A stretch of DNA of 64,000 nucleotides. Origin: Rufibacter psychrotolerans. Its GTDB lineage: Bacteria; Bacteroidota; Bacteroidia; Cytophagales; Hymenobacteraceae. Positions 1 to 64,000 of the stretch are shown piece by piece. The notes beneath the pieces are model-generated. The model was given only the letters and a program-made list of their open reading frames with translations. It was not told where the DNA came from and did no database searches. Within the stretch, counting starts at the first letter, position 1. Every line of letters starts with the position of its first letter. A program made the position numbers and the translations under genes. The stretch lies in assembly GCF_016924645.1 (NCBI RefSeq), contig NZ_JAFFJV010000006.1, positions 62,001 to 126,000 on the forward strand, in the 5' to 3' direction.

Positions 1-389
1 CGTTTGACTTACCGGAGTGCGAGACCGAGCTGGTGGGCGGGTACCACACCGAGTATAGCTCCATGGGAATGGGCTTGTACCTGTTTGCCGAGTACGTGAA
101 CATCTTTGTGGCTTCGGCGGTGATGTCCACGCTGTACTTCGGGGGCTACAACTTCCCGTTCATGGATCAATTAGGCCTGCCGCACAACGTGGTGACCATC
201 TTGGGTACCGTGGTGCTGTTCGCTAAAATCCTGTTCTTCATCTTCTTCTTCATGTGGGTACGCTGGACCTTGCCGCGTTTCCGCTATGACCAGTTGATGA
301 ACCTGGGCTGGAAGATCCTGATTCCGTTGTCCATCGCCAACGTGATCTTGACCGGCGGTGCCATTCTGTTAAAGCAGGAGTTGTTCTAA
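1..389 (+). CDS. nuoH: NADH-quinone oxidoreductase subunit H, 3' part
   Basis: C-terminal about 129 residues of the membrane subunit of respiratory complex I that sits at the quinone-binding junction. The frame is open from the window edge (first complete codon at position 3), so the start lies outside. The conserved FDLPE...ELVGGYHTEYS stretch, which lines the quinone cavity in this family, is at the very beginning, followed by three hydrophobic segments. It is followed 73 bases later by nuoI, the usual nuo order. Function is secure from family and context. Confidence 0.96.
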   Translation, partial: FDLPECETELVGGYHTEYSSMGMGLYLFAEYVNIFVASAVMSTLYFGGYNFPFMDQLGLPHNVVTILGTVVLFAKILFFIFFFMWVRWTLPRFRYDQLMNLGWKILIPLSIANVILTGGAILLKQELF

Positions 390-462
390 GCACGAATTGA
401 ATAGGCGAGGAGCAGCCCCAACAAAACCGCTCCTCTGCCAATCATCAAAGAGTATAAAAGAA

Positions 463-969
463 ATGCAATCACTTAGTAATAGAGCGAAAAAGCTGGAGAA
501 GAAACCCATGAATTTTTCCGAGAGAATGTATCTCCCGGCTATTTTCCAGGGCTTGTCTATCACCATGCGTCACTTCTTCAAAAAGAAAGCGACTATTAAA
601 TACCCTGAGGAAACTCGCCCGATGAGTGCGGTGTGGCGCGGTCTGCACGTGCTCAAGCGTGATGAGAAAGGAAGAGAGCGTTGCACGGCCTGCGGGCTGT
701 GCGCGGTGGCGTGTCCGGCCGAGGCCATTACCATGGTGGCCGGGGAGCGCAAGCGCGGCGAGGAGCATCTGTACCGCGAGGAGAAATACGCGGTGAGCTA
801 CGAGATCAACATGCTGCGCTGCATTTTCTGCGGTCTGTGTGAGGAAGCCTGCCCTAAAGCGGCCATCTTCCTGCAGAACGATAAACTGGCCCCGGCCCGC
901 TACGAGCGCGATGAGTTCATCTACGGCAAAGACCGTCTGGTAGAGCCCATGCCCATTCAAAACGTATAA
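463..969 (+). CDS. nuoI: NADH-quinone oxidoreductase subunit I (2x[4Fe-4S] ferredoxin-like)
   Basis: Peripheral-arm subunit, 168 aa, carrying clusters N6a and N6b that pass electrons towards N2 and quinone. Two CxxCxxCxxxCP motifs are visible: CTACGLCAVACP and CIFCGLCEEACP. The frame runs upstream to a TTG at 397, but the ATG at 463 gives the N-terminus (MQSLSNRAKKLE) seen in related Cytophagales; a further ATG at 508 is the alternative. It lies between nuoH and nuoJ with short spacers, consistent with one transcript. Confidence 0.95.
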   Translation: MQSLSNRAKKLEKKPMNFSERMYLPAIFQGLSITMRHFFKKKATIKYPEETRPMSAVWRGLHVLKRDEKGRERCTACGLCAVACPAEAITMVAGERKRGEEHLYREEKYAVSYEINMLRCIFCGLCEEACPKAAIFLQNDKLAPARYERDEFIYGKDRLVEPMPIQNV

Positions 970-1002
970 TTTGCCGCCCTACGCGCATCACCTATAATCC
1001 TT

Positions 1003-1518
1003 ATGACGGGTAATCTTTTTTACTTTCTCACTTTCCTGACGCTGTTTGCCGCTATTGGGGTAGTTGCCTCTAAAAACCCAGTGTACAGCGTTCTGTTCAT
1101 GATCTTGACGTTTTTCGCGCTCACCGGGCACTACATCATGCTCAATGCCCAGTTCCTGGCGGCTGTGAACTTTATTGTGTACATGGGCGCCATCATGGTG
1201 TTGTTCCTCTTTGTGATCATGTTCCTGAACATGCGCGAAGACACTGAGCAGCACAAACCCATGCTGAGCAAGATTGCCGCCGCCATTGCCGGAGGTATTT
1301 TGTTTGTGGTGATGATTGCCGCTTTGAAAGATGTGAATACCCAACTGGCCACCACCGCCGTGTTTGACTCCCAGATAGGCATGGTGGAGAACCTGGGGAA
1401 AGTGCTTTTCAGAGATTACCTGTTGCCGTTTGAGTTGGCATCGGTGTTGTTCCTGGCGGCTATGGCCGGTGCCGTGATGCTGGGTAAGCGCGAGCCGGGC
1501 GAGCAGAATAGATTCTAA
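1003..1518 (+). CDS. nuoJ: NADH-quinone oxidoreductase subunit J
   Basis: Membrane subunit of complex I, 171 aa, with five hydrophobic segments. The conserved helix after residue 50 (NFIVYMGAIMVLFLFVIMFLN) corresponds to the TM3 region of NuoJ that links quinone reduction to the proton channel. ATG start 33 bases after nuoI. The following 299-base gap to nuoK is unusually long for this operon and contains a terminator-like hairpin and two 36-nt palindromes. Confidence 0.94.
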   Translation: MTGNLFYFLTFLTLFAAIGVVASKNPVYSVLFMILTFFALTGHYIMLNAQFLAAVNFIVYMGAIMVLFLFVIMFLNMREDTEQHKPMLSKIAAAIAGGILFVVMIAALKDVNTQLATTAVFDSQIGMVENLGKVLFRDYLLPFELASVLFLAAMAGAVMLGKREPGEQNRF

Positions 1519-1536
1519 GTCTCCTGCGGGAGACTG

Positions 1537-1568
1537 AAAAAGGACAGCTATCCATGTTGTCCTTTTTT
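1537..1568 (+). terminator. Intrinsic terminator-like hairpin after nuoJ
   Basis: Ten-base perfect inverted repeat AAAAAGGACA / TGTCCTTTTT around an 11-base loop, ending in a run of T. It begins 19 bases after the nuoJ stop. It could end or attenuate transcription in the middle of the nuo operon; the T-run is part of the stem, so strength is uncertain. Confidence 0.6.
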
Positions 1569-1590
1569 AATGCCGCTGCGGTCGCTTTCT

Positions 1591-1626
1591 GTTTTAGGCA
1601 TCATTTCCTGAAATCAGGCCCAAAAC
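1591..1626. repeat. 36-nt dispersed palindrome, copy 1
   Basis: Member of the 36-nt palindrome family. Left arm GTTTTAGGCATCATTTC, right arm GAAATCAGGCCCAAAAC. Lies in the nuoJ-nuoK spacer. Confidence 0.85.
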
Positions 1627-1656
1627 ACAACGAGCAGATCTGGCAGAAAGGCAGCT

Positions 1657-1692
1657 GTTTCAAGGCAATTTTTCAGAAAACGGCCCTGAAAC
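1657..1692. repeat. 36-nt dispersed palindrome, copy 2
   Basis: Second copy in the nuoJ-nuoK spacer, 30 bases after copy 1. Arms GTTTCAAGGC and GGCCCTGAAAC around an AATTTTTC/AGAAAAC core. Confidence 0.85.
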
Positions 1693-1760
1693 GCGAAAAT
1701 TAGAACACCGGTTGCCCCGCAGAGGGCGGCTTTTCATATGGTTTTACCAAAAAATGGGAA

Positions 1761-1768
1761 TAACTTTG
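1761..1768 (+). promoter_or_regulatory. Candidate Bacteroidota -7 box before nuoK
   Basis: TAACTTTG matches the TAnnTTTG -7 consensus of Bacteroidota sigma-ABfr promoters. It lies 50 bases upstream of the nuoK ATG and downstream of the nuoJ terminator-like hairpin. No clear TTG -33 box at the expected spacing was seen, so this is suggestive only. Confidence 0.4.
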
Positions 1769-1817
1769 GGCGCTGTTGTCAGGCGCTTCCAACGCCTATT
1801 TCACCAACATACTTATC

Positions 1818-2147
1818 ATGAATGATATTCCTGAGGTCATTAGGACCATCCCGCTGAACTATTACCTGTTTTTCAGCACCGCTCTTTTTTGTATCGGGAT
1901 TATTGGGGTGCTCACCCGCCGTAACGCCATCATTATTTTTATGTGCATTGAGCTGATGCTCAATTCGGTGAACCTATTGCTGACGGCTTTCTCTTCGTAT
2001 CGTTCAGACCCCAACGGACAGATTTTCGTGTTTTTCATCATGGCAGTGGCTGCCGCCGAGGTGGCCGTGGGTTTGGCCATTATTGTGATGATTTACCGGA
2101 ACGTGCGTTCCACCGACATCAACATCCTGAACAAGCTGAAATGGTAA
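1818..2147 (+). CDS. nuoK: NADH-quinone oxidoreductase subunit K
   Basis: Small MrpC-like membrane subunit of complex I, 109 aa, three transmembrane helices. The conserved glutamate in FMCIELMLNSVN (part of the proton path in NuoK) and a second one in AAAEVAVGLAI are present. The frame extends back to a TTG at 1776, but the ATG at 1818 (MNDIPEVIRTIPLNYYL) gives the family length. A terminator-like hairpin and a TAnnTTTG box precede it, so it may have its own promoter. Confidence 0.95.
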   Translation: MNDIPEVIRTIPLNYYLFFSTALFCIGIIGVLTRRNAIIIFMCIELMLNSVNLLLTAFSSYRSDPNGQIFVFFIMAVAAAEVAVGLAIIVMIYRNVRSTDINILNKLKW

Positions 2148-2205
2148 AGCGGGTTTCCGCTCTGCTGAATCTCTAAAGAATACCGTTCCATTTACGTTTT
2201 AACAA

Positions 2206-4161
2206 ATGCAAGAATTTATTTTGCCGGCAAACAACGCTGAGATGACCTGGGTGTGTTTGCTGATTCCGCTCCTGCCGCTGATCGGGTTCCTGATCAACGG
2301 GCTGGGTAACCGGAAATTGCCGAAAGGGCTGGCGGGACTGGTGGGTTGTGCCACTGTGATCGGTTCATTCCTGCTGTCATTGTTCCTTTTCTTCGGGTTT
2401 GAAGGTTACGGCAACCGTCCGTATACGACAGATATCTTCAATTGGATCAACGTGGGCGCCCTGCGTATTCCGTTCTCGTTCCAGATTGACCAACTATCGC
2501 TCATCATGCTGCTGTTGGTAACGGGTGTGGGTTCGGTGATCCATATCTACTCGGCCGGCTACATGAGCCATGACGAGAACTTCGGTAAATTCTTCGCATT
2601 CCTAAACCTTTTCGTGTTCTCCATGCTCCTGCTGGTGATGGGGTCTAACTACGTGATGATGTTCGTAGGTTGGGAAGGTGTGGGGCTTTGCTCGTACCTG
2701 CTCATCGGGTTCTGGAACAAGGTCACGCCGTACAACAACGCAGCCAAGAAAGCTTTCATCATCAACCGCATCGGGGACTTGGGCTTCTTGCTGGGTATCT
2801 TCCTGATTTTCATCACCTACGGAAGCGTGAGCTACGGCGAGGTGTTCAATCAGGCGTCTCAGCTGAGCGAAGTAAACGACGGTGTAGTGGTTGCCATTAC
2901 CCTGTTGCTGTTTGTGGGCGCCATGGGTAAATCAGCGCAGTTACCGCTTTACACCTGGCTGCCAGACGCGATGGCCGGTCCAACTCCGGTTTCTGCTCTC
3001 ATCCACGCTGCAACCATGGTGACGGCCGGTATTTACATGGTCATCCGTTCCAACGTGTTGTACACGCTGGCTCCACAGACACTGGAAGTTGTTGCTATCA
3101 TTGGTCTGGCTACGGCTTTGTTTGCCGCTACCATTGGCCTTTTCCAAAACGACATCAAAAAGGTATTGGCTTATTCTACCGTAAGCCAGTTAGGCTATAT
3201 GTTCCTGGCGTTGGGCGTGATGGCGTATTCGTCTTCGCTGTTTCACGTATTGACGCACGCGTTCTTCAAAGCCCTTCTTTTCTTGGGGGCTGGTAGCGTG
3301 ATTCACGCCATGAGCGGCGAGCAGGATCTGCGCAGAATGGGCGGCCTGAAAAAAGCGCTGCCGGTTACGTTTTTGACCTTCTTAATCGGAACGCTGGCTA
3401 TTTCCGGTATTCCGCCATTTGCTGGTTTCTTCTCTAAAGACGAGTTGCTGGCGCACGTGTTCATGCACAGCAAAGTAATGTGGGCCTTCGGTCTGTTGAC
3501 ATCGTTCATGACCGCGTTCTACATGTTCCGTCTGCTGTATCTGGCTTTCTTCGGCGAGTTCAGAGGCACCGAGGAGCAACGCCATCACCTGCACGAATCT
3601 CCGGCCGTGATGACTATTCCGTTGATTATCTTGGCAATCCTTTCCACCATTGGTGGGTTCATGGGCTTGCCGGCGGTATTTAGTGAGAACCACATGCTGG
3701 CCAACTTCCTGTCGCCGGTGTATGAACTGGCCAGAAGATCTGTGCCGAGCGCGTTTGAAGCCCACCACCTATCCCACTCTACCGAGTATATTCTGATGGC
3801 GGTTTCGGTAGGTGTAGCGGTAGTGGCCATCATTTTGGCCTACGTGATTTACGGCAAGAAAAGAACCGTTCCCGTCGAGGAAGGGGCTGCCTTGTCGCCG
3901 CTGCACAAGCTGGTGTACAACAAATACTATGTGGATGAACTCTACAACGGCCTGTTTGTAAAACCCGTGATGGGCTTGTCTACCGGGTTGTACCGCTTTG
4001 TGGAAAAAGGCCTGATTGACCCCATCGTGAACGGGTTTGGGAAAGCCACGTTGGGCGGCGGTCGTTCACTGCGCTTTGTGCAGAGCGGTGCCACCGGGTC
4101 TTATCTGCTCCTGATGGTGCTGGGCATCGCGTTAATCTTATTGCTGAACTTTATTATCTGA
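2206..4161 (+). CDS. nuoL: NADH-quinone oxidoreductase subunit L
   Basis: Antiporter-like proton-pumping subunit at the tip of the complex I membrane arm, 651 aa, about 16 transmembrane segments. The conserved motif GWEGVGLCSYLLIGFW (with the essential Glu around residue 155) and LPDAMAGPTPVSALIHAATMV with its Lys/His relatives are present. The C-terminal part contains the long lateral helix and a final membrane anchor, the usual NuoL length. Twelve bases separate it from nuoM. Confidence 0.97.
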   Translation: MQEFILPANNAEMTWVCLLIPLLPLIGFLINGLGNRKLPKGLAGLVGCATVIGSFLLSLFLFFGFEGYGNRPYTTDIFNWINVGALRIPFSFQIDQLSLIMLLLVTGVGSVIHIYSAGYMSHDENFGKFFAFLNLFVFSMLLLVMGSNYVMMFVGWEGVGLCSYLLIGFWNKVTPYNNAAKKAFIINRIGDLGFLLGIFLIFITYGSVSYGEVFNQASQLSEVNDGVVVAITLLLFVGAMGKSAQLPLYTWLPDAMAGPTPVSALIHAATMVTAGIYMVIRSNVLYTLAPQTLEVVAIIGLATALFAATIGLFQNDIKKVLAYSTVSQLGYMFLALGVMAYSSSLFHVLTHAFFKALLFLGAGSVIHAMSGEQDLRRMGGLKKALPVTFLTFLIGTLAISGIPPFAGFFSKDELLAHVFMHSKVMWAFGLLTSFMTAFYMFRLLYLAFFGEFRGTEEQRHHLHESPAVMTIPLIILAILSTIGGFMGLPAVFSENHMLANFLSPVYELARRSVPSAFEAHHLSHSTEYILMAVSVGVAVVAIILAYVIYGKKRTVPVEEGAALSPLHKLVYNKYYVDELYNGLFVKPVMGLSTGLYRFVEKGLIDPIVNGFGKATLGGGRSLRFVQSGATGSYLLLMVLGIALILLLNFII

Positions 4162-4172
4162 TACTGCCAAAC

Positions 4173-5621
4173 ATGTTAACCGCTTTAATAATCTTATGGC
4201 CTGCATTGGCCGCACTGCTGGTACTGTTGGTAAAAGGAGACGGCGCCCGGAAAATTGCTTTCGGGGCTGCCTTGGTGGAACTGGTGCTGGGCGTCTGGGC
4301 CTGGATTAACTTCGTTCCGAACGCGAGTACCCAATTCCTGCTCAACGAGCCCTGGATTGCCGAAGCCGGCATTATGTTCAAGGTGGGCATGGACGGCATC
4401 AGCTTACTCATGGTGCTTTTGACCGTGTTCCTGGTGCCCCTAATCATCCTGTCCACGGCCAAGCACACTTACGAGAAGCCTAATTCCTTCTACGCGCTCA
4501 TCCTGTTCATGCAAACCGGTCTGGTGGGCGTGTTCACCGCTTTGGATGCCTTTGTGTTCTACTTCTTCTGGGAGGTAGCGCTTATTCCCATCTATTTCAT
4601 TGCCGGGATGTGGGGCGGGGAGAACCGCGTGCGCGTAACGTTCAAGTTCTTTATCTACACTGTTTTCGGCTCTTTGTTCATGCTGGCCGCCTTTGTGTAT
4701 CTGTATTTCCAGACGCCGGGCACGCACAGCTCTGAAGAAGTTGCCTTCTACCAATTGGTGCTGGATGCCGGTACCCAAAGCTGGTTGTTCTGGTTCCTGT
4801 TTATTGCCTTTGCCATCAAAATGCCGGTGTTCCCGTTCCATACCTGGCAACCCGATACCTATACCACGGCTCCGGCCGCCGGTACCATGCTCCTGTCTGG
4901 TATCATGCTGAAAATGGGTATCTACGGGGCTTTGCGTTGGTTACTGCCGGTAGTGCCGTTGGGCGTGAGCCAGTGGGCCGATGTAGTGGTAGTACTGGCC
5001 ATCATCGGGATTATCTACGGGGCCATCATCGCCATCCGGCAGCAGGACATGAAGCGTCTGGTGGCGTTCTCCTCTGTGTCGCACGTGGGCCTGATTGCCG
5101 CCGGTTTATTCACCCTCAACCACCACGGCCTGCAAGGCGCCATGGTGCAGATGCTAAGCCACGGCATTAACGTGGTGGGCATGTTCTTTATCATCGACAT
5201 TATTCAGCGGCGTACCGGTACCCGTGAGATTGCGGCCCTGGGCGGCATCACGCAGAACACGCCGTTCTTATCGGTTTGCTTCCTGGTGCTGTTGCTGGGT
5301 ACGGTGGCCTTGCCGCTGACCAACGGGTTTGTGGGCGAGTTCCTGCTCCTGATGGGTGTGTACCAGTACAACAACTGGTTGGGGGCCATTGCCGGCCTCA
5401 CCATTATTCTGGGGGCCGTGTACATGCTGCGCATGTTCCAGCGCGTGATGTTTGGCGAGAAAAACGAGATCACCCAAGGCTTCACCGATCTGACCTTCAA
5501 TGAGAAAGCCGTTTTGGTGCCGCTGGTGGTAATGGTGTTCTGGATTGGGCTGCACCCCAACACGTTTTTGAGCCTTTCTGAGCCATCTGTCCTCAAACTG
5601 CTGGACGTGATCAAACGCTAA
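4173..5621 (+). CDS. nuoM: NADH-quinone oxidoreductase subunit M
   Basis: Second antiporter-like subunit of complex I, 482 aa, about 14 transmembrane segments. Visible family motifs are FYFFWEVALIPIYFIAGMWGG (key Glu) and FPFHTWQPDTYTTAPAAGTMLLSGIMLKMG, followed by QQDMKRLVAFSSVSHVG. Start ATG at 4173, directly after nuoL; nuoN follows at 40 bases. Translationally close spacing supports co-transcription of K-L-M-N. Confidence 0.97.
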   Translation: MLTALIILWPALAALLVLLVKGDGARKIAFGAALVELVLGVWAWINFVPNASTQFLLNEPWIAEAGIMFKVGMDGISLLMVLLTVFLVPLIILSTAKHTYEKPNSFYALILFMQTGLVGVFTALDAFVFYFFWEVALIPIYFIAGMWGGENRVRVTFKFFIYTVFGSLFMLAAFVYLYFQTPGTHSSEEVAFYQLVLDAGTQSWLFWFLFIAFAIKMPVFPFHTWQPDTYTTAPAAGTMLLSGIMLKMGIYGALRWLLPVVPLGVSQWADVVVVLAIIGIIYGAIIAIRQQDMKRLVAFSSVSHVGLIAAGLFTLNHHGLQGAMVQMLSHGINVVGMFFIIDIIQRRTGTREIAALGGITQNTPFLSVCFLVLLLGTVALPLTNGFVGEFLLLMGVYQYNNWLGAIAGLTIILGAVYMLRMFQRVMFGEKNEITQGFTDLTFNEKAVLVPLVVMVFWIGLHPNTFLSLSEPSVLKLLDVIKR

Positions 5622-5661
5622 CCCCAGTCGCTATTTAAAAACCAGGAGAAATTACCTGCTC

Positions 5662-7038
5662 ATGACATCCATAATCTTACTCTCCATATTCGGTATCCTG
5701 AACCTCTTTGTAGGGTTCATGAAATCCAAAAGAGTGCTCATGCCGGTGGTGTTGCTGTTCTTGGCAGTGGCACTGGTGGCCACCCTGCTAGACTGGAACC
5801 AGCCCCAGAGTTATTTCAGCAACATGCTCTCCACCGACAACTTCTCGGTGGGCTTTACGGCGGTAATGGTGGTTTCTACTTTGCTCATTCTGCCATTTTC
5901 CCGTCGGTACGCCATCAACGAGAACGCCAACCTGGCCGAATATTACTCTCTATTGCTGTTCTCGCTAGTGGGCGGCATTATGATGGTGACGTATGAAAAC
6001 CTGCTCGTCCTGTTCCTGGGCATTGAAATCATGTCCATCAGCATGTACATCCTGGCAGGTTCAGACAAGCGCAACATCCTCTCTAACGAGGCTTCCATGA
6101 AGTACTTCCTCATGGGCTCATTCTTCACCGGCATCATCTTGTTTGGGGTGGCGCTGCTCTACGGAGCCACCGGCGCGTTCTACTTAACAGACATTGCCGC
6201 CGCGGCCGCCAGAATGGACCCCGCTACCGCGCCCCTGCTCCTGATGGGTTTGCTGCTGGTATTGGTAGGGGTTACTTTTAAAATTGGAGCCGCGCCGTTC
6301 CACTTCTGGACCCCCGACGTGTACGAGGGTACGCCCACCGTCTTTACCAGCTACATGTCTACCGTGGTGAAGACCGCCGGTATTGCCGCTTTCTACAAAC
6401 TCATGTCGGCAGCTTTTGGCGGCGTGTACGAGCAGTGGTTCCCTACGGTAGTCGCCATTACGGTGCTTACCCTGGTAATAGGCAACATTGGCGCGGTGGC
6501 GCAGAACAGCCTGAAACGGATGCTGGCCTACTCCAGTATTTCGCACGCTGGCTACCTGATGATCGCCTTGACCTCCTTCAACGACCGCTCAGAAAACGCC
6601 ATCCTGTTTTACTCCCTGGCCTATGCCGTGGCGACCATTGCCGCGTTTGGCGTGCTGAAGTACGTTGCCGATGAGCGGAGTTCTGACGAGTACACTGCCT
6701 TCAACGGCCTGGGCAAAACCAACCCGTTGCTGGCCTTCGTGATGACCGTGGCCATGCTGTCTTTGGCGGGTATCCCGTTAACCGGCGGTTTCTTCGGGAA
6801 ACTGTTCCTGTTCTCAGCGGCCCTGGAGCAAGGCATGGTCTGGCTGATTGTGGTGGCCGTGCTGATGTCTGCGGTAGGCATTTACTACTACTTCAGGGTG
6901 ATTATTGCCATGTACATGCGTGATGCCGAGGGTACGCGCATTGCCGTTGATCCTCTGGCTACCTTCACCTTGATTTCACTGGTGGTACTCACCGTGCTCA
7001 TGGGCGTGGTGCCGGGCTTGTTCAGCAACCTGCTGTAA
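5662..7038 (+). CDS. nuoN: NADH-quinone oxidoreductase subunit N
   Basis: Third antiporter-like subunit of complex I, 458 aa. Motifs include LFLGIEIMSISMYILAG (key Glu), FKIGAAPFHFWTPDVYEGTP and NSLKRMLAYSSISHAGY. An AGGAGAA sequence stands 12 bases before the ATG, one of the few SD-like sites in the window. A strong hairpin terminator follows at 7062, marking the end of the nuo operon. Confidence 0.97.
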   Translation: MTSIILLSIFGILNLFVGFMKSKRVLMPVVLLFLAVALVATLLDWNQPQSYFSNMLSTDNFSVGFTAVMVVSTLLILPFSRRYAINENANLAEYYSLLLFSLVGGIMMVTYENLLVLFLGIEIMSISMYILAGSDKRNILSNEASMKYFLMGSFFTGIILFGVALLYGATGAFYLTDIAAAAARMDPATAPLLLMGLLLVLVGVTFKIGAAPFHFWTPDVYEGTPTVFTSYMSTVVKTAGIAAFYKLMSAAFGGVYEQWFPTVVAITVLTLVIGNIGAVAQNSLKRMLAYSSISHAGYLMIALTSFNDRSENAILFYSLAYAVATIAAFGVLKYVADERSSDEYTAFNGLGKTNPLLAFVMTVAMLSLAGIPLTGGFFGKLFLFSAALEQGMVWLIVVAVLMSAVGIYYYFRVIIAMYMRDAEGTRIAVDPLATFTLISLVVLTVLMGVVPGLFSNLL

Positions 7039-7061
7039 ACCTAAATCACTATTGCAAATAG

Positions 7062-7099
7062 AAGCAGAAGAGGCGCCCAAGGGTGCCTCTTCTGCTTTT
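7062..7099 (+). terminator. Terminator of the nuo operon
   Basis: AGCAGAAGAGGC-GCCC pairs with GGGT-GCCTCTTCTGCT (16-base stem with one G.T pair, 2-base loop), followed by TTTT. Begins 24 bases after the nuoN stop. Confidence 0.85.
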
Positions 7100-7104
7100 A
7101 GGGC

Positions 7105-7140
7105 GTTTTAGAGCTGTTTCCCGAAAATAAGGCTCTAAAA
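7105..7140. repeat. 36-nt dispersed palindrome, copy 3
   Basis: Arms GTTTTAGAGC and GGCTCTAAAA with TGTTTCCC/GAAAATAA core; sits directly after the nuo terminator. Confidence 0.88.
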
Positions 7141-7157
7141 GCTATTGGCGGAGACAA

Positions 7158-7304
7158 TCGTAGGAGCTGCGCACACTACGAGGTCATGGAGACTGGCGCT
7201 TTGGTAAGTTTAAACCTCACAAATTTTTAAAAACCTGTGAGGTTTTTTTTTCTGCCGCTATAAGGCTGGTTCAAAGGACCTCGTAGTGGGTGCAGCTCCT
7301 ACGA
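7158..7304. repeat. Inverted-repeat element with nested hairpin
   Basis: A 28-base arm beginning TCGTAGGAGCTGC at 7158-7185 returns as its reverse complement, with about two mismatches, at 7277-7304. Each arm itself carries CGTAG...CTACG symmetry. Between them, AAACCTCACA (7212-7221) pairs with TGTGAGGTTT (7236-7245) and is followed by nine T, a terminator-like hairpin. The arrangement resembles a REP doublet (BIME/REPIN). It lies between nuoN and the convergent DUF2625 gene. Confidence 0.7.
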
Positions 7305-7336
7305 GTGTCCTACCCCAAAGACAGGCAGCTTTGTCT

Positions 7337-8065
7337 CTATTTCTTCTGTCCGCTATAAAGTAGCCACAGCTCTTCTATAGGCACATCTTTTCTGCTAACC
7401 TTGTTGATGTCTTTTCCTTCGGAGGTCCAGAGGTAGGGATAACAATGGATGCCTCGGTCCCCTGCAAGTTTCTTTACGTCTGCTTCCCAGCCTTTCCAAC
7501 GCATGCCGGCATAGAAGCCTGCTAAGTTGGCGGAGAAACAAAATTGAAGGAACTCTGAATAGCCCAATTCAGTGGGTTCCCATTGTAGAGTATCCGGGGA
7601 CAAATAGAAAATCTTCCCAATTTGCGTTTCGCTGATGGCACCTGCATTGATGGCGAAGAACCCGCCCAGCACATCATCGGCTATCAGCAAAAAGGAGGGC
7701 TGGGTGCCTTCCTGGAGGTAAGATTTGCCTTTGTTCCAGGCCATGAGGCTACGGGGCAGGCGGGAGGAGCCGGAACCCAGAATCCTGATCCAGCCGTCAT
7801 CTACTAGAATGCCGCCGGTTTCATAAATCACCGCACCCATGGGCGACCGGGTAGTCACCTGTGCCTGCAGCAAAGCGGCCTCGGCGCTGGCCTGGGTTTT
7901 GGGCAGCACCTCCACCTTGTTTTTCGCCCTTTTTACCCACGCAGAGACCAGGTCCCAGCCGGGTTCCTTCACCGTGACCAGTTCTTTCAGAGTTCGTTTG
8001 GGCAGGGTCTGGGCAAATCCCTGAAGGCTGATGAAGAGCAACGCGTAGCAAAGCAGGTGTTTCAT
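7337..8065 (-). CDS. DUF2625 family secreted protein
   Basis: Protein of 242 aa with an N-terminal signal peptide (MKHLLCYALLFISLQGFAQ). The central stretch QVTTRSPMGAVIYETGGILVDDGWIRILGSG followed by RLPRSLMAWN is the hallmark of the DUF2625 family; no biochemical role is established for it. It is convergent with nuoN and 81 bases downstream of the LytTR gene on the same strand, with a 36-nt palindrome between. The family call is firm, function unknown. Confidence 0.8.
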   Translation of the reverse strand: MKHLLCYALLFISLQGFAQTLPKRTLKELVTVKEPGWDLVSAWVKRAKNKVEVLPKTQASAEAALLQAQVTTRSPMGAVIYETGGILVDDGWIRILGSGSSRLPRSLMAWNKGKSYLQEGTQPSFLLIADDVLGGFFAINAGAISETQIGKIFYLSPDTLQWEPTELGYSEFLQFCFSANLAGFYAGMRWKGWEADVKKLAGDRGIHCYPYLWTSEGKDINKVSRKDVPIEELWLLYSGQKK

Positions 8066-8103
8066 AACGTGAGATGCGTGAAAAGAGAGATACGCAGAAA
8101 TCT

Positions 8104-8140
8104 ATTTTGGGGCCGTTTCTCAGAAAAGAAGCCTGAAAAG
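8104..8140. repeat. 36-nt dispersed palindrome, copy 4 (degenerate)
   Basis: ATTTTGGGGC...GCCTGAAAAG with a TTTCTCAGAAAA core; between the DUF2625 gene and the response regulator. Confidence 0.65.
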
Positions 8141-8146
8141 GAGGGG

Positions 8147-8863
8147 CTACAGGCTCATCAGCTCCTTAAACACCTGCGACTGCCGCCGGCTCACCTCCAC
8201 CTCCTCGCCGCCCTGCAGCCTGATCTTGATGCTGCCGCTGAACCAGGGATCAATCTGCGCAATGTAGTTCACGTTGATGATCTGCTGGCGGTTGGCCCTG
8301 AAAAACACCTTGGGGTCCAGGCGGGTCTCCAGGTAATTCAGTGACTTTAAAATGCAGGGGCGCTCCTGTTCAAAGTACAGGAAGGCGTAGTTGCCGTTAG
8401 ACTCTATCAGGCGCACCTGCCTGAGCGCCACGAACCAGCAGCGCTCCCCGTCCTTCACAAACACGCGGTCTTCCTCGCTGAGCAGCGCGGGGGCGGCAGC
8501 TGGCTTAGGGGGCTGGTGCCGCTTCAGCGCCTTCTCCACGGCCTGCCGCAACCGGGTTTCCTCAATGGGCTTCATGAGGTAGTCCAGGGCGTTGCGCTCA
8601 AAGGCCTGGAGAGCGTATTGGTCATAGGCGGTGGTGAAGATGACCTGCGGCGTATAGGCCAGCGATTCCAGCAGCTCAAAGCCGTTTTTTTGGGGCAGGT
8701 GAATGTCCAGGAAAATCAGGTCGGGCCGCAGCGCTTCCGTGAGCTGGATGCCCTCCTCGGCGTTTTCGGCTTCGCCGATTAGTTCCAGCTCCGGGAAGTT
8801 CGCCAGCAGGTGCTTCAACTCCCGGCGCGCCAGCCGGGAGTCTTCAATGATGCAGATTTTCAT
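8147..8863 (-). CDS. LytTR-family response regulator
   Basis: 238 aa cytoplasmic DNA-binding regulator. Receiver domain at residues 1-120 with acidic pair E7-D8, phospho-acceptor D53 (FLDIHLP), T78 and K98 (MKP). LytTR DNA-binding domain at about 132-238 with FFRANRQQIINVNYI. Its start overlaps the 3' end of the histidine kinase gene by 20 bases, so the two are translated together and form a LytS/LytR-type pair (Bacteroidota lack AgrA-like context here). The target genes are not evident from the sequence. Confidence 0.9.
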   Translation of the reverse strand: MKICIIEDSRLARRELKHLLANFPELELIGEAENAEEGIQLTEALRPDLIFLDIHLPQKNGFELLESLAYTPQVIFTTAYDQYALQAFERNALDYLMKPIEETRLRQAVEKALKRHQPPKPAAAPALLSEEDRVFVKDGERCWFVALRQVRLIESNGNYAFLYFEQERPCILKSLNYLETRLDPKVFFRANRQQIINVNYIAQIDPWFSGSIKIRLQGGEEVEVSRRQSQVFKELMSL

Positions 8864-9905
8864 GAGATCTAAAAGGAATCTGAAGCGTAGCCGCTACGGT
8901 GGTTTCTTCTACCTGCGCCAACTCAAAATGGCCCGGGCTCCCGAACGTATGGAATATCCGTTCCAGGAGCCGCTGAATGCCTATGCCGGCCGGGGCCGAG
9001 GAGATAGGTAGGCAACCGGTGTTTTCTACCTGCACCTGCAGCAAGCCATTCTGCCGTTGTACCCAAAGTGCAATGTGCCCGCCCCGGGCTTGGTTGCCAA
9101 TGCCGTGCTTGATGGCGTTTTCCACCAGCAACTGGATGCCCAGGGGCGGAATGGCGGCCTGCTGGGCGGCCGGGTCAATCTGGGCCCTGAAATCCAGCTT
9201 CTCTTCAAAGTGGATCTTCTCCAACGCCAGATAATGATCCAGGAACTCCAGTTCCTGGCATACCTGCACCAGGTTCTCCCGGTTGTAGCCAATCACGTAG
9301 CGCATCATGGCCGAGAGGCGCGTGATCATCTCGCGGGCCTTGGCGGGGTCTTCCAGCACCAGCGAGCGGATGTTGTTCAGGCTGTTGAACAGAAAATGCG
9401 GATTCAGCTGCGACCTGATGGCCTCCAGCTCCGCCTCTTTGAGCGAAAGCTGCAGCCGCCAGGCCTCCACCTCTTTCTCTTTCCAGCGCTGGATAAACTG
9501 GTACGCAAAGTAAATGGTAGACCAGAAACTGAGCATAACCAGGCCATTGAGCGCGTACATGAGCAGATACCCAAAATTGTACTGCTCCCAGGTCACAACG
9601 TGGATGACCAGCATGAACAGGCTCACCAGCAGCTGCACCGCAAAAGAGGCCAGAGCGTTGTAGGCCAGGAGCAGGAGCACCAGCCGGCCCAGGGGCAGAT
9701 CGGTCCAGCGATAGCGGTGGCTCAGGTGGCGTTGCAGGTGCGTGGTAGCTAAGAACATACCCGTGCCCACAAACTGCACCGCTACCATGCCGGGCTGCTT
9801 CTTGAAGAACAGAAAGCTCATCAGGAGCCCTATAAACAGGTAAAAGGCCCAGCCAACGGATTGGCAGACCCAGTACCTCTTGTGTGAATGCGTTGACATG
9901 GACAA
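8844..9905 (-). CDS. LytS-like sensor histidine kinase
   Basis: 353 aa inner-membrane kinase. Four predicted helices within residues 12-137, no extracellular domain of size, then a His_kinase (PF06580-type) domain with LRSQ-like IRSQLNPHFLFNSLNNIRSL; phospho-accepting His170. The ATPase part has LLVENAIKHGIGNQARGG (N box) near residue 265 and GIGIQRLLERI (G box). Pairs with the overlapping LytTR regulator. The ligand cannot be inferred. Confidence 0.9.
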   Translation of the reverse strand: MSMSTHSHKRYWVCQSVGWAFYLFIGLLMSFLFFKKQPGMVAVQFVGTGMFLATTHLQRHLSHRYRWTDLPLGRLVLLLLAYNALASFAVQLLVSLFMLVIHVVTWEQYNFGYLLMYALNGLVMLSFWSTIYFAYQFIQRWKEKEVEAWRLQLSLKEAELEAIRSQLNPHFLFNSLNNIRSLVLEDPAKAREMITRLSAMMRYVIGYNRENLVQVCQELEFLDHYLALEKIHFEEKLDFRAQIDPAAQQAAIPPLGIQLLVENAIKHGIGNQARGGHIALWVQRQNGLLQVQVENTGCLPISSAPAGIGIQRLLERIFHTFGSPGHFELAQVEETTVAATLQIPFRSHENLHH

Positions 9906-9920
9906 CTTGGCTACGGCAGC

Positions 9921-10784
9921 TTACTTTTTCAGGAAGGCATCCAGCTGCGCGAACATCCAGGCGGGCTCATCATACATGATGAAGTGCTTGGCGGTGTCGG
10001 CGATCCGGATGTCTGCCGTAGGCAAATTAGCGAATTGCGCCTTAAACATGTGGGTGGTGATGTCTTTTGTGACCCCGTAATTTTTGTAGCCGTACCAGGC
10101 CCCCAGCACCAGCACCGGGCTCTTAATGGCGGCAATGTCTTTTCTGAGGTCAGAGGTGTACATCTCGTACATGGCTTGGCCGGTGGTGGGGTAGTGGGAG
10201 GCCCGTCCCCAGGCAATGATCTGTTTGATGTGCACCGAGTCGGTGGCCATGCTCCCCATGTTGGCTTCCTGCTGCTTCTGCATTTCTGGGTTGGGCGTGG
10301 CCATGACTTTGCGGAACTGGTCGGTCATGGGTTTGATGCTCTCCACGGTAGCCGTGGGGTTCTGGGCGGCCCCCACGAACGGGAGTCCGTCTACCACCAC
10401 TATCTTCCCGAAGGTGTCGGGGGCTTTAATGCCCAGCGCCAGGGCCAGGTACCCGCCCAGGCTATGCCCCACCAGCACGGGTTTCTTCAATTTGTTTTCC
10501 TGCACAAAGGCCAGCACCTCGTCGCGCATGCTGTTCAGGAAGTGGTCGGTTTTAATAGCAGGCTGCCCCGCAAAGCCCGGAAGGGTAAGCACGTAGCAAG
10601 TGTAGTTTTTCTGATAGTGCGCCACTGTCCCATCCCACACCTCACCGCCCGAGTTCAGGCCTGGAATCAGGATCATGGCCGGGCCTTTGCCCGTTTTCAC
10701 TACTTTAAAGGAAGGCGCTTGGGCTGAGGTGGTTAAAGTGACGCACAACAGCAGCACCAGGATTGAAGTAATTTTTGCTTTCAT
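9921..10784 (-). CDS. Secreted alpha/beta hydrolase
   Basis: 287 aa with a signal peptide (MKAKITSILVLLLCVTLTTSAQA) and an alpha/beta-hydrolase fold. ILIPGLNSGGEVWDG provides the HG-type oxyanion strand, VGHSLGGYLALALG holds the nucleophile Ser, and the catalytic His is in TAKHFIMYDEPAW near the C-terminus. The frame is open for a further 87 codons upstream, but these cross a 36-nt palindrome and lack a signal peptide, so the ATG at 10784 is chosen. A CACCTTTG -7-like box lies 40 bases upstream. It ends 15 bases before the kinase start; substrate unknown. Confidence 0.82.
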   Translation of the reverse strand: MKAKITSILVLLLCVTLTTSAQAPSFKVVKTGKGPAMILIPGLNSGGEVWDGTVAHYQKNYTCYVLTLPGFAGQPAIKTDHFLNSMRDEVLAFVQENKLKKPVLVGHSLGGYLALALGIKAPDTFGKIVVVDGLPFVGAAQNPTATVESIKPMTDQFRKVMATPNPEMQKQQEANMGSMATDSVHIKQIIAWGRASHYPTTGQAMYEMYTSDLRKDIAAIKSPVLVLGAWYGYKNYGVTKDITTHMFKAQFANLPTADIRIADTAKHFIMYDEPAWMFAQLDAFLKK

Positions 10785-10923
10785 GGCTTTACAGACTTGG
10801 GTTGATTTGGTGAATGATTGACCCAAAGGTGAGGGTTGAAAGCGCCCTGCGGAAGCAAAATATGATGAGCGGTTATTGCAAGGGGTAAGCGGTGTAGGGA
10901 TTAGTGGTAGCCAAGTATCGGTT

Positions 10924-10959
10924 ATTTTCAAGCCCTTTTCTGGAAACAAAGCCGAAAAC
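10924..10959. repeat. 36-nt dispersed palindrome, copy 5 (degenerate)
   Basis: ATTTTCAAGCCCTTTTC / GGAAACAAAGCCGAAAAC; weaker symmetry. Immediately precedes the REP pair at 10973. Confidence 0.6.
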
Positions 10960-10972
10960 AGAATTACCATTT

Positions 10973-11124
10973 GTAGCGTCGTTACCCTGTAACGACGTGT
11001 CTCTATGGAACAATATCTTCTCTTCAGGCAAGCAGGAACATTCAAACAACATAGGAGCTGTTTCTAGAAGATGTGAGCCAGTCCTGCTGCGGAGAACCAC
11101 GTCGTTACAGGGTAACGACGCTAC
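10973..11124. repeat. REP doublet (REPIN/BIME-like) with GTAG tetranucleotides
   Basis: GTAG (10973-10976) is followed by the palindrome CGTCGTTAC-CCT-GTAACGACG (10977-10997). The same unit returns in inverted orientation at 11100-11124 as palindrome plus CTAC. The two 25-base units are exact reverse complements and enclose about 100 bases. A conserved 5' GTAG before an imperfect palindrome is the signature of REP sequences mobilised by RAYT (TnpA-REP) proteins; no such gene is in this window. Located between the hydrolase start and the aspS end. Confidence 0.8.
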
Positions 11125-11130
11125 GTTTTT

Positions 11131-11166
11131 GTTTTTGACCCTATTTCTGGGAAACAGGCCCAAAAC
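11131..11166. repeat. 36-nt dispersed palindrome, copy 6
   Basis: GTTTTTGACCCTATTTC / GAAACAGGCCCAAAAC; follows the REP doublet and abuts the aspS terminator. Confidence 0.8.
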
Positions 11167-11167
11167 G

Positions 11168-11203
11168 AAAAAACCTGTGAGGTCTCCAAGACCTCACAGG
11201 TTT
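11168..11203 (-). terminator. Terminator of aspS
   Basis: Perfect 14-base stem (AAACCTGTGAGGTC / GACCTCACAGGTTT) with a 5-base loop. Read on the minus strand it is followed by six T, 30 bases after the aspS stop. The same CCTCACA/TGTGAGG hairpin sequence recurs at 7212-7245. Confidence 0.85.
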
Positions 11204-11233
11204 CTATAGCAATCAGCAATAAACAATCAGCAA

Positions 11234-12985
11234 TTATTTCACGCGGGTGTCAATCTGTAACTCATCCAGCTGCGCCTGCGCGATTGGCGAGGGGGCATCA
11301 ATCATCACATCACGGCCTGAGTTATTTTTAGGGAACGCGATGAAGTCCCGGATAGAATCAGCGCCACCGAACAAAGAGCACAGACGGTCAAACCCGAAAG
11401 CGATACCACCGTGCGGAGGTGCGCCGTACTCAAAGGCATCCAACAAGAATCCGAACTGCGCCTGTGCCTCTTCCGGCGTAAAGCCTAACAAGTTGAACAT
11501 GCGGGACTGCACGGCGCGGTCATGGATACGGATAGAACCGCCACCCACTTCTACACCGTTGATGACCATGTCATAGGCATTGGCGCGCACGGCACCGGGG
11601 TTGGTGTCAATCAGGTCCATGTCCTCAGGCTTGGGCGAGGTGAACGGGTGGTGCATGGCGTGGTAGCGGTTGCTTTCCTCGTCCCACTCCAGGAGCGGGA
11701 AGTCCAGCACCCACAGGGTAGAGAACGTGTCTTTGTCGCGCAGGCCCAGGCGGGTGCCCATCTCTAGGCGTAGCTCGTTTAGAGCTTTTCTTGTTTTATC
11801 GGCTCCGCCGGCTAATACCAGCAGTAAGTCTCCGGGTTGGGCGTTGAAGGCTTGGGCCCATTGCTGTAAATCTTCCGGCGAGTAGAATTTGTCCACGCTT
11901 GATTTCACGCTGCCGTCTTCCTGCACGCGGGCGTACACCAAACCGGTGGCACCTACTTGCGGACGTTTCACGAAATCAGTCAGTTCATCTATTTGTTTAC
12001 GGGTGTAGAAAGCGCTGCCGCTGGCGTTGATGCCTACTACCAATTCGGCGTCATCAAACACCTTGAAGCCTTTGTTCTTCACCACGTCGTTCAGTTCCAC
12101 AAACTGCATCCCGAAACGGGTGTCTGGTTTGTCTGAGCCGTAGAGGCGCATGGCATCGGCGTAGGTCATGCGCGGGAAATCAGCCAGTTCAATGCCTTTT
12201 ACGGTACGGAACAGGTGTTTCACCAAGCCTTCAAACGTGTTCAGGATGTCTTCCTGGGTTACGAAGGAAAGTTCGCAGTCAATCTGGGTGAACTCGGGCT
12301 GACGGTCGGCGCGCAAATCTTCGTCTCTAAAGCATTTCACAATCTGGAAATACTTGTCAAAGCCAGACACCATCAACAGCTGCTTAAAGGTCTGCGGGCT
12401 CTGCGGCAAAGCGTAGAACTCACCGGGGTTCATGCGGCTAGGCACCACGAAATCGCGGGCTCCTTCTGGTGTGGATTTAATGAGTACCGGAGTCTCTACC
12501 TCAATAAAGCCCTGGCCGTCCAGGTACGAGCGGGTCTGCTGAGCCATGCGGTGGCGTAGCTCCAGGCTTTTGCGGACTGGCGAGCGGCGCAAGTCCAGGT
12601 AGCGGTACTTCATGCGCAGGTCATCGCCGCCATCGGTCTCGTCCTCAATCAGGAACGGAGGCAGTTTGGCCGGGTTCAGAACCTCCAGCGCGGTTACTTT
12701 TATCTCAATGTCGCCGGTGGCGATTTTGTCGTTTTTAGACACGCGCTCAATTACGGTGCCGGTGGCCTTCACCACGAACTCACGACCCAACGTACGGGCA
12801 GTGGTGAGAACCTGTGCGTCAGAAACACCTTCCTCCAGGCTCAGCTGCGTGATGCCGTAGCGGTCGCGCAGGTCAACCCAAAGCATGCCGCCTTTGTCGC
12901 GTGATTTCTGTACCCAACCGGTCAGGGTCACTTCCTGACCAACATTCTCCAGGCGTAATTCGCCGCAGGTGTGTGAACGAAGCAT
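11234..12985 (-). CDS. aspS: Aspartate--tRNA ligase
   Basis: Class II aminoacyl-tRNA synthetase, 583 aa, bacterial type length. N-terminal OB-fold anticodon-binding domain ([23 protein letters not shown]), then the catalytic core with motif 2 [18 protein letters not shown], the bacteria-specific GAD insertion in the middle, and motif 3 GIAFGFDRL near the C-terminus. Charges tRNA-Asp. Start ATG at 12985; a TACCTTTG -7 box stands 28 bases upstream. Confidence 0.97.
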
Positions 12986-13012
12986 TGTATCTGTTCTTTA
13001 GAAACTAAGCCA

Positions 13013-13020
13013 CAAAGGTA
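13013..13020 (-). promoter_or_regulatory. -7 box of aspS promoter
   Basis: On the minus strand TACCTTTG, a full match to TAnnTTTG, 28 bases before the aspS start codon. A -33 TTG is not obvious. Confidence 0.55.
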
Positions 13021-13048
13021 AGGATTGTTCGGTGATCTGCCGAGTGCT

Positions 13049-13084
13049 GTTTTAGGCCTGTTTTCCATAAAATACCCCTTAAAC
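13049..13084. repeat. 36-nt dispersed palindrome, copy 7
   Basis: GTTTTAGGCCTGTTTTC / ATAAAATACCCCTTAAAC. Lies in the 332-base divergent spacer between aspS and the outer-membrane protein gene, where a terminator role would make no sense. Confidence 0.85.
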
Positions 13085-13317
13085 GGGAAGCCCACCGGCC
13101 TCTGCTCGGCGGGGTCTTGGGTGGGCGGCAAGTGTCCGGTTTCAGTGAAAAAGTGTTCAGTAGTGGACAGTTGTAGACTTGGAAAACTGGCGTAAGTAGT
13201 TGATATTTAAGGTAATGCATTTCTGGCATTCGGCTTGTCTAAGTCTGGGCAAGGGGCAGCGGTGCAGGGCCCCAACCAAGCAGCTTTTCTATCTAACCAG
13301 AACTATTATTGAAAACT

Positions 13318-15795
13318 ATGTACACTAAGAAAATTGCTCTGCTGGCAGCCCTTTGGCTAATGCTGGTTGGCCCTCAGGCCTGGGCCCAGGAGCTCAGAAT
13401 GTTTGAGCTGAAAGGGACCGTGAAAGGAGCCAAAGGGGAGCTGTTGCAGGCCGCCAACGTGCAGCTGGTCAAAGACTCAAGCCAGGCCTTGGTGAAGGTA
13501 GAAGTGTCTGGCGCCGATGGCACTTTCCTGTTCTCGGGCATTCCGGCGGGCACCTACAAGGTCATGGTCCTGCACTATGACTACGCCCTGTTCACCTCGC
13601 CCTCGCTCTCTTTGCGGCAAGACACTGATCTAGGCACTCTGATTTTGCCTGAACGCGCCGTCGCCTTGAAGGAGGTGAAGATTGAGGCGCAGAAGCCGTT
13701 TGTGGAACAGCATTTTGACAAAACGGTACTGAACGTGGAGAACAGCATCTCGGCCACCGGCAGCACCGTGCTGGAGGTGCTGGAGAAAGCCCCGGGCGTG
13801 CGCATTGATCAGAACGATAACCTTAGCATGCGCGGCAAAACCGGGGTGGTGGTCATGATAGATGGTAAGCGGGTGCCTATGTCGGGGGCTGAGTTGGCCA
13901 ATATGCTGCGCGGGCTGGGGGCAAACTCGGTGGCCAGGATAGACCTGATCACCAACCCCTCGGCCAAGTACGAAGCCGCCGGGAACTCCGGCATCATTGA
14001 CATCCGGCTGAAGAAAGACAACCGCGTAGGAGCCAACGGCACCCTTACCTCCTCTTTCGGGCAAGGCATGTATCCCAAAGCCAACCAGGGGCTGCAGCTC
14101 AACTACCGCAACAAAAAAGTGAACCTGTTTGGGTCCTACAACTACGTGCACCGCAACGACATCAACAAGCTGGACCTGTACCGCCAGTTCTACGAAGTGG
14201 TGAAGACCGAGGCCGGCGACTCCATCTCGGGGGACCTGATGGGCATCTACGACCAGAAGAACGTGTTTGGCTACATCCTCAACAACAACAATGGTCGGAT
14301 TGGCCTTGACTACACCCTCTCGCCCAAGACCCTGGTGGGCATAGTGGCCAGCGGCACCCTGGTGGACATTAACCGAACCGTGGACAATGCCGCGCAGGAA
14401 CTGAACCCCGAGCGGCGCTACATGAGCTCTTTCTTCACAAACGGCTTCACCGATTCTGACCGCAACAACCACGCCGTCAACCTCAACCTGAAACACACCA
14501 TTGACACCACCGGCCGCGAGATTTCGGCCGACGTGGACTATGCCGCTTTCAGCACCAAAGACCTGCAGAACTTCAGGACCCAATACTTTGACTTGCCCAA
14601 GGCCCGGCCAGACTCTGTGCTGTTTGGCGACCTGGACGGCAAGCTTTCCATTTACTCCGCCAAGGTAGATTACTCTCAGCCCCTCACGGCAGTGGGCGCC
14701 AACCTTGAAGCCGGCTTCAAGAGCAGCCTGGTAAAGGCAGACAACAACCTGCAGTTCTTTGACCTCACAGAAAACCGCCATGACTTTATTGAGCAGCAGA
14801 GCAACCACTTCCGGTACTCAGAAAACATCAACGCCGCCTATGTGAACCTGAACAAAAAGTGGACGCAACTGAGCCTGCAACTGGGGCTGCGCCTGGAGAA
14901 CACCATTTCTGAAGGCAAGCAGTTGATCAGCGGCGATAGCTTTGACCGAAACTACACCCAGCTTTTCCCCAGCGCCTACGTGGGGTACCAGGTGAACGAA
15001 AAGCACGATGTGGGGCTTTCCCTGAGCCGCCGCATTGACCGGCCAACGTACAACCAGCTCAACCCATTCAAGTTCTTCCTGGACCCTACCACCTACGCGC
15101 AGGGCAACCCGTTCCTGCGGCCGCAGCTCACCTATTCCTTTGAGCTGACGCACACCTTCGGGCAGAAAATTGTGACCAAACTCAGCTACAGCCGCACCAC
15201 AGACAATATTGTAACGGTGCTCCTGCCTACCAAAGAGAAGTCAACCGATGGCAAGGCGGTAATCATGCAGCAAGACCAGAACCTGGCCCAATTGGATTAC
15301 TATGGACTGAGTGTCTCGGTGCCCGTTTCGGTGGCCAGGTGGTTCACCAGCACCAACAACATTCAGGTGTATTACGGGCTTTACCAGGGCAACCTGGCCA
15401 ATACCAACCTGCGCAACGGAAGGCCCACCCTCAACCTGAACTCTACTAACAACTTCACCTTGCCTAAGAACTGGTCGGCCGAGGTGATCGGGGTCTACAA
15501 CTCCCGCGAGATCTACGGGTTCCTGGACATCCGCCCCGTACAATACCTGTCCCTGGGCGTGCAGAAGCAGTTCCTGGACAAAAAGGCCAATGTGAAGCTG
15601 AACGTGTCTGATGTGTTCTACTCTAACAGGACCAGGGCTACCACCGCGCTCACCGGCTACACCGAGAATTTCTACCAGCGCCGGGATACCCGCGTAGCCA
15701 CCCTTAGCTTTACGTACCGCTTCGGGAAAAGCCAGGTGGCCCCCACCCGCCGCCGCACCGGCGGGGCTGAGGAGGAAAAGCGCAGAGCAGGGTAA
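13318..15795 (+). CDS. Outer-membrane beta-barrel protein (TonB-receptor-like, OMP_b-brl_3 type)
   Basis: 825 aa, signal peptide (MYTKKIALLAALWLMLVGPQAWAQ). N-terminal carboxypeptidase-like regulatory domain (about 30-120, LKGTVKGAKGELLQAANVQL), a plug-like region (about 125-240, EVLEKAPGVRIDQNDNLSMRG...GVVVMIDGKRVPMSGAELANMLRGL), then a long beta-barrel ending in FTYRFGKS and a basic tail. This architecture is typical of the Bacteroidota outer membrane beta-barrel family (PF14905); substrates are generally unknown. A TTG at 13309 is in frame, but the ATG at 13318 gives a standard signal peptide. Flanked by aspS divergently; no SusD partner. Confidence 0.88.
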   Translation: MYTKKIALLAALWLMLVGPQAWAQELRMFELKGTVKGAKGELLQAANVQLVKDSSQALVKVEVSGADGTFLFSGIPAGTYKVMVLHYDYALFTSPSLSLRQDTDLGTLILPERAVALKEVKIEAQKPFVEQHFDKTVLNVENSISATGSTVLEVLEKAPGVRIDQNDNLSMRGKTGVVVMIDGKRVPMSGAELANMLRGLGANSVARIDLITNPSAKYEAAGNSGIIDIRLKKDNRVGANGTLTSSFGQGMYPKANQGLQLNYRNKKVNLFGSYNYVHRNDINKLDLYRQFYEVVKTEAGDSISGDLMGIYDQKNVFGYILNNNNGRIGLDYTLSPKTLVGIVASGTLVDINRTVDNAAQELNPERRYMSSFFTNGFTDSDRNNHAVNLNLKHTIDTTGREISADVDYAAFSTKDLQNFRTQYFDLPKARPDSVLFGDLDGKLSIYSAKVDYSQPLTAVGANLEAGFKSSLVKADNNLQFFDLTENRHDFIEQQSNHFRYSENINAAYVNLNKKWTQLSLQLGLRLENTISEGKQLISGDSFDRNYTQLFPSAYVGYQVNEKHDVGLSLSRRIDRPTYNQLNPFKFFLDPTTYAQGNPFLRPQLTYSFELTHTFGQKIVTKLSYSRTTDNIVTVLLPTKEKSTDGKAVIMQQDQNLAQLDYYGLSVSVPVSVARWFTSTNNIQVYYGLYQGNLANTNLRNGRPTLNLNSTNNFTLPKNWSAEVIGVYNSREIYGFLDIRPVQYLSLGVQKQFLDKKANVKLNVSDVFYSNRTRATTALTGYTENFYQRRDTRVATLSFTYRFGKSQVAPTRRRTGGAEEEKRRAG

Positions 15796-15822
15796 CCCGC
15801 CACTTCTCTGCCTAGAATGCAA

Positions 15823-15855
15823 AGCGCCCGGCCGTATTCCAAACGGTCGGGCGCT
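15823..15855. terminator. GC-rich hairpin after the beta-barrel gene
   Basis: AGCGCCCGGCCGT / ACGGTCGGGCGCT, 13-base stem (one G.T) with a 7-base loop, 27 bases after the stop. No T-run follows, so termination is probable but not certain. The remaining bases to 16163 are AT-rich and hold no recognisable gene. Confidence 0.6.
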
Positions 15856-16163
15856 CTGCGTTAGCTACTTACCCCTCCACGTTAAGTTCCGCAGGTTCCT
15901 CTCCAGCACCCGCTTATCTGTTCAATAGGACAAACGTAGGACGCAGTTGAACCACTGCCGTAAACCTAAAAAAGTTTTAGGTAATAGGAAGAAGTTGTTA
16001 TATTCTTCAAGGAAAGGTTTTGAGACCCCAGAATTCAATATTAAATAGCTTAAAATTAAGGAGTGCCTAAGTAGGAGGAGAGGATTTTGCTCAATTCTGT
16101 ACTTATTGAAGAAGAACTGCTTATAGATAAAAATTTAGATTATTTTATTGACTTATACTGGTG

Positions 16164-16826
16164 ATGTTTAGTTCTGTTTGGAAAGCTTTCTCATTAAAAA
16201 AATCTAAGAAGAAGACAGGAGCTGGGCGTCAAAATAAAAAGGATTATTTTGATAGCCTTAATTACGTTCGTACCGTTGCGGGGCTGCGCAATGCTTTGGC
16301 GGGCCGCACCCGGGTTAAAGCGAACACCGCACAGGAAGTTACGTTCAGGGGCCTGCCCTTTGGGGCCACCATAAAGGAAGCCAAGAAACTCCTGGGCAAG
16401 CCAGAACTGCACGCCAACAAAGGCAAAGAGGAGGTGGTAGGCCATGAGGTGCTTTTCTACTTCTCCTCCATTGGGTCTGTTAAAGTGACGCAGTGCCTCC
16501 ATTTCCTGCACGGTGAGTTCATCATGGGGCAGAGCATCGTAAAATCTTCCAATTCAGAGAAGCGCCGTACCTTCTGCGAGTCAATTATTGAGAAATACCA
16601 CGTTGCCCCTGAGGCAGGAAATCCCATCGACTTCACCCAGGTTTTCCCCATCTGTGACCAATCCGGGAACCGGATTGAGCTGCTTGATGCGTTTGACCTG
16701 ACCATCACCTACGTAACCGGAGATCCGCACGTACTGCCGGTCGTGACCATGGTTCAGGCCGCTGATTCCAGCAGAAAGGCAATGCTCCAGAGTGCTTTCA
16801 GGGAGCGGGTGGTGCCCTACATCTAA
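16164..16826 (+). CDS. Hypothetical protein with a BamE-like PFG...LGKP motif
   Basis: 220 aa, not recognised. Basic N-terminus (residues 10-45), no signal peptide. Around residue 62, FRGLPFGATIKEAKKLLGKPE resembles the turn-helix motif (G-x-PFG-x(4)-EA-x(3)-LG-x-P) found in small SmpA/BamE-like folds, but the similarity is short. The rest has alternating strands and a final VVPYI. An in-frame GTG precedes the ATG by one codon. It stands alone with an AT-rich upstream region and a strong hairpin downstream. Confidence 0.6.
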   Translation: MFSSVWKAFSLKKSKKKTGAGRQNKKDYFDSLNYVRTVAGLRNALAGRTRVKANTAQEVTFRGLPFGATIKEAKKLLGKPELHANKGKEEVVGHEVLFYFSSIGSVKVTQCLHFLHGEFIMGQSIVKSSNSEKRRTFCESIIEKYHVAPEAGNPIDFTQVFPICDQSGNRIELLDAFDLTITYVTGDPHVLPVVTMVQAADSSRKAMLQSAFRERVVPYI

Positions 16827-16866
16827 ACCCTACGCCGTTAGAATACCAACTTCTTCCGTTAACCAG

Positions 16867-16910
16867 AGCCGAGGCTCCTTTTCCCACTGAGGAAAAGGAG
16901 CCTCGGCTTT
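16867..16910 (+). terminator. Terminator after the hypothetical gene
   Basis: Perfect 18-base stem AGCCGAGGCTCCTTTTCC / GGAAAAGGAGCCTCGGCT around CACTGA, ending in TTT; 40 bases after the stop. Confidence 0.8.
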
Positions 16911-16966
16911 AATGCATACGGCAAGTAGGCCCTGGGTGTAGTTCGCCAATCATCCCGCCGATTATC

Positions 16967-17124
16967 CTAGGCTGTGTCTGAAAAATGGCGGGGCAGTACC
17001 GTTTTGGGGCTGCTTTTGGGAAAGTAGCCCCAAAACGCCGGCCTACAATAGGCTATGGCGGCAGAGATCAGCCGAGGGAAACCGGATGAAAAAGCTCCGG
17101 GAGCATTTTTCAGACACAGCCTAG
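16967..17124. mobile_element. 158-bp MITE with 17-bp terminal inverted repeats and CTAG duplications
   Basis: CTAG followed by GCTGTGTCTGAAAAATG at the left end is mirrored exactly by CATTTTTCAGACACAGC plus CTAG at the right end. This reads as a 4-bp CTAG target duplication around a non-autonomous element with perfect 17-bp terminal inverted repeats. It has no transposase gene and carries a complete 36-nt palindrome at 17001-17036. CTAG duplications recall IS5-type elements, but the parent is not in the window. Confidence 0.78.
17001..17036. repeat. 36-nt dispersed palindrome, copy 8 (inside the MITE)
   Basis: GTTTTGGGGCTGCTTTTG / GAAAGTAGCCCCAAAAC; one of the best-paired copies, embedded in the mobile element. 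Confidence 0.88.
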
Positions 17125-17628
17125 TGGCGCTCGCCCTGGACTCATGCCCGGCAAGGGCTCTCCAGATCAACGCCTTTCTTTGCTTGGGGCAAGGCCTTAC
17201 CGCAACTTTTCTCTTCTGTACACAAAGCCTCTAACTAACCCTTTTGGGCATTTGCCTGGTAGTGGGGGACTTGATGCGTCCTAAACCTGGAGCTTTTGCT
17301 CTAACTTGGGGAGCAGTGCTTTACCTCATAGATTCATAGCCAGTTATGGGTTATAGAACCATGGAGAAGTGGTGCTTTTGCCTTAATCGCTTCACGCTTT
17401 TACAACCGGTTTCCTAGACCATGAGTAACGATTCTGCCTGATTTTCTTGGAGCACTTCTGTATTGGTGTTTGCAGTTATTTTATATTTTTTAATAAATAT
17501 TTTACAAAATAGCTTGGTTAAGTGCCGGTAAATGCTTTAGATTTGTCTCATTCTTTTATAGATGTAGATTATTTGTATGTAATGGGTGCAGTACTTGCCC
17601 TATTGCAGATCAGGTGTGTAGTTGAAAA
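17125..17628. other. Intergenic region without recognised features
   Basis: About 500 bases between the MITE and the TPR gene. No credible coding frame, RNA gene or long hairpin was seen. The last 150 bases are AT-rich and probably contain the promoter of the TPR gene. Confidence 0.5.
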
Positions 17629-18282
17629 ATGAGTCTTATTAAACCCAGTTATAAAGTAGGCAACGTGCTAAGCATCATCATGTTCCATTTGGCCGTGGCG
17701 GCTGCTTTCCCGGTGCACGCGTTGCCCAATGACCCTTCAGACGTTGGCAAAAACAAAGGACGAAGGAGGGAGATTACCCAGTTTATCAGGCATCATCCCG
17801 AGGCCGCCCAGGCGTATGCCGACCGTGCCTCCCTTAAGATGGAGGCGGGGCAGGTATACGGGGCCATCAGAGATTATTCTACTGCCCTGGCGCTTCCGGC
17901 CGCAGATAAAGCGGCTTTCCTGAGTAGTAGGGGGCACGCGTTCCTGGAGATAGGCGCTTACGTAGAGGCCCTGCAAGACTTTGAGGCGCGGCTGCAGCTT
18001 GGCGAAACGGAAGAGGCCCTATACGGAAGGGCCGTGGCGAAGTACCACCTGGATGACCTTTGGGGAGCGATCCGGGACCTGGATAAAGTGGTGGCTGAAC
18101 GGGCTCAGCACCCCAAAGCCCTGTTCAACCGTGCCCTTGTACGCATGGAACTGAACCAATGGGAAGCCGCCGCCGCTGACCTGGGGCAGTTTCTGGAATA
18201 TTACCCGGGGCACGCAGAAGCGCAGCACGCACTGGCCAAAGCCCTGGTTCAGGTAACCCGAAGGCAAGGGCCGCGCCACTAA
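17629..18282 (+). CDS. Exported tetratricopeptide-repeat protein
   Basis: 217 aa. Hydrophobic N-terminal segment at residues 10-32 ending at VHALP, a probable signal peptide. Residues 55-205 contain at least four TPR-like helical pairs (AYADRASLKMEAGQVYGAIRDYSTAL, LSSRGHAFLEIGAYVEALQDFEA, LYGRAVAKYHLDDLWGAIRDLDKVV, and a last copy). TPR domains bind other proteins; the partner is unknown. It may be read with the following small exported protein, 122 bases downstream, but no sequence feature proves it. Confidence 0.75.
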   Translation: MSLIKPSYKVGNVLSIIMFHLAVAAAFPVHALPNDPSDVGKNKGRRREITQFIRHHPEAAQAYADRASLKMEAGQVYGAIRDYSTALALPAADKAAFLSSRGHAFLEIGAYVEALQDFEARLQLGETEEALYGRAVAKYHLDDLWGAIRDLDKVVAERAQHPKALFNRALVRMELNQWEAAAADLGQFLEYYPGHAEAQHALAKALVQVTRRQGPRH

Positions 18283-18404
18283 AAGAGAAAGCTTATAAAA
18301 AAAAGATATACCAATAATTAAATCCCGATTACCCTCGTGCTCCGCCACAGGGGCACCTATCAAGTTTATTATTCAGCAAATCAATCCACCTAAACCATAT
18401 CAGT

Positions 18405-18797
18405 ATGCGAAAACTTTCCTTAACCATGTGTTTCGCCCTGGCGCTGGGCATGCAGGCCTTTGCCCAGGACGGAACCGTAAACCAGGCGGTAGAGAAAACC
18501 TCTAGTGCGGTAACCCGGCTCATGATGCAGTCTATTGGCCTGAATGAAAATGAATACCTGCGGGTGAGAACCCTCAACCATGCACGCCTGGCCAAGGCGG
18601 CCGAGGTAACCAAAATGTACGGCGGCAATGCCGAAATGCTGGAAGCCCGCCTGAAAGAGATTGAGGGCAATTTTGAGAATGAGCTGTTCAAAATCCTGAA
18701 CTCCCGCCAGGTAGAGGCCTACGCCGAGTTCAAAGTAAAACCAGAAGGCAATTTCCTCTCCCTGGTGCAGGAAGTAGCCAAAGCAGCCAAACCATGA
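18405..18797 (+). CDS. Small secreted helical protein
   Basis: 130 aa with a clear signal peptide (MRKLSLTMCFALALGMQAFAQ). The mature part is predicted almost wholly alpha-helical and charged, ending in VQEVAKAAKP. The family was not recognised; its shape (short exported helical protein with a repeated K/E pattern) is common in Cytophagales periplasmic proteins. Ends at a strong intrinsic terminator. Confidence 0.65.
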   Translation: MRKLSLTMCFALALGMQAFAQDGTVNQAVEKTSSAVTRLMMQSIGLNENEYLRVRTLNHARLAKAAEVTKMYGGNAEMLEARLKEIEGNFENELFKILNSRQVEAYAEFKVKPEGNFLSLVQEVAKAAKP

Positions 18798-18804
18798 CTT
18801 TTAC

Positions 18805-18854
18805 AGCCACAAGCGGAGAAGACGTATACGTTAATCTGCTTGTGGCTTTTTTTT
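18805..18854 (+). terminator. Intrinsic terminator
   Basis: AGCCACAAGC pairs with GCTTGTGGCT and is followed by a run of T; begins just after the stop of the small secreted protein gene. Confidence 0.85.
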
Positions 18855-18901
18855 ACGGCCCCTGCCTCAGGATGCAAGGAGCCATAGCCTTTTTCAAAGA
18901 A

Positions 18902-19441
18902 TTAAGAGTGGGCAAGCTTAGCCTTGCTCAGGAAATCCCAGACCACCACGCCCACCGTCACCGACACGTTAAGCGAGTGCTTGGTGCCAAACTGCGGAAT
19001 CTCCAACACGCCATCGGCGGCTTTCACCACTTCCTCCTCCACCCCAAACACCTCGTTGCCAAACACAAAGGCATATTTCTCCCCCTCGGCCGGGCTGAAG
19101 GCTGAGAGCGAGGTGCTTCCCTGGGCCTGTTCTACGGCCCAAACCTGGTAACCTTGCTGCTGCAGGCCTTCCACCGCCTCCAGGGTAGAAGGCACGTGCA
19201 CCCACTCCACCGACTCAGTGGCCCCCAGCGCCGTCTTATGGATTTCCTTGTTGGGCGGCGTGCCCGTGATGCCGCACAGGTAGATTTTCTCCACGGCAAA
19301 GGCATCGCCAGTCCTGAACGCCGAACCCACGTTGTGCAGGCTGCGCACGTTGTCCAACACCAACACCAACGGATTTTTTTGCTTATTTTTGAAGTCCTCC
19401 ACCGAATCGCGTTGGAGTTCTTCCATGCTTAGTTTGCGCAT
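18902..19441 (-). CDS. TrmH/SpoU-family RNA 2'-O-methyltransferase
   Basis: 179 aa SPOUT methyltransferase using S-adenosylmethionine. Motif 1 VLDNVRSLHNVGSAFRTGDAF, motif 2 FVFGNEVFGVEEEVV and motif 3 IPQFGTKHSLNVSVTVGVVVWDF (knot region that binds SAM) are all visible. It lacks the N-terminal substrate-binding extension of RlmB, so it is a short-form tRNA/rRNA methylase whose target cannot be fixed. The frame is open to 19663, but that extension crosses two 36-nt palindromes and the TACCTTTG promoter box, so the ATG at 19441 is chosen. Divergent from mutS. Confidence 0.9.
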   Translation of the reverse strand: MRKLSMEELQRDSVEDFKNKQKNPLVLVLDNVRSLHNVGSAFRTGDAFAVEKIYLCGITGTPPNKEIHKTALGATESVEWVHVPSTLEAVEGLQQQGYQVWAVEQAQGSTSLSAFSPAEGEKYAFVFGNEVFGVEEEVVKAADGVLEIPQFGTKHSLNVSVTVGVVVWDFLSKAKLAHS

Positions 19442-19477
19442 AGGTAGATCTGTTTTCGGCGTAGCCGAATGGAAGCG

Positions 19478-19485
19478 CAAAGGTA
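19478..19485 (-). promoter_or_regulatory. -7 box of the methyltransferase promoter
   Basis: TACCTTTG on the minus strand, 36 bases before the start codon; exact match to TAnnTTTG. Confidence 0.55.
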
Positions 19486-19504
19486 ACACAAAAGGGACAA
19501 ATGC

Positions 19505-19540
19505 ATTTTGGGCCTGTTTTTGGGAAAACAGTTCTAAAAC
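19505..19540. repeat. 36-nt dispersed palindrome, copy 9
   Basis: ATTTTGGGCCTGTTTTTG / GGAAAACAGTTCTAAAAC, in the divergent spacer before mutS. Confidence 0.85.
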
Positions 19541-19569
19541 AGCGTTCAAGGAAGGGGAAGCAGGAAGGC

Positions 19570-19605
19570 GTTTTAGGGCTGTTTTCCCGGAAATAGCCCT
19601 GAAAC
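19570..19605. repeat. 36-nt dispersed palindrome, copy 10
   Basis: GTTTTAGGGCTGTTTTC / GGAAATAGCCCTGAAAC; very close to consensus. Second copy in the same divergent spacer, 29 bases after copy 9. Confidence 0.9.
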
Positions 19606-19687
19606 AGGAAAAAGTAAAATGGCTGCGCCGATGTTCCCTAGGGAGGCATTGGCCCATCAGCACATCAAAAAATTAGCATACTAGACA

Positions 19688-22324
19688 TTGGCCAAATCTG
19701 CAGAGTTCAGCGCCACGCCGCTGATGAAACAATACAATGCCATCAAGGCGAAACACCCCGGGGCATTGCTGCTCTTTAGGGTGGGGGACTTTTACGAAAC
19801 CTTCGGCGAGGACGCTATCAAGGCCAGTAAGATCCTGGGCATTCTGCTCACCAAACGGGGCAACGGCTCGGCCGCCGAGACGGCCTTGGCGGGATTTCCG
19901 CACCACTCGCTGGATACCTACCTGCCCAAGCTGGTGCGGGCTGGCGAGCGCGTGGCCATCTGTGACCAGTTGGAAGACCCCAAGACGGTAAAGGGCATTG
20001 TGAAGCGCGGCGTAACCGAACTGGTGACGCCCGGCGTATCGTTCAACGACCAGGTACTGGAGCAGAAAAGGAATAATTACCTAGCCTCGCTGCACTTCGG
20101 GAAAGGACAGCTGGTGGGCATTGCCCTGCTGGATGCCTCCACCGGTGAGTTCCTGCTGGCCCAGGGAGATGCCGGGTACGCCGCCAAACTGCTGCAGAAC
20201 TTCAGCCCCGCCGAGGTGCTGTTCTGCAAAGGCAAAAAGGAAACGTTTTTCCAGACCTTCGGCCCCGATTTCTGCCATTACGCGCTGGATGAGTGGGTGT
20301 ACAGCTATGACTTCGCGCTGGAGGCACTCACCAAACAGTTCAACACCACCACCCTGAAAGGCTTTGGCGTGGAGGCGCTCACTGAGGGCATTACCGCCGC
20401 CGGAGCCATCCTGCACTACCTAGCCGAGACCCAGCACCACGATCTGCGCCACATTACAGCCCTGGGCCGATTGGAGGAGGACAGGTACGTCTGGCTGGAC
20501 CGCTTCACGGTACGGAACCTGGAGCTGATCTATCCGCAGCACCCCGAGGGCGTGCCTCTGATAGATGTGCTGGACCATACCATCACGCCCATGGGCGGCC
20601 GGTTGCTGCGCAAATGGCTGGTGTTACCATTGAAAGATGCGGCCCAGATCAGACGTAGGTTAGACACCGTGGAGGCGCTACAGGCCCGTCCGGATTTGTT
20701 GCAGGATATCCACCATTACCTCAAGCAAATCAGTGACCTGGAGCGTCTCATCTCCAAAGTGGCCGTGCGCCGGGTGAACCCTCGGGAATTGCTGCAACTG
20801 GCGCGGGCGCTGGAGGCTACGCTGCCCATCAAGGAGTTGCTGGCCGTGAGCGGCGTTCCTGCGTTGCAAAAACTTTCTGACCAACTGCTGCCCTGTGAAA
20901 GCATCCGGGACGAGATCCAGAAAATTCTGAAGCCAGATGCACCGGTGCTTACTAATCAAGGCAACATGGTGCAGAACGGCATTGATGCGGAACTGGACGA
21001 ACTGCGGGCTATTGCGTTCTCGGGCAAAGATTACCTGCTGCAGATTCAGCAGCGCGAGGTGCAGAACACAGGCATTTCGTCGTTGAAAATTGCCTACAAC
21101 AAGGTGTTCGGGTACTACCTGGAGGTGACGCACGCCCACAAAGACAAGGTGCCTGCCTCCTGGATACGCAAGCAGACGCTGGTGAACGCCGAGCGCTACA
21201 TCACCGAGGAGCTGAAAACCTACGAGGAGAAAATTCTGCACGCCGAGGACCGCCTGTACGTGATTGAGCAGCGCATCTTCAATGAGTTGGTGCTGAGCGC
21301 CGCTGAGTTTGTGCCGCAGATTCAGCAGAACGCCAAAGCTTTGGGCATGCTGGACTGTCTGGCCAACTTCGCGCAGCTGGCTACCCAGAACGGGTACGTG
21401 AAGCCGCAGGTGGACGAGAGCACTGTGCTCAATATCACGCAGGGCCGTCACCCGGTCATTGAAAAGCAGTTGCCGGTGGGAGAGCGCTACGTGCCCAATG
21501 ACATCAGGCTAGACAACGAGGACCAGCAGATCATCATCATCACGGGCCCAAACATGGCCGGTAAAAGCGCCTTGCTGCGACAGACTGCGTTGATTGTGCT
21601 TATGGCGCAGATCGGCTCGTTTGTGCCCGCCGAGGCGGCGCAGGTGGGCGTGATCGATAAAATCTTCACCCGTGTGGGCGCGTCAGACAACCTGAGCCGG
21701 GGCGAGAGTACGTTCATGGTGGAGATGACCGAGACGGCCAGTATCCTGAACAACCTCTCGGACCGCAGCCTGGTGCTCATGGACGAGATCGGCCGCGGGA
21801 CCAGCACCTATGACGGGATTTCCATCGCCTGGGCTATTGTGGAGCACCTGCACAACGCGCCTAAAGGCCGGGCCAAGACCTTGTTCGCCACGCATTACCA
21901 CGAGCTGAACCAATTGGCCGAAGATTTTCCGCGGGTGCACAACTTCAACGTGAGCGTGAAGGAGAGTAACGGCAAGATTTTGTTCATGCGTAAGCTGGTG
22001 GAAGGCGGCAGTGCCCACAGTTTCGGGATACAGGTGGCCCAGATGGCGGGTATGCCTAACAGCATTGTGCTCCGGGCCAACGAGATCATGCACCACCTGG
22101 AACAGGAGAAAATCAGCCATCCGCACCAGGATCCGCAGGAAACGCTCAAATCTTTACCCAAGCAGCCGTATCAGCTGAGCATGTTTGAGCTCAACGACCC
22201 GCAGTTGGTGCGCATCAAGGAAGTATTCGAGAAGCTGGATATTAACACCATCACGCCGGTGGAGGCGCTCTTAAAGCTGAATGAGCTGAAGATGCTGGTG
22301 GAAGGTAAGAAGCAGAAAGTCTAA
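19688..22324 (+). CDS. mutS: DNA mismatch repair protein MutS
   Basis: 878 aa ATPase that recognises mispairs and starts mismatch repair. Mismatch-recognition motif F35-Y-E37 ([11 protein letters not shown]) near the N-terminus, connector and lever domains, Walker A GPNMAGKS near residue 620, Walker [17 protein letters not shown] near 695, and a C-terminal helix-turn-helix tail. No ATG precedes the conserved N-terminal part, because a stop codon lies two codons upstream, so TTG at 19688 is the likely start; the next ATG (19724) would cut into the conserved region. Confidence 0.95.
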
Positions 22325-22352
22325 GTTTCAGGTTTGAATACCATCTAACTCC

Positions 22353-22388
22353 GTTTAGGAGCTGTTTTTAGGAAAACGGCCCCTAAAC
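22353..22388. repeat. 36-nt dispersed palindrome, copy 11
   Basis: GTTTAGGAGCTGTTTTTA / GGAAAACGGCCCCTAAAC, 28 bases after the mutS stop. Confidence 0.88.
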
Positions 22389-22494
22389 GGATTTTTTTGT
22401 GCCAGTAGGAATAGATTCCCTCAGTGGATAGGAAACTGTGTAGGGAGGCAAAGCAAAGAACTATCGCTTTTGTTGCTGATTTGGCCCTCTAGCC

Positions 22495-22588
22495 CTTGTT
22501 GGTGTTTTCACCAACAAGCGGAAGAAGCCTCGTACTTGCCCTTGTTGGTGTTCTTACCAACAAGGACGATTAGCTTGCCTCGCTAATC
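22495..22588. repeat. Three consecutive small hairpins
   Basis: CTTGTTGGTG-TTTT-CACCAACAAG (22495-22518), CCTTGTTGGT-GTTCTT-ACCAACAAGG (22540-22565) and GATTAGC-TTGCCTC-GCTAATC (22568-22588). The first two are near copies of one hairpin repeated in direct order with a 21-base spacer. Function unknown; likely a small intergenic repeat family. No open gene lies in the 632-base gap between mutS and tRNA-Gly. Confidence 0.7.
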
Positions 22589-22763
22589 AGGTTCTAGAAT
22601 CATGGTTAGGTGGCTAAAGCCGCCATTTCCCCTTCAAAACAGGCGGAAGCAGATGAAAGAAGGAGCCCTGCCGGTTGTCATATCCGGGAGTAATGGCCTT
22701 TTGAAAGCGGCTGGCAGCATTGCATGGGCAAAGTTTTCCGTTTTTGCAGAAGAGACACAGAGG

Positions 22764-22799
22764 GTTTTAGGGCTGGTTTCTGAAAAGCAGGCTTAAAAC
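22764..22799. repeat. 36-nt dispersed palindrome, copy 12
   Basis: GTTTTAGGGCTGGTTTC / GAAAAGCAGGCTTAAAAC, upstream of the tRNA-Gly promoter. Confidence 0.88.
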
Positions 22800-22886
22800 G
22801 AGAGCGTGGGAAGAATTTATCTGAAATTTTTCTCCCTGATTTTCAGGTAGAATCTGTTTTTGGTGAATTTTTTTTGAGGGGAATAC

Positions 22887-22916
22887 TTGACAATAAGATT
22901 TCTGTGCTTACCTTTG
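22887..22916 (+). promoter_or_regulatory. Promoter of tRNA-Gly
   Basis: TTGACA at 22887 and TACCTTTG at 22909, separated by 16 bases: a textbook Bacteroidota promoter (TTG at -33, TAnnTTTG at -7), 41 bases upstream of the tRNA. Confidence 0.82.
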
Positions 22917-22956
22917 TATCACTAATTCAAACGGCGAGTTAGTCAAAACAAAAAAC

Positions 22957-23029
22957 GCGAAAGTAGCTCAGTTGGTAGAGCGCGACCTTGCCAAGGTCGA
23001 GGTCGCGGGTTCGAACCCCGTCTTTCGCT
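22957..23029 (+). tRNA. tRNA-Gly(GCC)
   Basis: 73-nt cloverleaf: acceptor GCGAAAG/CTTTCGC, D arm GCTCAGTTGGTAGAGC, anticodon stem CGACC/GGTCG with loop TTGCCAA (anticodon GCC), T arm GCGGG-TTCGAAC-CCCGT, discriminator T. No encoded CCA. Confidence 0.97.
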
Positions 23030-23031
23030 CA

Positions 23032-23067
23032 AAACAAAAGACGTTGCCTCGGTAACGTCTTTTGTTT
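23032..23067 (+). terminator. Terminator of tRNA-Gly
   Basis: AACAAAAGACGTT pairs with AACGTCTTTTGTT around an 8-base loop, just after the tRNA. Confidence 0.8.
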
Positions 23068-23104
23068 ATCTGCCTAGTTCATTTCCTGCTTAGGGGATGA
23101 GGTC

Positions 23105-23188
23105 GCCGGGATGGTGGAACTGGTAGACACGCAAGACTTAAAATCTTGTGACCATTAGGTCGTGCGGGTTCGATTCCCGCTCCTGGTA
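23105..23188 (+). tRNA. tRNA-Leu(TAA)
   Basis: 84-nt class II tRNA with long variable arm: acceptor GCCGGGA/TCCTGGT (with G.T pairs), anticodon stem AAGA/TCTT region with loop CTTAAAA (anticodon TAA), variable arm TGTGACCATTAGGTCGT, T arm GCGGG-TTCGATT-CCCGC. Reads UUA/UUG codons. Confidence 0.95.
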
Positions 23189-23236
23189 CAGAAAACAAGA
23201 AGGCTTCTCCTCTAAGAGAAGCCTTCTTGTTTTCTG
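23188..23236 (+). terminator. Long hairpin after tRNA-Leu
   Basis: A 22-base stem (begins ACAGAAAACAAGAAGG, ends CCTTCTTGTTTTCTGT) with a 6-base loop starts at the last base of the tRNA. The T-rich 3' arm suggests termination. The 180 bases to the next gene show no other feature apart from the palindrome before it. Confidence 0.75.
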
Positions 23237-23391
23237 TACCTTTCCCTCTTGGTAGCCTGCCACAAGCCTGTGGTCTAAGGGCAGCCCCATCCAAAAAAAG
23301 CAGCAGAGAAGCCATTCAAATGGAGCAAGCCTCCAAAGACCAAACAAAGCCCATTGCTTAAGCAGGGAAAGGCCTCCAGAAATACATGTAA

Positions 23392-23409
23392 ATACCTATA
23401 TTTAGGTAT
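23392..23409. promoter_or_regulatory. Palindrome before the YfcC-family gene
   Basis: ATACCTA-TATT-TAGGTAT, 7-base perfect arms, ending 11 bases before the start codon and overlapping a TATACTTG near-match to the -7 box. Could be a repressor operator or a leader hairpin over the ribosome-binding region. Confidence 0.4.
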
Positions 23410-23420
23410 ATACTTGTACC

Positions 23421-24926
23421 ATGACCCTTTTGAAGAACATCCCCCACCCCATTACCATTCTTTTCATCGTGATTCTTCTGGCGGCGGCGGCAACCTGGTT
23501 GGTGCCGGCCGGAGCGTACGCCAAACTGGTGTATGAGCAGGAGGGGGCTTTTGCGCTGGTACGCCAGGGTGAAAGGGTGGCTCTGCCGTTCAAGGAAAGC
23601 ACCCTGGACAGCCTGGGCATGCCCGCGGGGCTGGAAAGCTTTGCGCAGGGTGAAACCGGGAAAACGCTATCTGTGCCGGGGAGCTTCCATCGGTTGCCCC
23701 AGAACGCCCAGGGACTCCTGGCGGTGGTGAAAGCGCCACTGCGCGGATTCCAGCAAACGGTGGAGATTATCCTGTTCCTGCTGCTAATAGGGGGCTTTAT
23801 GAGTGTTTTTTACGCCACCGGTGCCCTGGAGCGGGGGTTGCAGGCATTGGCAACAAGAATGCAGGGCCGGGAGGGCTGGCTAATCATTGTGCTCACCTTT
23901 TTGTTCTCCTTCGGCGGGGCGTCTTTCGGCATGGCCGAGGAGGGACTGGCGTTTTACCCCATCCTGGTGCCTTTGTTTCTGGCGGCGGGGTATGACTTGC
24001 TGGTGCCCGTGGCCGTGATCTTCGGGGGCGCCCAATTGGGGCTGCTGTCTTCCTTTAGCAATCCTTTCTCCACCATCATTGCTTCCAATGCGGCCGGGGT
24101 ACTCTGGACCGACGGAATGTATACCCGCCTTTTTCTCCTCTTTATAACCTCCTTGCTGTACATCTGGTATGTGGCCCGCTACGCCAGTGCCGTCAAGAAA
24201 GCACCGGAGCGGTCGTTGGTGCTGCGCCATGACGGAGCCATTTCCTCGCCCTTCCTTGCGGTGGTGAGTCCGCCCGAAGGCGGAAGGGCTTTGTCGGGGA
24301 GATGTGTGGGGCTGCTGGTCTTGTTTGTAGCTACCTTCCTGACCATGGTGGCGGGGGTTATTTTCTTCGGCTGGTGGTTGGTAGAGATGTCGGCGGTGTT
24401 CTTGGTTGCGTCGGTGCTGGTGGGCCTGATCATGCAGATGAACGAGAAAGAGTTCCTGGCGCAGTTCATCAAAGGTGCCGAAGGAATGGTGGTGGTGGCC
24501 TTCATTATTGGGACGGCCAGAGGAGTGGGCATTCTGCTGGAAGACGGAAACATCAGCGATAGCCTAGTGTATTACCCGGCGCAGTGGATCAGTGCCATGC
24601 CGCCGGGGTTGTTCATTGTGGGGCTGTTGGTGTTTTACATGGTGCTGACGTTCTTTATCCCCAGCACCTCGGGCATTGCGGTAGTCACCATGCCCATCAT
24701 GGGTTCGCTGGCCACGGTGGCCGAGGTGCCCGGCCGGGAGATTGTCAACGCCTACCTGTTTGGCATGGGCATAGCCGGGTTTGTCATTCCCACCGGTTTG
24801 GCGCTGCCTTCCCTCAGCCTGGTAAACGTAAGCCTGAAGACCTGGTGGAAGTTCATTGGCCCGGTGCTGCCCTTTTTGTTCGTGCTCTGCAGCCTGTTCC
24901 TGCTGGCCGGGGTGTATCTAAACTAG
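23421..24926 (+). CDS. YfcC/DcuC-superfamily membrane transporter
   Basis: 501 aa inner-membrane carrier with about 12 helices. NIPHPITILFIVILLAAAATWLVPAGAY at the N-terminus, FGGASFGMAEEGLAFYPILVPLFLAAGYD in the first half and FFIPSTSGIAVVTMPIMGSLA in the second half are typical of the YfcC branch of the C4-dicarboxylate/basic-amino-acid carrier superfamily (PF03606). The substrate (peptide, amino acid or dicarboxylate) is not settled for this branch. Monocistronic by spacing. Confidence 0.85.
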   Translation: MTLLKNIPHPITILFIVILLAAAATWLVPAGAYAKLVYEQEGAFALVRQGERVALPFKESTLDSLGMPAGLESFAQGETGKTLSVPGSFHRLPQNAQGLLAVVKAPLRGFQQTVEIILFLLLIGGFMSVFYATGALERGLQALATRMQGREGWLIIVLTFLFSFGGASFGMAEEGLAFYPILVPLFLAAGYDLLVPVAVIFGGAQLGLLSSFSNPFSTIIASNAAGVLWTDGMYTRLFLLFITSLLYIWYVARYASAVKKAPERSLVLRHDGAISSPFLAVVSPPEGGRALSGRCVGLLVLFVATFLTMVAGVIFFGWWLVEMSAVFLVASVLVGLIMQMNEKEFLAQFIKGAEGMVVVAFIIGTARGVGILLEDGNISDSLVYYPAQWISAMPPGLFIVGLLVFYMVLTFFIPSTSGIAVVTMPIMGSLATVAEVPGREIVNAYLFGMGIAGFVIPTGLALPSLSLVNVSLKTWWKFIGPVLPFLFVLCSLFLLAGVYLN

Positions 24927-25015
24927 CCTCCGCGTCGGGCAGGGTGAGGCAAAGAATCAGCGGGCAACTTTTCTGCTAGGCCTTCGGCGCAGGCCGGCCA
25001 TTGCCTGCAAGCGCA

Positions 25016-25873
25016 TCATCGTTGGTAGAAATACAGGTGCACTGCCGAGGCCAATCCCTTTTCACTCAAGGTAAAATAGCCGGCGCCGGTGGCGGCAAAG
25101 GTAACAGCCTCGCCCTGGGGTTCAATCCGGTAGGGCAGCGGCTGGAAGTCTTGCAGGAGGAATTCCTCCAGGGTTTCGTTTGCCTTCTGGCGGTAGAGGT
25201 AGAGCGCCGAGTAGGTTTTCACGATGGCCTCCTTCCCGTTGGGCGAAACCGCCGCGCTCACCACAAACGGGTACGGCAGGGTGCCCACCCGTTGGGCCAC
25301 GTTGGTGGCGGTGGTGGAGTAGGGGTGTTTAAGCTTGTACACGCTAGACAGCGAATCTTGCTTGGTGAGAAGGAGAATGTCCTTTGTGTTGGGGTCTACC
25401 AGAAACGCCTCGGCGTCATGGGGCCCGTCTGGGTACCGGAAGCGGATGGTGGTAAAGCTGCGTACTGTGTCCGTTGCCGGTTGCGGCTCCTTGAATCGGT
25501 AAATGGTGTATTCGGTGGCTACGTGGTTATTGTCGCCAATGTCTGCCAGGTACAGCTGGTCTCCGGCAAGGGCCAGGTCTTCCCAGTCCCTGTTTTTGGC
25601 CCCTTTTAGGTAAATTGTCTTAAAAACCTTGCCGTCATGGCCCAGCAGGTACAGCTGTGGCGGGTTGCCGCTGTCTTCCTGCACCCATAAATGGCCGGGC
25701 AAGGTCTTGCTGTCCGCAATTCCAGAGGCCTCCCTGATCATGGGCACCACCGCGGTTCTGGTGGGTTCCACCTCCGCAGGAAGAGCATCTGGGGCGGACT
25801 CGTCTAGTTGGCTGCAGCCGCTAAGCCAGAACAGAAGCGTGAATAGGCAGTGAAGGAGCATGCTCTTTTTCAT
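25016..25873 (-). CDS. Lipoprotein with predicted beta-propeller fold
   Basis: 285 aa. Signal sequence with lipobox LSGC (lipidated Cys20). The mature part contains repeated strand blocks such as ASGIADSKTLPGHLWVQEDSG, DWEDLALAGDQLYLADIGDN and HDAEAFLVDPNTKDILLLTKQD, characteristic of secreted beta-propeller proteins that Bacteroidota genomes often label PE-PGRS-like or SdiA-regulated. No catalytic signature is evident. Convergent with the YfcC gene; neighbouring arabinan genes run on the same strand but a 36-nt palindrome and a terminator separate them. Confidence 0.65.
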   Translation of the reverse strand: MKKSMLLHCLFTLLFWLSGCSQLDESAPDALPAEVEPTRTAVVPMIREASGIADSKTLPGHLWVQEDSGNPPQLYLLGHDGKVFKTIYLKGAKNRDWEDLALAGDQLYLADIGDNNHVATEYTIYRFKEPQPATDTVRSFTTIRFRYPDGPHDAEAFLVDPNTKDILLLTKQDSLSSVYKLKHPYSTTATNVAQRVGTLPYPFVVSAAVSPNGKEAIVKTYSALYLYRQKANETLEEFLLQDFQPLPYRIEPQGEAVTFAATGAGYFTLSEKGLASAVHLYFYQR

Positions 25874-26063
25874 GATTAAATCCCCGGCAGGATGCGTTGC
25901 GGTCTTGCTCCCCTTGCGGTGTCAATCTTCGGGCAAAGAAGAGAGTGCCTGGGAGCAGATGGCCTGCTGCGTTGCTAAAGTTATACGTTTTAGGGGAAAA
26001 AGCCAGTCTGCCCACTAGGCAATGCGGAAGGAGCCAAGTCGCCGGGAGCCAGCGGTGGCCTCA

Positions 26064-26103
26064 AAAAAAAGGAGCAGCCCCGCCGGAAGCACCGGCGGGG
26101 CTG
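26064..26103 (-). terminator. Terminator of the leftward GH43 gene
   Basis: CAGCCCCGCCGG / CCGGCGGGGCTG, 12-base perfect stem with a 5-base loop; on the minus strand followed by CTCC and eight T. Forty-seven bases after the GH43 stop. Confidence 0.85.
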
Positions 26104-26138
26104 TTTTGCGTCTGTTTTACCAAAAACGGGCCTAAAAC
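26103..26138. repeat. 36-nt dispersed palindrome, copy 13
   Basis: GTTTTGCGTCTGTTTTAC / CAAAAACGGGCCTAAAAC, immediately after the GH43 gene. Confidence 0.8.
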
Positions 26139-26149
26139 TGGTCTGGGCT

Positions 26150-27169
26150 TTACTTGGCGGGCTTGACTCCTTCTGAGGTCATGACTACCCGTTTCAGGGT
26201 GCCGTTTTTGTGGTAGTCCAGTTGGTCAATGCAGATGGACCGCCGGAAACTGCCCCCCTCCGGCTGAATGCCCCCGTTGTGGTAAATGAAATAGCTCTTT
26301 CCCTTAAAATCAATGATGGCCTGGTGGTTAGTGTTGGAGTTGCCGGCCAGCTCGTTCAGAATGCCCTTGTATTCCCACGGACCCTCCACGCTCTTGCTCA
26401 TGGCATAGGCCGTCTTCTCGGGGAACTGGTAGGCGTAAGACAAGTAGTACCAGCCGTTGCGCTTGTGCACCCAGGGCGCCTCGGTGAAATGGGGCAGTTT
26501 AATGGTTTTGATGGGGCCGTCCAGTTCCACCATGTTCTTCTTCAGCTTGGCGTAGTGCAGCACGGTGTTCCCCCAGAAGATATACGCCTGCCCATTGTCA
26601 TCAATGAACACGGCCGGGTCAATGTCATCCCAGCCAATGGAAGTATGGGTGGTCATGTTGTTGGTGATGAGCGCCGACCCGATGGCGTCCTTAAAGGGCC
26701 CGATGGGGCTGTCGGCCACCGCCACGCCAATGGCCTTGCCCGGAATGGTGGCGTGCTCCACGGTGGAGTACCAGTAAAACTTGCCGTCACGCTCTATCAC
26801 GTGCGAAGCCCAGGCCTCGCCTTTGGCCCAGGCGAAATCCCTGGCCTTGAGCGGCACCTTGTGCTCGGTCCAGGTGACCAGGTCTGGCGAGGAAAAGACC
26901 AGCCACTCATGCATGACGTAGCCCTCGCGGCGGGCGGGGGCTTCGTCATGGCCTGCGTACAGGTACACCTTGTCCTTGTACACCAGGGCCGCCGGGTCTG
27001 CGGTGTACTTGTGCGTGAAAATGGGGTTTGCAGTGGCTTTGATGACCGTGTCTGGCCGGGCAAGGCGCAAAGGGCCGGCTACCGCCGAACCAGCCAGCAG
27101 GAGCGTCCCGGCTACGGCCAGTAGTGCTCCCTTGGAGAAGCTGCGAAGAAAGTTCGAAAGTGGGTGCAT
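26150..27169 (-). CDS. GH43 family glycoside hydrolase (alpha-L-arabinofuranosidase-like)
   Basis: 339 aa with an N-terminal export signal (residues 1-32). Five-bladed propeller of GH43: catalytic base D58 in YTADPAALVY, pKa-modulating Asp in DDIDPAVFIDDNGQ, and catalytic acid Glu in FTEAPWVHK. GH43 enzymes invert alpha-L-arabinofuranosides or beta-D-xylosides; the locus favours arabinan side chains or oligosaccharides. 200 bases downstream of the GH51 gene on the same strand, with a degenerate 36-nt palindrome between, so the two may be co-transcribed from the palindrome-bearing promoter at 28958-29005. Confidence 0.85.
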   Translation of the reverse strand: MHPLSNFLRSFSKGALLAVAGTLLLAGSAVAGPLRLARPDTVIKATANPIFTHKYTADPAALVYKDKVYLYAGHDEAPARREGYVMHEWLVFSSPDLVTWTEHKVPLKARDFAWAKGEAWASHVIERDGKFYWYSTVEHATIPGKAIGVAVADSPIGPFKDAIGSALITNNMTTHTSIGWDDIDPAVFIDDNGQAYIFWGNTVLHYAKLKKNMVELDGPIKTIKLPHFTEAPWVHKRNGWYYLSYAYQFPEKTAYAMSKSVEGPWEYKGILNELAGNSNTNHQAIIDFKGKSYFIYHNGGIQPEGGSFRRSICIDQLDYHKNGTLKRVVMTSEGVKPAK

Positions 27170-27265
27170 GCTTTAAAGGATAAGATAACAGAATACGGAG
27201 GGAACGGACTGTTCCCGTAACGGGCTGCCGTTGGTGGCACCTGGACTCGCTGAGTAGACCCCACC

Positions 27266-27301
27266 GTATTAAACCCATTTTCCTGGAAACAGGTCTGAAA
27301 C
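27266..27301. repeat. 36-nt dispersed palindrome, copy 14 (degenerate)
   Basis: GTATTAAACCCATTTTC / GGAAACAGGTCTGAAAC; right arm conserved, left arm decayed. Between the GH43 and GH51 genes. Confidence 0.6.
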
Positions 27302-27369
27302 GGCGGGGCAGGTCAGCAGAGATAGGGAATGGGCCTGGCTGAAAGCAAGGCTCCTCCCGGCCTTGGAGT

Positions 27370-28911
27370 TTACTTCATCTCCAGTACCACCACCGAAAAC
27401 GGCGGCAGTTCCACGTTCAGGGTTTTGCCCTTGAGCTTGGCCCCTTTGAAAGCGGTGGGAGTGATGAGGGTTGGCTTGGCGAAGGTGTTGTGGTCCTGCA
27501 GGGTTTTAGAGGTAAGAATCCGCCCGGCAACCGACTTGAAATTGGCACCCTCAATGTTGATGGACACCTCCTGCTTCTTCTTAGGGTCAATGTTGACCAG
27601 CGAAACGTGGGTCACCCCGTTTTTATCCCTGGAGGCAGAGCCGTTCACCGCGGTGAGTTTCTCGTTGCCCAAGGCGTAGTCGGCGCTTTTGACGGTGAGG
27701 GGCAGGTAAGTGGCATCCTGGTGTACGTTGTACATCTCCATCACGTGGTACGTAGGCGTGAGGAGCATTTTCTCCTCCTCGGTCAGGATCACAGCCTGCA
27801 GCACGTTCACCACCTGGGCCAGGTTGGCCATGCGCACGCGGTCTGAGTGGTTGTTGAAGATGTTGAGGGTGGAGCCGGCAATCATGGCGTCGCGCATGGT
27901 GTTCTGCTGGTACAGAAAGCCAGGGTTGGTGCCGGGCTCTACCTCATACCAGCCGCCCCACTCGTCTACCACCAGGGCAATCTTCTTCTCAGGGTCGTAC
28001 TTGTCCATAATGGCGGAGTGCTTCTGGATGAGCTCCTCCATAAACAGCGCCTGCTTCATGGTGGTGAAGTACTGCTGCTCATTGAAGTTTACCGAAGGGC
28101 CTTTCTTGCCCCAGTCAATCACCGAGTAGTGGTGGAGGGCCACACCCTCAATCAGGTTCCTGGGGATGATGCGCATGAGGGCCTCGGTCCAGTTGTAGTC
28201 GGCGGAGTTGGCCCCGGAGGCAATCCTGAAGAGCCCGCCCGAGTTGTTCCAGTCAGAGACGAAGGTGGCGTACTTGCGGTACTCGTTGGCGTAGTACTCC
28301 GCGGTCATGTTGCCGCCGCAGCCCCAGGCCTCGTTGCCAATGCCCCAGTACTTTACTTTCCAGGGTTTTTCGCGGCCGTTTTTTTTGCGCAGGTCAGACA
28401 TGGGGCTCACGCCCGCGAAGTTCACGTACTGCACCCAGTCGGCCAGTTCCTGCACGGCGCCGCTGCCCATGTTGCCGGCCAGGTAAGGCTCGGTGTCCAG
28501 CAGTTCGCACATGTTCAGGAAGTCGTGGGTCCCGAAGCTGTTGTTCTCGGTCACGCCTCCCCACCAGTTGTTCACAATGGTGGGGCGCTGGTCTTTGGGG
28601 CCTATGCCGTCTTTCCAGTGGTAGGTGTCGGCGAAGCAGCCGCCGGGCCAGCGCAGGTTAGGGATTTTCAATTTCTTCAAAGCGGCCACCACGTCGTTCC
28701 GTACCCCGGCCGTGTTGGGGATCTTGGTGTTGTCTTCCCCCACGTAAATGCCCCCGTAAATGCAGCGGCCCAGGTGCTCGGCAAAGTGCCCGTAAATGTG
28801 GCGGCTAATGGTTCTGGTGGGGGTGGTGGGTACGGTTAAAGTGGCAGTGTTCTGCGCGAAAGACCCTAAGGCAACAAAAAGAAGTAAGAAAGGTAAGATT
28901 GCGTTCTTCAT
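27370..28911 (-). CDS. GH51 alpha-L-arabinofuranosidase
   Basis: 513 aa, signal peptide MKNAILPFLLLFVALGSFAQ, (beta/alpha)8 barrel plus C-terminal beta domain. Retaining catalysis: acid/base Glu about residue 193 in GIGNEAWG and nucleophile Glu about 317 in VVDEWGGWYE; RWPGGCFADTYHW and YGHFAEHLGRCIYGG are family hallmarks. Removes terminal alpha-L-arabinofuranose from arabino-oligosaccharides, probably in the periplasm. The frame is open to 29028, but that stretch contains the putative operator and promoter, so the ATG at 28911 with a good signal peptide is chosen. Divergent from susC. Confidence 0.93.
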   Translation of the reverse strand: MKNAILPFLLLFVALGSFAQNTATLTVPTTPTRTISRHIYGHFAEHLGRCIYGGIYVGEDNTKIPNTAGVRNDVVAALKKLKIPNLRWPGGCFADTYHWKDGIGPKDQRPTIVNNWWGGVTENNSFGTHDFLNMCELLDTEPYLAGNMGSGAVQELADWVQYVNFAGVSPMSDLRKKNGREKPWKVKYWGIGNEAWGCGGNMTAEYYANEYRKYATFVSDWNNSGGLFRIASGANSADYNWTEALMRIIPRNLIEGVALHHYSVIDWGKKGPSVNFNEQQYFTTMKQALFMEELIQKHSAIMDKYDPEKKIALVVDEWGGWYEVEPGTNPGFLYQQNTMRDAMIAGSTLNIFNNHSDRVRMANLAQVVNVLQAVILTEEEKMLLTPTYHVMEMYNVHQDATYLPLTVKSADYALGNEKLTAVNGSASRDKNGVTHVSLVNIDPKKKQEVSINIEGANFKSVAGRILTSKTLQDHNTFAKPTLITPTAFKGAKLKGKTLNVELPPFSVVVLEMK

Positions 28912-28957
28912 ACTTATGGCTGTTTTTATTGGTGTTCGGCTAGAAGAATGTAAAACT

Positions 28958-28965
28958 GAAAGATA
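28958..28965 (-). promoter_or_regulatory. Candidate promoter of the GH51-GH43 unit
   Basis: TATCTTTC (7 of 8 fits to TAnnTTTG) on the minus strand, with TTG (28983-28985) 17 bases upstream. The adjoining palindrome at 28984-29005 overlaps the TTG, the position where a repressor would block initiation. Confidence 0.5.
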
Positions 28966-28983
28966 TTTTTCAGGAAAGTTTGC

Positions 28984-29005
28984 AATAAATATAAGTGTAT
29001 TTATT
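28984..29005. promoter_or_regulatory. AT-rich palindrome, candidate AraR operator upstream of GH51
   Basis: AATAAATA-TAAGTG-TATTTATT: perfect 8-base arms. Lies 73 bases upstream of the GH51 start at the -33 region. Similar palindromes stand before susC and araB, the other transcription units of the arabinose locus. Confidence 0.5.
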
Positions 29006-29040
29006 ACATTTATACAACCTAATTTCAAGTTTTAAAAAAG

Positions 29041-29464
29041 AAACCTCCCCCGGGTTTGAAATTAGGGCTACCTAGGCCGGGTAAGCCATTGCCCACGCCA
29101 GTAGCACCTGCTTCTATATAGTGCGGCGCCCTAAGGCGGCCGCCGGAAGGTAAAGTTGAGCAGAGAACAAAGAGCCGGCGAAGCGGCCCTCTTTATATAA
29201 GATAGACTAATAAATGACTGGCGCGCCTGCCAGTAGGTTTCCAGGCGCAGGCACACGAAGTTTGAGCACGCTTTCACCGGCGCCTTCGCTCAAGCGACCA
29301 GGGTTTTTGCGGTAAGGCTTCTTTTACGCATGTAGCAGGTATAGGCATCCCTTACACCTGCCCAGAGAACCTGTGTAAACCGGCCAGAGAGTGGGTTTGT
29401 TGCCATAATGATTTTCTGAAAATATTTATCCCCCTGCTTATTGCTAAAAAAATAAACAACAGAT
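29041..29464. other. Non-coding divergent region between GH51 and susC
   Basis: About 420 bases with no credible gene. The first half is GC-rich (CGGCGCCC, GGCGGCCGCC) and unlike the AT-rich promoter-proximal ends. No RNA gene was recognised; it may be leader or decayed sequence. Confidence 0.4.
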
Positions 29465-29489
29465 ACATTTATGAAAAATTAATAAATGT
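29465..29489. promoter_or_regulatory. AT-rich palindrome, candidate AraR operator upstream of susC
   Basis: ACATTTAT-(9)-ATAAATGT: perfect 8-base arms, 91 bases before the susC start. ACATTTATAC also occurs beside the GH51 palindrome at 29006-29015. Confidence 0.5.
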
Positions 29490-29579
29490 TAAAACTACAC
29501 TTAACAGAAGCGCCTTACTCCTTCTTGAGTCCTGTTGATCTACGTTGAACGCACAATCATTATCTATAATCATACTCCT

Positions 29580-32500
29580 ATGCAGCAAGTATTACTAAGT
29601 AAAAGAGGGTGGATGTTACTACTCTTTCTATTATATGCCGCCGTGACGCAGGTGATGGCACAGGGCATGACGATCAAGGGTAAAGTCACGGATGCGAGTG
29701 GGGCAGGCCTGCCAGGGGCTTCCGTTTTGCTCAAAGGCACCAGCATTGCCTCTGCCACCGATGTAGACGGAAACTATGTGCTGAACGTGCAGAGCGGAGA
29801 GGGTACCCTGGTGGTCTCGTACATTGGCTATTTGCCGCAGGAAGTTGCTATCAATAACCGCACAACCATCGACGTGACCTTGCAGACAGACGCCAAGTCT
29901 TTGGACGAGGTAGTGGTGGTAGGGTACGGAACCCAGCGCCGGGCCGACATCACGGGTTCGGTGGCCGTGGTGGACGTAGCCGACATGAAAAAAGTGTCTA
30001 CCAATGATGTAGGCGCCATGCTGCAGGGAAGGGTTTCTGGGGTGAGCGTGAACACCGACGGACAGCCCGGGGCGTTTCCGCAGGTAAGGATCCGCGGCCT
30101 GGGCACGTTTGGAAACTCAGATCCGCTGTACGTGATTGACGGGGTGCCTATTACCGGAGTGCCCCGTGACTTCAACCCCAATGACATTGAATCCATGCAG
30201 GTGCTGAAAGACGCATCGGCCGGGGCCATCTACGGGTCAAGGGCCGCCAACGGGGTAGTGATCATCACCACCCGCCAGGGCCGGAAAGACACGCCGTTGC
30301 AGGTAGAATACAACGGGTACTACGGCATTGACCAGGTATGGCAGAAAATGCCGGTGACCAACCGCGCCAACTACCAGATCCTGAACAATGAGTCCCGCTT
30401 GCGGTCGGGCACCAAGGCGCTGGCGCCGGCCAACGATCCCAACAACCCACGGTTTGTCAACAACATTGACACCGACTGGCAGGAGGAAGGCCTGAGAACC
30501 GGCAACCGGCAGAACCACAACATCAACCTGTCTGGGGGCGGCGTTTCCAGCACCTACAACATCTCGCTGGACTACTTCGGAAACAAAGGAACCTACGTAG
30601 GTAACGGCCCCACGTATGAGCGCTATACCGCCCGGGTAAACTCTACCCTGGAGAAAGGCATCTTTAAGTTTGGCCAGTCTTTGTTTTACGCCAGATCTGA
30701 CGAAAACGGCCTGGTAACCGCCGATGGCGTGCTGGCCGGGGGCAGACCTCCGCTGATCAATGACCTGGTGATCGCCATCCCTACCATGGCGGTATATGAC
30801 CCAGCCAATGAGGGCGGTTTTGGCGGCACCCTGCAGGAAAGGGAAGATGCCATCTCGCTCAACGGCATTGGCTACAACAGCCTGATCAAAAGCACTACCG
30901 ACGTGGACCGCATCTTTGCCAGCGGCTACGGTGAGCTGCAGCTGCTCAAGAGAGCCAACCATAACCTGAAGTACAGACTCAACCTGAGCCATGACGTGGT
31001 AACCGCTAGGGATAAAACCTTTATCCCCACGTTCAACCTGGGGTACTTCTTCCCCAATGCCATTGCCCGCCTGAACGACAACTCCAGAAGGTACGAAAGC
31101 TCCCTCATTGAAAACACCCTGAACTACGAGGCTACCCTGGGCAGAAGCTCCCTGGCCGTGTTGGTGGGGCAGATGTACCAGTCAGAAAACGGCGTGTTCA
31201 AGCAAGGCTACGCCGAAGGGTTCACCAAGCCTTACTACCCGGTGCTGAGCAACGGCGCCACCAGCACTTCGTCCGGTACCGAGGACGCCCACGTGCTTTC
31301 TTCTTACCTGGGCCGGGTAAACTACAGCTTTGATGACCGCTACCTGCTAACCGCTACCATGCGAAGAGACGGGTCCTCACGCTTCTCGCCGGTGAACAGA
31401 TACGGGTACTTCCCTTCCCTGGCCCTGGGCTGGAAATTAACCAACGAAGCCTTCTTCACGGTGCCCAAAACCATTGTGTCTGACCTGAAGCTGCGCGCCA
31501 GCTGGGGGAAACTGGGCAACGAGAACATCGGGAACTACCGCTACCTGCCCGCCATCAACTCCAACGTGGTGTACACCTTTAACAACGGCGAACGGGTGCT
31601 GGGCGGGTTGCAGACCAGCGTGGTAGACGAGTCTATTAAGTGGGAAGAAAAAACCACCACTAACGTGGGCTTTGACGCGGTGCTCTTTGAGGGAAGGGTT
31701 GACTTCTCTGCCGAATACTACCACAGCAAGAGTGAAGACGTGCTGGTAGACATTCCCATTCCCGCCTCGGTGGGGTCTGTGAATGCCAACCTGCTGGTAA
31801 ACGCCGGAACCCTGGTGAACAAAGGGTTTGAGTTCACCGCCGGCTACAACCAGACCATCGGCGACTTCCAGTTTGGAATTTCGGGGAACTTCACTACCCT
31901 CAAGAACGAGGTGCTGAGCCTGGGAACCAACGTGAACTCAAGATTGGGCGTGGGTTCTATCACCGAGATTGGCGGTGAAGTGGGCCGGCATTACGGCTGG
32001 CTAGTAGACGGCATCTTCCAGTCGCAGGAAGAGATTGACAACCACGCGTTCCAGAAGCCGGGTACCGCGCCGGGCGACTTGAAGTTCCGGGACATCAGCG
32101 GACCAGAAGGAACCCCGGATGGCCTCATTGACACCTATGACCGTACGTACCTGGGCAGTGGTATTCCCAAGTACAACTATGGCATCAACATCAACGCTTC
32201 CTACAAAGGCTTTGACCTGACCATCTTCGCCTCGGGCAAAGGTGGGTACCTGATCAACAGCCGGCTGTACCGCACCCTGATGCACACCGGCGGTGATGAC
32301 AACTGGCACGAGGATATCCTGGACCGCTGGACCTCTACCAACACGGATACCAACATTCCGCGCCTGATCTGGACAGACCCCAACGAAAACGGCCGGGACT
32401 CTAACCGTGAAGGCTGGCTGCAGGATGGAACGCACCTGCGCATCAATACCGTGTCTCTGGGCTACAACTTCAAACCAAGTTTTGTCAAAGGCATCAACAA

Positions 32501-32657
32501 GGCGCGGGTGTACCTCACGGGCCAGAACCTCTACACGTTCCAGAAATACAAAGGCTACAATCCAGACTTCACGGCTGGCGTGTTTGAGCCTGGCTTTGAC
32601 AACGGCTCTTTCCCAAGGCCCAGGACGGTGATGTTGGGTGTGCAGGTTGGCTTCTAG
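29580..32657 (+). CDS. SusC/RagA-type TonB-dependent outer-membrane transporter
   Basis: 1025 aa, signal peptide, CarboxypepD_reg-like domain (MTIKGKVTDASGAGLPGASVLLKG), the SusC linker SLDEVVVVGYGTQRRADITGSVA, plug with GAMLQGRVSGVSV and ASAGAIYGSRAANGVVIITT, and a 22-stranded barrel ending in VMLGVQVGF. Imports oligosaccharides across the outer membrane with its SusD partner encoded 41 bases downstream; arabinan fragments are the predicted cargo from the surrounding enzymes. An in-frame TTG at 29535 exists, but the ATG at 29580 precedes the signal peptide directly. Confidence 0.95.
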   Translation: MQQVLLSKRGWMLLLFLLYAAVTQVMAQGMTIKGKVTDASGAGLPGASVLLKGTSIASATDVDGNYVLNVQSGEGTLVVSYIGYLPQEVAINNRTTIDVTLQTDAKSLDEVVVVGYGTQRRADITGSVAVVDVADMKKVSTNDVGAMLQGRVSGVSVNTDGQPGAFPQVRIRGLGTFGNSDPLYVIDGVPITGVPRDFNPNDIESMQVLKDASAGAIYGSRAANGVVIITTRQGRKDTPLQVEYNGYYGIDQVWQKMPVTNRANYQILNNESRLRSGTKALAPANDPNNPRFVNNIDTDWQEEGLRTGNRQNHNINLSGGGVSSTYNISLDYFGNKGTYVGNGPTYERYTARVNSTLEKGIFKFGQSLFYARSDENGLVTADGVLAGGRPPLINDLVIAIPTMAVYDPANEGGFGGTLQEREDAISLNGIGYNSLIKSTTDVDRIFASGYGELQLLKRANHNLKYRLNLSHDVVTARDKTFIPTFNLGYFFPNAIARLNDNSRRYESSLIENTLNYEATLGRSSLAVLVGQMYQSENGVFKQGYAEGFTKPYYPVLSNGATSTSSGTEDAHVLSSYLGRVNYSFDDRYLLTATMRRDGSSRFSPVNRYGYFPSLALGWKLTNEAFFTVPKTIVSDLKLRASWGKLGNENIGNYRYLPAINSNVVYTFNNGERVLGGLQTSVVDESIKWEEKTTTNVGFDAVLFEGRVDFSAEYYHSKSEDVLVDIPIPASVGSVNANLLVNAGTLVNKGFEFTAGYNQTIGDFQFGISGNFTTLKNEVLSLGTNVNSRLGVGSITEIGGEVGRHYGWLVDGIFQSQEEIDNHAFQKPGTAPGDLKFRDISGPEGTPDGLIDTYDRTYLGSGIPKYNYGININASYKGFDLTIFASGKGGYLINSRLYRTLMHTGGDDNWHEDILDRWTSTNTDTNIPRLIWTDPNENGRDSNREGWLQDGTHLRINTVSLGYNFKPSFVKGINKARVYLTGQNLYTFQKYKGYNPDFTAGVFEPGFDNGSFPRPRTVMLGVQVGF

Positions 32658-32698
32658 TCCTATCAATTCAGGTTTGTTTTACGCAAAAGAGGTTTAAA

Positions 32699-34255
32699 AT
32701 GAAAAAGATTACATATTGGGTTGTCGCGTTGATGCTTATGTCCAGCTGCGATGATAAATTAGAGATCACCAACCCTAACCAGCAAACCGCAGATGCTTAC
32801 TGGGCCACCGAAGCCCAGGCCTTTGCCGGGATAACCGCTGTGTACAATGCCTTGGTCACAGACGGCACCTACCAGAGAACTTTCCCCAGCTTCAATGACA
32901 GCCGCGGAGACGACATGTACGGCGACAGCCCGGCCGTTTACCTGGAGCTAGGCGGTCAGTTCACACTCCCCACCAATGCCGCAGAAACGCAATGGATCTG
33001 GAGAGACCACTACATGCTCATCTTTCGGGCTAACCAGGTGATTTCCAGCGTGGGCAAGATGGACGCCAGCATTATTGGCGATGATGCAAAAAGAAGAATT
33101 CTGGGCCAGGCCTACTTTTTGCGCGGGTTGGCCTATTACAACCTGGCCATCACGTACAAAGCGGTACCGGTGGTAACGGAACCGCCCGTTGACAAAACGC
33201 AGTACTACCCTGCCACCGCCACTGAGGAGGAGCTTTGGAACCAGATATTCTCTGATTTGCGGAACGGTGAAGAGATGCTGCCAATCAACTATGACAACGT
33301 GGTGGGACCAGACAGAGGGCAGAAAGGGCGGGCCACTAAAGGCGCCGCGGCCGGTATGCTGGGCAAGGCGTACCTCTACCGCAAAATGTACCCCCAGGCA
33401 GAGGCACAGCTAGCCAAGTTCTTCACCGGGCCCTTGCAAGGAATTTACTCCCTGGTGCCTAATTACCGAGACAACTTCACCACCACCAATGAGAACAATG
33501 CCGAGTCTTTGTTTGAGGTGCAGTTCAGCGCCACGGGCGGTTCGGTGGGCAACTGGACCGGCGAGCCAAGCGCCAACTGGCGGCAATTCATTGCCTTGCC
33601 GGTAGCCTACGGAATGGAAGGCAAAGCTTGGTCTGATTACCAGCCTACTCAGTGGATCTACAATGAATACAGGCAGGAGAAAACGGTAGACAACCAGGTA
33701 GACCCCCGGTTGCCGGCCACCATTCTGTACTACAACGAGGCCGAAGGCAACACCACGGCCTACGGAGCTCCATGGACAGCTAGCTTACGGGACAAGATTT
33801 ATCCAAGGAAATATACCATGGAAGGTCTGGGGGTGCCGTTTGAGACGCCAGAGACCGGCGGGATGAACTACCGGGTGCTGCGGTACGCTGATATCCTGCT
33901 CATGTACGCCGAGGTGCTGAACGAACTGGGCCGTACCGCTGAAGCCTACCCGTACATCCAGCAGGTGCGGTCAAGGGCCAAGTTGCCAGACCTGGCCACG
34001 GTGCGGCCTAACATGAACCAGGAGCAGATGCGGGACCAGATTGCCCATGAGCGGGCCCTGGAGTTTGCCATTGAAGGCCAGCGAATCCATGACATTATCC
34101 GGTGGGGTTGGTTGTATGACCCGGCCAAGCTGGCCATGCTGAAAGAGCACGATGATGATTTCAACACCTGGACCCCCGGCAACGAGTACCTGCCAATTCC
34201 GCAGTCTGAGCTAGACAACAACGCCAACCTGCTGCCTAACCCGGCAAACAAATAG
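32699..34255 (+). CDS. SusD/RagB-family surface glycan-binding lipoprotein
   Basis: 518 aa. Lipobox LMSSC with Cys17 followed by DD, compatible with surface export. The N-terminal LEITNPNQQTADAYWATEAQAFAGITAVYNALV and C-terminal ERALEFAIEGQRIHDIIRWG are signatures of the SusD family: TPR-like helices that form the lid of the SusC pore. Directly downstream of susC. No separate SusE/F-like surface glycan-binding protein follows, so this may be the main non-catalytic binding protein. Confidence 0.95.
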   Translation: MKKITYWVVALMLMSSCDDKLEITNPNQQTADAYWATEAQAFAGITAVYNALVTDGTYQRTFPSFNDSRGDDMYGDSPAVYLELGGQFTLPTNAAETQWIWRDHYMLIFRANQVISSVGKMDASIIGDDAKRRILGQAYFLRGLAYYNLAITYKAVPVVTEPPVDKTQYYPATATEEELWNQIFSDLRNGEEMLPINYDNVVGPDRGQKGRATKGAAAGMLGKAYLYRKMYPQAEAQLAKFFTGPLQGIYSLVPNYRDNFTTTNENNAESLFEVQFSATGGSVGNWTGEPSANWRQFIALPVAYGMEGKAWSDYQPTQWIYNEYRQEKTVDNQVDPRLPATILYYNEAEGNTTAYGAPWTASLRDKIYPRKYTMEGLGVPFETPETGGMNYRVLRYADILLMYAEVLNELGRTAEAYPYIQQVRSRAKLPDLATVRPNMNQEQMRDQIAHERALEFAIEGQRIHDIIRWGWLYDPAKLAMLKEHDDDFNTWTPGNEYLPIPQSELDNNANLLPNPANK

Positions 34256-34358
34256 AAAAATGACCATCGCTGCCGCCTGGGCTTCTCTGTAAAGTAAGTT
34301 CAGGCGGTGGCTAGGTTCAAGCTTCGTTGAAAAAACACCTGTCAAACACTGGGCAATC

Positions 34359-35840
34359 ATGATGAACTTCTTCAAAAAAATAGTCACCTATACGCTGCTA
34401 ACAGCTACGGTTTTCGCTTCGGCCTGTCAGGACGACGAGGAGGCCCTAACCGAGATAGACCCGGAGATCTTTGCTCCCAAGCCCTTCACCCTGGACGGGC
34501 TCACCGACACCTACGCGCACCTGGCCAACAGCGCCTTCTTTATGCAGTGGGGGCCCTACAACCTGCATGATCCTTCCATTGTAAAACACGGCGAGTGGTT
34601 TTACGCCTACAGCACCGATGTAGCCTACGGGGCTACCCCCAGGGTGGGCATCATGGTGCGCAGGTCCAGAGACCTGGTAGACTGGCAGTACGTGGGGTGG
34701 GCGGTAAACGCCCTGCCTTCCCTGGCGGTGCAGCACATCACCTCTAACGGCGCCACGCCGGTGCAGGGCTTGTGGGCCCCGTACATCATGAAAGTAGGGA
34801 GTGAGTTCAGGCTGTATTACTCGCTGGCGGCCACCCAGGGCCGGGTAAGCGCCATTGGGTTGCTTACCTCCAGCTCGCCGGAAGGCCCCTGGACCGAAAA
34901 AGGCCTGGTGGTAACCTCCGTCAATGAAGGCCCGGGTACCAATGCCATTGACCCATCGGTGGTGGTGACCCCGGGCGGGGAGCACTGGATGGTGTACGGC
35001 TCTTCCTGGGACGGCCTGTTTGAACTGCAATTGAACCCCGCTACCGGTTTGCCTTTAGCCTCCGGCGACAAAGGGGTGCGCATTGCCCGCAGAGGAAGAT
35101 CCGGCAACTTGCCCAACGGCAACCTGGAAGGCCCCGAGATCATCTACAATCCGCAGACCCAGATGTATTACCTGTTTGTGGCCTATGACTGGCTGTCTAC
35201 CAAGTACAACGTGCGGGTGTTCCGCTCCACCAGCCCCAACGGGCCTTTCCTGGACTGGAACGGCGTCAACGTAGACAATGAGGCAGACAACGGCCCCATG
35301 ATCCTGTCGCCTTATAAGTTCATGAACCACGGCGGCTGGCAAGGGGTGTCGCACCCGGCCGTGTTCCAGGACAACGGGCAGTACTACATGGCGCACCAGG
35401 GCCGGCCGGGCGTAAACCCAGGCTTCATGGTGATGCACGTGCGTAAGATCTTCTGGACGCCGGACGGCTGGCCCATGGTGTCGCCGGAGCGGTACGCCAA
35501 CGTAGAGCAGACGCCGGTGACCACCGCCGAGCTGGCCGGCGACTATGAGCAGATTGTGCTTACCCAAACGGTGGTGCCGGGCTTCGGGAACGAGCAAACC
35601 AATCCTAACTTGTCTGAGGCTTTCAACACCATGTTATCGGCCAACGGAACCATCAACAATGACCCCAACAACACCTGGACCTACACGGCCCCCTGGCTGG
35701 AGCTACGTTGGGCCGGCGGCATGTTCATTGACAGGCTGCACGTGTCCAGGGAACGGGACTGGGAGAATAAAAAGCCCTCTACCATTGTCATGACGGGTTT
35801 GAACGGGGGCGGATTAGCCATCTGGCTGAAAAAGAAATAG
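34359..35840 (+). CDS. GH43 lipoprotein, endo-1,5-alpha-L-arabinanase-like
   Basis: 493 aa. Lipobox FASAC (Cys23) followed by QDDEE, an acidic stretch like the Bacteroidota surface-export signal. GH43 propeller with base D71 (NLHDPSIVKHG), Asp in NAIDPSVVVTPGG and acid Glu in NLEGPEIIYNP. After residue 390 a C-terminal domain (PERYANVEQTPVTTAELAGDYEQIVL onward) matches the beta-domain found after the catalytic module in GH43 subfamily 4/5-type arabinanases. Likely the outer-surface enzyme that cuts the arabinan backbone for SusCD uptake; the position right after susD supports this. Confidence 0.85.
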   Translation: MMNFFKKIVTYTLLTATVFASACQDDEEALTEIDPEIFAPKPFTLDGLTDTYAHLANSAFFMQWGPYNLHDPSIVKHGEWFYAYSTDVAYGATPRVGIMVRRSRDLVDWQYVGWAVNALPSLAVQHITSNGATPVQGLWAPYIMKVGSEFRLYYSLAATQGRVSAIGLLTSSSPEGPWTEKGLVVTSVNEGPGTNAIDPSVVVTPGGEHWMVYGSSWDGLFELQLNPATGLPLASGDKGVRIARRGRSGNLPNGNLEGPEIIYNPQTQMYYLFVAYDWLSTKYNVRVFRSTSPNGPFLDWNGVNVDNEADNGPMILSPYKFMNHGGWQGVSHPAVFQDNGQYYMAHQGRPGVNPGFMVMHVRKIFWTPDGWPMVSPERYANVEQTPVTTAELAGDYEQIVLTQTVVPGFGNEQTNPNLSEAFNTMLSANGTINNDPNNTWTYTAPWLELRWAGGMFIDRLHVSRERDWENKKPSTIVMTGLNGGGLAIWLKKK

Positions 35841-35911
35841 GGTAGTTTGGGAATGCAGGTGTACAGAGAGTTAAATCTTCTCTAGTGCACCTGCTTCTTT
35901 ACTTTTCTTCT

Positions 35912-35947
35912 GTTTAAGGGCTACTTTCTGAAAAATAGGCTCATAAT
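35912..35947. repeat. 36-nt dispersed palindrome, copy 15 (degenerate)
   Basis: GTTTAAGGGCTACTTTC / GAAAAATAGGCTCATAAT; between the GH43 and GH127 genes inside the rightward unit. Confidence 0.65.
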
Positions 35948-36004
35948 GGTCAATGGTGGCTAAGAAGAGCAAATACATTCTAAATTTTTCAAGTACGAGT
36001 GCTG

Positions 36005-38371
36005 ATGATACACAAAGCTTTTCGGGTTTTAGCAGTTGCGTTGCTTCCGGTGTTAGGGTATGCCCAAACGGGTAAATTAGAAAGTTTCCCCCTGTCTTCG
36101 GTGCGATTGTTGGAAAGTCCTTTTCAGCAGGCGCAACAGACCGACCTGAAGTACATTCTGGAGTTGGACATGGACCGTTTATTGGCTCCTTTCCAGAAAG
36201 AAGCCGGAATCCGGCCCAAGGCCGAAAACTACGGCAACTGGGAGAACACCGGGTTAGATGGGCACATTGGCGGCCACTACCTAACGGCTTTGTCCCTGAT
36301 GTACGCTTCTACGGGTAATCCTGAGCTCCTGCGCCGCATCAATTACATGGTAGACCAGCTGGAGGCCTGTCAGCAAAAAAGCCCCGATGGCTACCTGGGC
36401 AGCACGCCCGGGGGCAAGCAGATGTGGCAGGAGATCAAGACCGGCAAGATAAACGCCGGAGGTTTTGATCTGAACAAGAAGTGGGTGCCCTTGTACAACA
36501 TCCACAAAACCTACGCCGGACTGCGCGATGCCTACTGGTTTGCCAGAAACGAGAAGGCCAAGCACATGCTCATCAAGCTTACTGATTGGGCGCTGGACCT
36601 GACCGCCAACCTCACCGATGCCCAGATTCAGGACATGCTCCGCAGTGAGCACGGCGGCCTGAACGAAGTCTTTGCCGATGTGGCGGAGATGACAGGTGAC
36701 CAAAAATACTTAACTCTCGCAAAACGTTTTTCACAGACCTCCGTGCTTACCCCCTTGCTGCAGGGCAAGGACCAACTGAACGGCATGCACGCCAACACCC
36801 AGATCCCGAAGGTGATTGGCTACCAACGGGTGGCCGAAGTCTCCGGAGATAAGACCTGGACCAATGCGGCTGATTTCTTCTGGAAAACGGTGGTGAACAA
36901 CCGCACGGTTTCTATTGGCGGCAACAGCGTGCGGGAGCACTTCCACCCGGCCAATAACTTCTCGTCCATGATTGAGAGCAATGAGGGGCCGGAGACCTGC
37001 AATACTTACAACATGCTCAAACTCACGAAGCAGTTGTACCTCAACAGTGCCTCGGCCAGTTACCTCAACTACTATGAGCGGGCGCTCTACAACCACATTC
37101 TCTCGTCGCAGCACCCCACCCGGGGTGGGTTTGTGTACTTCACGTCTATGCGGCCGCGGCATTACCGGGTGTACTCCAGTCCGCAGGAAAGTTTTTGGTG
37201 CTGCGTGGGCTCAGGTCTGGAGAACCACGGAAAATACGGGGAGCTCATTTACGCGCACGCAGACCAAGACCTGTACCTGAACCTGTTCATTCCGTCAGAA
37301 CTGGAGTGGAAAGACAAAGGCCTGACCCTGGCCCAAACCACTCGTTTCCCTTTCGAGGAAAAATCAGAGGTAGAGCTGAAACTGAAGAAAGCCCGCAAGT
37401 TTACTGTCTTCATCCGGCAGCCAGAATGGGTACGGGAAAATGGCTTTAAGCTACTGGTGAACGGCAAAGAGGTAAAGCCAACTGCTTCGGCCAACGGCTA
37501 CGCGGGCATTGAACGCAAATGGAAGTCTGGGGACGTGGTCACCGTTTTGTTGCCCATGGAAACCAAAGCCGAGTACCTGCCGGACAAATCACCCTGGGTG
37601 TCGTTTGTGCACGGCCCCATTGTGCTGGCCGCCGAAACCGGCAAAACGGATTTAACCGGCCTGGTAGCCGATGGGAGCCGCATGGGGCACATTGCCCACG
37701 GACCCATGTATTCGCTGGAAGAAGCCCCGGTGCTGGTTTCCTCTGGCAAAGACCTGACGTCTTACCTCTCGTCGCTGCCGGACAAGCCGTTGACCTTCAC
37801 CTTGTCTGGGCTGGCCGGGCAAAAAACAGAGCAGCCTGTGCAGTTGGTGCCTTTTTACCAGATCCATGATGCCCGCTACATGGTGTACTGGCCCGTGACC
37901 ACGCCTGAGGAGCTGGAGGCCCGTAAGGCAGCCCTCCATGAAAAGGAAAGAGAGAAGCTGGCGCTGGCCGCCATTACCGTTGACCAGGTGTCGCCGGGAG
38001 AGCAGCAGCCTGAATCTGACCACGGCTTCCAGGGCGAACGCACCGAGGCGGGCGTGTTCAAAGACCGGCACTGGCGCCACGCCAGCGGCTGGTTCAGCTA
38101 CAACCTGAAAAACAAAGGTCAGGGGCCCCGCAAACTACGCGTTACCTACTACGGGCTGGACCGCGACCGCAACTTCCAGATCTTGGTGAATGACAAAGTG
38201 CTGCAGACGGTAACAGCAGACGGTACCGGCGGCGAAAAGTTTGTGGAGGTAGACTACGCTATTCCCGCAGAGATCCTCAACAAAGCCTCTGATAACCTCC
38301 TCAAGGTGACCTTCAAGGCAAAGGAAGGTTCTTCCACGGCCGGCATCTATGAGGTGCGCTTGCTGAAGTAA
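36005..38371 (+). CDS. GH127/GH146 beta-L-arabinofuranosidase
   Basis: 788 aa with signal peptide. (alpha/alpha)6 barrel of the former DUF1680 family: GLDGHIGGHYLTALSLMYA near the N-terminus, NEGPETCNTYNMLKLT with the conserved Glu and zinc-ligand region, and C399-C400 in FWCCVGSGLENHGKYGE; one of these cysteines is the nucleophile in characterised members. C-terminal beta-sandwich domains complete the usual length. Removes beta-L-arabinofuranose caps, which alpha-specific enzymes cannot. A GTG at 35999 is in frame; the ATG at 36005 is preferred. Confidence 0.92.
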   Translation: MIHKAFRVLAVALLPVLGYAQTGKLESFPLSSVRLLESPFQQAQQTDLKYILELDMDRLLAPFQKEAGIRPKAENYGNWENTGLDGHIGGHYLTALSLMYASTGNPELLRRINYMVDQLEACQQKSPDGYLGSTPGGKQMWQEIKTGKINAGGFDLNKKWVPLYNIHKTYAGLRDAYWFARNEKAKHMLIKLTDWALDLTANLTDAQIQDMLRSEHGGLNEVFADVAEMTGDQKYLTLAKRFSQTSVLTPLLQGKDQLNGMHANTQIPKVIGYQRVAEVSGDKTWTNAADFFWKTVVNNRTVSIGGNSVREHFHPANNFSSMIESNEGPETCNTYNMLKLTKQLYLNSASASYLNYYERALYNHILSSQHPTRGGFVYFTSMRPRHYRVYSSPQESFWCCVGSGLENHGKYGELIYAHADQDLYLNLFIPSELEWKDKGLTLAQTTRFPFEEKSEVELKLKKARKFTVFIRQPEWVRENGFKLLVNGKEVKPTASANGYAGIERKWKSGDVVTVLLPMETKAEYLPDKSPWVSFVHGPIVLAAETGKTDLTGLVADGSRMGHIAHGPMYSLEEAPVLVSSGKDLTSYLSSLPDKPLTFTLSGLAGQKTEQPVQLVPFYQIHDARYMVYWPVTTPEELEARKAALHEKEREKLALAAITVDQVSPGEQQPESDHGFQGERTEAGVFKDRHWRHASGWFSYNLKNKGQGPRKLRVTYYGLDRDRNFQILVNDKVLQTVTADGTGGEKFVEVDYAIPAEILNKASDNLLKVTFKAKEGSSTAGIYEVRLLK

Positions 38372-38446
38372 AACTCATTTGATAATACAGGCTGGGCCCA
38401 TCTGCCTGCCAGAAATGATTGTTCACAGTATTCTATTTTGATTACC

Positions 38447-40468
38447 ATGACACACAAAACCCTTTCTTTTACGGCATTGGCCGCCAGTTGCATGCTGGCG
38501 CTCAACCTGTCGGCGCAGACCAGTGCCACCAGAACTTTCCAGGTGAAAGCAGACCAGGTGTACGGCGAGATTGCCCCCACCATGTACGGGATTTTCTTTG
38601 AAGACATTAACCTGGGTGCCGATGGCGGTATCTACGCGGAGTTGGTCAAGAACCGCTCCTTTGAATTTGATACGCCCCTCATGGGCTGGAAAGAACTGAA
38701 GAAGAACGACACCGAAGGCAGTCTTCTCATGATCAACACCGGGGTAGAGGGAAAAGCCAACCCAAGGTTTATCCGGCTGACCTCTAAAACCAACAACGGG
38801 ACCTACGGGCTTTCCAACGAAGGTTTCCGGGGCATGGGCATCAAGAAAGGCGAACAGTACAACTTTAGTGTACTGGCGCGCCAGCAAGGCACGGGTTCAG
38901 TGCCTTTGACCGTGCGCCTGGTCAATGCCAAGGGAGAAGAAATTGGGACCGGCAAAGTAACACCTGCAGGTAACGAGTGGAAAAAGTATGAGGTAAGCCT
39001 TACCGCCACCGCTACCGAGCCTAAGGCGCAACTACAGCTGCTGGCGCAAGGCACCGGCACCGTAGACCTGGACATGATTTCGCTGTTCCCCAAAAACACC
39101 TGGAAGCAGCGCCCCAACGGCATGCGCGCCGATATGGTGCAGCTCCTGGCCGACCTGAAGCCCGGCTTTCTGCGCTTCCCCGGCGGGTGTATTGTGGAGG
39201 GCCGTACGCTGGCCGAGCGTTTCCAGTGGAAGAAAACCATAGGGCCTATTGAAGACAGAGAAACCCTGGTGAACCGCTGGAACACCGAGTTTAAGCACCG
39301 CCATACGCCCGATTATTTTCAGACCTTCGGGTTGGGCTTCTTTGAGTATTTTCAATTAGCCGAAGACATTGGCGCCGCGCCGCTGCCCATTCTTAACTGC
39401 GGCATGGCCTGCCAGTTCAATACCGGTGAGGTGGTGCCGCTGGACCAGTTAGACCCCTACGTGCAGGATGCGCTGGACCTGATTGAGTTCGCCAACGGCC
39501 CCGTGGATTCTCCCTGGGGGAAAATTCGCGCGCAGATGGGCCACCCGGCTCCGTTCAACATGAAGTACCTGGGCGTGGGCAATGAGCAGTGGGGAGAGCA
39601 GTACGTAGAGCGCTACAAGGTGTTTGAGAAGGCGCTTCGGGCCAAGTACCCAGAGGTGAAACTCATCACCACCACCGGTCCTTTCCCAGACGGGCCTGAG
39701 TTTGAGTATCTGAACAAAACCATGCGCAGCCTCAACGCCGACATTATTGACGAGCACTACTACCGGGCGCCGGAGTGGTTCCAGCAGAACGCCACCCGCT
39801 ATGATGCCTATGACCGCAAAGGTCCCAAGATCTTCGCCGGGGAATATGCGGCCCAGACCGTAGCCATTGCCAGCCCAGACAACAAAAACAACTGGCGCGG
39901 CGCTTTGTCAGAGGCGGCGTTTATGACCGGTCTGGAGCGCAACGCCGATGTGGTAGTAATGGCCTCGTACGCGCCGCTGTTCGCCCACGAAGAGGGCTGG
40001 CAGTGGACGCCCGACATGATCTGGGTGAACAACCTGCAGTCTTACGGCACGCCTAATTACTACGTGCAGAAGCTGTTCTCCACCAACGTAGGCACGCACC
40101 TGGTGCCCATTCAGCGCAACAATGTTAACGTGACGGGGCAGGACAGCCTGTTTGCCTCGGCCAGCTTGGACAGAAAGACGAACGAAGTGATCCTGAAAGT
40201 GGTGAACACTTCGCGCCAGGCACAGGAGGGGGAATTTGTGCTGGAGGGCGTGAAGAGCACGCAAAGCAAGGGCACCGTGCAGAAACTGAGAAGCAACAAC
40301 CTGGAGCAGATGAACTCCTTTGCCAACCCTACGGCCATCAGTCCGGTGCAGCAGCAGGTGCAGGTAAAAAACAAGCGGGTGAAGCTGGCGCTGGAGCCTT
40401 ACTCGGTGAACGTCATCAGGGTGAAAGTAACGCCTAACCCGGGGCAATACTCAAAGAATACCAAGTAA
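38447..40468 (+). CDS. GH51 alpha-L-arabinofuranosidase with CBM-like domain
   Basis: 673 aa, signal peptide MTHKTLSFTALAASCMLALNLSAQ. Residues about 45-205 contain the split N-terminal region with a carbohydrate-binding (CBM4_9-like) beta-sandwich (RSFEFDTPLMGWKEL...VDLDMISLFP), then the barrel with LRFPGGCIVEG, acid/base E380 in GNEQWGEQY and nucleophile E466 in FAGEYAAQT. Distinct from the shorter GH51 at 27370, so the locus has two GH51 types. The ATG at 38447 is chosen over TTG 38438. Confidence 0.92.
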   Translation: MTHKTLSFTALAASCMLALNLSAQTSATRTFQVKADQVYGEIAPTMYGIFFEDINLGADGGIYAELVKNRSFEFDTPLMGWKELKKNDTEGSLLMINTGVEGKANPRFIRLTSKTNNGTYGLSNEGFRGMGIKKGEQYNFSVLARQQGTGSVPLTVRLVNAKGEEIGTGKVTPAGNEWKKYEVSLTATATEPKAQLQLLAQGTGTVDLDMISLFPKNTWKQRPNGMRADMVQLLADLKPGFLRFPGGCIVEGRTLAERFQWKKTIGPIEDRETLVNRWNTEFKHRHTPDYFQTFGLGFFEYFQLAEDIGAAPLPILNCGMACQFNTGEVVPLDQLDPYVQDALDLIEFANGPVDSPWGKIRAQMGHPAPFNMKYLGVGNEQWGEQYVERYKVFEKALRAKYPEVKLITTTGPFPDGPEFEYLNKTMRSLNADIIDEHYYRAPEWFQQNATRYDAYDRKGPKIFAGEYAAQTVAIASPDNKNNWRGALSEAAFMTGLERNADVVVMASYAPLFAHEEGWQWTPDMIWVNNLQSYGTPNYYVQKLFSTNVGTHLVPIQRNNVNVTGQDSLFASASLDRKTNEVILKVVNTSRQAQEGEFVLEGVKSTQSKGTVQKLRSNNLEQMNSFANPTAISPVQQQVQVKNKRVKLALEPYSVNVIRVKVTPNPGQYSKNTK

Positions 40469-40499
40469 CGAGAGGAAGCGGTTTCGTTTCAGTGGTTCC

Positions 40500-40535
40500 G
40501 TTTTAGGGCTGTTTTGGGAGATTTAGCCCTAAAAC
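40500..40535. repeat. 36-nt dispersed palindrome, copy 16
   Basis: GTTTTAGGGCTGTTTTG / GATTTAGCCCTAAAAC; near-consensus with ten perfectly paired end bases. After the GH51 gene. Confidence 0.9.
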
Positions 40536-40662
40536 AGGGATCGCTTCCCTCAACTCCTTTTACCATTCCGTACCAAAGCACGGATTTGCTTCTAGGCCTC
40601 CCACGGGGGCCCCAATAAGCCACACAAGTAAATCCGAGCCAGGGTGAAATGTACGGCGAGTT

Positions 40663-40698
40663 GTTTTTGGGCTGATTTCTGAGAATAAGGCCGGAAAC
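40663..40698. repeat. 36-nt dispersed palindrome, copy 17
   Basis: GTTTTTGGGCTGATTTC / GAGAATAAGGCCGGAAAC; second copy in the GH51-GH97 spacer. Confidence 0.8.
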
Positions 40699-40748
40699 GG
40701 CTCCCGCTGCGTTTTGACATCAACAAGCTTTTAAACTGTACCCATAGA

Positions 40749-42752
40749 ATGATACAATCTGCTACGCGTTTCGCCGGATTTCTAGTGCTGGGATTGTTCC
40801 TGCTGGGGGCATGCTCCCGCAAAAACGGCACCACTTCCAGCGCTTCTACAGAAAGCGACTACCTGGTGGAGAGCCCCGACAAAAGCATCTCGGTGCGGTT
40901 CCATCTTACGCCAGACCAGCAGGCTGCTTACTCGGTGGCCAAGGCCGGGGTGCCGGTCCTGCAGGCTTCCAGACTGGGTGTGCGCATGGAAGATGCCGAT
41001 TTTACCCAAGGCCTGGCGCTGGAAGCCGTGTCTAATGTGGAGGAGGTGCAGAACACTTATGAGATCCTCACGGCCAAGCGCAAGCGCAACACGTACAAGG
41101 CCCACAAGCGCACGTTCCACCTGAAAAACGCCCAAGGCCAGAAAATGGATGTTATTTTCCAGGTCTCTGACGACGGCGTGGCGTTCCGCTACTACTTCCC
41201 CGGGCAGACCTCAGAGAAAAAACGGATCAGCCAGGAGGTGACCAGTTTCAGGTTTCCGGAGCATGCCAAAGGTTGGTTGCAACCTATGTCTGATGCTAAA
41301 ACCGGCTGGAGCCAGACCAACCCCTCGTATGAGGAGCATTACCTGAAGGGCATCCCGGTGGGCACGCCGTCGCCGCTCAAGGCGGGTTGGGTGTTCCCGG
41401 CGCTTTTTCAGACAGGAGAGAACTGGGCCCTGATCACGGAGTCGGCCCCGGAGGGCGATTACTGCGGTTCCCGGTTGGCGCAGCACGCTCCCGGCGGGGA
41501 GTACCGCATCGCGTTTCCGCAGGAAGCCGAGAAAATGTCCGGTGGGGTGGTGAACCCAGAATCTTCTTTGCCGTGGTACACGCCCTGGCGCATCATTGCC
41601 GTGGGGTCGCTCAAGACCATTGCGGAGTCTACCCTGGGAACCGATCTGGCCAAACCAGCCATAAAACTAGACCCCTCGTTCATCAAACCCGGCAAGTCCG
41701 CCTGGAGCTGGGCCCTGCTCAAAGACGATTCCACCGTGTACGACGTGCAGAAACGCTTCATTGACTACGCCAGCCGCATGAAATGGAGCTACTGCCTCAT
41801 TGACGCCGAATGGGACCGGAAAATCGGCTACGAGAAGATGAAAGAACTAGCTGACTACGCCAGGACCCAAAACGTAGATCTGCTGCTGTGGTATAACTCG
41901 GCCGGCGACTGGAACTCTACGCCCTACACGCCCAAAGACAAAATGCTCACCCGCCAGAGCCGCCAGCAGGAGTTTGGCCGCCTGAGGGACATGGGCATCA
42001 AAGGCGTGAAGGTGGATTTCTTCGGGGGCGATGGGCAAAGCGTGATGCAGTACTACACTGACATCCTGAAAGACGCCGCCGACTACCAACTGCTGGTCAA
42101 TTTCCACGGCTGTACCCTGCCCCGCGGCTGGCAGCGCACCTATCCCAACCTCATGACCATGGAGTCGATCAAAGGGTTTGAGTTTATCACCTTTGACCAG
42201 CAGAACGCCGACGAGGCCCCGGCCCACGCCACCGTGATTCCGTTTACCCGCAACGTCTTTGACCCCATGGATTTCACACCGGTGAACCTGGATAGAATCC
42301 CGAACATCACCCGGAAAACTACCCAGGGCTTTGAGCTGGCGCTCTCGGTGCTGTTCACGTCAGGCATTCAGCACTACGTGGAGATTCCCTCGGGTATGGC
42401 CAAAATGCCGGCCTATGTGCAGGAATACATGCGCCAGGTGCCCAGCGTGTGGGAAGATACCCGGTTCATTGACGGTTACCCCGGGAAAGAAGTAGTGATG
42501 GCCCGCCAGGCCGACGGCCGCTGGTACGTGGCCGGCATCAACGGCGAGAATACCGCCAAAGAGCTGCGGCTGGACCTTTCCTTCCTGCCCCAAAAGAAAG
42601 GCAGTTTGATCACCGACGGGCAGGAGGCTACCGGCTTTCAGCAGCAGCGCGTGGAAGTGCCGGCCAGCGGCAACTACACCGTGACCGTGAAACCCAACGG
42701 CGGCTTTGTGCTGGTGTTCCCAAGCCCGGAAACGGCGAGCCCGGGAAGATAA
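40749..42752 (+). CDS. GH97 lipoprotein, retaining type (alpha-galactosidase / beta-L-arabinopyranosidase-like)
   Basis: 667 aa, lipobox LLGAC (Cys22). N-terminal beta-sandwich, then the barrel with KWSYCLIDAEWD and MGIKGVKVDFFGGDGQSVMQYY. Asp about residue 423 in KVDFFGGD occupies the nucleophile position of retaining GH97 enzymes; inverting SusB-like alpha-glucosidases lack it. Retaining GH97s act on alpha-galactosides or, in one characterised Bacteroides enzyme, on beta-L-arabinopyranosides. In an arabinan locus the latter is attractive, but the choice is inference. Preceded by two 36-nt palindromes. Confidence 0.85.
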   Translation: MIQSATRFAGFLVLGLFLLGACSRKNGTTSSASTESDYLVESPDKSISVRFHLTPDQQAAYSVAKAGVPVLQASRLGVRMEDADFTQGLALEAVSNVEEVQNTYEILTAKRKRNTYKAHKRTFHLKNAQGQKMDVIFQVSDDGVAFRYYFPGQTSEKKRISQEVTSFRFPEHAKGWLQPMSDAKTGWSQTNPSYEEHYLKGIPVGTPSPLKAGWVFPALFQTGENWALITESAPEGDYCGSRLAQHAPGGEYRIAFPQEAEKMSGGVVNPESSLPWYTPWRIIAVGSLKTIAESTLGTDLAKPAIKLDPSFIKPGKSAWSWALLKDDSTVYDVQKRFIDYASRMKWSYCLIDAEWDRKIGYEKMKELADYARTQNVDLLLWYNSAGDWNSTPYTPKDKMLTRQSRQQEFGRLRDMGIKGVKVDFFGGDGQSVMQYYTDILKDAADYQLLVNFHGCTLPRGWQRTYPNLMTMESIKGFEFITFDQQNADEAPAHATVIPFTRNVFDPMDFTPVNLDRIPNITRKTTQGFELALSVLFTSGIQHYVEIPSGMAKMPAYVQEYMRQVPSVWEDTRFIDGYPGKEVVMARQADGRWYVAGINGENTAKELRLDLSFLPQKKGSLITDGQEATGFQQQRVEVPASGNYTVTVKPNGGFVLVFPSPETASPGR

Positions 42753-42827
42753 GCGCAGCTGCCCCAAGGAATACCAGTACCGGTATCCGACCCTGGAAGT
42801 GGACAAGAAGGAATTAGTAACAGAACT

Positions 42828-42863
42828 GTTTCAGGCCTGTTTTCAAAGAATCGGCCTGGAAAC
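42828..42863. repeat. 36-nt dispersed palindrome, copy 18
   Basis: GTTTCAGGCCTGTTTTC / AAGAATCGGCCTGGAAAC; between the GH97 and GH43 genes. Confidence 0.85.
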
Positions 42864-42877
42864 AAATACCGAAAAGT

Positions 42878-43960
42878 ATGAAAAAGATAGTCAGACAATT
42901 TTACGTTGCCTTGTGCCTGGTGGCGGGAATGGGATGCGCACAGGCCAGACAGGTAACCACCACGCCGGCAACGACGGCAACGCAGAAAGCAGAGACCCGG
43001 CCCATCAGTGACATCACGGTGCATGACCCGGTCATGGCCAAACAGGGCAAAACGTACTACCTGTTCTGTACCGGCCCGGGTATTTCGGTGCTGTCCTCTA
43101 CCGATCTGCAGAACTGGAAACGCGAGAAACCGGTGTTTGCCACGGCGCCGGAGTGGGCGGTGCAAGCGGTGGCCGGGTTCAAGAACAACCACATCTGGGC
43201 CCCCGACATCAGCTTCTACAAGGGCAAGTATTACCTGTACTACTCCATCTCGGCGTTCGGGAAAAACACCTCGGCCATTGGGCTGGCCACCAACGTGACG
43301 CTGGACCCGCAGGACAAGAACTTTAAGTGGGTGGACCACGGCAAGATCATAGAGTCTATTCCGGGGCAGACCAACTGGAACGCCATTGACCCCAACCTGG
43401 TCACCGACGAGAAAGGCACGCCCTGGCTCTCGTTCGGGTCTTTCTGGGGCGGGTTGCAACTGGTGAAACTGAACAAAGACCGCCTGTCGGTGGCCGACGA
43501 TGCCAGCAAGTTTATCACCATCGCCAGCCGAAAAAAGGGCCTCACCATCCAGACTAATCCAGCCCCGCTGCCAGGTAATCCGCCGGAGGCGGGCGGAAAT
43601 GCGATAGAAGCCCCTTTTATTTTCAAGAAAAACGGTTATTATTACCTGTTCGCTTCCATTGACTACTGCTGCAAAGGCGCCAAAAGCGATTACAAGATGA
43701 TTGTGGGCCGGTCTAAAAAGGTACAGGGTCCGTACCTGGACAAGAACGGCGTGGCCATGGACGCGGGCGGCGGCACTATTTTGCTGGAGGGGAATGCCGC
43801 CTGGAACGGGGTAGGGCACAACTCGGTCTACACCTTTGACGGTACCGATTACCTTGTTTTCCACGGCTACAGCGCTGCGGAGAATGGCCGGCCTAAACTG
43901 CGCATAGAGAAGCTAACCTGGGATAAGGAGCAGTGGCCGGTGGTTGCCCTGGCGCAGTAA
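42878..43960 (+). CDS. GH43 arabinan endo-1,5-alpha-L-arabinosidase
   Basis: 360 aa, exported, possibly lipidated at Cys20 (AGMGC is an imperfect lipobox). Base D50 in ITVHDPVMAKQGKTYYLF, Asp in NWNAIDPNLVTDEKG, acid Glu in NAIEAPFIFKKNGYYYLF, and CCKGAKSDYKMIVGRSKKVQGPY, a sequence pattern of GH43 subfamily 5 endo-arabinanases. Together with the longer GH43 at 34359 it gives two backbone-cutting enzymes. Followed by aldose epimerase at 64 bases, same transcript likely. Confidence 0.9.
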   Translation: MKKIVRQFYVALCLVAGMGCAQARQVTTTPATTATQKAETRPISDITVHDPVMAKQGKTYYLFCTGPGISVLSSTDLQNWKREKPVFATAPEWAVQAVAGFKNNHIWAPDISFYKGKYYLYYSISAFGKNTSAIGLATNVTLDPQDKNFKWVDHGKIIESIPGQTNWNAIDPNLVTDEKGTPWLSFGSFWGGLQLVKLNKDRLSVADDASKFITIASRKKGLTIQTNPAPLPGNPPEAGGNAIEAPFIFKKNGYYYLFASIDYCCKGAKSDYKMIVGRSKKVQGPYLDKNGVAMDAGGGTILLEGNAAWNGVGHNSVYTFDGTDYLVFHGYSAAENGRPKLRIEKLTWDKEQWPVVALAQ

Positions 43961-43974
43961 GTTTTGTTTTCACC

Positions 43975-44011
43975 GCTTTTAGCTCAGTTTTAGAAAATAG
44001 TCCCTTAAAAC
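43975..44011. repeat. 36-nt dispersed palindrome, copy 19
   Basis: GCTTTTAGCTCAGTTTTAG / GAAAATAGTCCCTTAAAAC; 37 nt, within the 64-base GH43-epimerase gap, ending 13 bases before the next ATG. Confidence 0.7.
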
Positions 44012-44024
44012 TCATAACTAGCCC

Positions 44025-45212
44025 ATGAAATACGTACGAAGACCTGTTTCTGCCCTGCTGTTAAGCGCCCTGCTGTTTGCCGGCGCCTGTAACCAAAACT
44101 CCGGAAACCAGGAATCTAAAGAAACCCAAACGCAAACCTCTACCACCGCCAACCAAGTGAAACTACCCGCCCGCGCCAATTTCCAGAAGACCATAGACGG
44201 CAAGCAAACCGATCTGTACGTGCTCAAAAACCAGAACAATGTCCAGGTGGCCATCACCAACTACGGGGGCCGCGTGGTAAGCCTGCTGGTACCCGATAAG
44301 AACGGCAACCTCACCGATGTGTCCGTGGGGTTTGACAACGTGGAAGATTACACCGAGGGCGCCGATACCTTCTTCGGGGCTACCATTGGCCGGTACGGCA
44401 ACCGCATTGCCAAAGGCAAGTTCAAGCTGGAAGGCAAGGAGTACACGCTGGCCACCAACAACGGCGCCAACCACCTGCACGGCGGCAACAAAGGCTTCTC
44501 GCGCGTGGTGTGGGACGCCCGGCAGGTAGACGACAAAACCCTGGAGCTCACCTACGTGTCCAGAGACATGGAAGAGGGCTACCCCGGCACGCTCACCACC
44601 AAAGTGACCTACACCCTCACCGATGACAACGAGCTAAAGATCAACTACCAGGCAACCACTGACAAAACCACCCACGTCAACCTCACCAACCACACTTACT
44701 TTAACCTGAACGGTGAAGGCAGCGGTGACATCCTGGGCCATACCCTGCAGATCAACGCAGACAGGTACAACCCGGTAGACTCTACCCTCATCCCTACGGG
44801 CATTGCGCCGGTAGAGGGCACTCCTTTTGATTTCCGCCAGGCCACGGCCATTGGAGCCAGGATCAAAGACCAGAACGAGCAGCTACAGCACGGCAACGGC
44901 TATGACCACAACTATGTCCTGAACGGAAGCGCCGGATCAGAAATGGAGAAAGTGGCCACCATAACCGGAGAGAAGAGCGGTATCACCATGGAAGTACACA
45001 CCCAGGAGCCAGGCCTGCAGTTCTACAGCGGCAACTTCATGGATGCCAGCCACACGCTGAAGAACGGTACCAAAGATGAGTTCCGGTCGGCGTTCTGCCT
45101 GGAGACCCAGCACTTTCCAGACACGCCAAACCAGCCAAACTTCCCCAGCACCGTGCTGAAGCCCGGCCAGACCTACAACACCACCACCGTGTACAAATTC
45201 GCTGCGAAGTAA
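44025..45212 (+). CDS. galM: Aldose 1-epimerase (mutarotase) lipoprotein
   Basis: 395 aa, lipobox FAGAC (Cys22). GalM beta-sandwich with NYGGRVVSLLVPD, GATIGRYGNRIAKGKF, GANHLHGG, the catalytic-His region NLTNHTYFNLNG and the catalytic-Glu region ETQHFPDTPNQPNFPS. Interconverts alpha and beta anomers of aldoses; in this operon it would bring released L-arabinose into the anomer taken by the symporter and isomerase. Export as a lipoprotein agrees with periplasmic release of arabinose. A terminator follows, ending the susC-started unit. Confidence 0.93.
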   Translation: MKYVRRPVSALLLSALLFAGACNQNSGNQESKETQTQTSTTANQVKLPARANFQKTIDGKQTDLYVLKNQNNVQVAITNYGGRVVSLLVPDKNGNLTDVSVGFDNVEDYTEGADTFFGATIGRYGNRIAKGKFKLEGKEYTLATNNGANHLHGGNKGFSRVVWDARQVDDKTLELTYVSRDMEEGYPGTLTTKVTYTLTDDNELKINYQATTDKTTHVNLTNHTYFNLNGEGSGDILGHTLQINADRYNPVDSTLIPTGIAPVEGTPFDFRQATAIGARIKDQNEQLQHGNGYDHNYVLNGSAGSEMEKVATITGEKSGITMEVHTQEPGLQFYSGNFMDASHTLKNGTKDEFRSAFCLETQHFPDTPNQPNFPSTVLKPGQTYNTTTVYKFAAK

Positions 45213-45240
45213 CTCTCAGCGTACCGTAAAGCCTTTGTTC

Positions 45241-45286
45241 TCCCCGGAAATTATTGCTCAGGATAATTTCCGGGGATTTCTTTATT
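45241..45286 (+). terminator. Terminator after the epimerase gene
   Basis: TCCCCGGAAATTAT / ATAATTTCCGGGGA, 14-base perfect stem with an 8-base loop, followed by TTTCTTTATT. Marks the end of the susC-to-galM unit. Confidence 0.9.
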
Positions 45287-45337
45287 AAACCTTTTCCTCC
45301 ACTATTGCTCTAAGTACCGGACCGTCTTAGGAGAGGC

Positions 45338-45373
45338 GTTTTAGGGGCCTTTTGGCTAAAACGGGCCTGAAAC
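45338..45373. repeat. 36-nt dispersed palindrome, copy 20
   Basis: GTTTTAGGGGCCTTTTGG / TAAAACGGGCCTGAAAC; between the terminator and the regulator gene. Confidence 0.8.
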
Positions 45374-45554
45374 GGGGAGGCCAGCTTGCCAGGTCTAAAG
45401 GCAGTGCTTTGGGAAAGAGCGTCCTGCTCTGTAATTTCAGAGGTTTTAACCACCTAACCGGTGGTACCCTGTGCCTCATTTGCGGTTTCTCAGGCAGCGT
45501 TTGCGCAGCCACCCCAAGCCGGGGCACAAAGGCAGCATAGACCAGGTAATTCAT

Positions 45555-46337
45555 ATGGAAAATAAGGTTACAGAAGAAGACGTGGTAGCTTTGCCTGCTA
45601 GTGGTACTGCCGCAAAAAATACAAGTGAAATGATGAAGTATGCCGGGCAAACAAGGTTTCTTGTTGCCGTTGACTGTATCATCTTTGGGTTTGACGGCGA
45701 GAATTTCAAGCTGTTGCTGATCCAGAGAGGATTTGCCCCCGAGAAAAATAAGTGGAGCTTGATGGGCGGGTTCGTTCAGCCCCATGAGAGCCTGGAAGTA
45801 GGTGCCCAGCGCGTTCTAAAGCAACTGACCGGGCTGGAAGGAGTGTACCTGGAGCAGATCTCGGCTTTTAGTGAGCCTAACCGTGACCCTGTGGAGCGTA
45901 CCATTGTGGTGCCGTATTTCGCTCTTATTGATATTCAGAAGTACCAGGCCCAGCTGAGCTCAGATTACCACGCAGAGTGGTTTCTGCTCAGCGAGAAGCC
46001 CCAACTCATCTTTGACCACGAGCAGATGGTAGAGATGGCCAAAATGCGCCTGCGCTACAAAGCGGCCCTGCACCCCATCTTGTTTGAATTGTTGCCTGAG
46101 AAGTTCACCCTGCCGCAGCTACAGACCCTTTACGAGAAGCTCTATGACACCACGTTTGACAAGCGCAACTTCAGCCGCAAGGTGCTGTCTACGGGGTTGC
46201 TGGTAAAGCAAGACGAGAAAGACAAAGAGAACTCCCGCAAAGGAGCCTTCTACTTCAAGCTGGACAAAGAGAAGTACTATGACAACTTCCAGGCGTTCCT
46301 GAAGTTCATCCCCAACCCAGAGAAGTTCCTGATCTAA
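45555..46337 (+). CDS. araR: AraR-like Nudix-domain transcriptional regulator
   Basis: 260 aa. Residues about 32-165 form a Nudix fold, residues 175-260 a winged helix (LPQLQTLYEKLYDTTFDKRNFSRKVLSTGLL), the NrtR/AraR architecture. The Nudix box at residues 72-94 keeps G72, E78, R86 and G93 but replaces all three essential glutamates (V87, Q90, L91), so it should bind a ligand and not hydrolyse it. Bacteroides uses such a Nudix regulator, AraR, to repress arabinose genes until L-arabinose is present; the place directly before araBDA supports the same role. ATG 45555 chosen; the upstream frame lacks homology. Confidence 0.85.
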   Translation: MENKVTEEDVVALPASGTAAKNTSEMMKYAGQTRFLVAVDCIIFGFDGENFKLLLIQRGFAPEKNKWSLMGGFVQPHESLEVGAQRVLKQLTGLEGVYLEQISAFSEPNRDPVERTIVVPYFALIDIQKYQAQLSSDYHAEWFLLSEKPQLIFDHEQMVEMAKMRLRYKAALHPILFELLPEKFTLPQLQTLYEKLYDTTFDKRNFSRKVLSTGLLVKQDEKDKENSRKGAFYFKLDKEKYYDNFQAFLKFIPNPEKFLI

Positions 46338-46385
46338 CCTGGTGCCCATCCTGGCAAGAGGAAATTCAGCACGCCTGAGGTCTTT

Positions 46386-46445
46386 GGCAAGGCTCCCATT
46401 TTGGAGGTGGTTTCTATAAAACTGCCCCAAAACGGGAGCCTTGCC
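46386..46445. repeat. 36-nt dispersed palindrome, copy 21, in an extended 60-nt hairpin
   Basis: The 36-nt core at 46398-46433 (ATTTTGGAGG...CCCCAAAAC) is extended by GGCAAGGCTCCC on the left and its exact complement GGGAGCCTTGCC on the right. The long stem after the regulator gene could also terminate transcription, but no T-run follows. Confidence 0.8.
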
Positions 46446-46539
46446 GGTTTATGCAGCCAGCTTCTGGGAGCATTTCGTGTGTGATTTCCGGTAAATGACA
46501 GAGGCGGGAAATTCTGGTGAAAAATTAAGTGTCATAATA

Positions 46540-46607
46540 ACAATTTATAAATCTAAATTATTATAATTGTAAAATGATGCTTTGGTAAAGGAAAATTATT
46601 TATAAAT
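46540..46607. promoter_or_regulatory. Paired ATTTATAAAT sites, candidate AraR operators upstream of araB
   Basis: The perfectly palindromic decamer ATTTATAAAT occurs at 46543-46552 and again at 46598-46607, 55 bases apart (about five helical turns). The first lies in a larger imperfect palindrome ACAATTTATAA...TTATAATTGT (46540-46570). They end 63 bases before the araB start. A TAGCTTTA near-match to the -7 box is at 46646. Confidence 0.55.
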
Positions 46608-46670
46608 CGGTAACCGCAGGGGCTTTCTGCCCGGCCAAAGCCAACTAGCTTTACATCAATAACTTGGGAT

Positions 46671-48464
46671 ATGGGACAAGAGACATATGTAATTGGGGTG
46701 GACTACGGATCAGATTCGGTACGTTCTGTCTTGGTTGATGCACGCAATGGCAAAGAAGTGGCGTCTTCCGTTTTCAACTACCCGCGCTGGAACCAGGGCC
46801 TGTTTTGTGAGCCGGCCGCCAACCAGTGGCGCCAGCACCCTTTAGATTATGTAGAGGGGTTGGAGAAAACCATCAAAGACTGCATTGAGCAGGCCGGAGG
46901 TGAGGCGGTAGCCAAGGCCGTAAGAGGCATTTCCGTGGATACTACCGGTTCTACTCCGGTGGCCGTTGACAGAAACGGAACGCCGTTGGCGTTGCTACCC
47001 GGCTTTGAGAATAATCCCAATGCCATGTTTGTGCTGTGGAAAGATCATACCGCTGTAAACGAGGCCGCGGAGATCAACGCGCACGCCACCAAGTTTGATG
47101 TCAATTACCTGCAATACGTAGGCGGAATCTATTCCTCTGAGTGGTTCTGGGCCAAGCTTTTGCACGTGCTCAGACAAGATGAGCAAGTGCGGGAAGCTAC
47201 TTACTCCTGGGTAGAGCACTGTGACTGGATTCCGTTTCTGTTAACCGGCGGGTCAGACGTAACCGCTATGAAGCGCAGCGTTTGCGCAGCCGGTCATAAA
47301 TCTTTGTGGGCCGAAGACTTTGGTGGGTTGCCCCCAGAGGAATTCTTCGCCTCCCTGGACCCAGTGTTGAGCGGCTTTACTTCCCGCCTGTTCACCGAGA
47401 CCTACCCCTCAGACCAGGCCGTGGGCACCATCAGCGCAGAGTGGGCCGAACTTTTAGGCCTCCCCACCGATGTAGTGATTGGCGTAGGAGCCTTTGACTG
47501 CCACATGGGCGCCGTAGGTGGCCAGATAGAGCCGTACCACCTGAGCAAAGTAATGGGAACCTCTACCTGCGACATGCTGGTAGCCCCCATGGACGAGGTG
47601 AAAGATGTGCTGGTGAAAGGCATCTGCGGTCAGGTGCCGGGTTCTATCATACCCGGTATGATGGGAATGGAAGCCGGGCAGTCGGCTTTCGGAGATACGT
47701 ATGCCTGGTTCAAGCGCCTGCTCATGTGGCCTTTGCAGAACCTGCTGAAAGACTCCAAAGTGCTGGATGCCGCTACCGCCGAAGCTCTGGTAGAGGAAGC
47801 CTCTTCCAGATTGATTCCAGAACTGAGCAAAGCCGCCGATCAGATTCCTCTATCAGAAAACAACGAATTTGCCATTGACTGGTTCAACGGCCGCCGTACG
47901 CCAGATGCTAACCAGTTACTAAAAGGCGCTATAGCCGGTCTTGGTTTGGGTAGCGATGCGCCACGCGTGTTCCGCGCGCTGGTAGAGGCTACCTGCTTTG
48001 GCGCGAAGAAAATAGTAGACCGTTTTGAAGAGCAGGGCGTGCCGGTAAAGGGCTTGATTGGCTTAGGTGGCGTGGCCAAGAAATCACCGTTCATCATGCA
48101 GATGATGGCCGATGTCATGAACATGCCCATAAGGGTGCATAAGTCTGAGCAAACCTGCGCCGTGGGTGCAGCCATGTTTGCCGCCACGGCAGCCGGTCTC
48201 TACGAGAAAGTAGAAGATGCCATGGCCGTCATGGGACAAGGCTTTGACGCCGAATATTTCCCTAACCAGGAGCGGGCAGAGATTTATGCCAAACGCTACG
48301 CCAAATACAATGAGCTGGGTAGCTCCATTGAAGAGCATATCACCAGTGGTAGCCTGGCCGCTAAATCTGATTTAGTGGAAACCGGCACCAAAGCCCAGCC
48401 CGGCCATACAGAAGAAGAGAACCAAAAAGAAGATGCCTTGGAAGAGGCTTCTACCACGCGCTAA
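46671..48464 (+). CDS. araB: Ribulokinase
   Basis: 597 aa FGGY-family kinase that phosphorylates L-ribulose to L-ribulose-5-phosphate. N-terminal ATPase lobe begins VIGVDYGSDSVRSVLVDARNG; VDTTGSTPVAVD, GVGAFDCHMGAVGG and GLIGLGGVAKKSPFIMQMMADVM follow in family order. About 30 residues longer than the enteric enzyme because of a polar, Glu/Thr-rich C-terminal tail (residues about 560-597). First gene of an araB-araD-araA operon with only three bases to araD. Confidence 0.96.
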   Translation: MGQETYVIGVDYGSDSVRSVLVDARNGKEVASSVFNYPRWNQGLFCEPAANQWRQHPLDYVEGLEKTIKDCIEQAGGEAVAKAVRGISVDTTGSTPVAVDRNGTPLALLPGFENNPNAMFVLWKDHTAVNEAAEINAHATKFDVNYLQYVGGIYSSEWFWAKLLHVLRQDEQVREATYSWVEHCDWIPFLLTGGSDVTAMKRSVCAAGHKSLWAEDFGGLPPEEFFASLDPVLSGFTSRLFTETYPSDQAVGTISAEWAELLGLPTDVVIGVGAFDCHMGAVGGQIEPYHLSKVMGTSTCDMLVAPMDEVKDVLVKGICGQVPGSIIPGMMGMEAGQSAFGDTYAWFKRLLMWPLQNLLKDSKVLDAATAEALVEEASSRLIPELSKAADQIPLSENNEFAIDWFNGRRTPDANQLLKGAIAGLGLGSDAPRVFRALVEATCFGAKKIVDRFEEQGVPVKGLIGLGGVAKKSPFIMQMMADVMNMPIRVHKSEQTCAVGAAMFAATAAGLYEKVEDAMAVMGQGFDAEYFPNQERAEIYAKRYAKYNELGSSIEEHITSGSLAAKSDLVETGTKAQPGHTEEENQKEDALEEASTTR

Positions 48465-48467
48465 TTC

Positions 48468-49166
48468 ATGAGCCAATACCAGCATATCAGACAAGAGGCT
48501 TACGAAGCCAACATGCAGTTGCCCAAACTGGGTTTGGTGCTTTTTACCTTCGGGAACGTGAGCGCCGCTGACCGTGATCTGGGAGTGTTCGCCATTAAAC
48601 CCAGCGGCGTGCCTTACGAGGACCTATCGCCGGAAAAAATGGTGATTGTAGACTTTGACGGTAATACCGTAGAAGGAACCTTGCGTCCGTCTTCAGACAC
48701 GCTTACCCATGCGGTGCTGTACAAGCATTGGGAGAAAATCGGGGGTATTGTGCACACGCACTCTACCTACGCCACGGCCTGGGCCCAGGCCCAGCGCGAC
48801 ATCCCCATCTACGGCACCACGCACGCAGACCATACCACCGCTGACATCCCCTGTGCCCCGCCCATGTCTGACGAGATGATCCAGGGCGATTATGAGTACC
48901 AGACCGGTTTCCAAATCATGGATTACCTGGAAATCAAAGGCATCAGCTATGAAGAGGTGGAAATGGTGTTGGTGGGCAACCACGCGCCGTTCACCTGGGG
49001 CAAAGACGCCAAAAAAGCCGTATACAACAGTGCCGTGGTAGAGGAGGTGGCCAGAATGGCGTTCCTCACGGAGCAGATCAGGCAAGATGTGCCTCGTCTG
49101 AAAGATTCCCTCATCCGGAAGCACTATGAGCGTAAGCACGGACCACATTCCTACTACGGTCAATAA
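48468..49166 (+). CDS. araD: L-ribulose-5-phosphate 4-epimerase
   Basis: 232 aa class II aldolase-fold enzyme producing D-xylulose-5-phosphate. Zinc-binding histidines in HTHSTYATAW and THADHTTADIPC, substrate loop GNVSAADRDLG, and a C-terminal RKHYERKHGPHSYYGQ typical of AraD. Starts three bases after the araB stop. Confidence 0.96.
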   Translation: MSQYQHIRQEAYEANMQLPKLGLVLFTFGNVSAADRDLGVFAIKPSGVPYEDLSPEKMVIVDFDGNTVEGTLRPSSDTLTHAVLYKHWEKIGGIVHTHSTYATAWAQAQRDIPIYGTTHADHTTADIPCAPPMSDEMIQGDYEYQTGFQIMDYLEIKGISYEEVEMVLVGNHAPFTWGKDAKKAVYNSAVVEEVARMAFLTEQIRQDVPRLKDSLIRKHYERKHGPHSYYGQ

Positions 49167-49245
49167 CAGAATTATCAACCCTATACATAACCAGACGGTG
49201 CTTTTCAGTCCCTCACAGAAGATAACCGCCTAAAAGAAGAATAAA

Positions 49246-50745
49246 ATGATTGATTTAAAACAGTTTGAGGTTTGGTTTGTCACCGGAAGCCAACACCTGT
49301 ACGGCGAAGAAACGCTGAACCAAGTAGCAGCGCATTCTCAGGAAATAGTGAAAGGTTTAGACGGAGCGGCTCAGGTTCCGGTTCGGGTGGTTTTCAAGCC
49401 AACCGTTAAAACCACCGAGGAAATCTTCCGGATCTGCCAGGAGGCAAACGTAGCAGAAAACTGTATTGGAGTCATCACCTGGATGCACACGTTCTCCCCG
49501 GCCAAAATGTGGATCAGAGGGTTGAACGTGCTGCAAAAGCCTTTGCTGCACCTGCACACCCAATTCAACCGCGACATTCCGTGGAATTCCATTGACATGG
49601 ATTTTATGAACCTGAACCAGAGCGCCCACGGTGACCGCGAGTTTGGATTCATGGTATCTCGCATGCGCATCAACCGCAAAGTGGTAGTAGGCCATTGGCA
49701 AGACCCCGAGGTGTTGGAGCAGCTTGGCAGATGGTGCCGCGTGGCCGCCGGTTGGTTTGACTGGCAGGGCGCTAAGTTCGTGCGCTTTGGCGATAACATG
49801 CGCTACGTAGCCGTTACCGAGGGCGACAAAGTAGAGGCCGAGCTTAAATTCGGGTTCGCGGTGAACACCCACGGCATAGGCGACCTGGTGAAGGTGATCA
49901 ATGAAGTAAGCAACGAGGCCATTGAAGGCCTGATGCAGGAGTACGAAACGCAGTACAACGTGGTGGATGCCCTGAAAGAAGGCGGTGCCCAGCGCGAGTC
50001 GCTGCGCGAGGCGGCCAAGATTGAACTGGGCTTGCGCAGGTTCCTGGAAGACGGCGGCTACAAAGGCTTCTCAGATACTTTTGAAGACCTGCACGGCATG
50101 ATCCAATTACCAGGTATAGCGGTGCAGCGCCTGATGGCCGATGGTTACGGGTTCGCTGGGGAAGGTGACTGGAAAACAGCAGCCCTGGTGCGCGCCATGA
50201 AAGTAATGGGCAGCGGTCTGGAAGGTGCTAACGCCTTCATGGAAGACTATACTTACCATTTTGACCCGAACAACTCGTTGGTGTTAGGTTCGCACATGCT
50301 AGAGGTAGACGCGGCCTTGGCCTCAGAGAAACCTTCCTGCGAGATTCACCCGCTGGGCATTGGCGGCAAGGCTGATCCGGTGCGTCTGGTATTCAACGTG
50401 TCGGGTGGAGCTGCCCTCAACGCGTCCATTGTGGACATGGGCAACCGTTTCCGCTTGATCGTGAACGAGGTGGAAGGCGTGGAGCCGCAGGCCGAGCTGC
50501 CTAACCTGCCGGTAGCCCGCGTGTTATGGAAACCACTTCCAGACATGAAAACCGGTTGCGCCGCCTGGATCTTGGCCGGCGGAGCGCACCATACCTGCTA
50601 CAGCCAGAACGTTTCTTCTGAAATGCTGCAAGACTTCGCTGAGATGGCTGGCATTGAGTGCGTGCTCATTGACCGGGACACCAAACTGGGCCAGTTCAAG
50701 AATGAATTGCGCTGGAGCGAAGCCTACTATCAGGTTTACCGCTAA
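49246..50745 (+). CDS. araA: L-arabinose isomerase
   Basis: 499 aa, converts L-arabinose to L-ribulose with Mn2+. N-terminal [52 protein letters not shown], and the metal-ligand regions EDYTYHF and [10 protein letters not shown] near the C-terminus. Standard length. 79 bases after araD; a strong hairpin follows before the symporter gene. Confidence 0.97.
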
Positions 50746-50762
50746 TTTTAAAAAAATGAGTT

Positions 50763-50799
50763 GAAAACAGGCCTTGGGTATTTCGCAAGGCCTGTTTTC
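50763..50799 (+). terminator. Hairpin between araA and the symporter gene
   Basis: GAAAACAGGCCTTG / CAAGGCCTGTTTTC, perfect 14-base stem with a 9-base loop. Its core resembles the 36-nt family turned inside out. Could terminate or attenuate transcription after araA, or protect the upstream mRNA. Confidence 0.65.
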
Positions 50800-50859
50800 T
50801 ATCCAGGAAGTTCTCTCCATGAGCTTGTTACCCTGTTCCTTCATCTGTAACCTTTTTAT

Positions 50860-52557
50860 ATGAGCAAATTCGCCACCATAGACTATGTCATCTTCATAGT
50901 GTACTTCATCATCGTGTCGGGCTATGGATACTGGATTTACCGCAAGAAGCAAAGTACCCAGGCCGACAGCAAAGATTATTTCCTGGCCGAAGGCTCGCTG
51001 ACCTGGTGGGCCATCGGGGCCTCCCTCATCGCCTCCAACATCTCGGCTGAGCAGTTCATCGGCATGTCGGGGAACGGGTTTGTGGTAGGGGTGGCCGTGG
51101 CCGCGTATGAGTGGATCGCCGCCGTGGCACTCATCATTGTGGCCGTGTGGTTCATTCCGGTGTACCTCAAGAACAAGATCTTCACCATGCCGCAGTTCCT
51201 GGAGAACCGGTACAACCAGACCACCAGTTTGGTGATGGCCATTTTCTGGCTGTTCCTCTACGTGTTTGTGAACCTTACTTCTATCTTGTTCCTGGGGGCG
51301 CTGGCCATCAGTAACCTGGCCGGGGGCGAGAACTTTCACCTGATCATGGTGGCGCTGGCGGTCTTCGCCATTGTGATCACCCTGGGCGGGATGAAGGTGA
51401 TTGGCTTCACCGATGTGATTCAGGTGACAGTCCTCATCCTGGGAGGCCTGGCCACTACCTACACCGCTCTGGTGCTGGTGAGTGAGCACTTCGGGCTGGG
51501 TACCGATATGTTTGCGGGCTTCAACAAACTGCTGCAGGATTCGCCGGAGCACTTCCACATGGTGTTTGACAAGCCGGGCCCGGATGCCACCCAGGCCGAG
51601 ATCAACAAATACCTGATGGTGCCGGGCATTGGCATGTACTTCGCCGGTATCTGGATTGTGAACCTCAATTACTGGGGCTGTAACCAATACATCACCCAGC
51701 GGGCCCTGGGCGCCGACCTGCACACCGCCCGTACCGGTATTTTGTTTGCCGGCCTGCTGAAACTCATGATGCCTATTATTGTAATGCTACCCGGTATTGC
51801 GGCGTATGTGCTGTACAAGAACGGCGCCTTGCAGGAAGAAATGGCCCCGGGCGGGCACTTCAACGCCGACAACGCCTACTCGGCCATCCTGGGCTTCCTG
51901 CCCACGGGTATGAAAGGCTTGTCTTTGGCGGCCCTCACGGCGGCCATTGTGGCCTCGCTGGCGGGCAAGGCCAATAGTATTTCCACCATCTTCACGCTTG
52001 ACATTTACCAGAAGTACATCAACAAAGGCGCCAGTGAGCAAAAGCTGGTGTCGGTAGGGAAGCTGACCATTGTGGCGTCTATGGTGTTCTCCATCTTCCT
52101 GACCTGGGATGACCTGCTGGGCATTGGCGGCGAGGGCGGCTTTACCTTTATCCAGAAGTACACCGGTTTCATTAGCCCGGGGGTGTTTGCCATGTTCCTG
52201 CTGGGCATGTTCTGGAAGCGCACCACGGGTACGGCGGCCATTGCCGGTCTGTTCACGGGCTTCGTGCTGTCGGTGGTGTTCAACAACTATGCACCGGCCT
52301 GGTTCGGGAACGAGACGTTCCTGTACACGGCGTACCCCAACGGCAAAGGCGGCTATGAGATCCCGTTCCTCATCTGCATGGGCCTGGCCTTCCTGTTCAC
52401 CATGATTGTGATGGTGGTGCTGAGTTTGCTGGGGCCTAGGGTCAACCCGAAAGCGTTTGAACTGGATACTTCCATGTTCCGGGTGTCTAACTCCACCTTG
52501 ATCCTGATCATCATTACCATGTTGCTGGTGAGTGCGCTTTACGTCAGATTCTGGTAA
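50860..52557 (+). CDS. araT: Sodium:solute (SSS) symporter, probable L-arabinose importer
   Basis: 565 aa inner-membrane protein with 14 predicted helices. SGLT-like features: DYFLAEGSLTWWAIGASLIASNISAEQFIGMSG (TM1, sodium site), GGMKVIGFTDVIQVTVLILGG, NYWGCNQYITQRALGA and SLAALTAAIVASLAGKANSISTIFT. Adjacent to araBDA, which in Bacteroidota often ends with AraT, so L-arabinose uptake is inferred; galactose or xylose are alternatives for the subgroup. Ends with a strong terminator. Confidence 0.88.
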   Translation: MSKFATIDYVIFIVYFIIVSGYGYWIYRKKQSTQADSKDYFLAEGSLTWWAIGASLIASNISAEQFIGMSGNGFVVGVAVAAYEWIAAVALIIVAVWFIPVYLKNKIFTMPQFLENRYNQTTSLVMAIFWLFLYVFVNLTSILFLGALAISNLAGGENFHLIMVALAVFAIVITLGGMKVIGFTDVIQVTVLILGGLATTYTALVLVSEHFGLGTDMFAGFNKLLQDSPEHFHMVFDKPGPDATQAEINKYLMVPGIGMYFAGIWIVNLNYWGCNQYITQRALGADLHTARTGILFAGLLKLMMPIIVMLPGIAAYVLYKNGALQEEMAPGGHFNADNAYSAILGFLPTGMKGLSLAALTAAIVASLAGKANSISTIFTLDIYQKYINKGASEQKLVSVGKLTIVASMVFSIFLTWDDLLGIGGEGGFTFIQKYTGFISPGVFAMFLLGMFWKRTTGTAAIAGLFTGFVLSVVFNNYAPAWFGNETFLYTAYPNGKGGYEIPFLICMGLAFLFTMIVMVVLSLLGPRVNPKAFELDTSMFRVSNSTLILIIITMLLVSALYVRFW

Positions 52558-52570
52558 AACAGCACAGAAA

Positions 52571-52613
52571 CACACAGAAAGAGCGGGTACAAAAAGCCCG
52601 CTCTTTCTGTGTG
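52571..52613 (+). terminator. Terminator after the symporter gene
   Basis: CACACAGAAAGAGCGGG / CCCGCTCTTTCTGTGTG, perfect 17-base stem with a 9-base loop, 13 bases after the stop. Confidence 0.82.
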
Positions 52614-52764
52614 CACCCGGTTTTGGCCCGCCCCTTTTTAGCGGAACGGTAGAAGGCTTTTCCGCTGGCATGCTGCTTTCCTGCGGTAAAGCGTGGAGTA
52701 TGCAACCGTTTCCGTAATTTTAGCTGTGCGTTTCCCAAGAGGCACCAACGCCAACCCGCCACGC

Positions 52765-53475
52765 GTGAAAGACTACCTGCTGTTCATCGACATTGAATCC
52801 TCGGGCTTGCCCCAAGACTGGGAGGCCCCGTACGCCAAAGAGGGTAACTGGCCGCACACCGTGCAGGTGGCCTGGTTTGTCTATACCAAAGGCGGGGAGC
52901 TGGTAAAGCAGGAAGACCACTTCATCAGGCCAGAGGGGTTTGAGGTGACTCCGGCGTCCATTGCGGTGCATCACCTAACCCCCGAGTTTCTCAGGGCCCA
53001 CGGCAAAGGCAGGGCAGAGGTGTTGGCCGTTTTGCAGCAAGACCTGCAGCAGTACCAACCCATGGTAGTGGGGCATTTCATGGAGTTTGACTACCACGTT
53101 CTGAGCGCCGATTTCTTCCGCGAGGGCTGGCCCAATCCGTTTACGGGGCTGCCCCAGTTCTGCACCATGGCGGCCTCGTCTGAACTCATCCTGCTACCGC
53201 ACCGCAAATACCTGCGTCTAGGCGAACTGTACACCCATCTGTTCCATAAAACGCTGCAAGACCAGCACAATGCCGTGGTAGACGCCAGGGCCACGGCCGA
53301 GTGTTACTTTGAGCTGCGGAAACGCCGCGTCATCACAGACGCCACCGTAACCTGGCAGCAGCAAAACAAGAATACCCGTAGGAAAGCCGCCCGGCCAGGG
53401 CCCCGGCTGCCCCGCTGGGTTATCTGGGCCCTGGCTCTTGCCCTTACTGTTCTACTACTTTTTTACCTGCTATGA
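52765..53475 (+). CDS. DnaQ-type 3'-5' exonuclease with C-terminal membrane anchor
   Basis: 236 aa. DEDDh exonuclease fold: FIDIESSGLP (D-x-E), GHFMEFDYHV (second Asp) and QHNAVVDARATAECY (His...Asp). A basic linker (RRKAARPGPRLPRW) is followed by a single C-terminal helix WVIWALALALTVLLLFYLL, so the enzyme is tail-anchored in the inner membrane. GTG 52765 begins the conserved KDYLLFID; an in-frame GTG at 52693 would add 24 unconserved residues. Its stop overlaps the next start (ATGA), so the two are co-translated. Confidence 0.85.
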   Translation: MKDYLLFIDIESSGLPQDWEAPYAKEGNWPHTVQVAWFVYTKGGELVKQEDHFIRPEGFEVTPASIAVHHLTPEFLRAHGKGRAEVLAVLQQDLQQYQPMVVGHFMEFDYHVLSADFFREGWPNPFTGLPQFCTMAASSELILLPHRKYLRLGELYTHLFHKTLQDQHNAVVDARATAECYFELRKRRVITDATVTWQQQNKNTRRKAARPGPRLPRWVIWALALALTVLLLFYLL

Positions 53476-55379
53476 ACGACCGTCTGCAATTCTTGAAAGG
53501 TGTAAAGCCGTTCCACTTGTTAGGGGATGATGTCCTGTTAGGGGTCATTGACCTGTTGCAGGAAGTGAGCTACTCCAAAGACGCCGTGATCTACCACCAG
53601 GAGGCCACCAAGCTAAAGGGCGTAGACCTGATTGTGGAAGGGGAGTACGAGTCGTTTTTCTACGACAGCGCCCAGAACAAACGGGTGCTGGAGCACCACG
53701 GGCCGGGCTACTGCTACGGCGGGGTCTCCATGCTGCTCAACCGCAAAAAGTCACTGCGCACGGTCATTGCCAAGAAAGGCACGGTGGTGTACCACTTGCC
53801 CAAGAAAGACTTCAGGGCCCTGGCCAAGGCCAACGAGAACTTCCTGCACTACTTCACCCACGAGTTTGCCCTGCGCATGCTCAACGAGGAGTTCGCCCAC
53901 TTTGTGAAACGGCCCACCTCGTTTGAGGAAAACTACATCGCCACCGACCAGCTGTACTCGCGCCGCATTGAGAGCCTGGAGTACCGCGAACTGGTGACCT
54001 GCGCCAGCACCACGCCCATCTACACCGCCGCCCGCATCATGGCCGACCACAAGACCAGCTGCATCTTTGTGAAGAACGAAGTGGGCCAGATTGTGGGCTA
54101 CATCACCGACATTACGCTGCGCGACAACGTGGTGGCCGCCCAGGAAGACGTACGCGGGCAGGTGAAGGAAATCATGGACAACCCCATAGTGTCCATCAAG
54201 AAGGAGGCGTACATGCACGAGGCCATCCTGCTCATGTTCCGCACCAAGACGCGCTACCTGCTCATTGAGGAGAACGGCCAGTACGTGGGCATGATCAGCC
54301 GCAGCAAGCTCCTGAGCGAGCAGGCCCAGTCGCCGTTCATGTTCATCCAGTCGGTGAAGCTGGCGCGGTCGGGCAACGAGCTCCGGAGCAAGTGGAAGCA
54401 GGTGCCCGAGATTGTGATGCAGCTGCTCTTGCGCGGCGCCAAGCCCGAGATCATCAACCAGGTCATCACCACCGTGGCCGACACCATTGCCCAGAAGGTG
54501 ATTGAGGAAGTGATAGCCATCTGCGGCCCGGCTCCGGCCAAGTTTGTGTTCATGGTGCTGGGCAGTGAGGGCCGCAAAGAGCAAACCCTCAAAACCGACC
54601 AGGACAACGCCATCATTTACGAAGACAAGGCCAACGAGCAGCGCGAACTGGTGCGGGAATACTTCCTCAGGTTCGCGGAAATGGTGTCTGAGCGGCTGGA
54701 TTACATTGGCTTCAGCTACTGCACGGGCGGCTACATGGCCAAGAACCCCAAGTGGACGCACTCGCTCTCGCACTGGAAACGCAATTACCACGGCTGGATG
54801 CAGGAAATCCTGCCCGAAACGGCCATTAAGTTCTCCACCTTCTTTGACTGCCGCTACATTTACGGCGAGGCCAGCATCATGCAGGAGCTGGTGTCTTACC
54901 TGGACGAGGAACTGCAGAAACCCATGCCGCGGCTGTTCTTCCACATGGCCAAGAATGCCCTGCAGTATGAGCCGCCGCTTACGTTCTTCAACAACATCAG
55001 AACCTTTACCGTAGGCTCGCAGCAAGTGTTTGACATCAAGAAAGCCATGACGCCCATTGTGGACCTGGTGCGGGTGTACGCCCTCAAGAACCGCATCTTC
55101 AAGACCAACACCGGCGAGCGCATAGAGGCCCTGGCCGAGGCCGGCGTGTTCACCGAGAAACAGTGCCAGGAACTGATGCAGTCGTACTACTACCTCATGG
55201 GCCTGCGCCTGCGGAAACAGGCCAGCCAGATCATGCACGACAAAATAGAGCCAGACAATTACCTGGACCTGAACAGCCTCACCAAAATTGAGCAGGTCAC
55301 CCTCAAGGAAATCTTCAAGACCATCTCAGACTTCCAGCTGGGCATCAAGGTGCAGTTCACCAACAACCTGTTCGGGTAA
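53472..55379 (+). CDS. cNMP-binding / CBS / DUF294 nucleotidyltransferase-like protein
   Basis: 635 aa soluble protein. Cyclic-nucleotide-binding-like domain at residues about 10-130, a CBS pair at 155-280 (TPIYTAARIMADHKTSCIFV...YMHEAILLMFRTKTRYLLIEENGQYVG), then a DUF294 GlnD-like nucleotidyltransferase domain with GSEGRKEQTLKTDQDNAIIYED starting near residue 364, and a C-terminal helical domain. Such proteins sit next to SSS symporters and DnaQ exonucleases in many bacteria; they are thought to regulate the transporter, but activity is unproven. Same order here. Confidence 0.88.
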   Translation: MNDRLQFLKGVKPFHLLGDDVLLGVIDLLQEVSYSKDAVIYHQEATKLKGVDLIVEGEYESFFYDSAQNKRVLEHHGPGYCYGGVSMLLNRKKSLRTVIAKKGTVVYHLPKKDFRALAKANENFLHYFTHEFALRMLNEEFAHFVKRPTSFEENYIATDQLYSRRIESLEYRELVTCASTTPIYTAARIMADHKTSCIFVKNEVGQIVGYITDITLRDNVVAAQEDVRGQVKEIMDNPIVSIKKEAYMHEAILLMFRTKTRYLLIEENGQYVGMISRSKLLSEQAQSPFMFIQSVKLARSGNELRSKWKQVPEIVMQLLLRGAKPEIINQVITTVADTIAQKVIEEVIAICGPAPAKFVFMVLGSEGRKEQTLKTDQDNAIIYEDKANEQRELVREYFLRFAEMVSERLDYIGFSYCTGGYMAKNPKWTHSLSHWKRNYHGWMQEILPETAIKFSTFFDCRYIYGEASIMQELVSYLDEELQKPMPRLFFHMAKNALQYEPPLTFFNNIRTFTVGSQQVFDIKKAMTPIVDLVRVYALKNRIFKTNTGERIEALAEAGVFTEKQCQELMQSYYYLMGLRLRKQASQIMHDKIEPDNYLDLNSLTKIEQVTLKEIFKTISDFQLGIKVQFTNNLFG

Positions 55380-55390
55380 AATGGCAACCG

Positions 55391-55444
55391 GTTTTGGGCC
55401 TGTTTTCGGTTTTGGGCCTGTTTTGAAGAAAACAGGCCCAAAAC
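55391..55444. repeat. 36-nt palindrome copy 22 preceded by a duplicated left half
   Basis: A full copy GTTTTGGGCCTGTTTTG / AAGAAAACAGGCCCAAAAC at 55409-55444 is preceded at 55391-55408 by exactly one 18-base left half. Follows the DUF294 gene by 11 bases. Confidence 0.9.
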
Positions 55445-55493
55445 CGGTAAATCAGTGCTCCACCCGCATTGGCGCTCAACTGCGCAAACCCAT

Positions 55494-55532
55494 CGCTGGC
55501 GCGAGCGTCCCGCTCGTGTCCGCACGCATGGC
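55494..55532. repeat. 39-bp dispersed repeat (GCGCGAGCG family), copy A
   Basis: Begins CGCTGGCGCGAGCGTCCCGC and ends CCGCACGCATGGC; contains a GAGCG-TCC-CGCTC hairpin. Reverse-complement copies lie at 55890-55928 and 56005-56042. Confidence 0.85.
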
Positions 55533-55537
55533 AGATA

Positions 55538-55730
55538 TGCTCTTTCTATTCTGTTGCCTCTCTATTCTGTCTCCGCACGCACAGCAGTGGGTAGGTACAT
55601 TCGCTGTGTCTATTCCGTTGCTCCCTCTGTTCCGTTGATTTCTCTTTTTTGTGCCTCTATGTTCCGTAGTTTTTTCTGTTCTGTTGCTCTCTATTCCGTA
55701 GTTCTCTCTGTTCTATTACTTCCTCTCTAT
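55538..55730 (+). repeat. Degenerate pyrimidine-rich tandem repeat
   Basis: About ten irregular 14-20-base units such as CTCTATTCTGTTGC, CTATTCCGTTGCTC, CTGTTCTGTTGCTCT and CTATTCCGTAGTTCTCT follow one another. The plus strand is almost purine-free. Not coding in any credible frame. Confidence 0.65.
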
Positions 55731-55823
55731 TTTGTCATCCTGAAAGGATCTTGTGGGCGAACGGTAGCAGCGTTTCTCCAGGGCTTGTCTAGTTTGCCCA
55801 CAAGATCTTTCCAAGATGACAAA
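55731..55823. repeat. Inverted repeat with GTCATCC...GGATCTTGTGGGC arms
   Basis: A 28-base arm (TTTGTCATCCTGAAAGGATC at its start) at 55731-55758 is mirrored with three mismatches at 55796-55823. The TTGTCATCCTGA...GGATCT string resembles a very widespread bacterial intergenic repeat. Confidence 0.8.
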
Positions 55824-55889
55824 GTGGGTTGGGTGAGTCAGAGCACAGCCAAACCTCAAGCCTCAGGAAAGACAAGCAAAGAGGGCTCC

Positions 55890-55928
55890 GCCATGCGTGC
55901 GGACACGAGCCGAAGGCTCGCGCCAGCG
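55890..55928. repeat. GCGCGAGCG-family repeat, copy B (inverted)
   Basis: Reverse complement of copy A (GCCATGCGTGCGGACACGAG...) with changes in the hairpin loop. Confidence 0.82.
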
Positions 55929-55960
55929 AACCCAAAACCAGCGGTCTAAAAGATGCAACC

Positions 55961-55996
55961 TGCTTATGGACTGTTTTTAGAAAATAAGCCTAAAAC
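55961..55996. repeat. 36-nt dispersed palindrome, copy 23 (degenerate)
   Basis: TGCTTATGGACTGTTTTTAG / AAAATAAGCCTAAAAC; left arm partly decayed. Confidence 0.65.
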
Positions 55997-56004
55997 AAGA
56001 TTTG

Positions 56005-56042
56005 GCATACGAGCGGACACGAGTGGGACGCTCGCGCCAGCG
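56005..56042. repeat. GCGCGAGCG-family repeat, copy C (inverted)
   Basis: GCATACGAGCGGACACGAGT...GCGCCAGCG, same orientation as copy B, hairpin GAGTGGGACGCTC. Confidence 0.8.
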
Positions 56043-56062
56043 GTAGACAGCCGCAAAGGCCG

Positions 56063-56098
56063 GTTGCTGGCCTGCTTTTCAGGAAACAGGCTAAAAAC
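56063..56098. repeat. 36-nt dispersed palindrome, copy 24
   Basis: GTTGCTGGCCTGCTTTTC / AGGAAACAGGCTAAAAAC; ends 3 bases before the HAD gene stop. Confidence 0.75.
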
Positions 56099-56101
56099 AG
56101 G

Positions 56102-56791
56102 TTAGCCTTTGATCTTTTCCCTGCTGGTGAAAAGCGCATCTAGCCCGGGAGCGGTATAGTCCTCCACAAACCCGATGATGTTGCCGTACGCCGGGAACTC
56201 GTCTTGCGTGTGCATGGTGGTGATGACCAGGCAATCCATGCCGGCGTTCAGGGCGGCTTCCACGCCTTTGGGGGCGTCTTCAAACACCAGGCAATCTTCG
56301 GGGGCTACGCCCAGTTCGGCGGCGGCTTTCAGGAAAGTCTCGGGGTGCGGCTTGCTTTTGGTGACATCGTCGGCGCTGATCAGGGCGTCAAAGTAATGCC
56401 TGATATGCAGGTTGTCTACCGTGAAATCGATGTTGAACGTGATGGCGGCCGTAGCGATGGCCATTTTGATCTGGTGCTCCTTCGCCTTTTCCAGAAAACG
56501 GTCCAGGCCTTTGATGAGTTGGAGGTGCGAAAGATACTCTTGTTGGTACGCCTTCTCCTTGTCCAGGGAGATGCGGTCGGCTTCCTCGGGGGAGAAGTGC
56601 CCCGGCCCGAAGAGCCGGTCCAGCACCTCGCTGTTCTTGCCGTACATCTGCACCTTCACCTCGTCCCAGGTAAGGTTTGCGTTCAGGTCATGGGTAAGAA
56701 TGTGGTGCCAGGCTTTGGTGTGGAACTCCATGTCGTTGATCATGGTGCCGTTCATGTCAAACAGAAAAGCCTTGTAAGCAGAGGTAGTCAT
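56102..56791 (-). CDS. HAD-superfamily hydrolase, beta-phosphoglucomutase-like
   Basis: 229 aa, cytoplasmic. Motif I FLFDMNGTMIND has the nucleophile D12, but the acid/base Asp of the DxD pattern is Asn14. Helical cap at about 20-95, motif II ATAA (about 120), motif III Lys in KSKPHPETF, motif IV LVFEDAPKGVEAALNAG. Order and cap resemble beta-phosphoglucomutase/sugar phosphatases. Substrate unknown. The ATG at 56791 is chosen; a TACCTTTA -7-like box lies 16 bases upstream, inside the longer open frame. Confidence 0.83.
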   Translation of the reverse strand: MTTSAYKAFLFDMNGTMINDMEFHTKAWHHILTHDLNANLTWDEVKVQMYGKNSEVLDRLFGPGHFSPEEADRISLDKEKAYQQEYLSHLQLIKGLDRFLEKAKEHQIKMAIATAAITFNIDFTVDNLHIRHYFDALISADDVTKSKPHPETFLKAAAELGVAPEDCLVFEDAPKGVEAALNAGMDCLVITTMHTQDEFPAYGNIIGFVEDYTAPGLDALFTSREKIKG

Positions 56792-56998
56792 GTGGGGTAG
56801 TTTTGGTAAAGGTAATGCATACGAGATCGCGCCGAAAAACGGAAAGGACCACGCCAAATAAGGGTGCGCCAGGGGAGAAGAACCCGTGCCAGGCGCATTG
56901 CGCGGCAAGGTAAGCCTCAGGCGGCAAAAAAAGGCAGCAAATGCGCGGTTACGCCGGCAAAGATTGGTGCTTTGGGGCAGATAGGCTAGTTTCGCGGC

Positions 56999-57463
56999 AT
57001 GATGGCGTTTACAATGATAACCAAGGCCTTTGGGGAGCTCACGCCCCAGGAACTCTACGATCTGTTGCAGTTGAGAAGTGCGGTGTTTGTGGTGGAGCAG
57101 AACTGCGTGTTCCTGGACCCCGATGGGTTAGATGCCCAATGCCACCACCTTTTGTTTTACCAGGGCAGCACGCTGGAAGCCTACGCGCGCCTGCTGCCGG
57201 CCGGGGTTTCTTACCCAGAGCGTTCCATTGGCCGCATCATCACCAGCGCCGCCGTGCGCGGAACCGGGGTGGGGCAGCAGCTGGTGCAGAAGGCCATTGA
57301 CGAAACCCACCGCCTGTTCGGGCCGGGGGCCATCAAGATCGGGGCGCAGCTCTACGCCAGGAAATTCTACGAGCGGTTCGGGTTTGTGCAGTCCAGCGAC
57401 GTGTATGACGAAGACGGCATTGACCACATCAAAATGATCAGGCCGGCAGAAGAGGCCAGGTAG
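56999..57463 (+). CDS. ElaA-type GNAT N-acetyltransferase
   Basis: 154 aa single-domain GNAT protein. N-terminal FGELTPQELYDLLQLRSAVFVVEQNCVFLDPDGLDAQCHHLLFY and IGRIITSAAVRGTGVGQQLVQKAI (acetyl-CoA pyrophosphate loop R-G-T-G-V-G) are typical of ElaA. The substrate of ElaA proteins is not established. Two consecutive ATGs at 56999/57002. Convergent with the aldehyde dehydrogenase gene. Confidence 0.88.
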   Translation: MMAFTMITKAFGELTPQELYDLLQLRSAVFVVEQNCVFLDPDGLDAQCHHLLFYQGSTLEAYARLLPAGVSYPERSIGRIITSAAVRGTGVGQQLVQKAIDETHRLFGPGAIKIGAQLYARKFYERFGFVQSSDVYDEDGIDHIKMIRPAEEAR

Positions 57464-57483
57464 AGACAACGGTTTCCAAAGCT

Positions 57484-57519
57484 GTTTTAGGGCCGTTTTC
57501 GCTGAAACAGGCCCTAAAT
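57484..57519. repeat. 36-nt dispersed palindrome, copy 25
   Basis: GTTTTAGGGCCGTTTTCG / CTGAAACAGGCCCTAAAT, between two convergent genes. Confidence 0.9.
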
Positions 57520-57578
57520 CTCAAAGTCAATTCACTGCGCCCAAACTGTTGAGACTGCTCTACAGGGCACGCCCAGAT

Positions 57579-58994
57579 TTATACCCATTTGAAGGCTTTT
57601 CGCATCCAGGCAAACTTTTTGGCGTACGGCGGATAGCGCAAGGGCAGGTCGGGTTTGGAGGGTTTTTTGAGCACGCTTTTGTGGTGTGAGAAGGCGTCAA
57701 AGCTGGCCTTGCCATGGTAGTTGCCGTGCCCGCTGGTGCCCACCCCTCCAAACGGCAGATAAGGGTTGGCCAGGTGCGACACCGTGTCATTGATGCACGC
57801 CCCACCCGAGGAGGTCTGCGTGAGCACCATGTCCTTGGCGCGCTTGTCTTTGGAGAAAAAGTAGAGCGCCAAGGGCTTGGGCCGGGCGTTCACCTGCGCA
57901 ATGGCCTCGGGCAGCGTTTTAAAGGTAAGCACCGGCAGCAGTGGCCCAAAAATCTCTTCCTGCATGAGGGGCTGCTCCCAGGTGACCTGGGTGAGCAGGG
58001 TAGGCGCAATGTAGCGGTGACGGGCATCAGTTTCGCCGCCGGCGTACACCTCCACGTTCCCCAGCAGGGCCTTCAATCGCTGGAAGTGGCGGTCGTTGAT
58101 AATGCGGGCAAAGTCGGGGCTTTGGGCGGGGTCTGGGCCGTAGAACTCCCGCAGGGTAGCGGCCAGGTGCTCCAGCAAGGGAGCCGCCACCGTTTCCTGC
58201 ACCAGCAGGTAGTCGGGGGCCACGCAGGTTTGTCCGGCGTTGATGAATTTCCCCCACACAATGCGTTTGGCCGCCACAGCCAGGTCGGCGGTTTCGTCTA
58301 CCAGGCAGGGGCTCTTGCCGCCCAGTTCCAGCGTGACGGGTATGAGCTGTTTGGCGGCCGCCTGCGCCACAATCTTGCCCACCGGCACGCTGCCCGTAAA
58401 GAAGATTTTGTCAAAGGGTTGTTCCAGCAAGGCCTGGCTCACCTCGGGGCCGCCCTGCACCACCGTCAGGTAATCGGGCGGGAAGTGTTCCTGCAGCAGG
58501 CGGGCCAGGAGCTGGCTGGTGGCGGGCGTGAGCTCAGAGGGTTTTAAGATGGCGCAGCAACCGGCGGCAATGGCCCCCAGCACCGGCGAGAGGGTCAGCT
58601 GAAACGGGTAGTTCCAGGCCCCAATGACCAGGGCCACCCCGTACGGCTCGGGGTAAATATAATCCTTGGAAGGAAAATTCAGGAAGCTGGCCTTCACGCG
58701 GCGCGGCTTCACCCACTGGCGCAGGTGCTTCAGCATGAACTTGATCTCGGCCTGCAGGATGGCCACCTCGGTGGCGAACGTTTCAAACGGCGGCTTCCTG
58801 AAATCGGCCTGCAGGGCCGCCAGCACGGCGGCTTCTTCCTGCCGGATTACCTTCTGCAGGCGCCGGAGCATCTTGAGCCTGAAGGCCAGGGGTTTGGTTT
58901 GCCCGGTGGCAAAGAAGGCTTTCTGCCGAAGGACCAGTTCTTGGGGCGTGAGGGGTGGGAGCATGGGTGCGCGGGTTGAGGGTTTGCCCATCAT
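57579..58994 (-). CDS. Aldehyde dehydrogenase (class 3-like, NAD(P)-dependent)
   Basis: 471 aa. Rossmann and catalytic domains of the ALDH superfamily: VIGAWNYPFQLTLSPVLGAIAAGC, FTGSVPVGK, catalytic-base E223 in LELGGKSPC and nucleophile C257 in NAGQTCVAPDY, then EEIFGPLLPVL and PFGGVGTSGHGNYHG. The short length and motifs fit the ALDH3/fatty-aldehyde branch, which in bacteria oxidises medium-chain or aromatic aldehydes. Start at 58994 (two ATGs in tandem, 58994/58991) is preferred; the longer frame crosses an expanded palindrome-like stretch. Confidence 0.92.
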   Translation of the reverse strand: MMGKPSTRAPMLPPLTPQELVLRQKAFFATGQTKPLAFRLKMLRRLQKVIRQEEAAVLAALQADFRKPPFETFATEVAILQAEIKFMLKHLRQWVKPRRVKASFLNFPSKDYIYPEPYGVALVIGAWNYPFQLTLSPVLGAIAAGCCAILKPSELTPATSQLLARLLQEHFPPDYLTVVQGGPEVSQALLEQPFDKIFFTGSVPVGKIVAQAAAKQLIPVTLELGGKSPCLVDETADLAVAAKRIVWGKFINAGQTCVAPDYLLVQETVAAPLLEHLAATLREFYGPDPAQSPDFARIINDRHFQRLKALLGNVEVYAGGETDARHRYIAPTLLTQVTWEQPLMQEEIFGPLLPVLTFKTLPEAIAQVNARPKPLALYFFSKDKRAKDMVLTQTSSGGACINDTVSHLANPYLPFGGVGTSGHGNYHGKASFDAFSHHKSVLKKPSKPDLPLRYPPYAKKFAWMRKAFKWV

Positions 58995-59090
58995 GTACGC
59001 TACGGGCCTAAAATGGGCTGTCTCTTTGGCGTGGAATCCAGAAAAAGGCCCTAAAAACAAGAGCCTGGCCTCAAAAAACAGCAATAATTA

Positions 59091-59126
59091 GTTTTTACGC
59101 TATTTTTGCCCAAACAGGCCCAAAAC
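59091..59126. repeat. 36-nt dispersed palindrome, copy 26
   Basis: GTTTTTACGCTATTTTTG / CCCAAACAGGCCCAAAAC, in the divergent spacer between the dehydrogenase and the acidic protein. Confidence 0.75.
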
Positions 59127-59246
59127 GCAAAACAACCTGTAAAGTTTTGCCTTTTTACCGTGCACTTTTTGAAACAGGAACGTAAAAAGGAGACCATCAG
59201 AACTTGGGCAAACAGCATTTTTAGACAGAATTAAAACAGAACAGGC

Positions 59247-59735
59247 ATGGCACCACGCGGCAGTTACGACGACGAATATGGTTACGACGACGATGACTTC
59301 AACAGTAACCATTTTGATGATGAGTTCTCCTTTGACGACGACGATGATTTTGACGACGATGACCCCCTGAAAGGGCGCGGCGGCTTTGGCGCCGACGATG
59401 ACGAGGAGGTGAACCTTCCGTACGAAGGGGAGTTGTTCAACGAGATGCTGAGCAAGCTGCACGGCACGCTCATCATGTACGGCGAGGACGACCCGGCCCT
59501 GATGGACCTGCAGGCCGAGCTGCTGCAGGTAGACACCGACAAGCTGGGCACCGCCACCGACGACATGTTCTACCTGGAGGAGGCCAGCCAGATTGCCAAG
59601 ATCCTGAAGAAGCACGTGGGCGAGTCGCCCAAGATCAAGCAGATTCACGACAACTTCATGAAAGACATCACCCGCTTCAGCGACGAGTCGGCGGCGGGCC
59701 ACCCCGGCGACTACTACCTGGACGACGAGGAATAG
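59247..59735 (+). CDS. Highly acidic small protein of unknown function
   Basis: 162 aa, no signal peptide. Residues 1-60 are dominated by Asp (runs such as DDEYGYDDDDF and FDDDDDFDDDD) with scattered Phe/Tyr, apparently disordered. Residues 60-145 look like a small helical domain (YEGELFNEMLSKLHGTLIMYG...EEASQIAKILKKHVG). The C-terminus YYLDDEE is acidic again. Family not recognised. Such Asp/Phe-rich tails can mimic nucleic acid or bind basic proteins, but no function is shown. Divergent from the aldehyde dehydrogenase. Confidence 0.7.
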   Translation: MAPRGSYDDEYGYDDDDFNSNHFDDEFSFDDDDDFDDDDPLKGRGGFGADDDEEVNLPYEGELFNEMLSKLHGTLIMYGEDDPALMDLQAELLQVDTDKLGTATDDMFYLEEASQIAKILKKHVGESPKIKQIHDNFMKDITRFSDESAAGHPGDYYLDDEE

Positions 59736-59746
59736 CGGCAGCCTCC

Positions 59747-59782
59747 CTTTTGGGGCTGTTTTCGTGAAAACCCCTCTGACAC
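59747..59782. repeat. 36-nt dispersed palindrome, copy 27 (degenerate)
   Basis: CTTTTGGGGCTGTTTTCG / TGAAAACCCCTCTGACAC; left arm near consensus, right arm decayed. Confidence 0.55.
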
Positions 59783-59802
59783 GGATGAAGGAAGGTAAAC
59801 CG

Positions 59803-59841
59803 CAAAAAAAGAGCGGCTCCCCGGGGGAGCCGCTCTTTTTC
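59803..59841. terminator. Bidirectional terminator between convergent genes
   Basis: GAGCGGCTCCCC-G-GGGGAGCCGCTC, perfect 12-base stem, with seven A to its left and five T to its right, so it works in both directions: for the acidic-protein gene (+) and the giant secreted protein gene (-). Confidence 0.9.
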
Positions 59842-59865
59842 TTTGTATGGGAGTTGCCAGGTTAT

Positions 59866-62800
59866 TTAGCGCTTCACTACTCTAACCACGGTGTCTACCC
59901 CGGTGCCCTGGATTTTCACCAGGTAGGTGCCGGCGGCTTCGTCCGTCAGGTCAAGGCGCTGCACCGCGCCTCCCTGGGTCTTGAGGGTTTTCACCAGGCG
60001 GCCGTCCAGGGCGTACACGGTTACGGTTACCTGGGGGGCCGTTACGGCGGTAAGGTCCAGGTGCACCGCCTCAGAGGTTGGGTTAGGGTAGGCCCGCACG
60101 GTTACCGCCGGGGTGGCACCTGCTTTGGTTTGCACCGCCACCGTTTTGCTGTACTCATGCTTGCCGTCTGTGTCTACCTGCTTGAGGCGATAGTACAGGG
60201 TGCCGGCCGGGGCGGTGGCATCAAGGAAGCGGTAGTCCAGGCGCACGTTGCTGGTGCCGTTGCCTTTCACCTGCCCGATGGCGCTGAAGTTCTTACCGTC
60301 CAGGCTGCGCTCTACCTGGAAGTAGTCGTTGTCCTTCTCCGCGGCGGTAGCCCAGTTCAGCACCACGCCGTTCGCCTGCGCCTTGGCCGTGAAGTGGAGC
60401 AAGGTTACCGGTAGCGGGGTAGCCAGATCGTTCAGGCGGGCGGCATACTCGTATTGGTCTGTGGTGCCCGGTTTCAGGACCAGCTGTTGGGTCACAATCG
60501 CGCCGCCAGCTTCGGCGTCAAACAAATCTACCAGGCCGTCAAGATCGGTGTCTCTGTAGTACTGGTTGCCCGGGATCAGGAAGGCGAAGGTGCCGTTTAC
60601 TCTTTCCAGCCAGTTAGGGATGCCGTTCTGGTTGCTGTCTTGGGTGGTGTAGTAGCCTTTTCCGGTTTTGGCCTCAAAGGCCGCGGCGCGGGTCTTGTAG
60701 TCGCCCAAGGTGATACCGTCCTGGTCATCGTCCAGGGCCTCCACGAAGTCCTCGTACTGGTCATTGTCGCTGTTGGTGTCACGGTAATCTGGCAGGTCGG
60801 TGCGGTCTGTGTTCACAATGGCCACGGCGGTGCCGTTTGTTTCACAGCCGCAGGTGGGGTCATAGGCGTTGTCTAAGCCGTCATGGTCGCTGTCTGAGCC
60901 GGTGCGGGCCGTAAACCCGAAGGTAGACTGCGCCTCTATGTTGTCCAGGATGCCGTCGTTGTCAGAATCGGTGTCCTGGAAGTCTTTGTAGCCGTCACCG
61001 TCTGTATCCGGGTTCGGAAGTTTTACCTTGCCGTCGGCACCCAGCACCGCCAGCGGAATCCCAGACTTGTTTACTCCACTGGTGAAGGTGCCGGTGAGCG
61101 GGTTGTACCCTTCGGGGGCCACGCCGCCGTTGGCCTCAATGGCGTTCGGGATGCCGTCGCCGTCAATGTCAATGTCGTAGCCTCTGATCATGCCGTCTAA
61201 GTCAATGTCAAACCCGTCGTGGATGTCGTCATGGTTCAGGTCTTTGAAAGCGCCGTACACCGGGTGCACAAAGTCTGGGTCAAGGTAGTTGTACACGCCG
61301 TCGCCGTCATGGTCGCCGGTTGGGTTTGCCACTTCCTGCTCGGTGATGATGCCGTCATTGTTGTCGTCCAGATCATCCACATCGGCAACGCCATCATTGT
61401 CCCAGTCGCCCGAGATCATGTAAGAAACGGCGGTCTCGCTCACTCCGCCCACGGCATCCGTCGTCCGGATGGTGAGGGTGTAGGTGCCGGGCACCAGCGC
61501 GTGTTTGTAGGCTACCTCCAGTTCGCCGTTGCCCTGCAGGCGCATGCCCTTGGGCAACGTGCCGCCAATAACCTCCGCCGACTGGATAGGACCGTCTGGA
61601 TCGGTGAGGACGGCAATGTGGTCGCCGGTGTTGAAGAGGAACATGTGCCTGTTGGTAAGCAGCACCTCAGCGGTGGCCTCCCGGTCAATGGCCGTGAGGT
61701 GGATGACGGTGCTGTTGTTGCCGTCTTTGGTGGTACCTCCCTCTGGGTCATACTCATTGGCGGCGTATTTGTAGCCCAGGCTGTTCAGCACGCCAATGGT
61801 GGTGGGCTGGGCCAGTAAGGTCAGGGTCTTGGTTTCGTTCACGCCCAGGGTGCCAATGGTCCAGAGTCCGGTGGCCGGGTCAATGGAGGTGCCAGGAGCC
61901 GGGGTGCCGCTGCCGGTCACCAGGATAAGGCCCGGGGCCACGCCAGAGGCAATGACCACGCCGGTAGCCGGGTCTGGCCCCAGGTTGGTAGCGGTGACAC
62001 TTACCTGGTACTGACCACCTACGTAGTAAGGGCCGCTCACAATGGTGCTGCTGACCGCAATGTCGGCGGTGGCAGCGCCCTGGATGGAGGCAGTTTGGCT
62101 GTTATTGCTGGCCACGTTGTCGTGTTGGTTGGTGGCCACTACAGAGGCGGTGGTGGTATAGGTGGCGGCACGCTGCGGTTTCACCCTGATGACCAGGATC
62201 TGGGCATTTTCTGCGCCGGGTAGCACATCAGAGTCCAGGGTCCAGCGGCCGGTGGCCGGATTGTAAGCGCCCGAGGAGGCGGTGGCGCTCACAAAGGCTA
62301 ACCCGGCGGGCAACTTGTCTTCAATGACCACTCCCGTGGCGGCATCTGGGCCGTTGTTCTGTACCCTTACCGTGAAGCTGGTTTCCTGCCCGTTGAAGAA
62401 GGTAGCGGCGGCGGCCGTGTTGGTAACCGCCAGTTCTGCCACCGGCAACACGTTGAGGAGCGCCACGGCCTGGTTGTTTCCGGAGACAGGGTCAAATTGG
62501 TCCTGGCCGGTGATGTTACCGCCCAGGTTAAGGCGGCCGGTGGTGTTAGGCACCCCTTTCAACTCCAGGGTTTTCGACTCGCCCACGGCCAGAGTGCCCA
62601 CGTTCCAGATACCATTGTCAAAGTTGTAGCTGGTGCCCGAAGGAACCACCAGGCCAGACGGAATGAAGTTCAGAGTTCTGGTGCGGGTGTCAATGCCTTG
62701 AAGGTTGGTAATGACGTCTGGGCCATTGTTGGTTACGGTCATCCGGAAGGTGGCCTCGGTGAGGTTATGGTAATAATTGCCGGCCGGATCATTGCTGGTC

Positions 62801-64000
62801 ACGGTAAGGGCCAGGGAAGCATCGGCGGCTTTGCGCACTACAAGGGTGGTAGCCGCGGAGTTGTTGGTGCTTACATCGTCTACTTGCACCGGGGTGCCGG
62901 TGCGGCTGGCGGAGAACGTGTAGTTCTTGTCGCCGGGTACCGAGGTGTCTGCGTGAGGCGTACCAGTCAAGAGCAACTCTGTGGAGGCACCAGCGGCCAG
63001 GTACGGAATCGTCCATAGGCCATTGCTGTAAGTACCAGTTGCAGGGCTGGTAGAGGTAAGGGAGAACCCGGCCGGCAGGGCCGCCGCGAGGGTTACGTTG
63101 GTAGCGGCGTCTGGTCCGTTATTGGTCACCACAACCTTGAAAGGCACGGCCTCCTTGGTGTAATAGGCGGGTTGTGGGGTAGAAACCGCCACGGCAATAT
63201 CTGCGGTGACAACGCCGGTGCCCGACCGGATGTTGTTAGAGGCGCTGTTATTACTGCTTACGTTGTCATACTCAGTATGCGTCTGGGTAGCGGTAGTGGT
63301 AATGACGGCACTTTGGTTGATAGTGGCGGTAAACGTCATAGTGGCGGTGGCACCACTGGCCAGCGTACCCACGGTCCAGGTAATGTCACCGGTGCTGGCG
63401 TTGTAGGTGCTGGTGCCGGTAGAAACTTTGTTGCTTGTATGGGCATAGGTCAGGGTACCAGGAAGCTTGTCTGTTACCACCACGTTGGTGGCGGCGCTTG
63501 GGCCGTTGTTGGTCACCCGTACGGTGTAGGTAACGGTTTCCCCGGTGGTGTAGGTAGTTCCTGTGGGAGCGCTCACCGTGTTGGTCACGGCCACATCGGC
63601 GGTGGACTTTACGGCAATGGTGCTGGAGGCTGAGTTGTTGCCGCTCTGGCTGTCAAACTCGGGGTGGGTTTGGGTAGAGGTGAGGGTGTAACTGCCCGTT
63701 GCAGCGGCCTTGGCGTACACGGTTAAGGTTTGGCTGCCGCCCGAGGCAATGGTTCCTACGGACCAAACGCCGGTAGAAGCATTGAAGGAGCCTAAACTGG
63801 CGCTGGTGCTGGTAACCACCATGCCCGCCGGTAGCTGGTTGGCGACAGAAACGTTAGTAGCGTTGTTGGGGCCGTTGTTGGCGGCTTTGATGGTGAACAT
63901 CACTTCTTCGTTCTGGCCTGGGTTGGCGGAAGAAACGGTGCTAGTGACAGCCACGTCGGCCGAAGGCGCAACGGTAATGGTGGTAGAGGCCGTGTTGTTG
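59866..64000 (-). CDS. Giant secreted protein with DUF11 repeats, calcium-type repeats and T9SS sorting domain, C-terminal part
   Basis: About 1377 residues are in the window; the frame is open at the right edge, so start and signal peptide lie outside. At least six DUF11-type beta-sandwich repeats of 110-130 residues (each with NNGP.AATNV and ..LPAG) come first, then a putative Ig-like (He_PIG) segment, then a thrombospondin-type-3-like region rich in DxDxDG (DNDGVADVDDLDDNNDG, DIDGDGIPNAIE, DTDGDGYKDFQDTDSDNDG). The last 80 residues (VRAYPNPTSEAVHLDL...YALDGRLVKTL...GTYLVKI) are a type A T9SS sorting domain. Probably a long cell-surface adhesin or matrix protein; no enzyme domain is seen. 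Confidence 0.9.
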   Translation of the reverse strand, partial: NNTASTTITVAPSADVAVTSTVSSANPGQNEEVMFTIKAANNGPNNATNVSVANQLPAGMVVTSTSASLGSFNASTGVWSVGTIASGGSQTLTVYAKAAATGSYTLTSTQTHPEFDSQSGNNSASSTIAVKSTADVAVTNTVSAPTGTTYTTGETVTYTVRVTNNGPSAATNVVVTDKLPGTLTYAHTSNKVSTGTSTYNASTGDITWTVGTLASGATATMTFTATINQSAVITTTATQTHTEYDNVSSNNSASNNIRSGTGVVTADIAVAVSTPQPAYYTKEAVPFKVVVTNNGPDAATNVTLAAALPAGFSLTSTSPATGTYSNGLWTIPYLAAGASTELLLTGTPHADTSVPGDKNYTFSASRTGTPVQVDDVSTNNSAATTLVVRKAADASLALTVTSNDPAGNYYHNLTEATFRMTVTNNGPDVITNLQGIDTRTRTLNFIPSGLVVPSGTSYNFDNGIWNVGTLAVGESKTLELKGVPNTTGRLNLGGNITGQDQFDPVSGNNQAVALLNVLPVAELAVTNTAAAATFFNGQETSFTVRVQNNGPDAATGVVIEDKLPAGLAFVSATASSGAYNPATGRWTLDSDVLPGAENAQILVIRVKPQRAATYTTTASVVATNQHDNVASNNSQTASIQGAATADIAVSSTIVSGPYYVGGQYQVSVTATNLGPDPATGVVIASGVAPGLILVTGSGTPAPGTSIDPATGLWTIGTLGVNETKTLTLLAQPTTIGVLNSLGYKYAANEYDPEGGTTKDGNNSTVIHLTAIDREATAEVLLTNRHMFLFNTGDHIAVLTDPDGPIQSAEVIGGTLPKGMRLQGNGELEVAYKHALVPGTYTLTIRTTDAVGGVSETAVSYMISGDWDNDGVADVDDLDDNNDGIITEQEVANPTGDHDGDGVYNYLDPDFVHPVYGAFKDLNHDDIHDGFDIDLDGMIRGYDIDIDGDGIPNAIEANGGVAPEGYNPLTGTFTSGVNKSGIPLAVLGADGKVKLPNPDTDGDGYKDFQDTDSDNDGILDNIEAQSTFGFTARTGSDSDHDGLDNAYDPTCGCETNGTAVAIVNTDRTDLPDYRDTNSDNDQYEDFVEALDDDQDGITLGDYKTRAAAFEAKTGKGYYTTQDSNQNGIPNWLERVNGTFAFLIPGNQYYRDTDLDGLVDLFDAEAGGAIVTQQLVLKPGTTDQYEYAARLNDLATPLPVTLLHFTAKAQANGVVLNWATAAEKDNDYFQVERSLDGKNFSAIGQVKGNGTSNVRLDYRFLDATAPAGTLYYRLKQVDTDGKHEYSKTVAVQTKAGATPAVTVRAYPNPTSEAVHLDLTAVTAPQVTVTVYALDGRLVKTLKTQGGAVQRLDLTDEAAGTYLVKIQGTGVDTVVRVVKR

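Follow-up and report, generated by a model that had tools for sequence, protein, structure and literature searches.

Downstream of aspS in Rufibacter psychrotolerans, two short repeats tagged with GTAG face each other, and the locus raises the question of whether this pair is a REPIN and, if so, which enzyme would mobilise it. It lies in the window, i.e. the whole stretch of 64,000 nucleotides that was analysed, which corresponds to C25:62001-126000 of a genome of 5.18 Mb in 35 contigs (hereafter G000).

Structure and site of the repeat pair

The element occupies positions 10973..11124, on neither strand in particular, and is a pair of inversely oriented REPs separated by 102 bp, each with its GTAG at the outer end. 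The left REP arm (10973..10997, + strand) consists of GTAG and a 9-bp stem with the 3-nt loop CCT, and the right arm (11100..11124, - strand) has the same sequence. The unit is the 25-mer GTAGCGTCGTTACCCTGTAACGACG, with its exact reverse complement in the facing arm. The initial annotation had described two exactly complementary, facing 25-base units carrying GTAG, which was borne out with a gap of 102 bp in place of 100; the palindrome that it took for imperfect is a perfect 9-bp one with a 3-nt loop. The full inverted repeat is 32 bp long, with a complementarity of 94%. The left arm is followed by a subterminal box, TGTCTCTATGGAACA (10998..11012, + strand), whose family consensus in an alignment of 37 REPINs is approximately TGGTnCTAYGnARCA, and the right-arm counterpart (11085..11099, - strand) reads TGGTTCTCCGCAGCA on the - strand.

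As single-stranded DNA, one arm folds into GTAG plus the perfect 9-bp stem and 3-nt loop at -8.8 kcal/mol (z -6.5), and the whole 152 bp also folds into a single long hairpin at -43.1 kcal/mol (z -9.4). No match to the 25-mer at ≤3 mismatches was obtained in 100 dinucleotide shuffles of the window. The element is thus an inverted pair of REPs, with GTAG on the outside and able to form hairpins, as expected of a REPIN.

The REPIN is intergenic, being outside both neighbouring genes: it lies upstream of the alpha/beta hydrolase gene (9921..10784, - strand), whose ATG at 10784 is kept in aligned relatives, and downstream of aspS, the aspartyl-tRNA synthetase gene (11234..12985, - strand). A 15-bp perfect inverted repeat immediately 3' of aspS (11171..11203, no strand) is probably its terminator. 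Between this repeat and the REPIN, at 11137..11160 (no strand), lies a palindrome resembling GGCCTGTTTTCnnGAAAACAGGCC, of a kind that is abundant between genes; it adjoins the REPIN but is outside the element. Such palindromes have 12 sites in the window (≤5 mismatches), three mononucleotide-shuffled windows gave 0, 0 and 1, and by eye they adjoin many REPINs.

At the aspS site, a REPIN is present in 5 of 16 genus genomes (G000, G002, G006, G009 and G013), and the remaining 11 have no unit at ≤4 mismatches in the approximately 1.5 kb 3' of aspS. Among these, G004 has a GTAG hairpin pair of a different family, G005 and G011 retain the hydrolase gene and show an alignment gap where the element sits, and G007 and G015 are not clean empty sites, since a different gene follows aspS. 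The REPIN junctions are blurred by divergence between species, and no REPIN movement was seen, only this presence or absence between species at aspS. The loops are CCT in both arms in G000, G002 and G013, and ACC in both arms in G006 and G009; the element of G013 carries two substitutions in its left arm. The loops being matched within each element, the arms tend to change jointly.

Copies of the unit and the RAYT3 genes

The 25-mer has 30 matches in G000 at ≤3 mismatches, 7 of them exact (the two of the window included), and none in the reversed control. When the stem dinucleotide and the loop were left free in the search pattern, 36 units were found at ≤1 mismatch, 30 of them exact, again with 0 in the reversed control. 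Thirty of the 36 are paired and 6 stand alone (≤1 mismatch), the pairs being 12 facing (HH), with gaps of 70-187 bp, 3 tail-to-tail (TT) and 0 direct. A looser scan of fetched loci gave 14 REPINs in G000, of which 13 overlap no ATG-ORF of ≥150 aa and one overlaps a 176-aa ORF, in a rough, ORF-based test. Together with two further genomes, the REPIN set amounts to 37 (14, 12 and 11), and their gap is 70-197 bp with a median of 113.

In the genus, units occur in 12 of 16 genomes: G000 36, G001 37, G002 35, G003 8, G004 15, G005 12, G006 43, G009 49, G010 14, G011 4, G013 32 and G014 1. G007, G008, G012 and G015 have 0 units in the same scan at ≤1 mismatch.

The search for a TnpA-REP (Y1) gene flanked by the unit, which the initial annotation had recommended along with the genome search, was also positive. 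RAYT3 is a 184-aa ORF at C7 of G000, located between the REPINs 26521-26689 and 27334-27501. A second copy at C30, RAYT3b, is 68% identical to the C7 gene, and in its flanking pairs one arm is of the standard unit and the other three are of a GTTCC variant. The RAYT3 genes are outside the window. Genes at least 64% identical were found in 8 of 16 genomes, nine in total with the two of G000; the matched stretch is interrupted by an internal TAG in 2 of the 9 and free of internal stops in the other 7. Hairpins with GTAG, of the unit or of the variant, adjoin all nine genes, on both sides in 8 and on one side in L072 (G005). Two sites are occupied, site A in G000 (C7), G003 and G010, and site B in G000 (C30), G001, G002, G005, G009 and G013. 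Neither a single-copy unit nor the lack of a RAYT gene, which would have spoken against a REPIN, was thus encountered, and the 36 units with two RAYT3 genes in one genome support the proposed REPIN structure with a RAYT.

Eight or more units were found in 8/8 genomes with RAYT3 versus 2/8 without (G004 and G006; Fisher P 0.0035), and the unit count is related to RAYT3 presence over the 16 genomes (Mann-Whitney P 0.011), both P values being optimistic since the 8-unit threshold was chosen after the counts were seen and the species are not independent. Four genomes have units without RAYT3 (G006 43, G004 15, G011 4 and G014 1). The populations of G006 and G004 are orphans with no RAYT3 found at a completeness of 99 and 100%, respectively. 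Exact units are fewer in G004 (7/15) than in G000, G001, G002 and G009 together (130/157, P 0.003), and the 33/43 of G006 do not differ from these (P 0.38); judging from its units, the orphan population of G004 is apparently decaying.

The motifs of RAYT3 are NHVH, WQPRFHD and YILNNP. They agree with the signature of TnpAREP subclass 2.4, NH[IFV]H, WQ and YIxNNP, as given in PMC6006769, in a comparison of motifs. The best profile match of RAYT3 is NCBIfam NF047646 (REP_Tyr_transpos), with 55.7 bits and E 4.9e-15, below the curated cut-off of 80; this profile is matched by 23/23 members of the set A1 at E ≤0.001. Pfam PF01797 (Y1_Tnp) gave 20.0 bits and E 0.00078, below the gathering score of 23. 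With a profile of 39 RAYT3 relatives, the sole PDB match at E ≤0.1 is the E. coli TnpAREP (4er8), with E 1.6e-6. A structure model of the R. immobilis relative, 79% identical to RAYT3 (mean pLDDT 80.1), has 28 PDB fold matches at E ≤0.001, by title all transposases and including those of the IS200/IS605 kind. The match to 4er8 has a TM of 0.54 and an rmsd of 3.5, and the other listed transposases have low TM values of 0.37-0.48 by query length. The model thus has the fold of a Y1 HUH transposase.

Among named organisms, Rufibacter and Sabulibacter have the closest relatives of RAYT3. Among the wider relatives (80 kept out of 555 found), 67 of 80 have a GTAG hairpin in the gene or within 450 bp of it, and 55 of 80 inside the gene; mononucleotide-shuffled stretches gave a mean of 0.75 and a maximum of 2 of 80. 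Other tags in the same real stretches were less frequent (GTGG 15, GTAA 12, GTAC 9, GATG 8 and CATC 7 of 80). No GTAG hairpin was found inside any of the nine RAYT3 genes of the genus. As internal hairpins are absent from these genes, motifs, hairpins and fold are taken to indicate the type of the enzyme and not a proven place in subclass 2.4.

Two Y1_Tnp genes of G000 that pass PF01797 had also been considered as cognate enzymes, L031:1429-1974 (C28) and L032:1402-1956 (C30). Both exceed the NF047646 cut-off (99.7 and 103.4 bits), but they were rejected as they are flanked by other repeats, GACACGAGCTGCAAGCTCGCGCCAGCG and CACGAGTCTGGAGACTCGCGCCAGC. A Y1 gene flanked by the unit was thus found in RAYT3, not in these two. 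Their catalytic Tyr motif (YIxxNP according to PMC6006769) is YIHLNP in L031 and YLHQNP in L032, which resembles, without matching it exactly, the YIH[QN]NP given there for subclass 2.6.

Proposed mobilisation and alternative explanations

These data very probably identify a REPIN, non-autonomous and approximately 150 bp long, with two inverted GTAG REP hairpins. Its cognate enzyme, which would mobilise it in trans, is very probably RAYT3, a single-strand HUH/Tyr transposase resembling those of TnpAREP subclass 2.4 (group 4) in type. The observed basis is the structure, the repetition, the REPINs on both sides of RAYT3, the co-occurrence in the genus, the presence or absence at the aspS site and the exact variant common to C30 and C4 (see below). 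From this anatomy and the work on TnpAREP (PMC8266576), RAYT3 would bind the GTAG-hairpin of an arm when the DNA becomes single-stranded, e.g. during lagging-strand synthesis. It would then cut beside the hairpin by means of the Tyr of YILNNP, and copy or move the REPIN in trans into another intergenic site.

An alternative, which we consider unlikely without being negligible, is that the REPINs were spread long ago by RAYT3 and are now immobile, and that any retention would reflect a host function, e.g. in terminating transcription or stabilising mRNA downstream of aspS. The 7 of 9 RAYT3 genes without an internal stop in the matched stretch argue against it, and the 11 of 16 genomes with no unit in the approximately 1.5 kb 3' of aspS indicate no general need for one there. 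The age that it supposes agrees with an aspS-site element common to 5 of 16 species, the interiors of which have drifted, with a highest similarity of 85% between REPIN interiors (RAYT3b flanks), and with the four genomes that retain units without RAYT3. The exact variant at C30 and C4 of G000 suggests, however, a spread after divergence, though related variants occur elsewhere.

In the alignment of the 37 REPINs, the arms and then the box are conserved and the interior drifts, and the outward GTAG is conserved although it is outside the stem. The latter is not expected if the hairpins are simply abundant signals that act in the RNA, as terminators or attenuators. Such signals would account for strong, intergenic hairpins, for a probable aspS terminator adjoining the element and for the T-stretch that, on the + strand, follows the right arm in the window, and they may apply to single copies. 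As an explanation of the family, they are very improbable, given that units adjoin RAYT3 and that their counts track its presence.

The variable stem dinucleotide is paired in 67/74 arms (GG 45, GT 20, AG 1 and GC 1) and unpaired in 7, i.e. the stems change in pairs. A MITE moved by a classical DDE transposase acting on double-stranded DNA, the 25-mers being its terminal inverted repeats, would likewise have two inverted ends enclosing a short non-coding interior. It is most improbable, as each end is a GTAG-tagged hairpin whose stem changes pairwise (67/74), for which double-strand terminal inverted repeats have no need, and an HUH-type gene sits between such ends. In an inspection of the 37 REPINs by eye, no target-site duplications stood out.

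Known REP systems and divergence of hairpins and tags

The Rufibacter REPIN shares with those of Pseudomonas fluorescens SBW25 (Bertels and Rainey 2011, PMC3116915) the inverted REPs, the less conserved spacer, the single hairpin and a cognate RAYT. The spacings are similar in magnitude, 71 and 110 bp between the 16-mers in SBW25 versus 70-197 bp (median 113) in Rufibacter. In SBW25, however, the RAYT is of another type, the hairpin sequence is unrelated and 430 doublets are reported, versus 36 units in Rufibacter; this number is also low compared with the more than 100 REPs usual per genome according to PMC2817692. With TnpAREP subclass 2.4, or group 4 in the numbering of Bertels et al. 2017 as cited by Quentin et al. 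2018 (PMC6006769), RAYT3 shares NHVH, WQ and YIxNNP, canonical GTAG hairpins at the gene and occurrence in Bacteroidetes. Insertion of hairpins inside the gene, which that paper describes as predominant in subclass 2.4, is absent from RAYT3, whose hairpins form REPINs beside the gene. The GTAG families of Di Nocera et al. 2013 (PMC3733652) similarly comprise GTAG stem-loops as HH and TT dimers, with alternative complementary stem residues. E. coli REPs require a bulged stem, whereas the Rufibacter stem is perfect, like those of group 3 systems (Corneloup et al. 2021, PMC8266576).

The cited work on REPINs and RAYTs centres on Pseudomonas, Stenotrophomonas, Marinomonas and E. coli. In the PMC3733652 survey, GTAG repeats are reported in Proteobacteria, Cyanobacteria, Chloroflexi and PVC, and Bacteroidetes are named for CGTC repeats only. 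Subclass 2.4 is described in PMC6006769 as abundant among the Cyanobacteria and the Bacteroidetes. In open-licence PMC, no article on REPINs in Bacteroidota was found apart from PMC6006769 and PMC3733652, which contain both words. The initial annotation expected a Bacteroidota example to be informative; such an example was found, but its novelty is limited, since Bacteroidetes RAYTs with GTAG hairpins had already been reported in 2018 (PMC6006769).

The two arms are identical in 15 of 37 REPINs, compared with a permutation mean of 5.0 and a maximum of 12 in 5000. The REPINs flanking RAYT3b (C30) are inverted copies of each other at 85%, and this pair has the most similar interiors among the 37 REPINs and three more. 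The exact 24-mer GTAGCGTCGTTCCGCGGAACGACG is present at the RAYT3b REPINs and elsewhere in the 16 genomes only in one distant REPIN, at G000 C4:113547-113700. At ≤1 mismatch, relatives of the GTTCC variant were found in G008 (4) and in G001, G004, G007 and G014 (1 each), as well as in one TT pair of G000, so the variant is not entirely private. Of these genomes, G008 has neither RAYT3 nor standard units.

RAYTs whose flanking hairpins (GTACGGACAGGTCGCGACCTGTCC) carry the tag GTAC were observed at L086 (G000:C23:221841-222353), L074, L080, L075/L243 and L244. By hand count, the GTAC tag is carried by 53 of the 94 exact hairpins in the genus. Among 20 family relatives from 200 genomes drawn, W-H goes with GTAC in 4/4, and W-Q with GTAG in 15/16 and with GTAC in 1/16. 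A strict link between GTAC and His was rejected on four grounds: L244, which belongs to this clade and has GTAC hairpins, retains Gln; the Bacteroidales RAYT L165 combines His with GTAG; among 107 loci, the W-Q loci L155, L156 and L158 have GTAC as the commonest or a tied tag; and the tree requires two tag changes. By analogy, the GTAC clade would be a natural counterpart of the GTAG to GTAC change made in vitro in PMC8266576, beyond which no literature on this tag change was found.

A RAYT/REP code drifting within one genus is a tentative reading of these variations, somewhat doubtful as a whole. Template switching, or repeated recopying by RAYT3, would continually homogenise the two arms of each REPIN as the interior drifts, RAYT3b would have started its own hairpin family, and a sister clade would have switched its tag from GTAG to GTAC, in 4/5 cases with a Gln to His change at a tag-contacting position. 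The relatives of the RAYT3b variant in other genomes weaken this reading. As a Bacteroidota genus, Rufibacter offers 32-49 units in 6 of 16 species, relatives lacking RAYT3, one genome in which the two RAYT3 copies differ in their hairpins, and a sister clade that uses another guide tag. It would thus serve as a test of the co-evolution of single-strand transposase and hairpin, and of whether natural cleavage is guided by the tag, as it is in vitro.

The 16 TT loci, from three genomes, are L012, L016, L020, L119-L121, L124, L125, L132-L135, L137, L140, L144 and L147. They share the hairpin core, with GTAG inside and a linker of 8-15 nt. Their stems mostly differ from those of HH pairs, with GA and CT dinucleotides (mostly CGACG and CCTCG), and the CGACG unit is often followed by GTACGCATTCC. 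Two genomes with RAYT3 (G003 and G005) lack TT pairs and two without it (G004 and G006) contain them, so not all units can be accounted for by RAYT3. A further RAYT, L091 (G000:C22:68451-68948), has its own hairpins, GTAGGGGCGTATCGCATACGCCC, which brings the RAYT genes of G000 to at least six and their hairpin types to about five.
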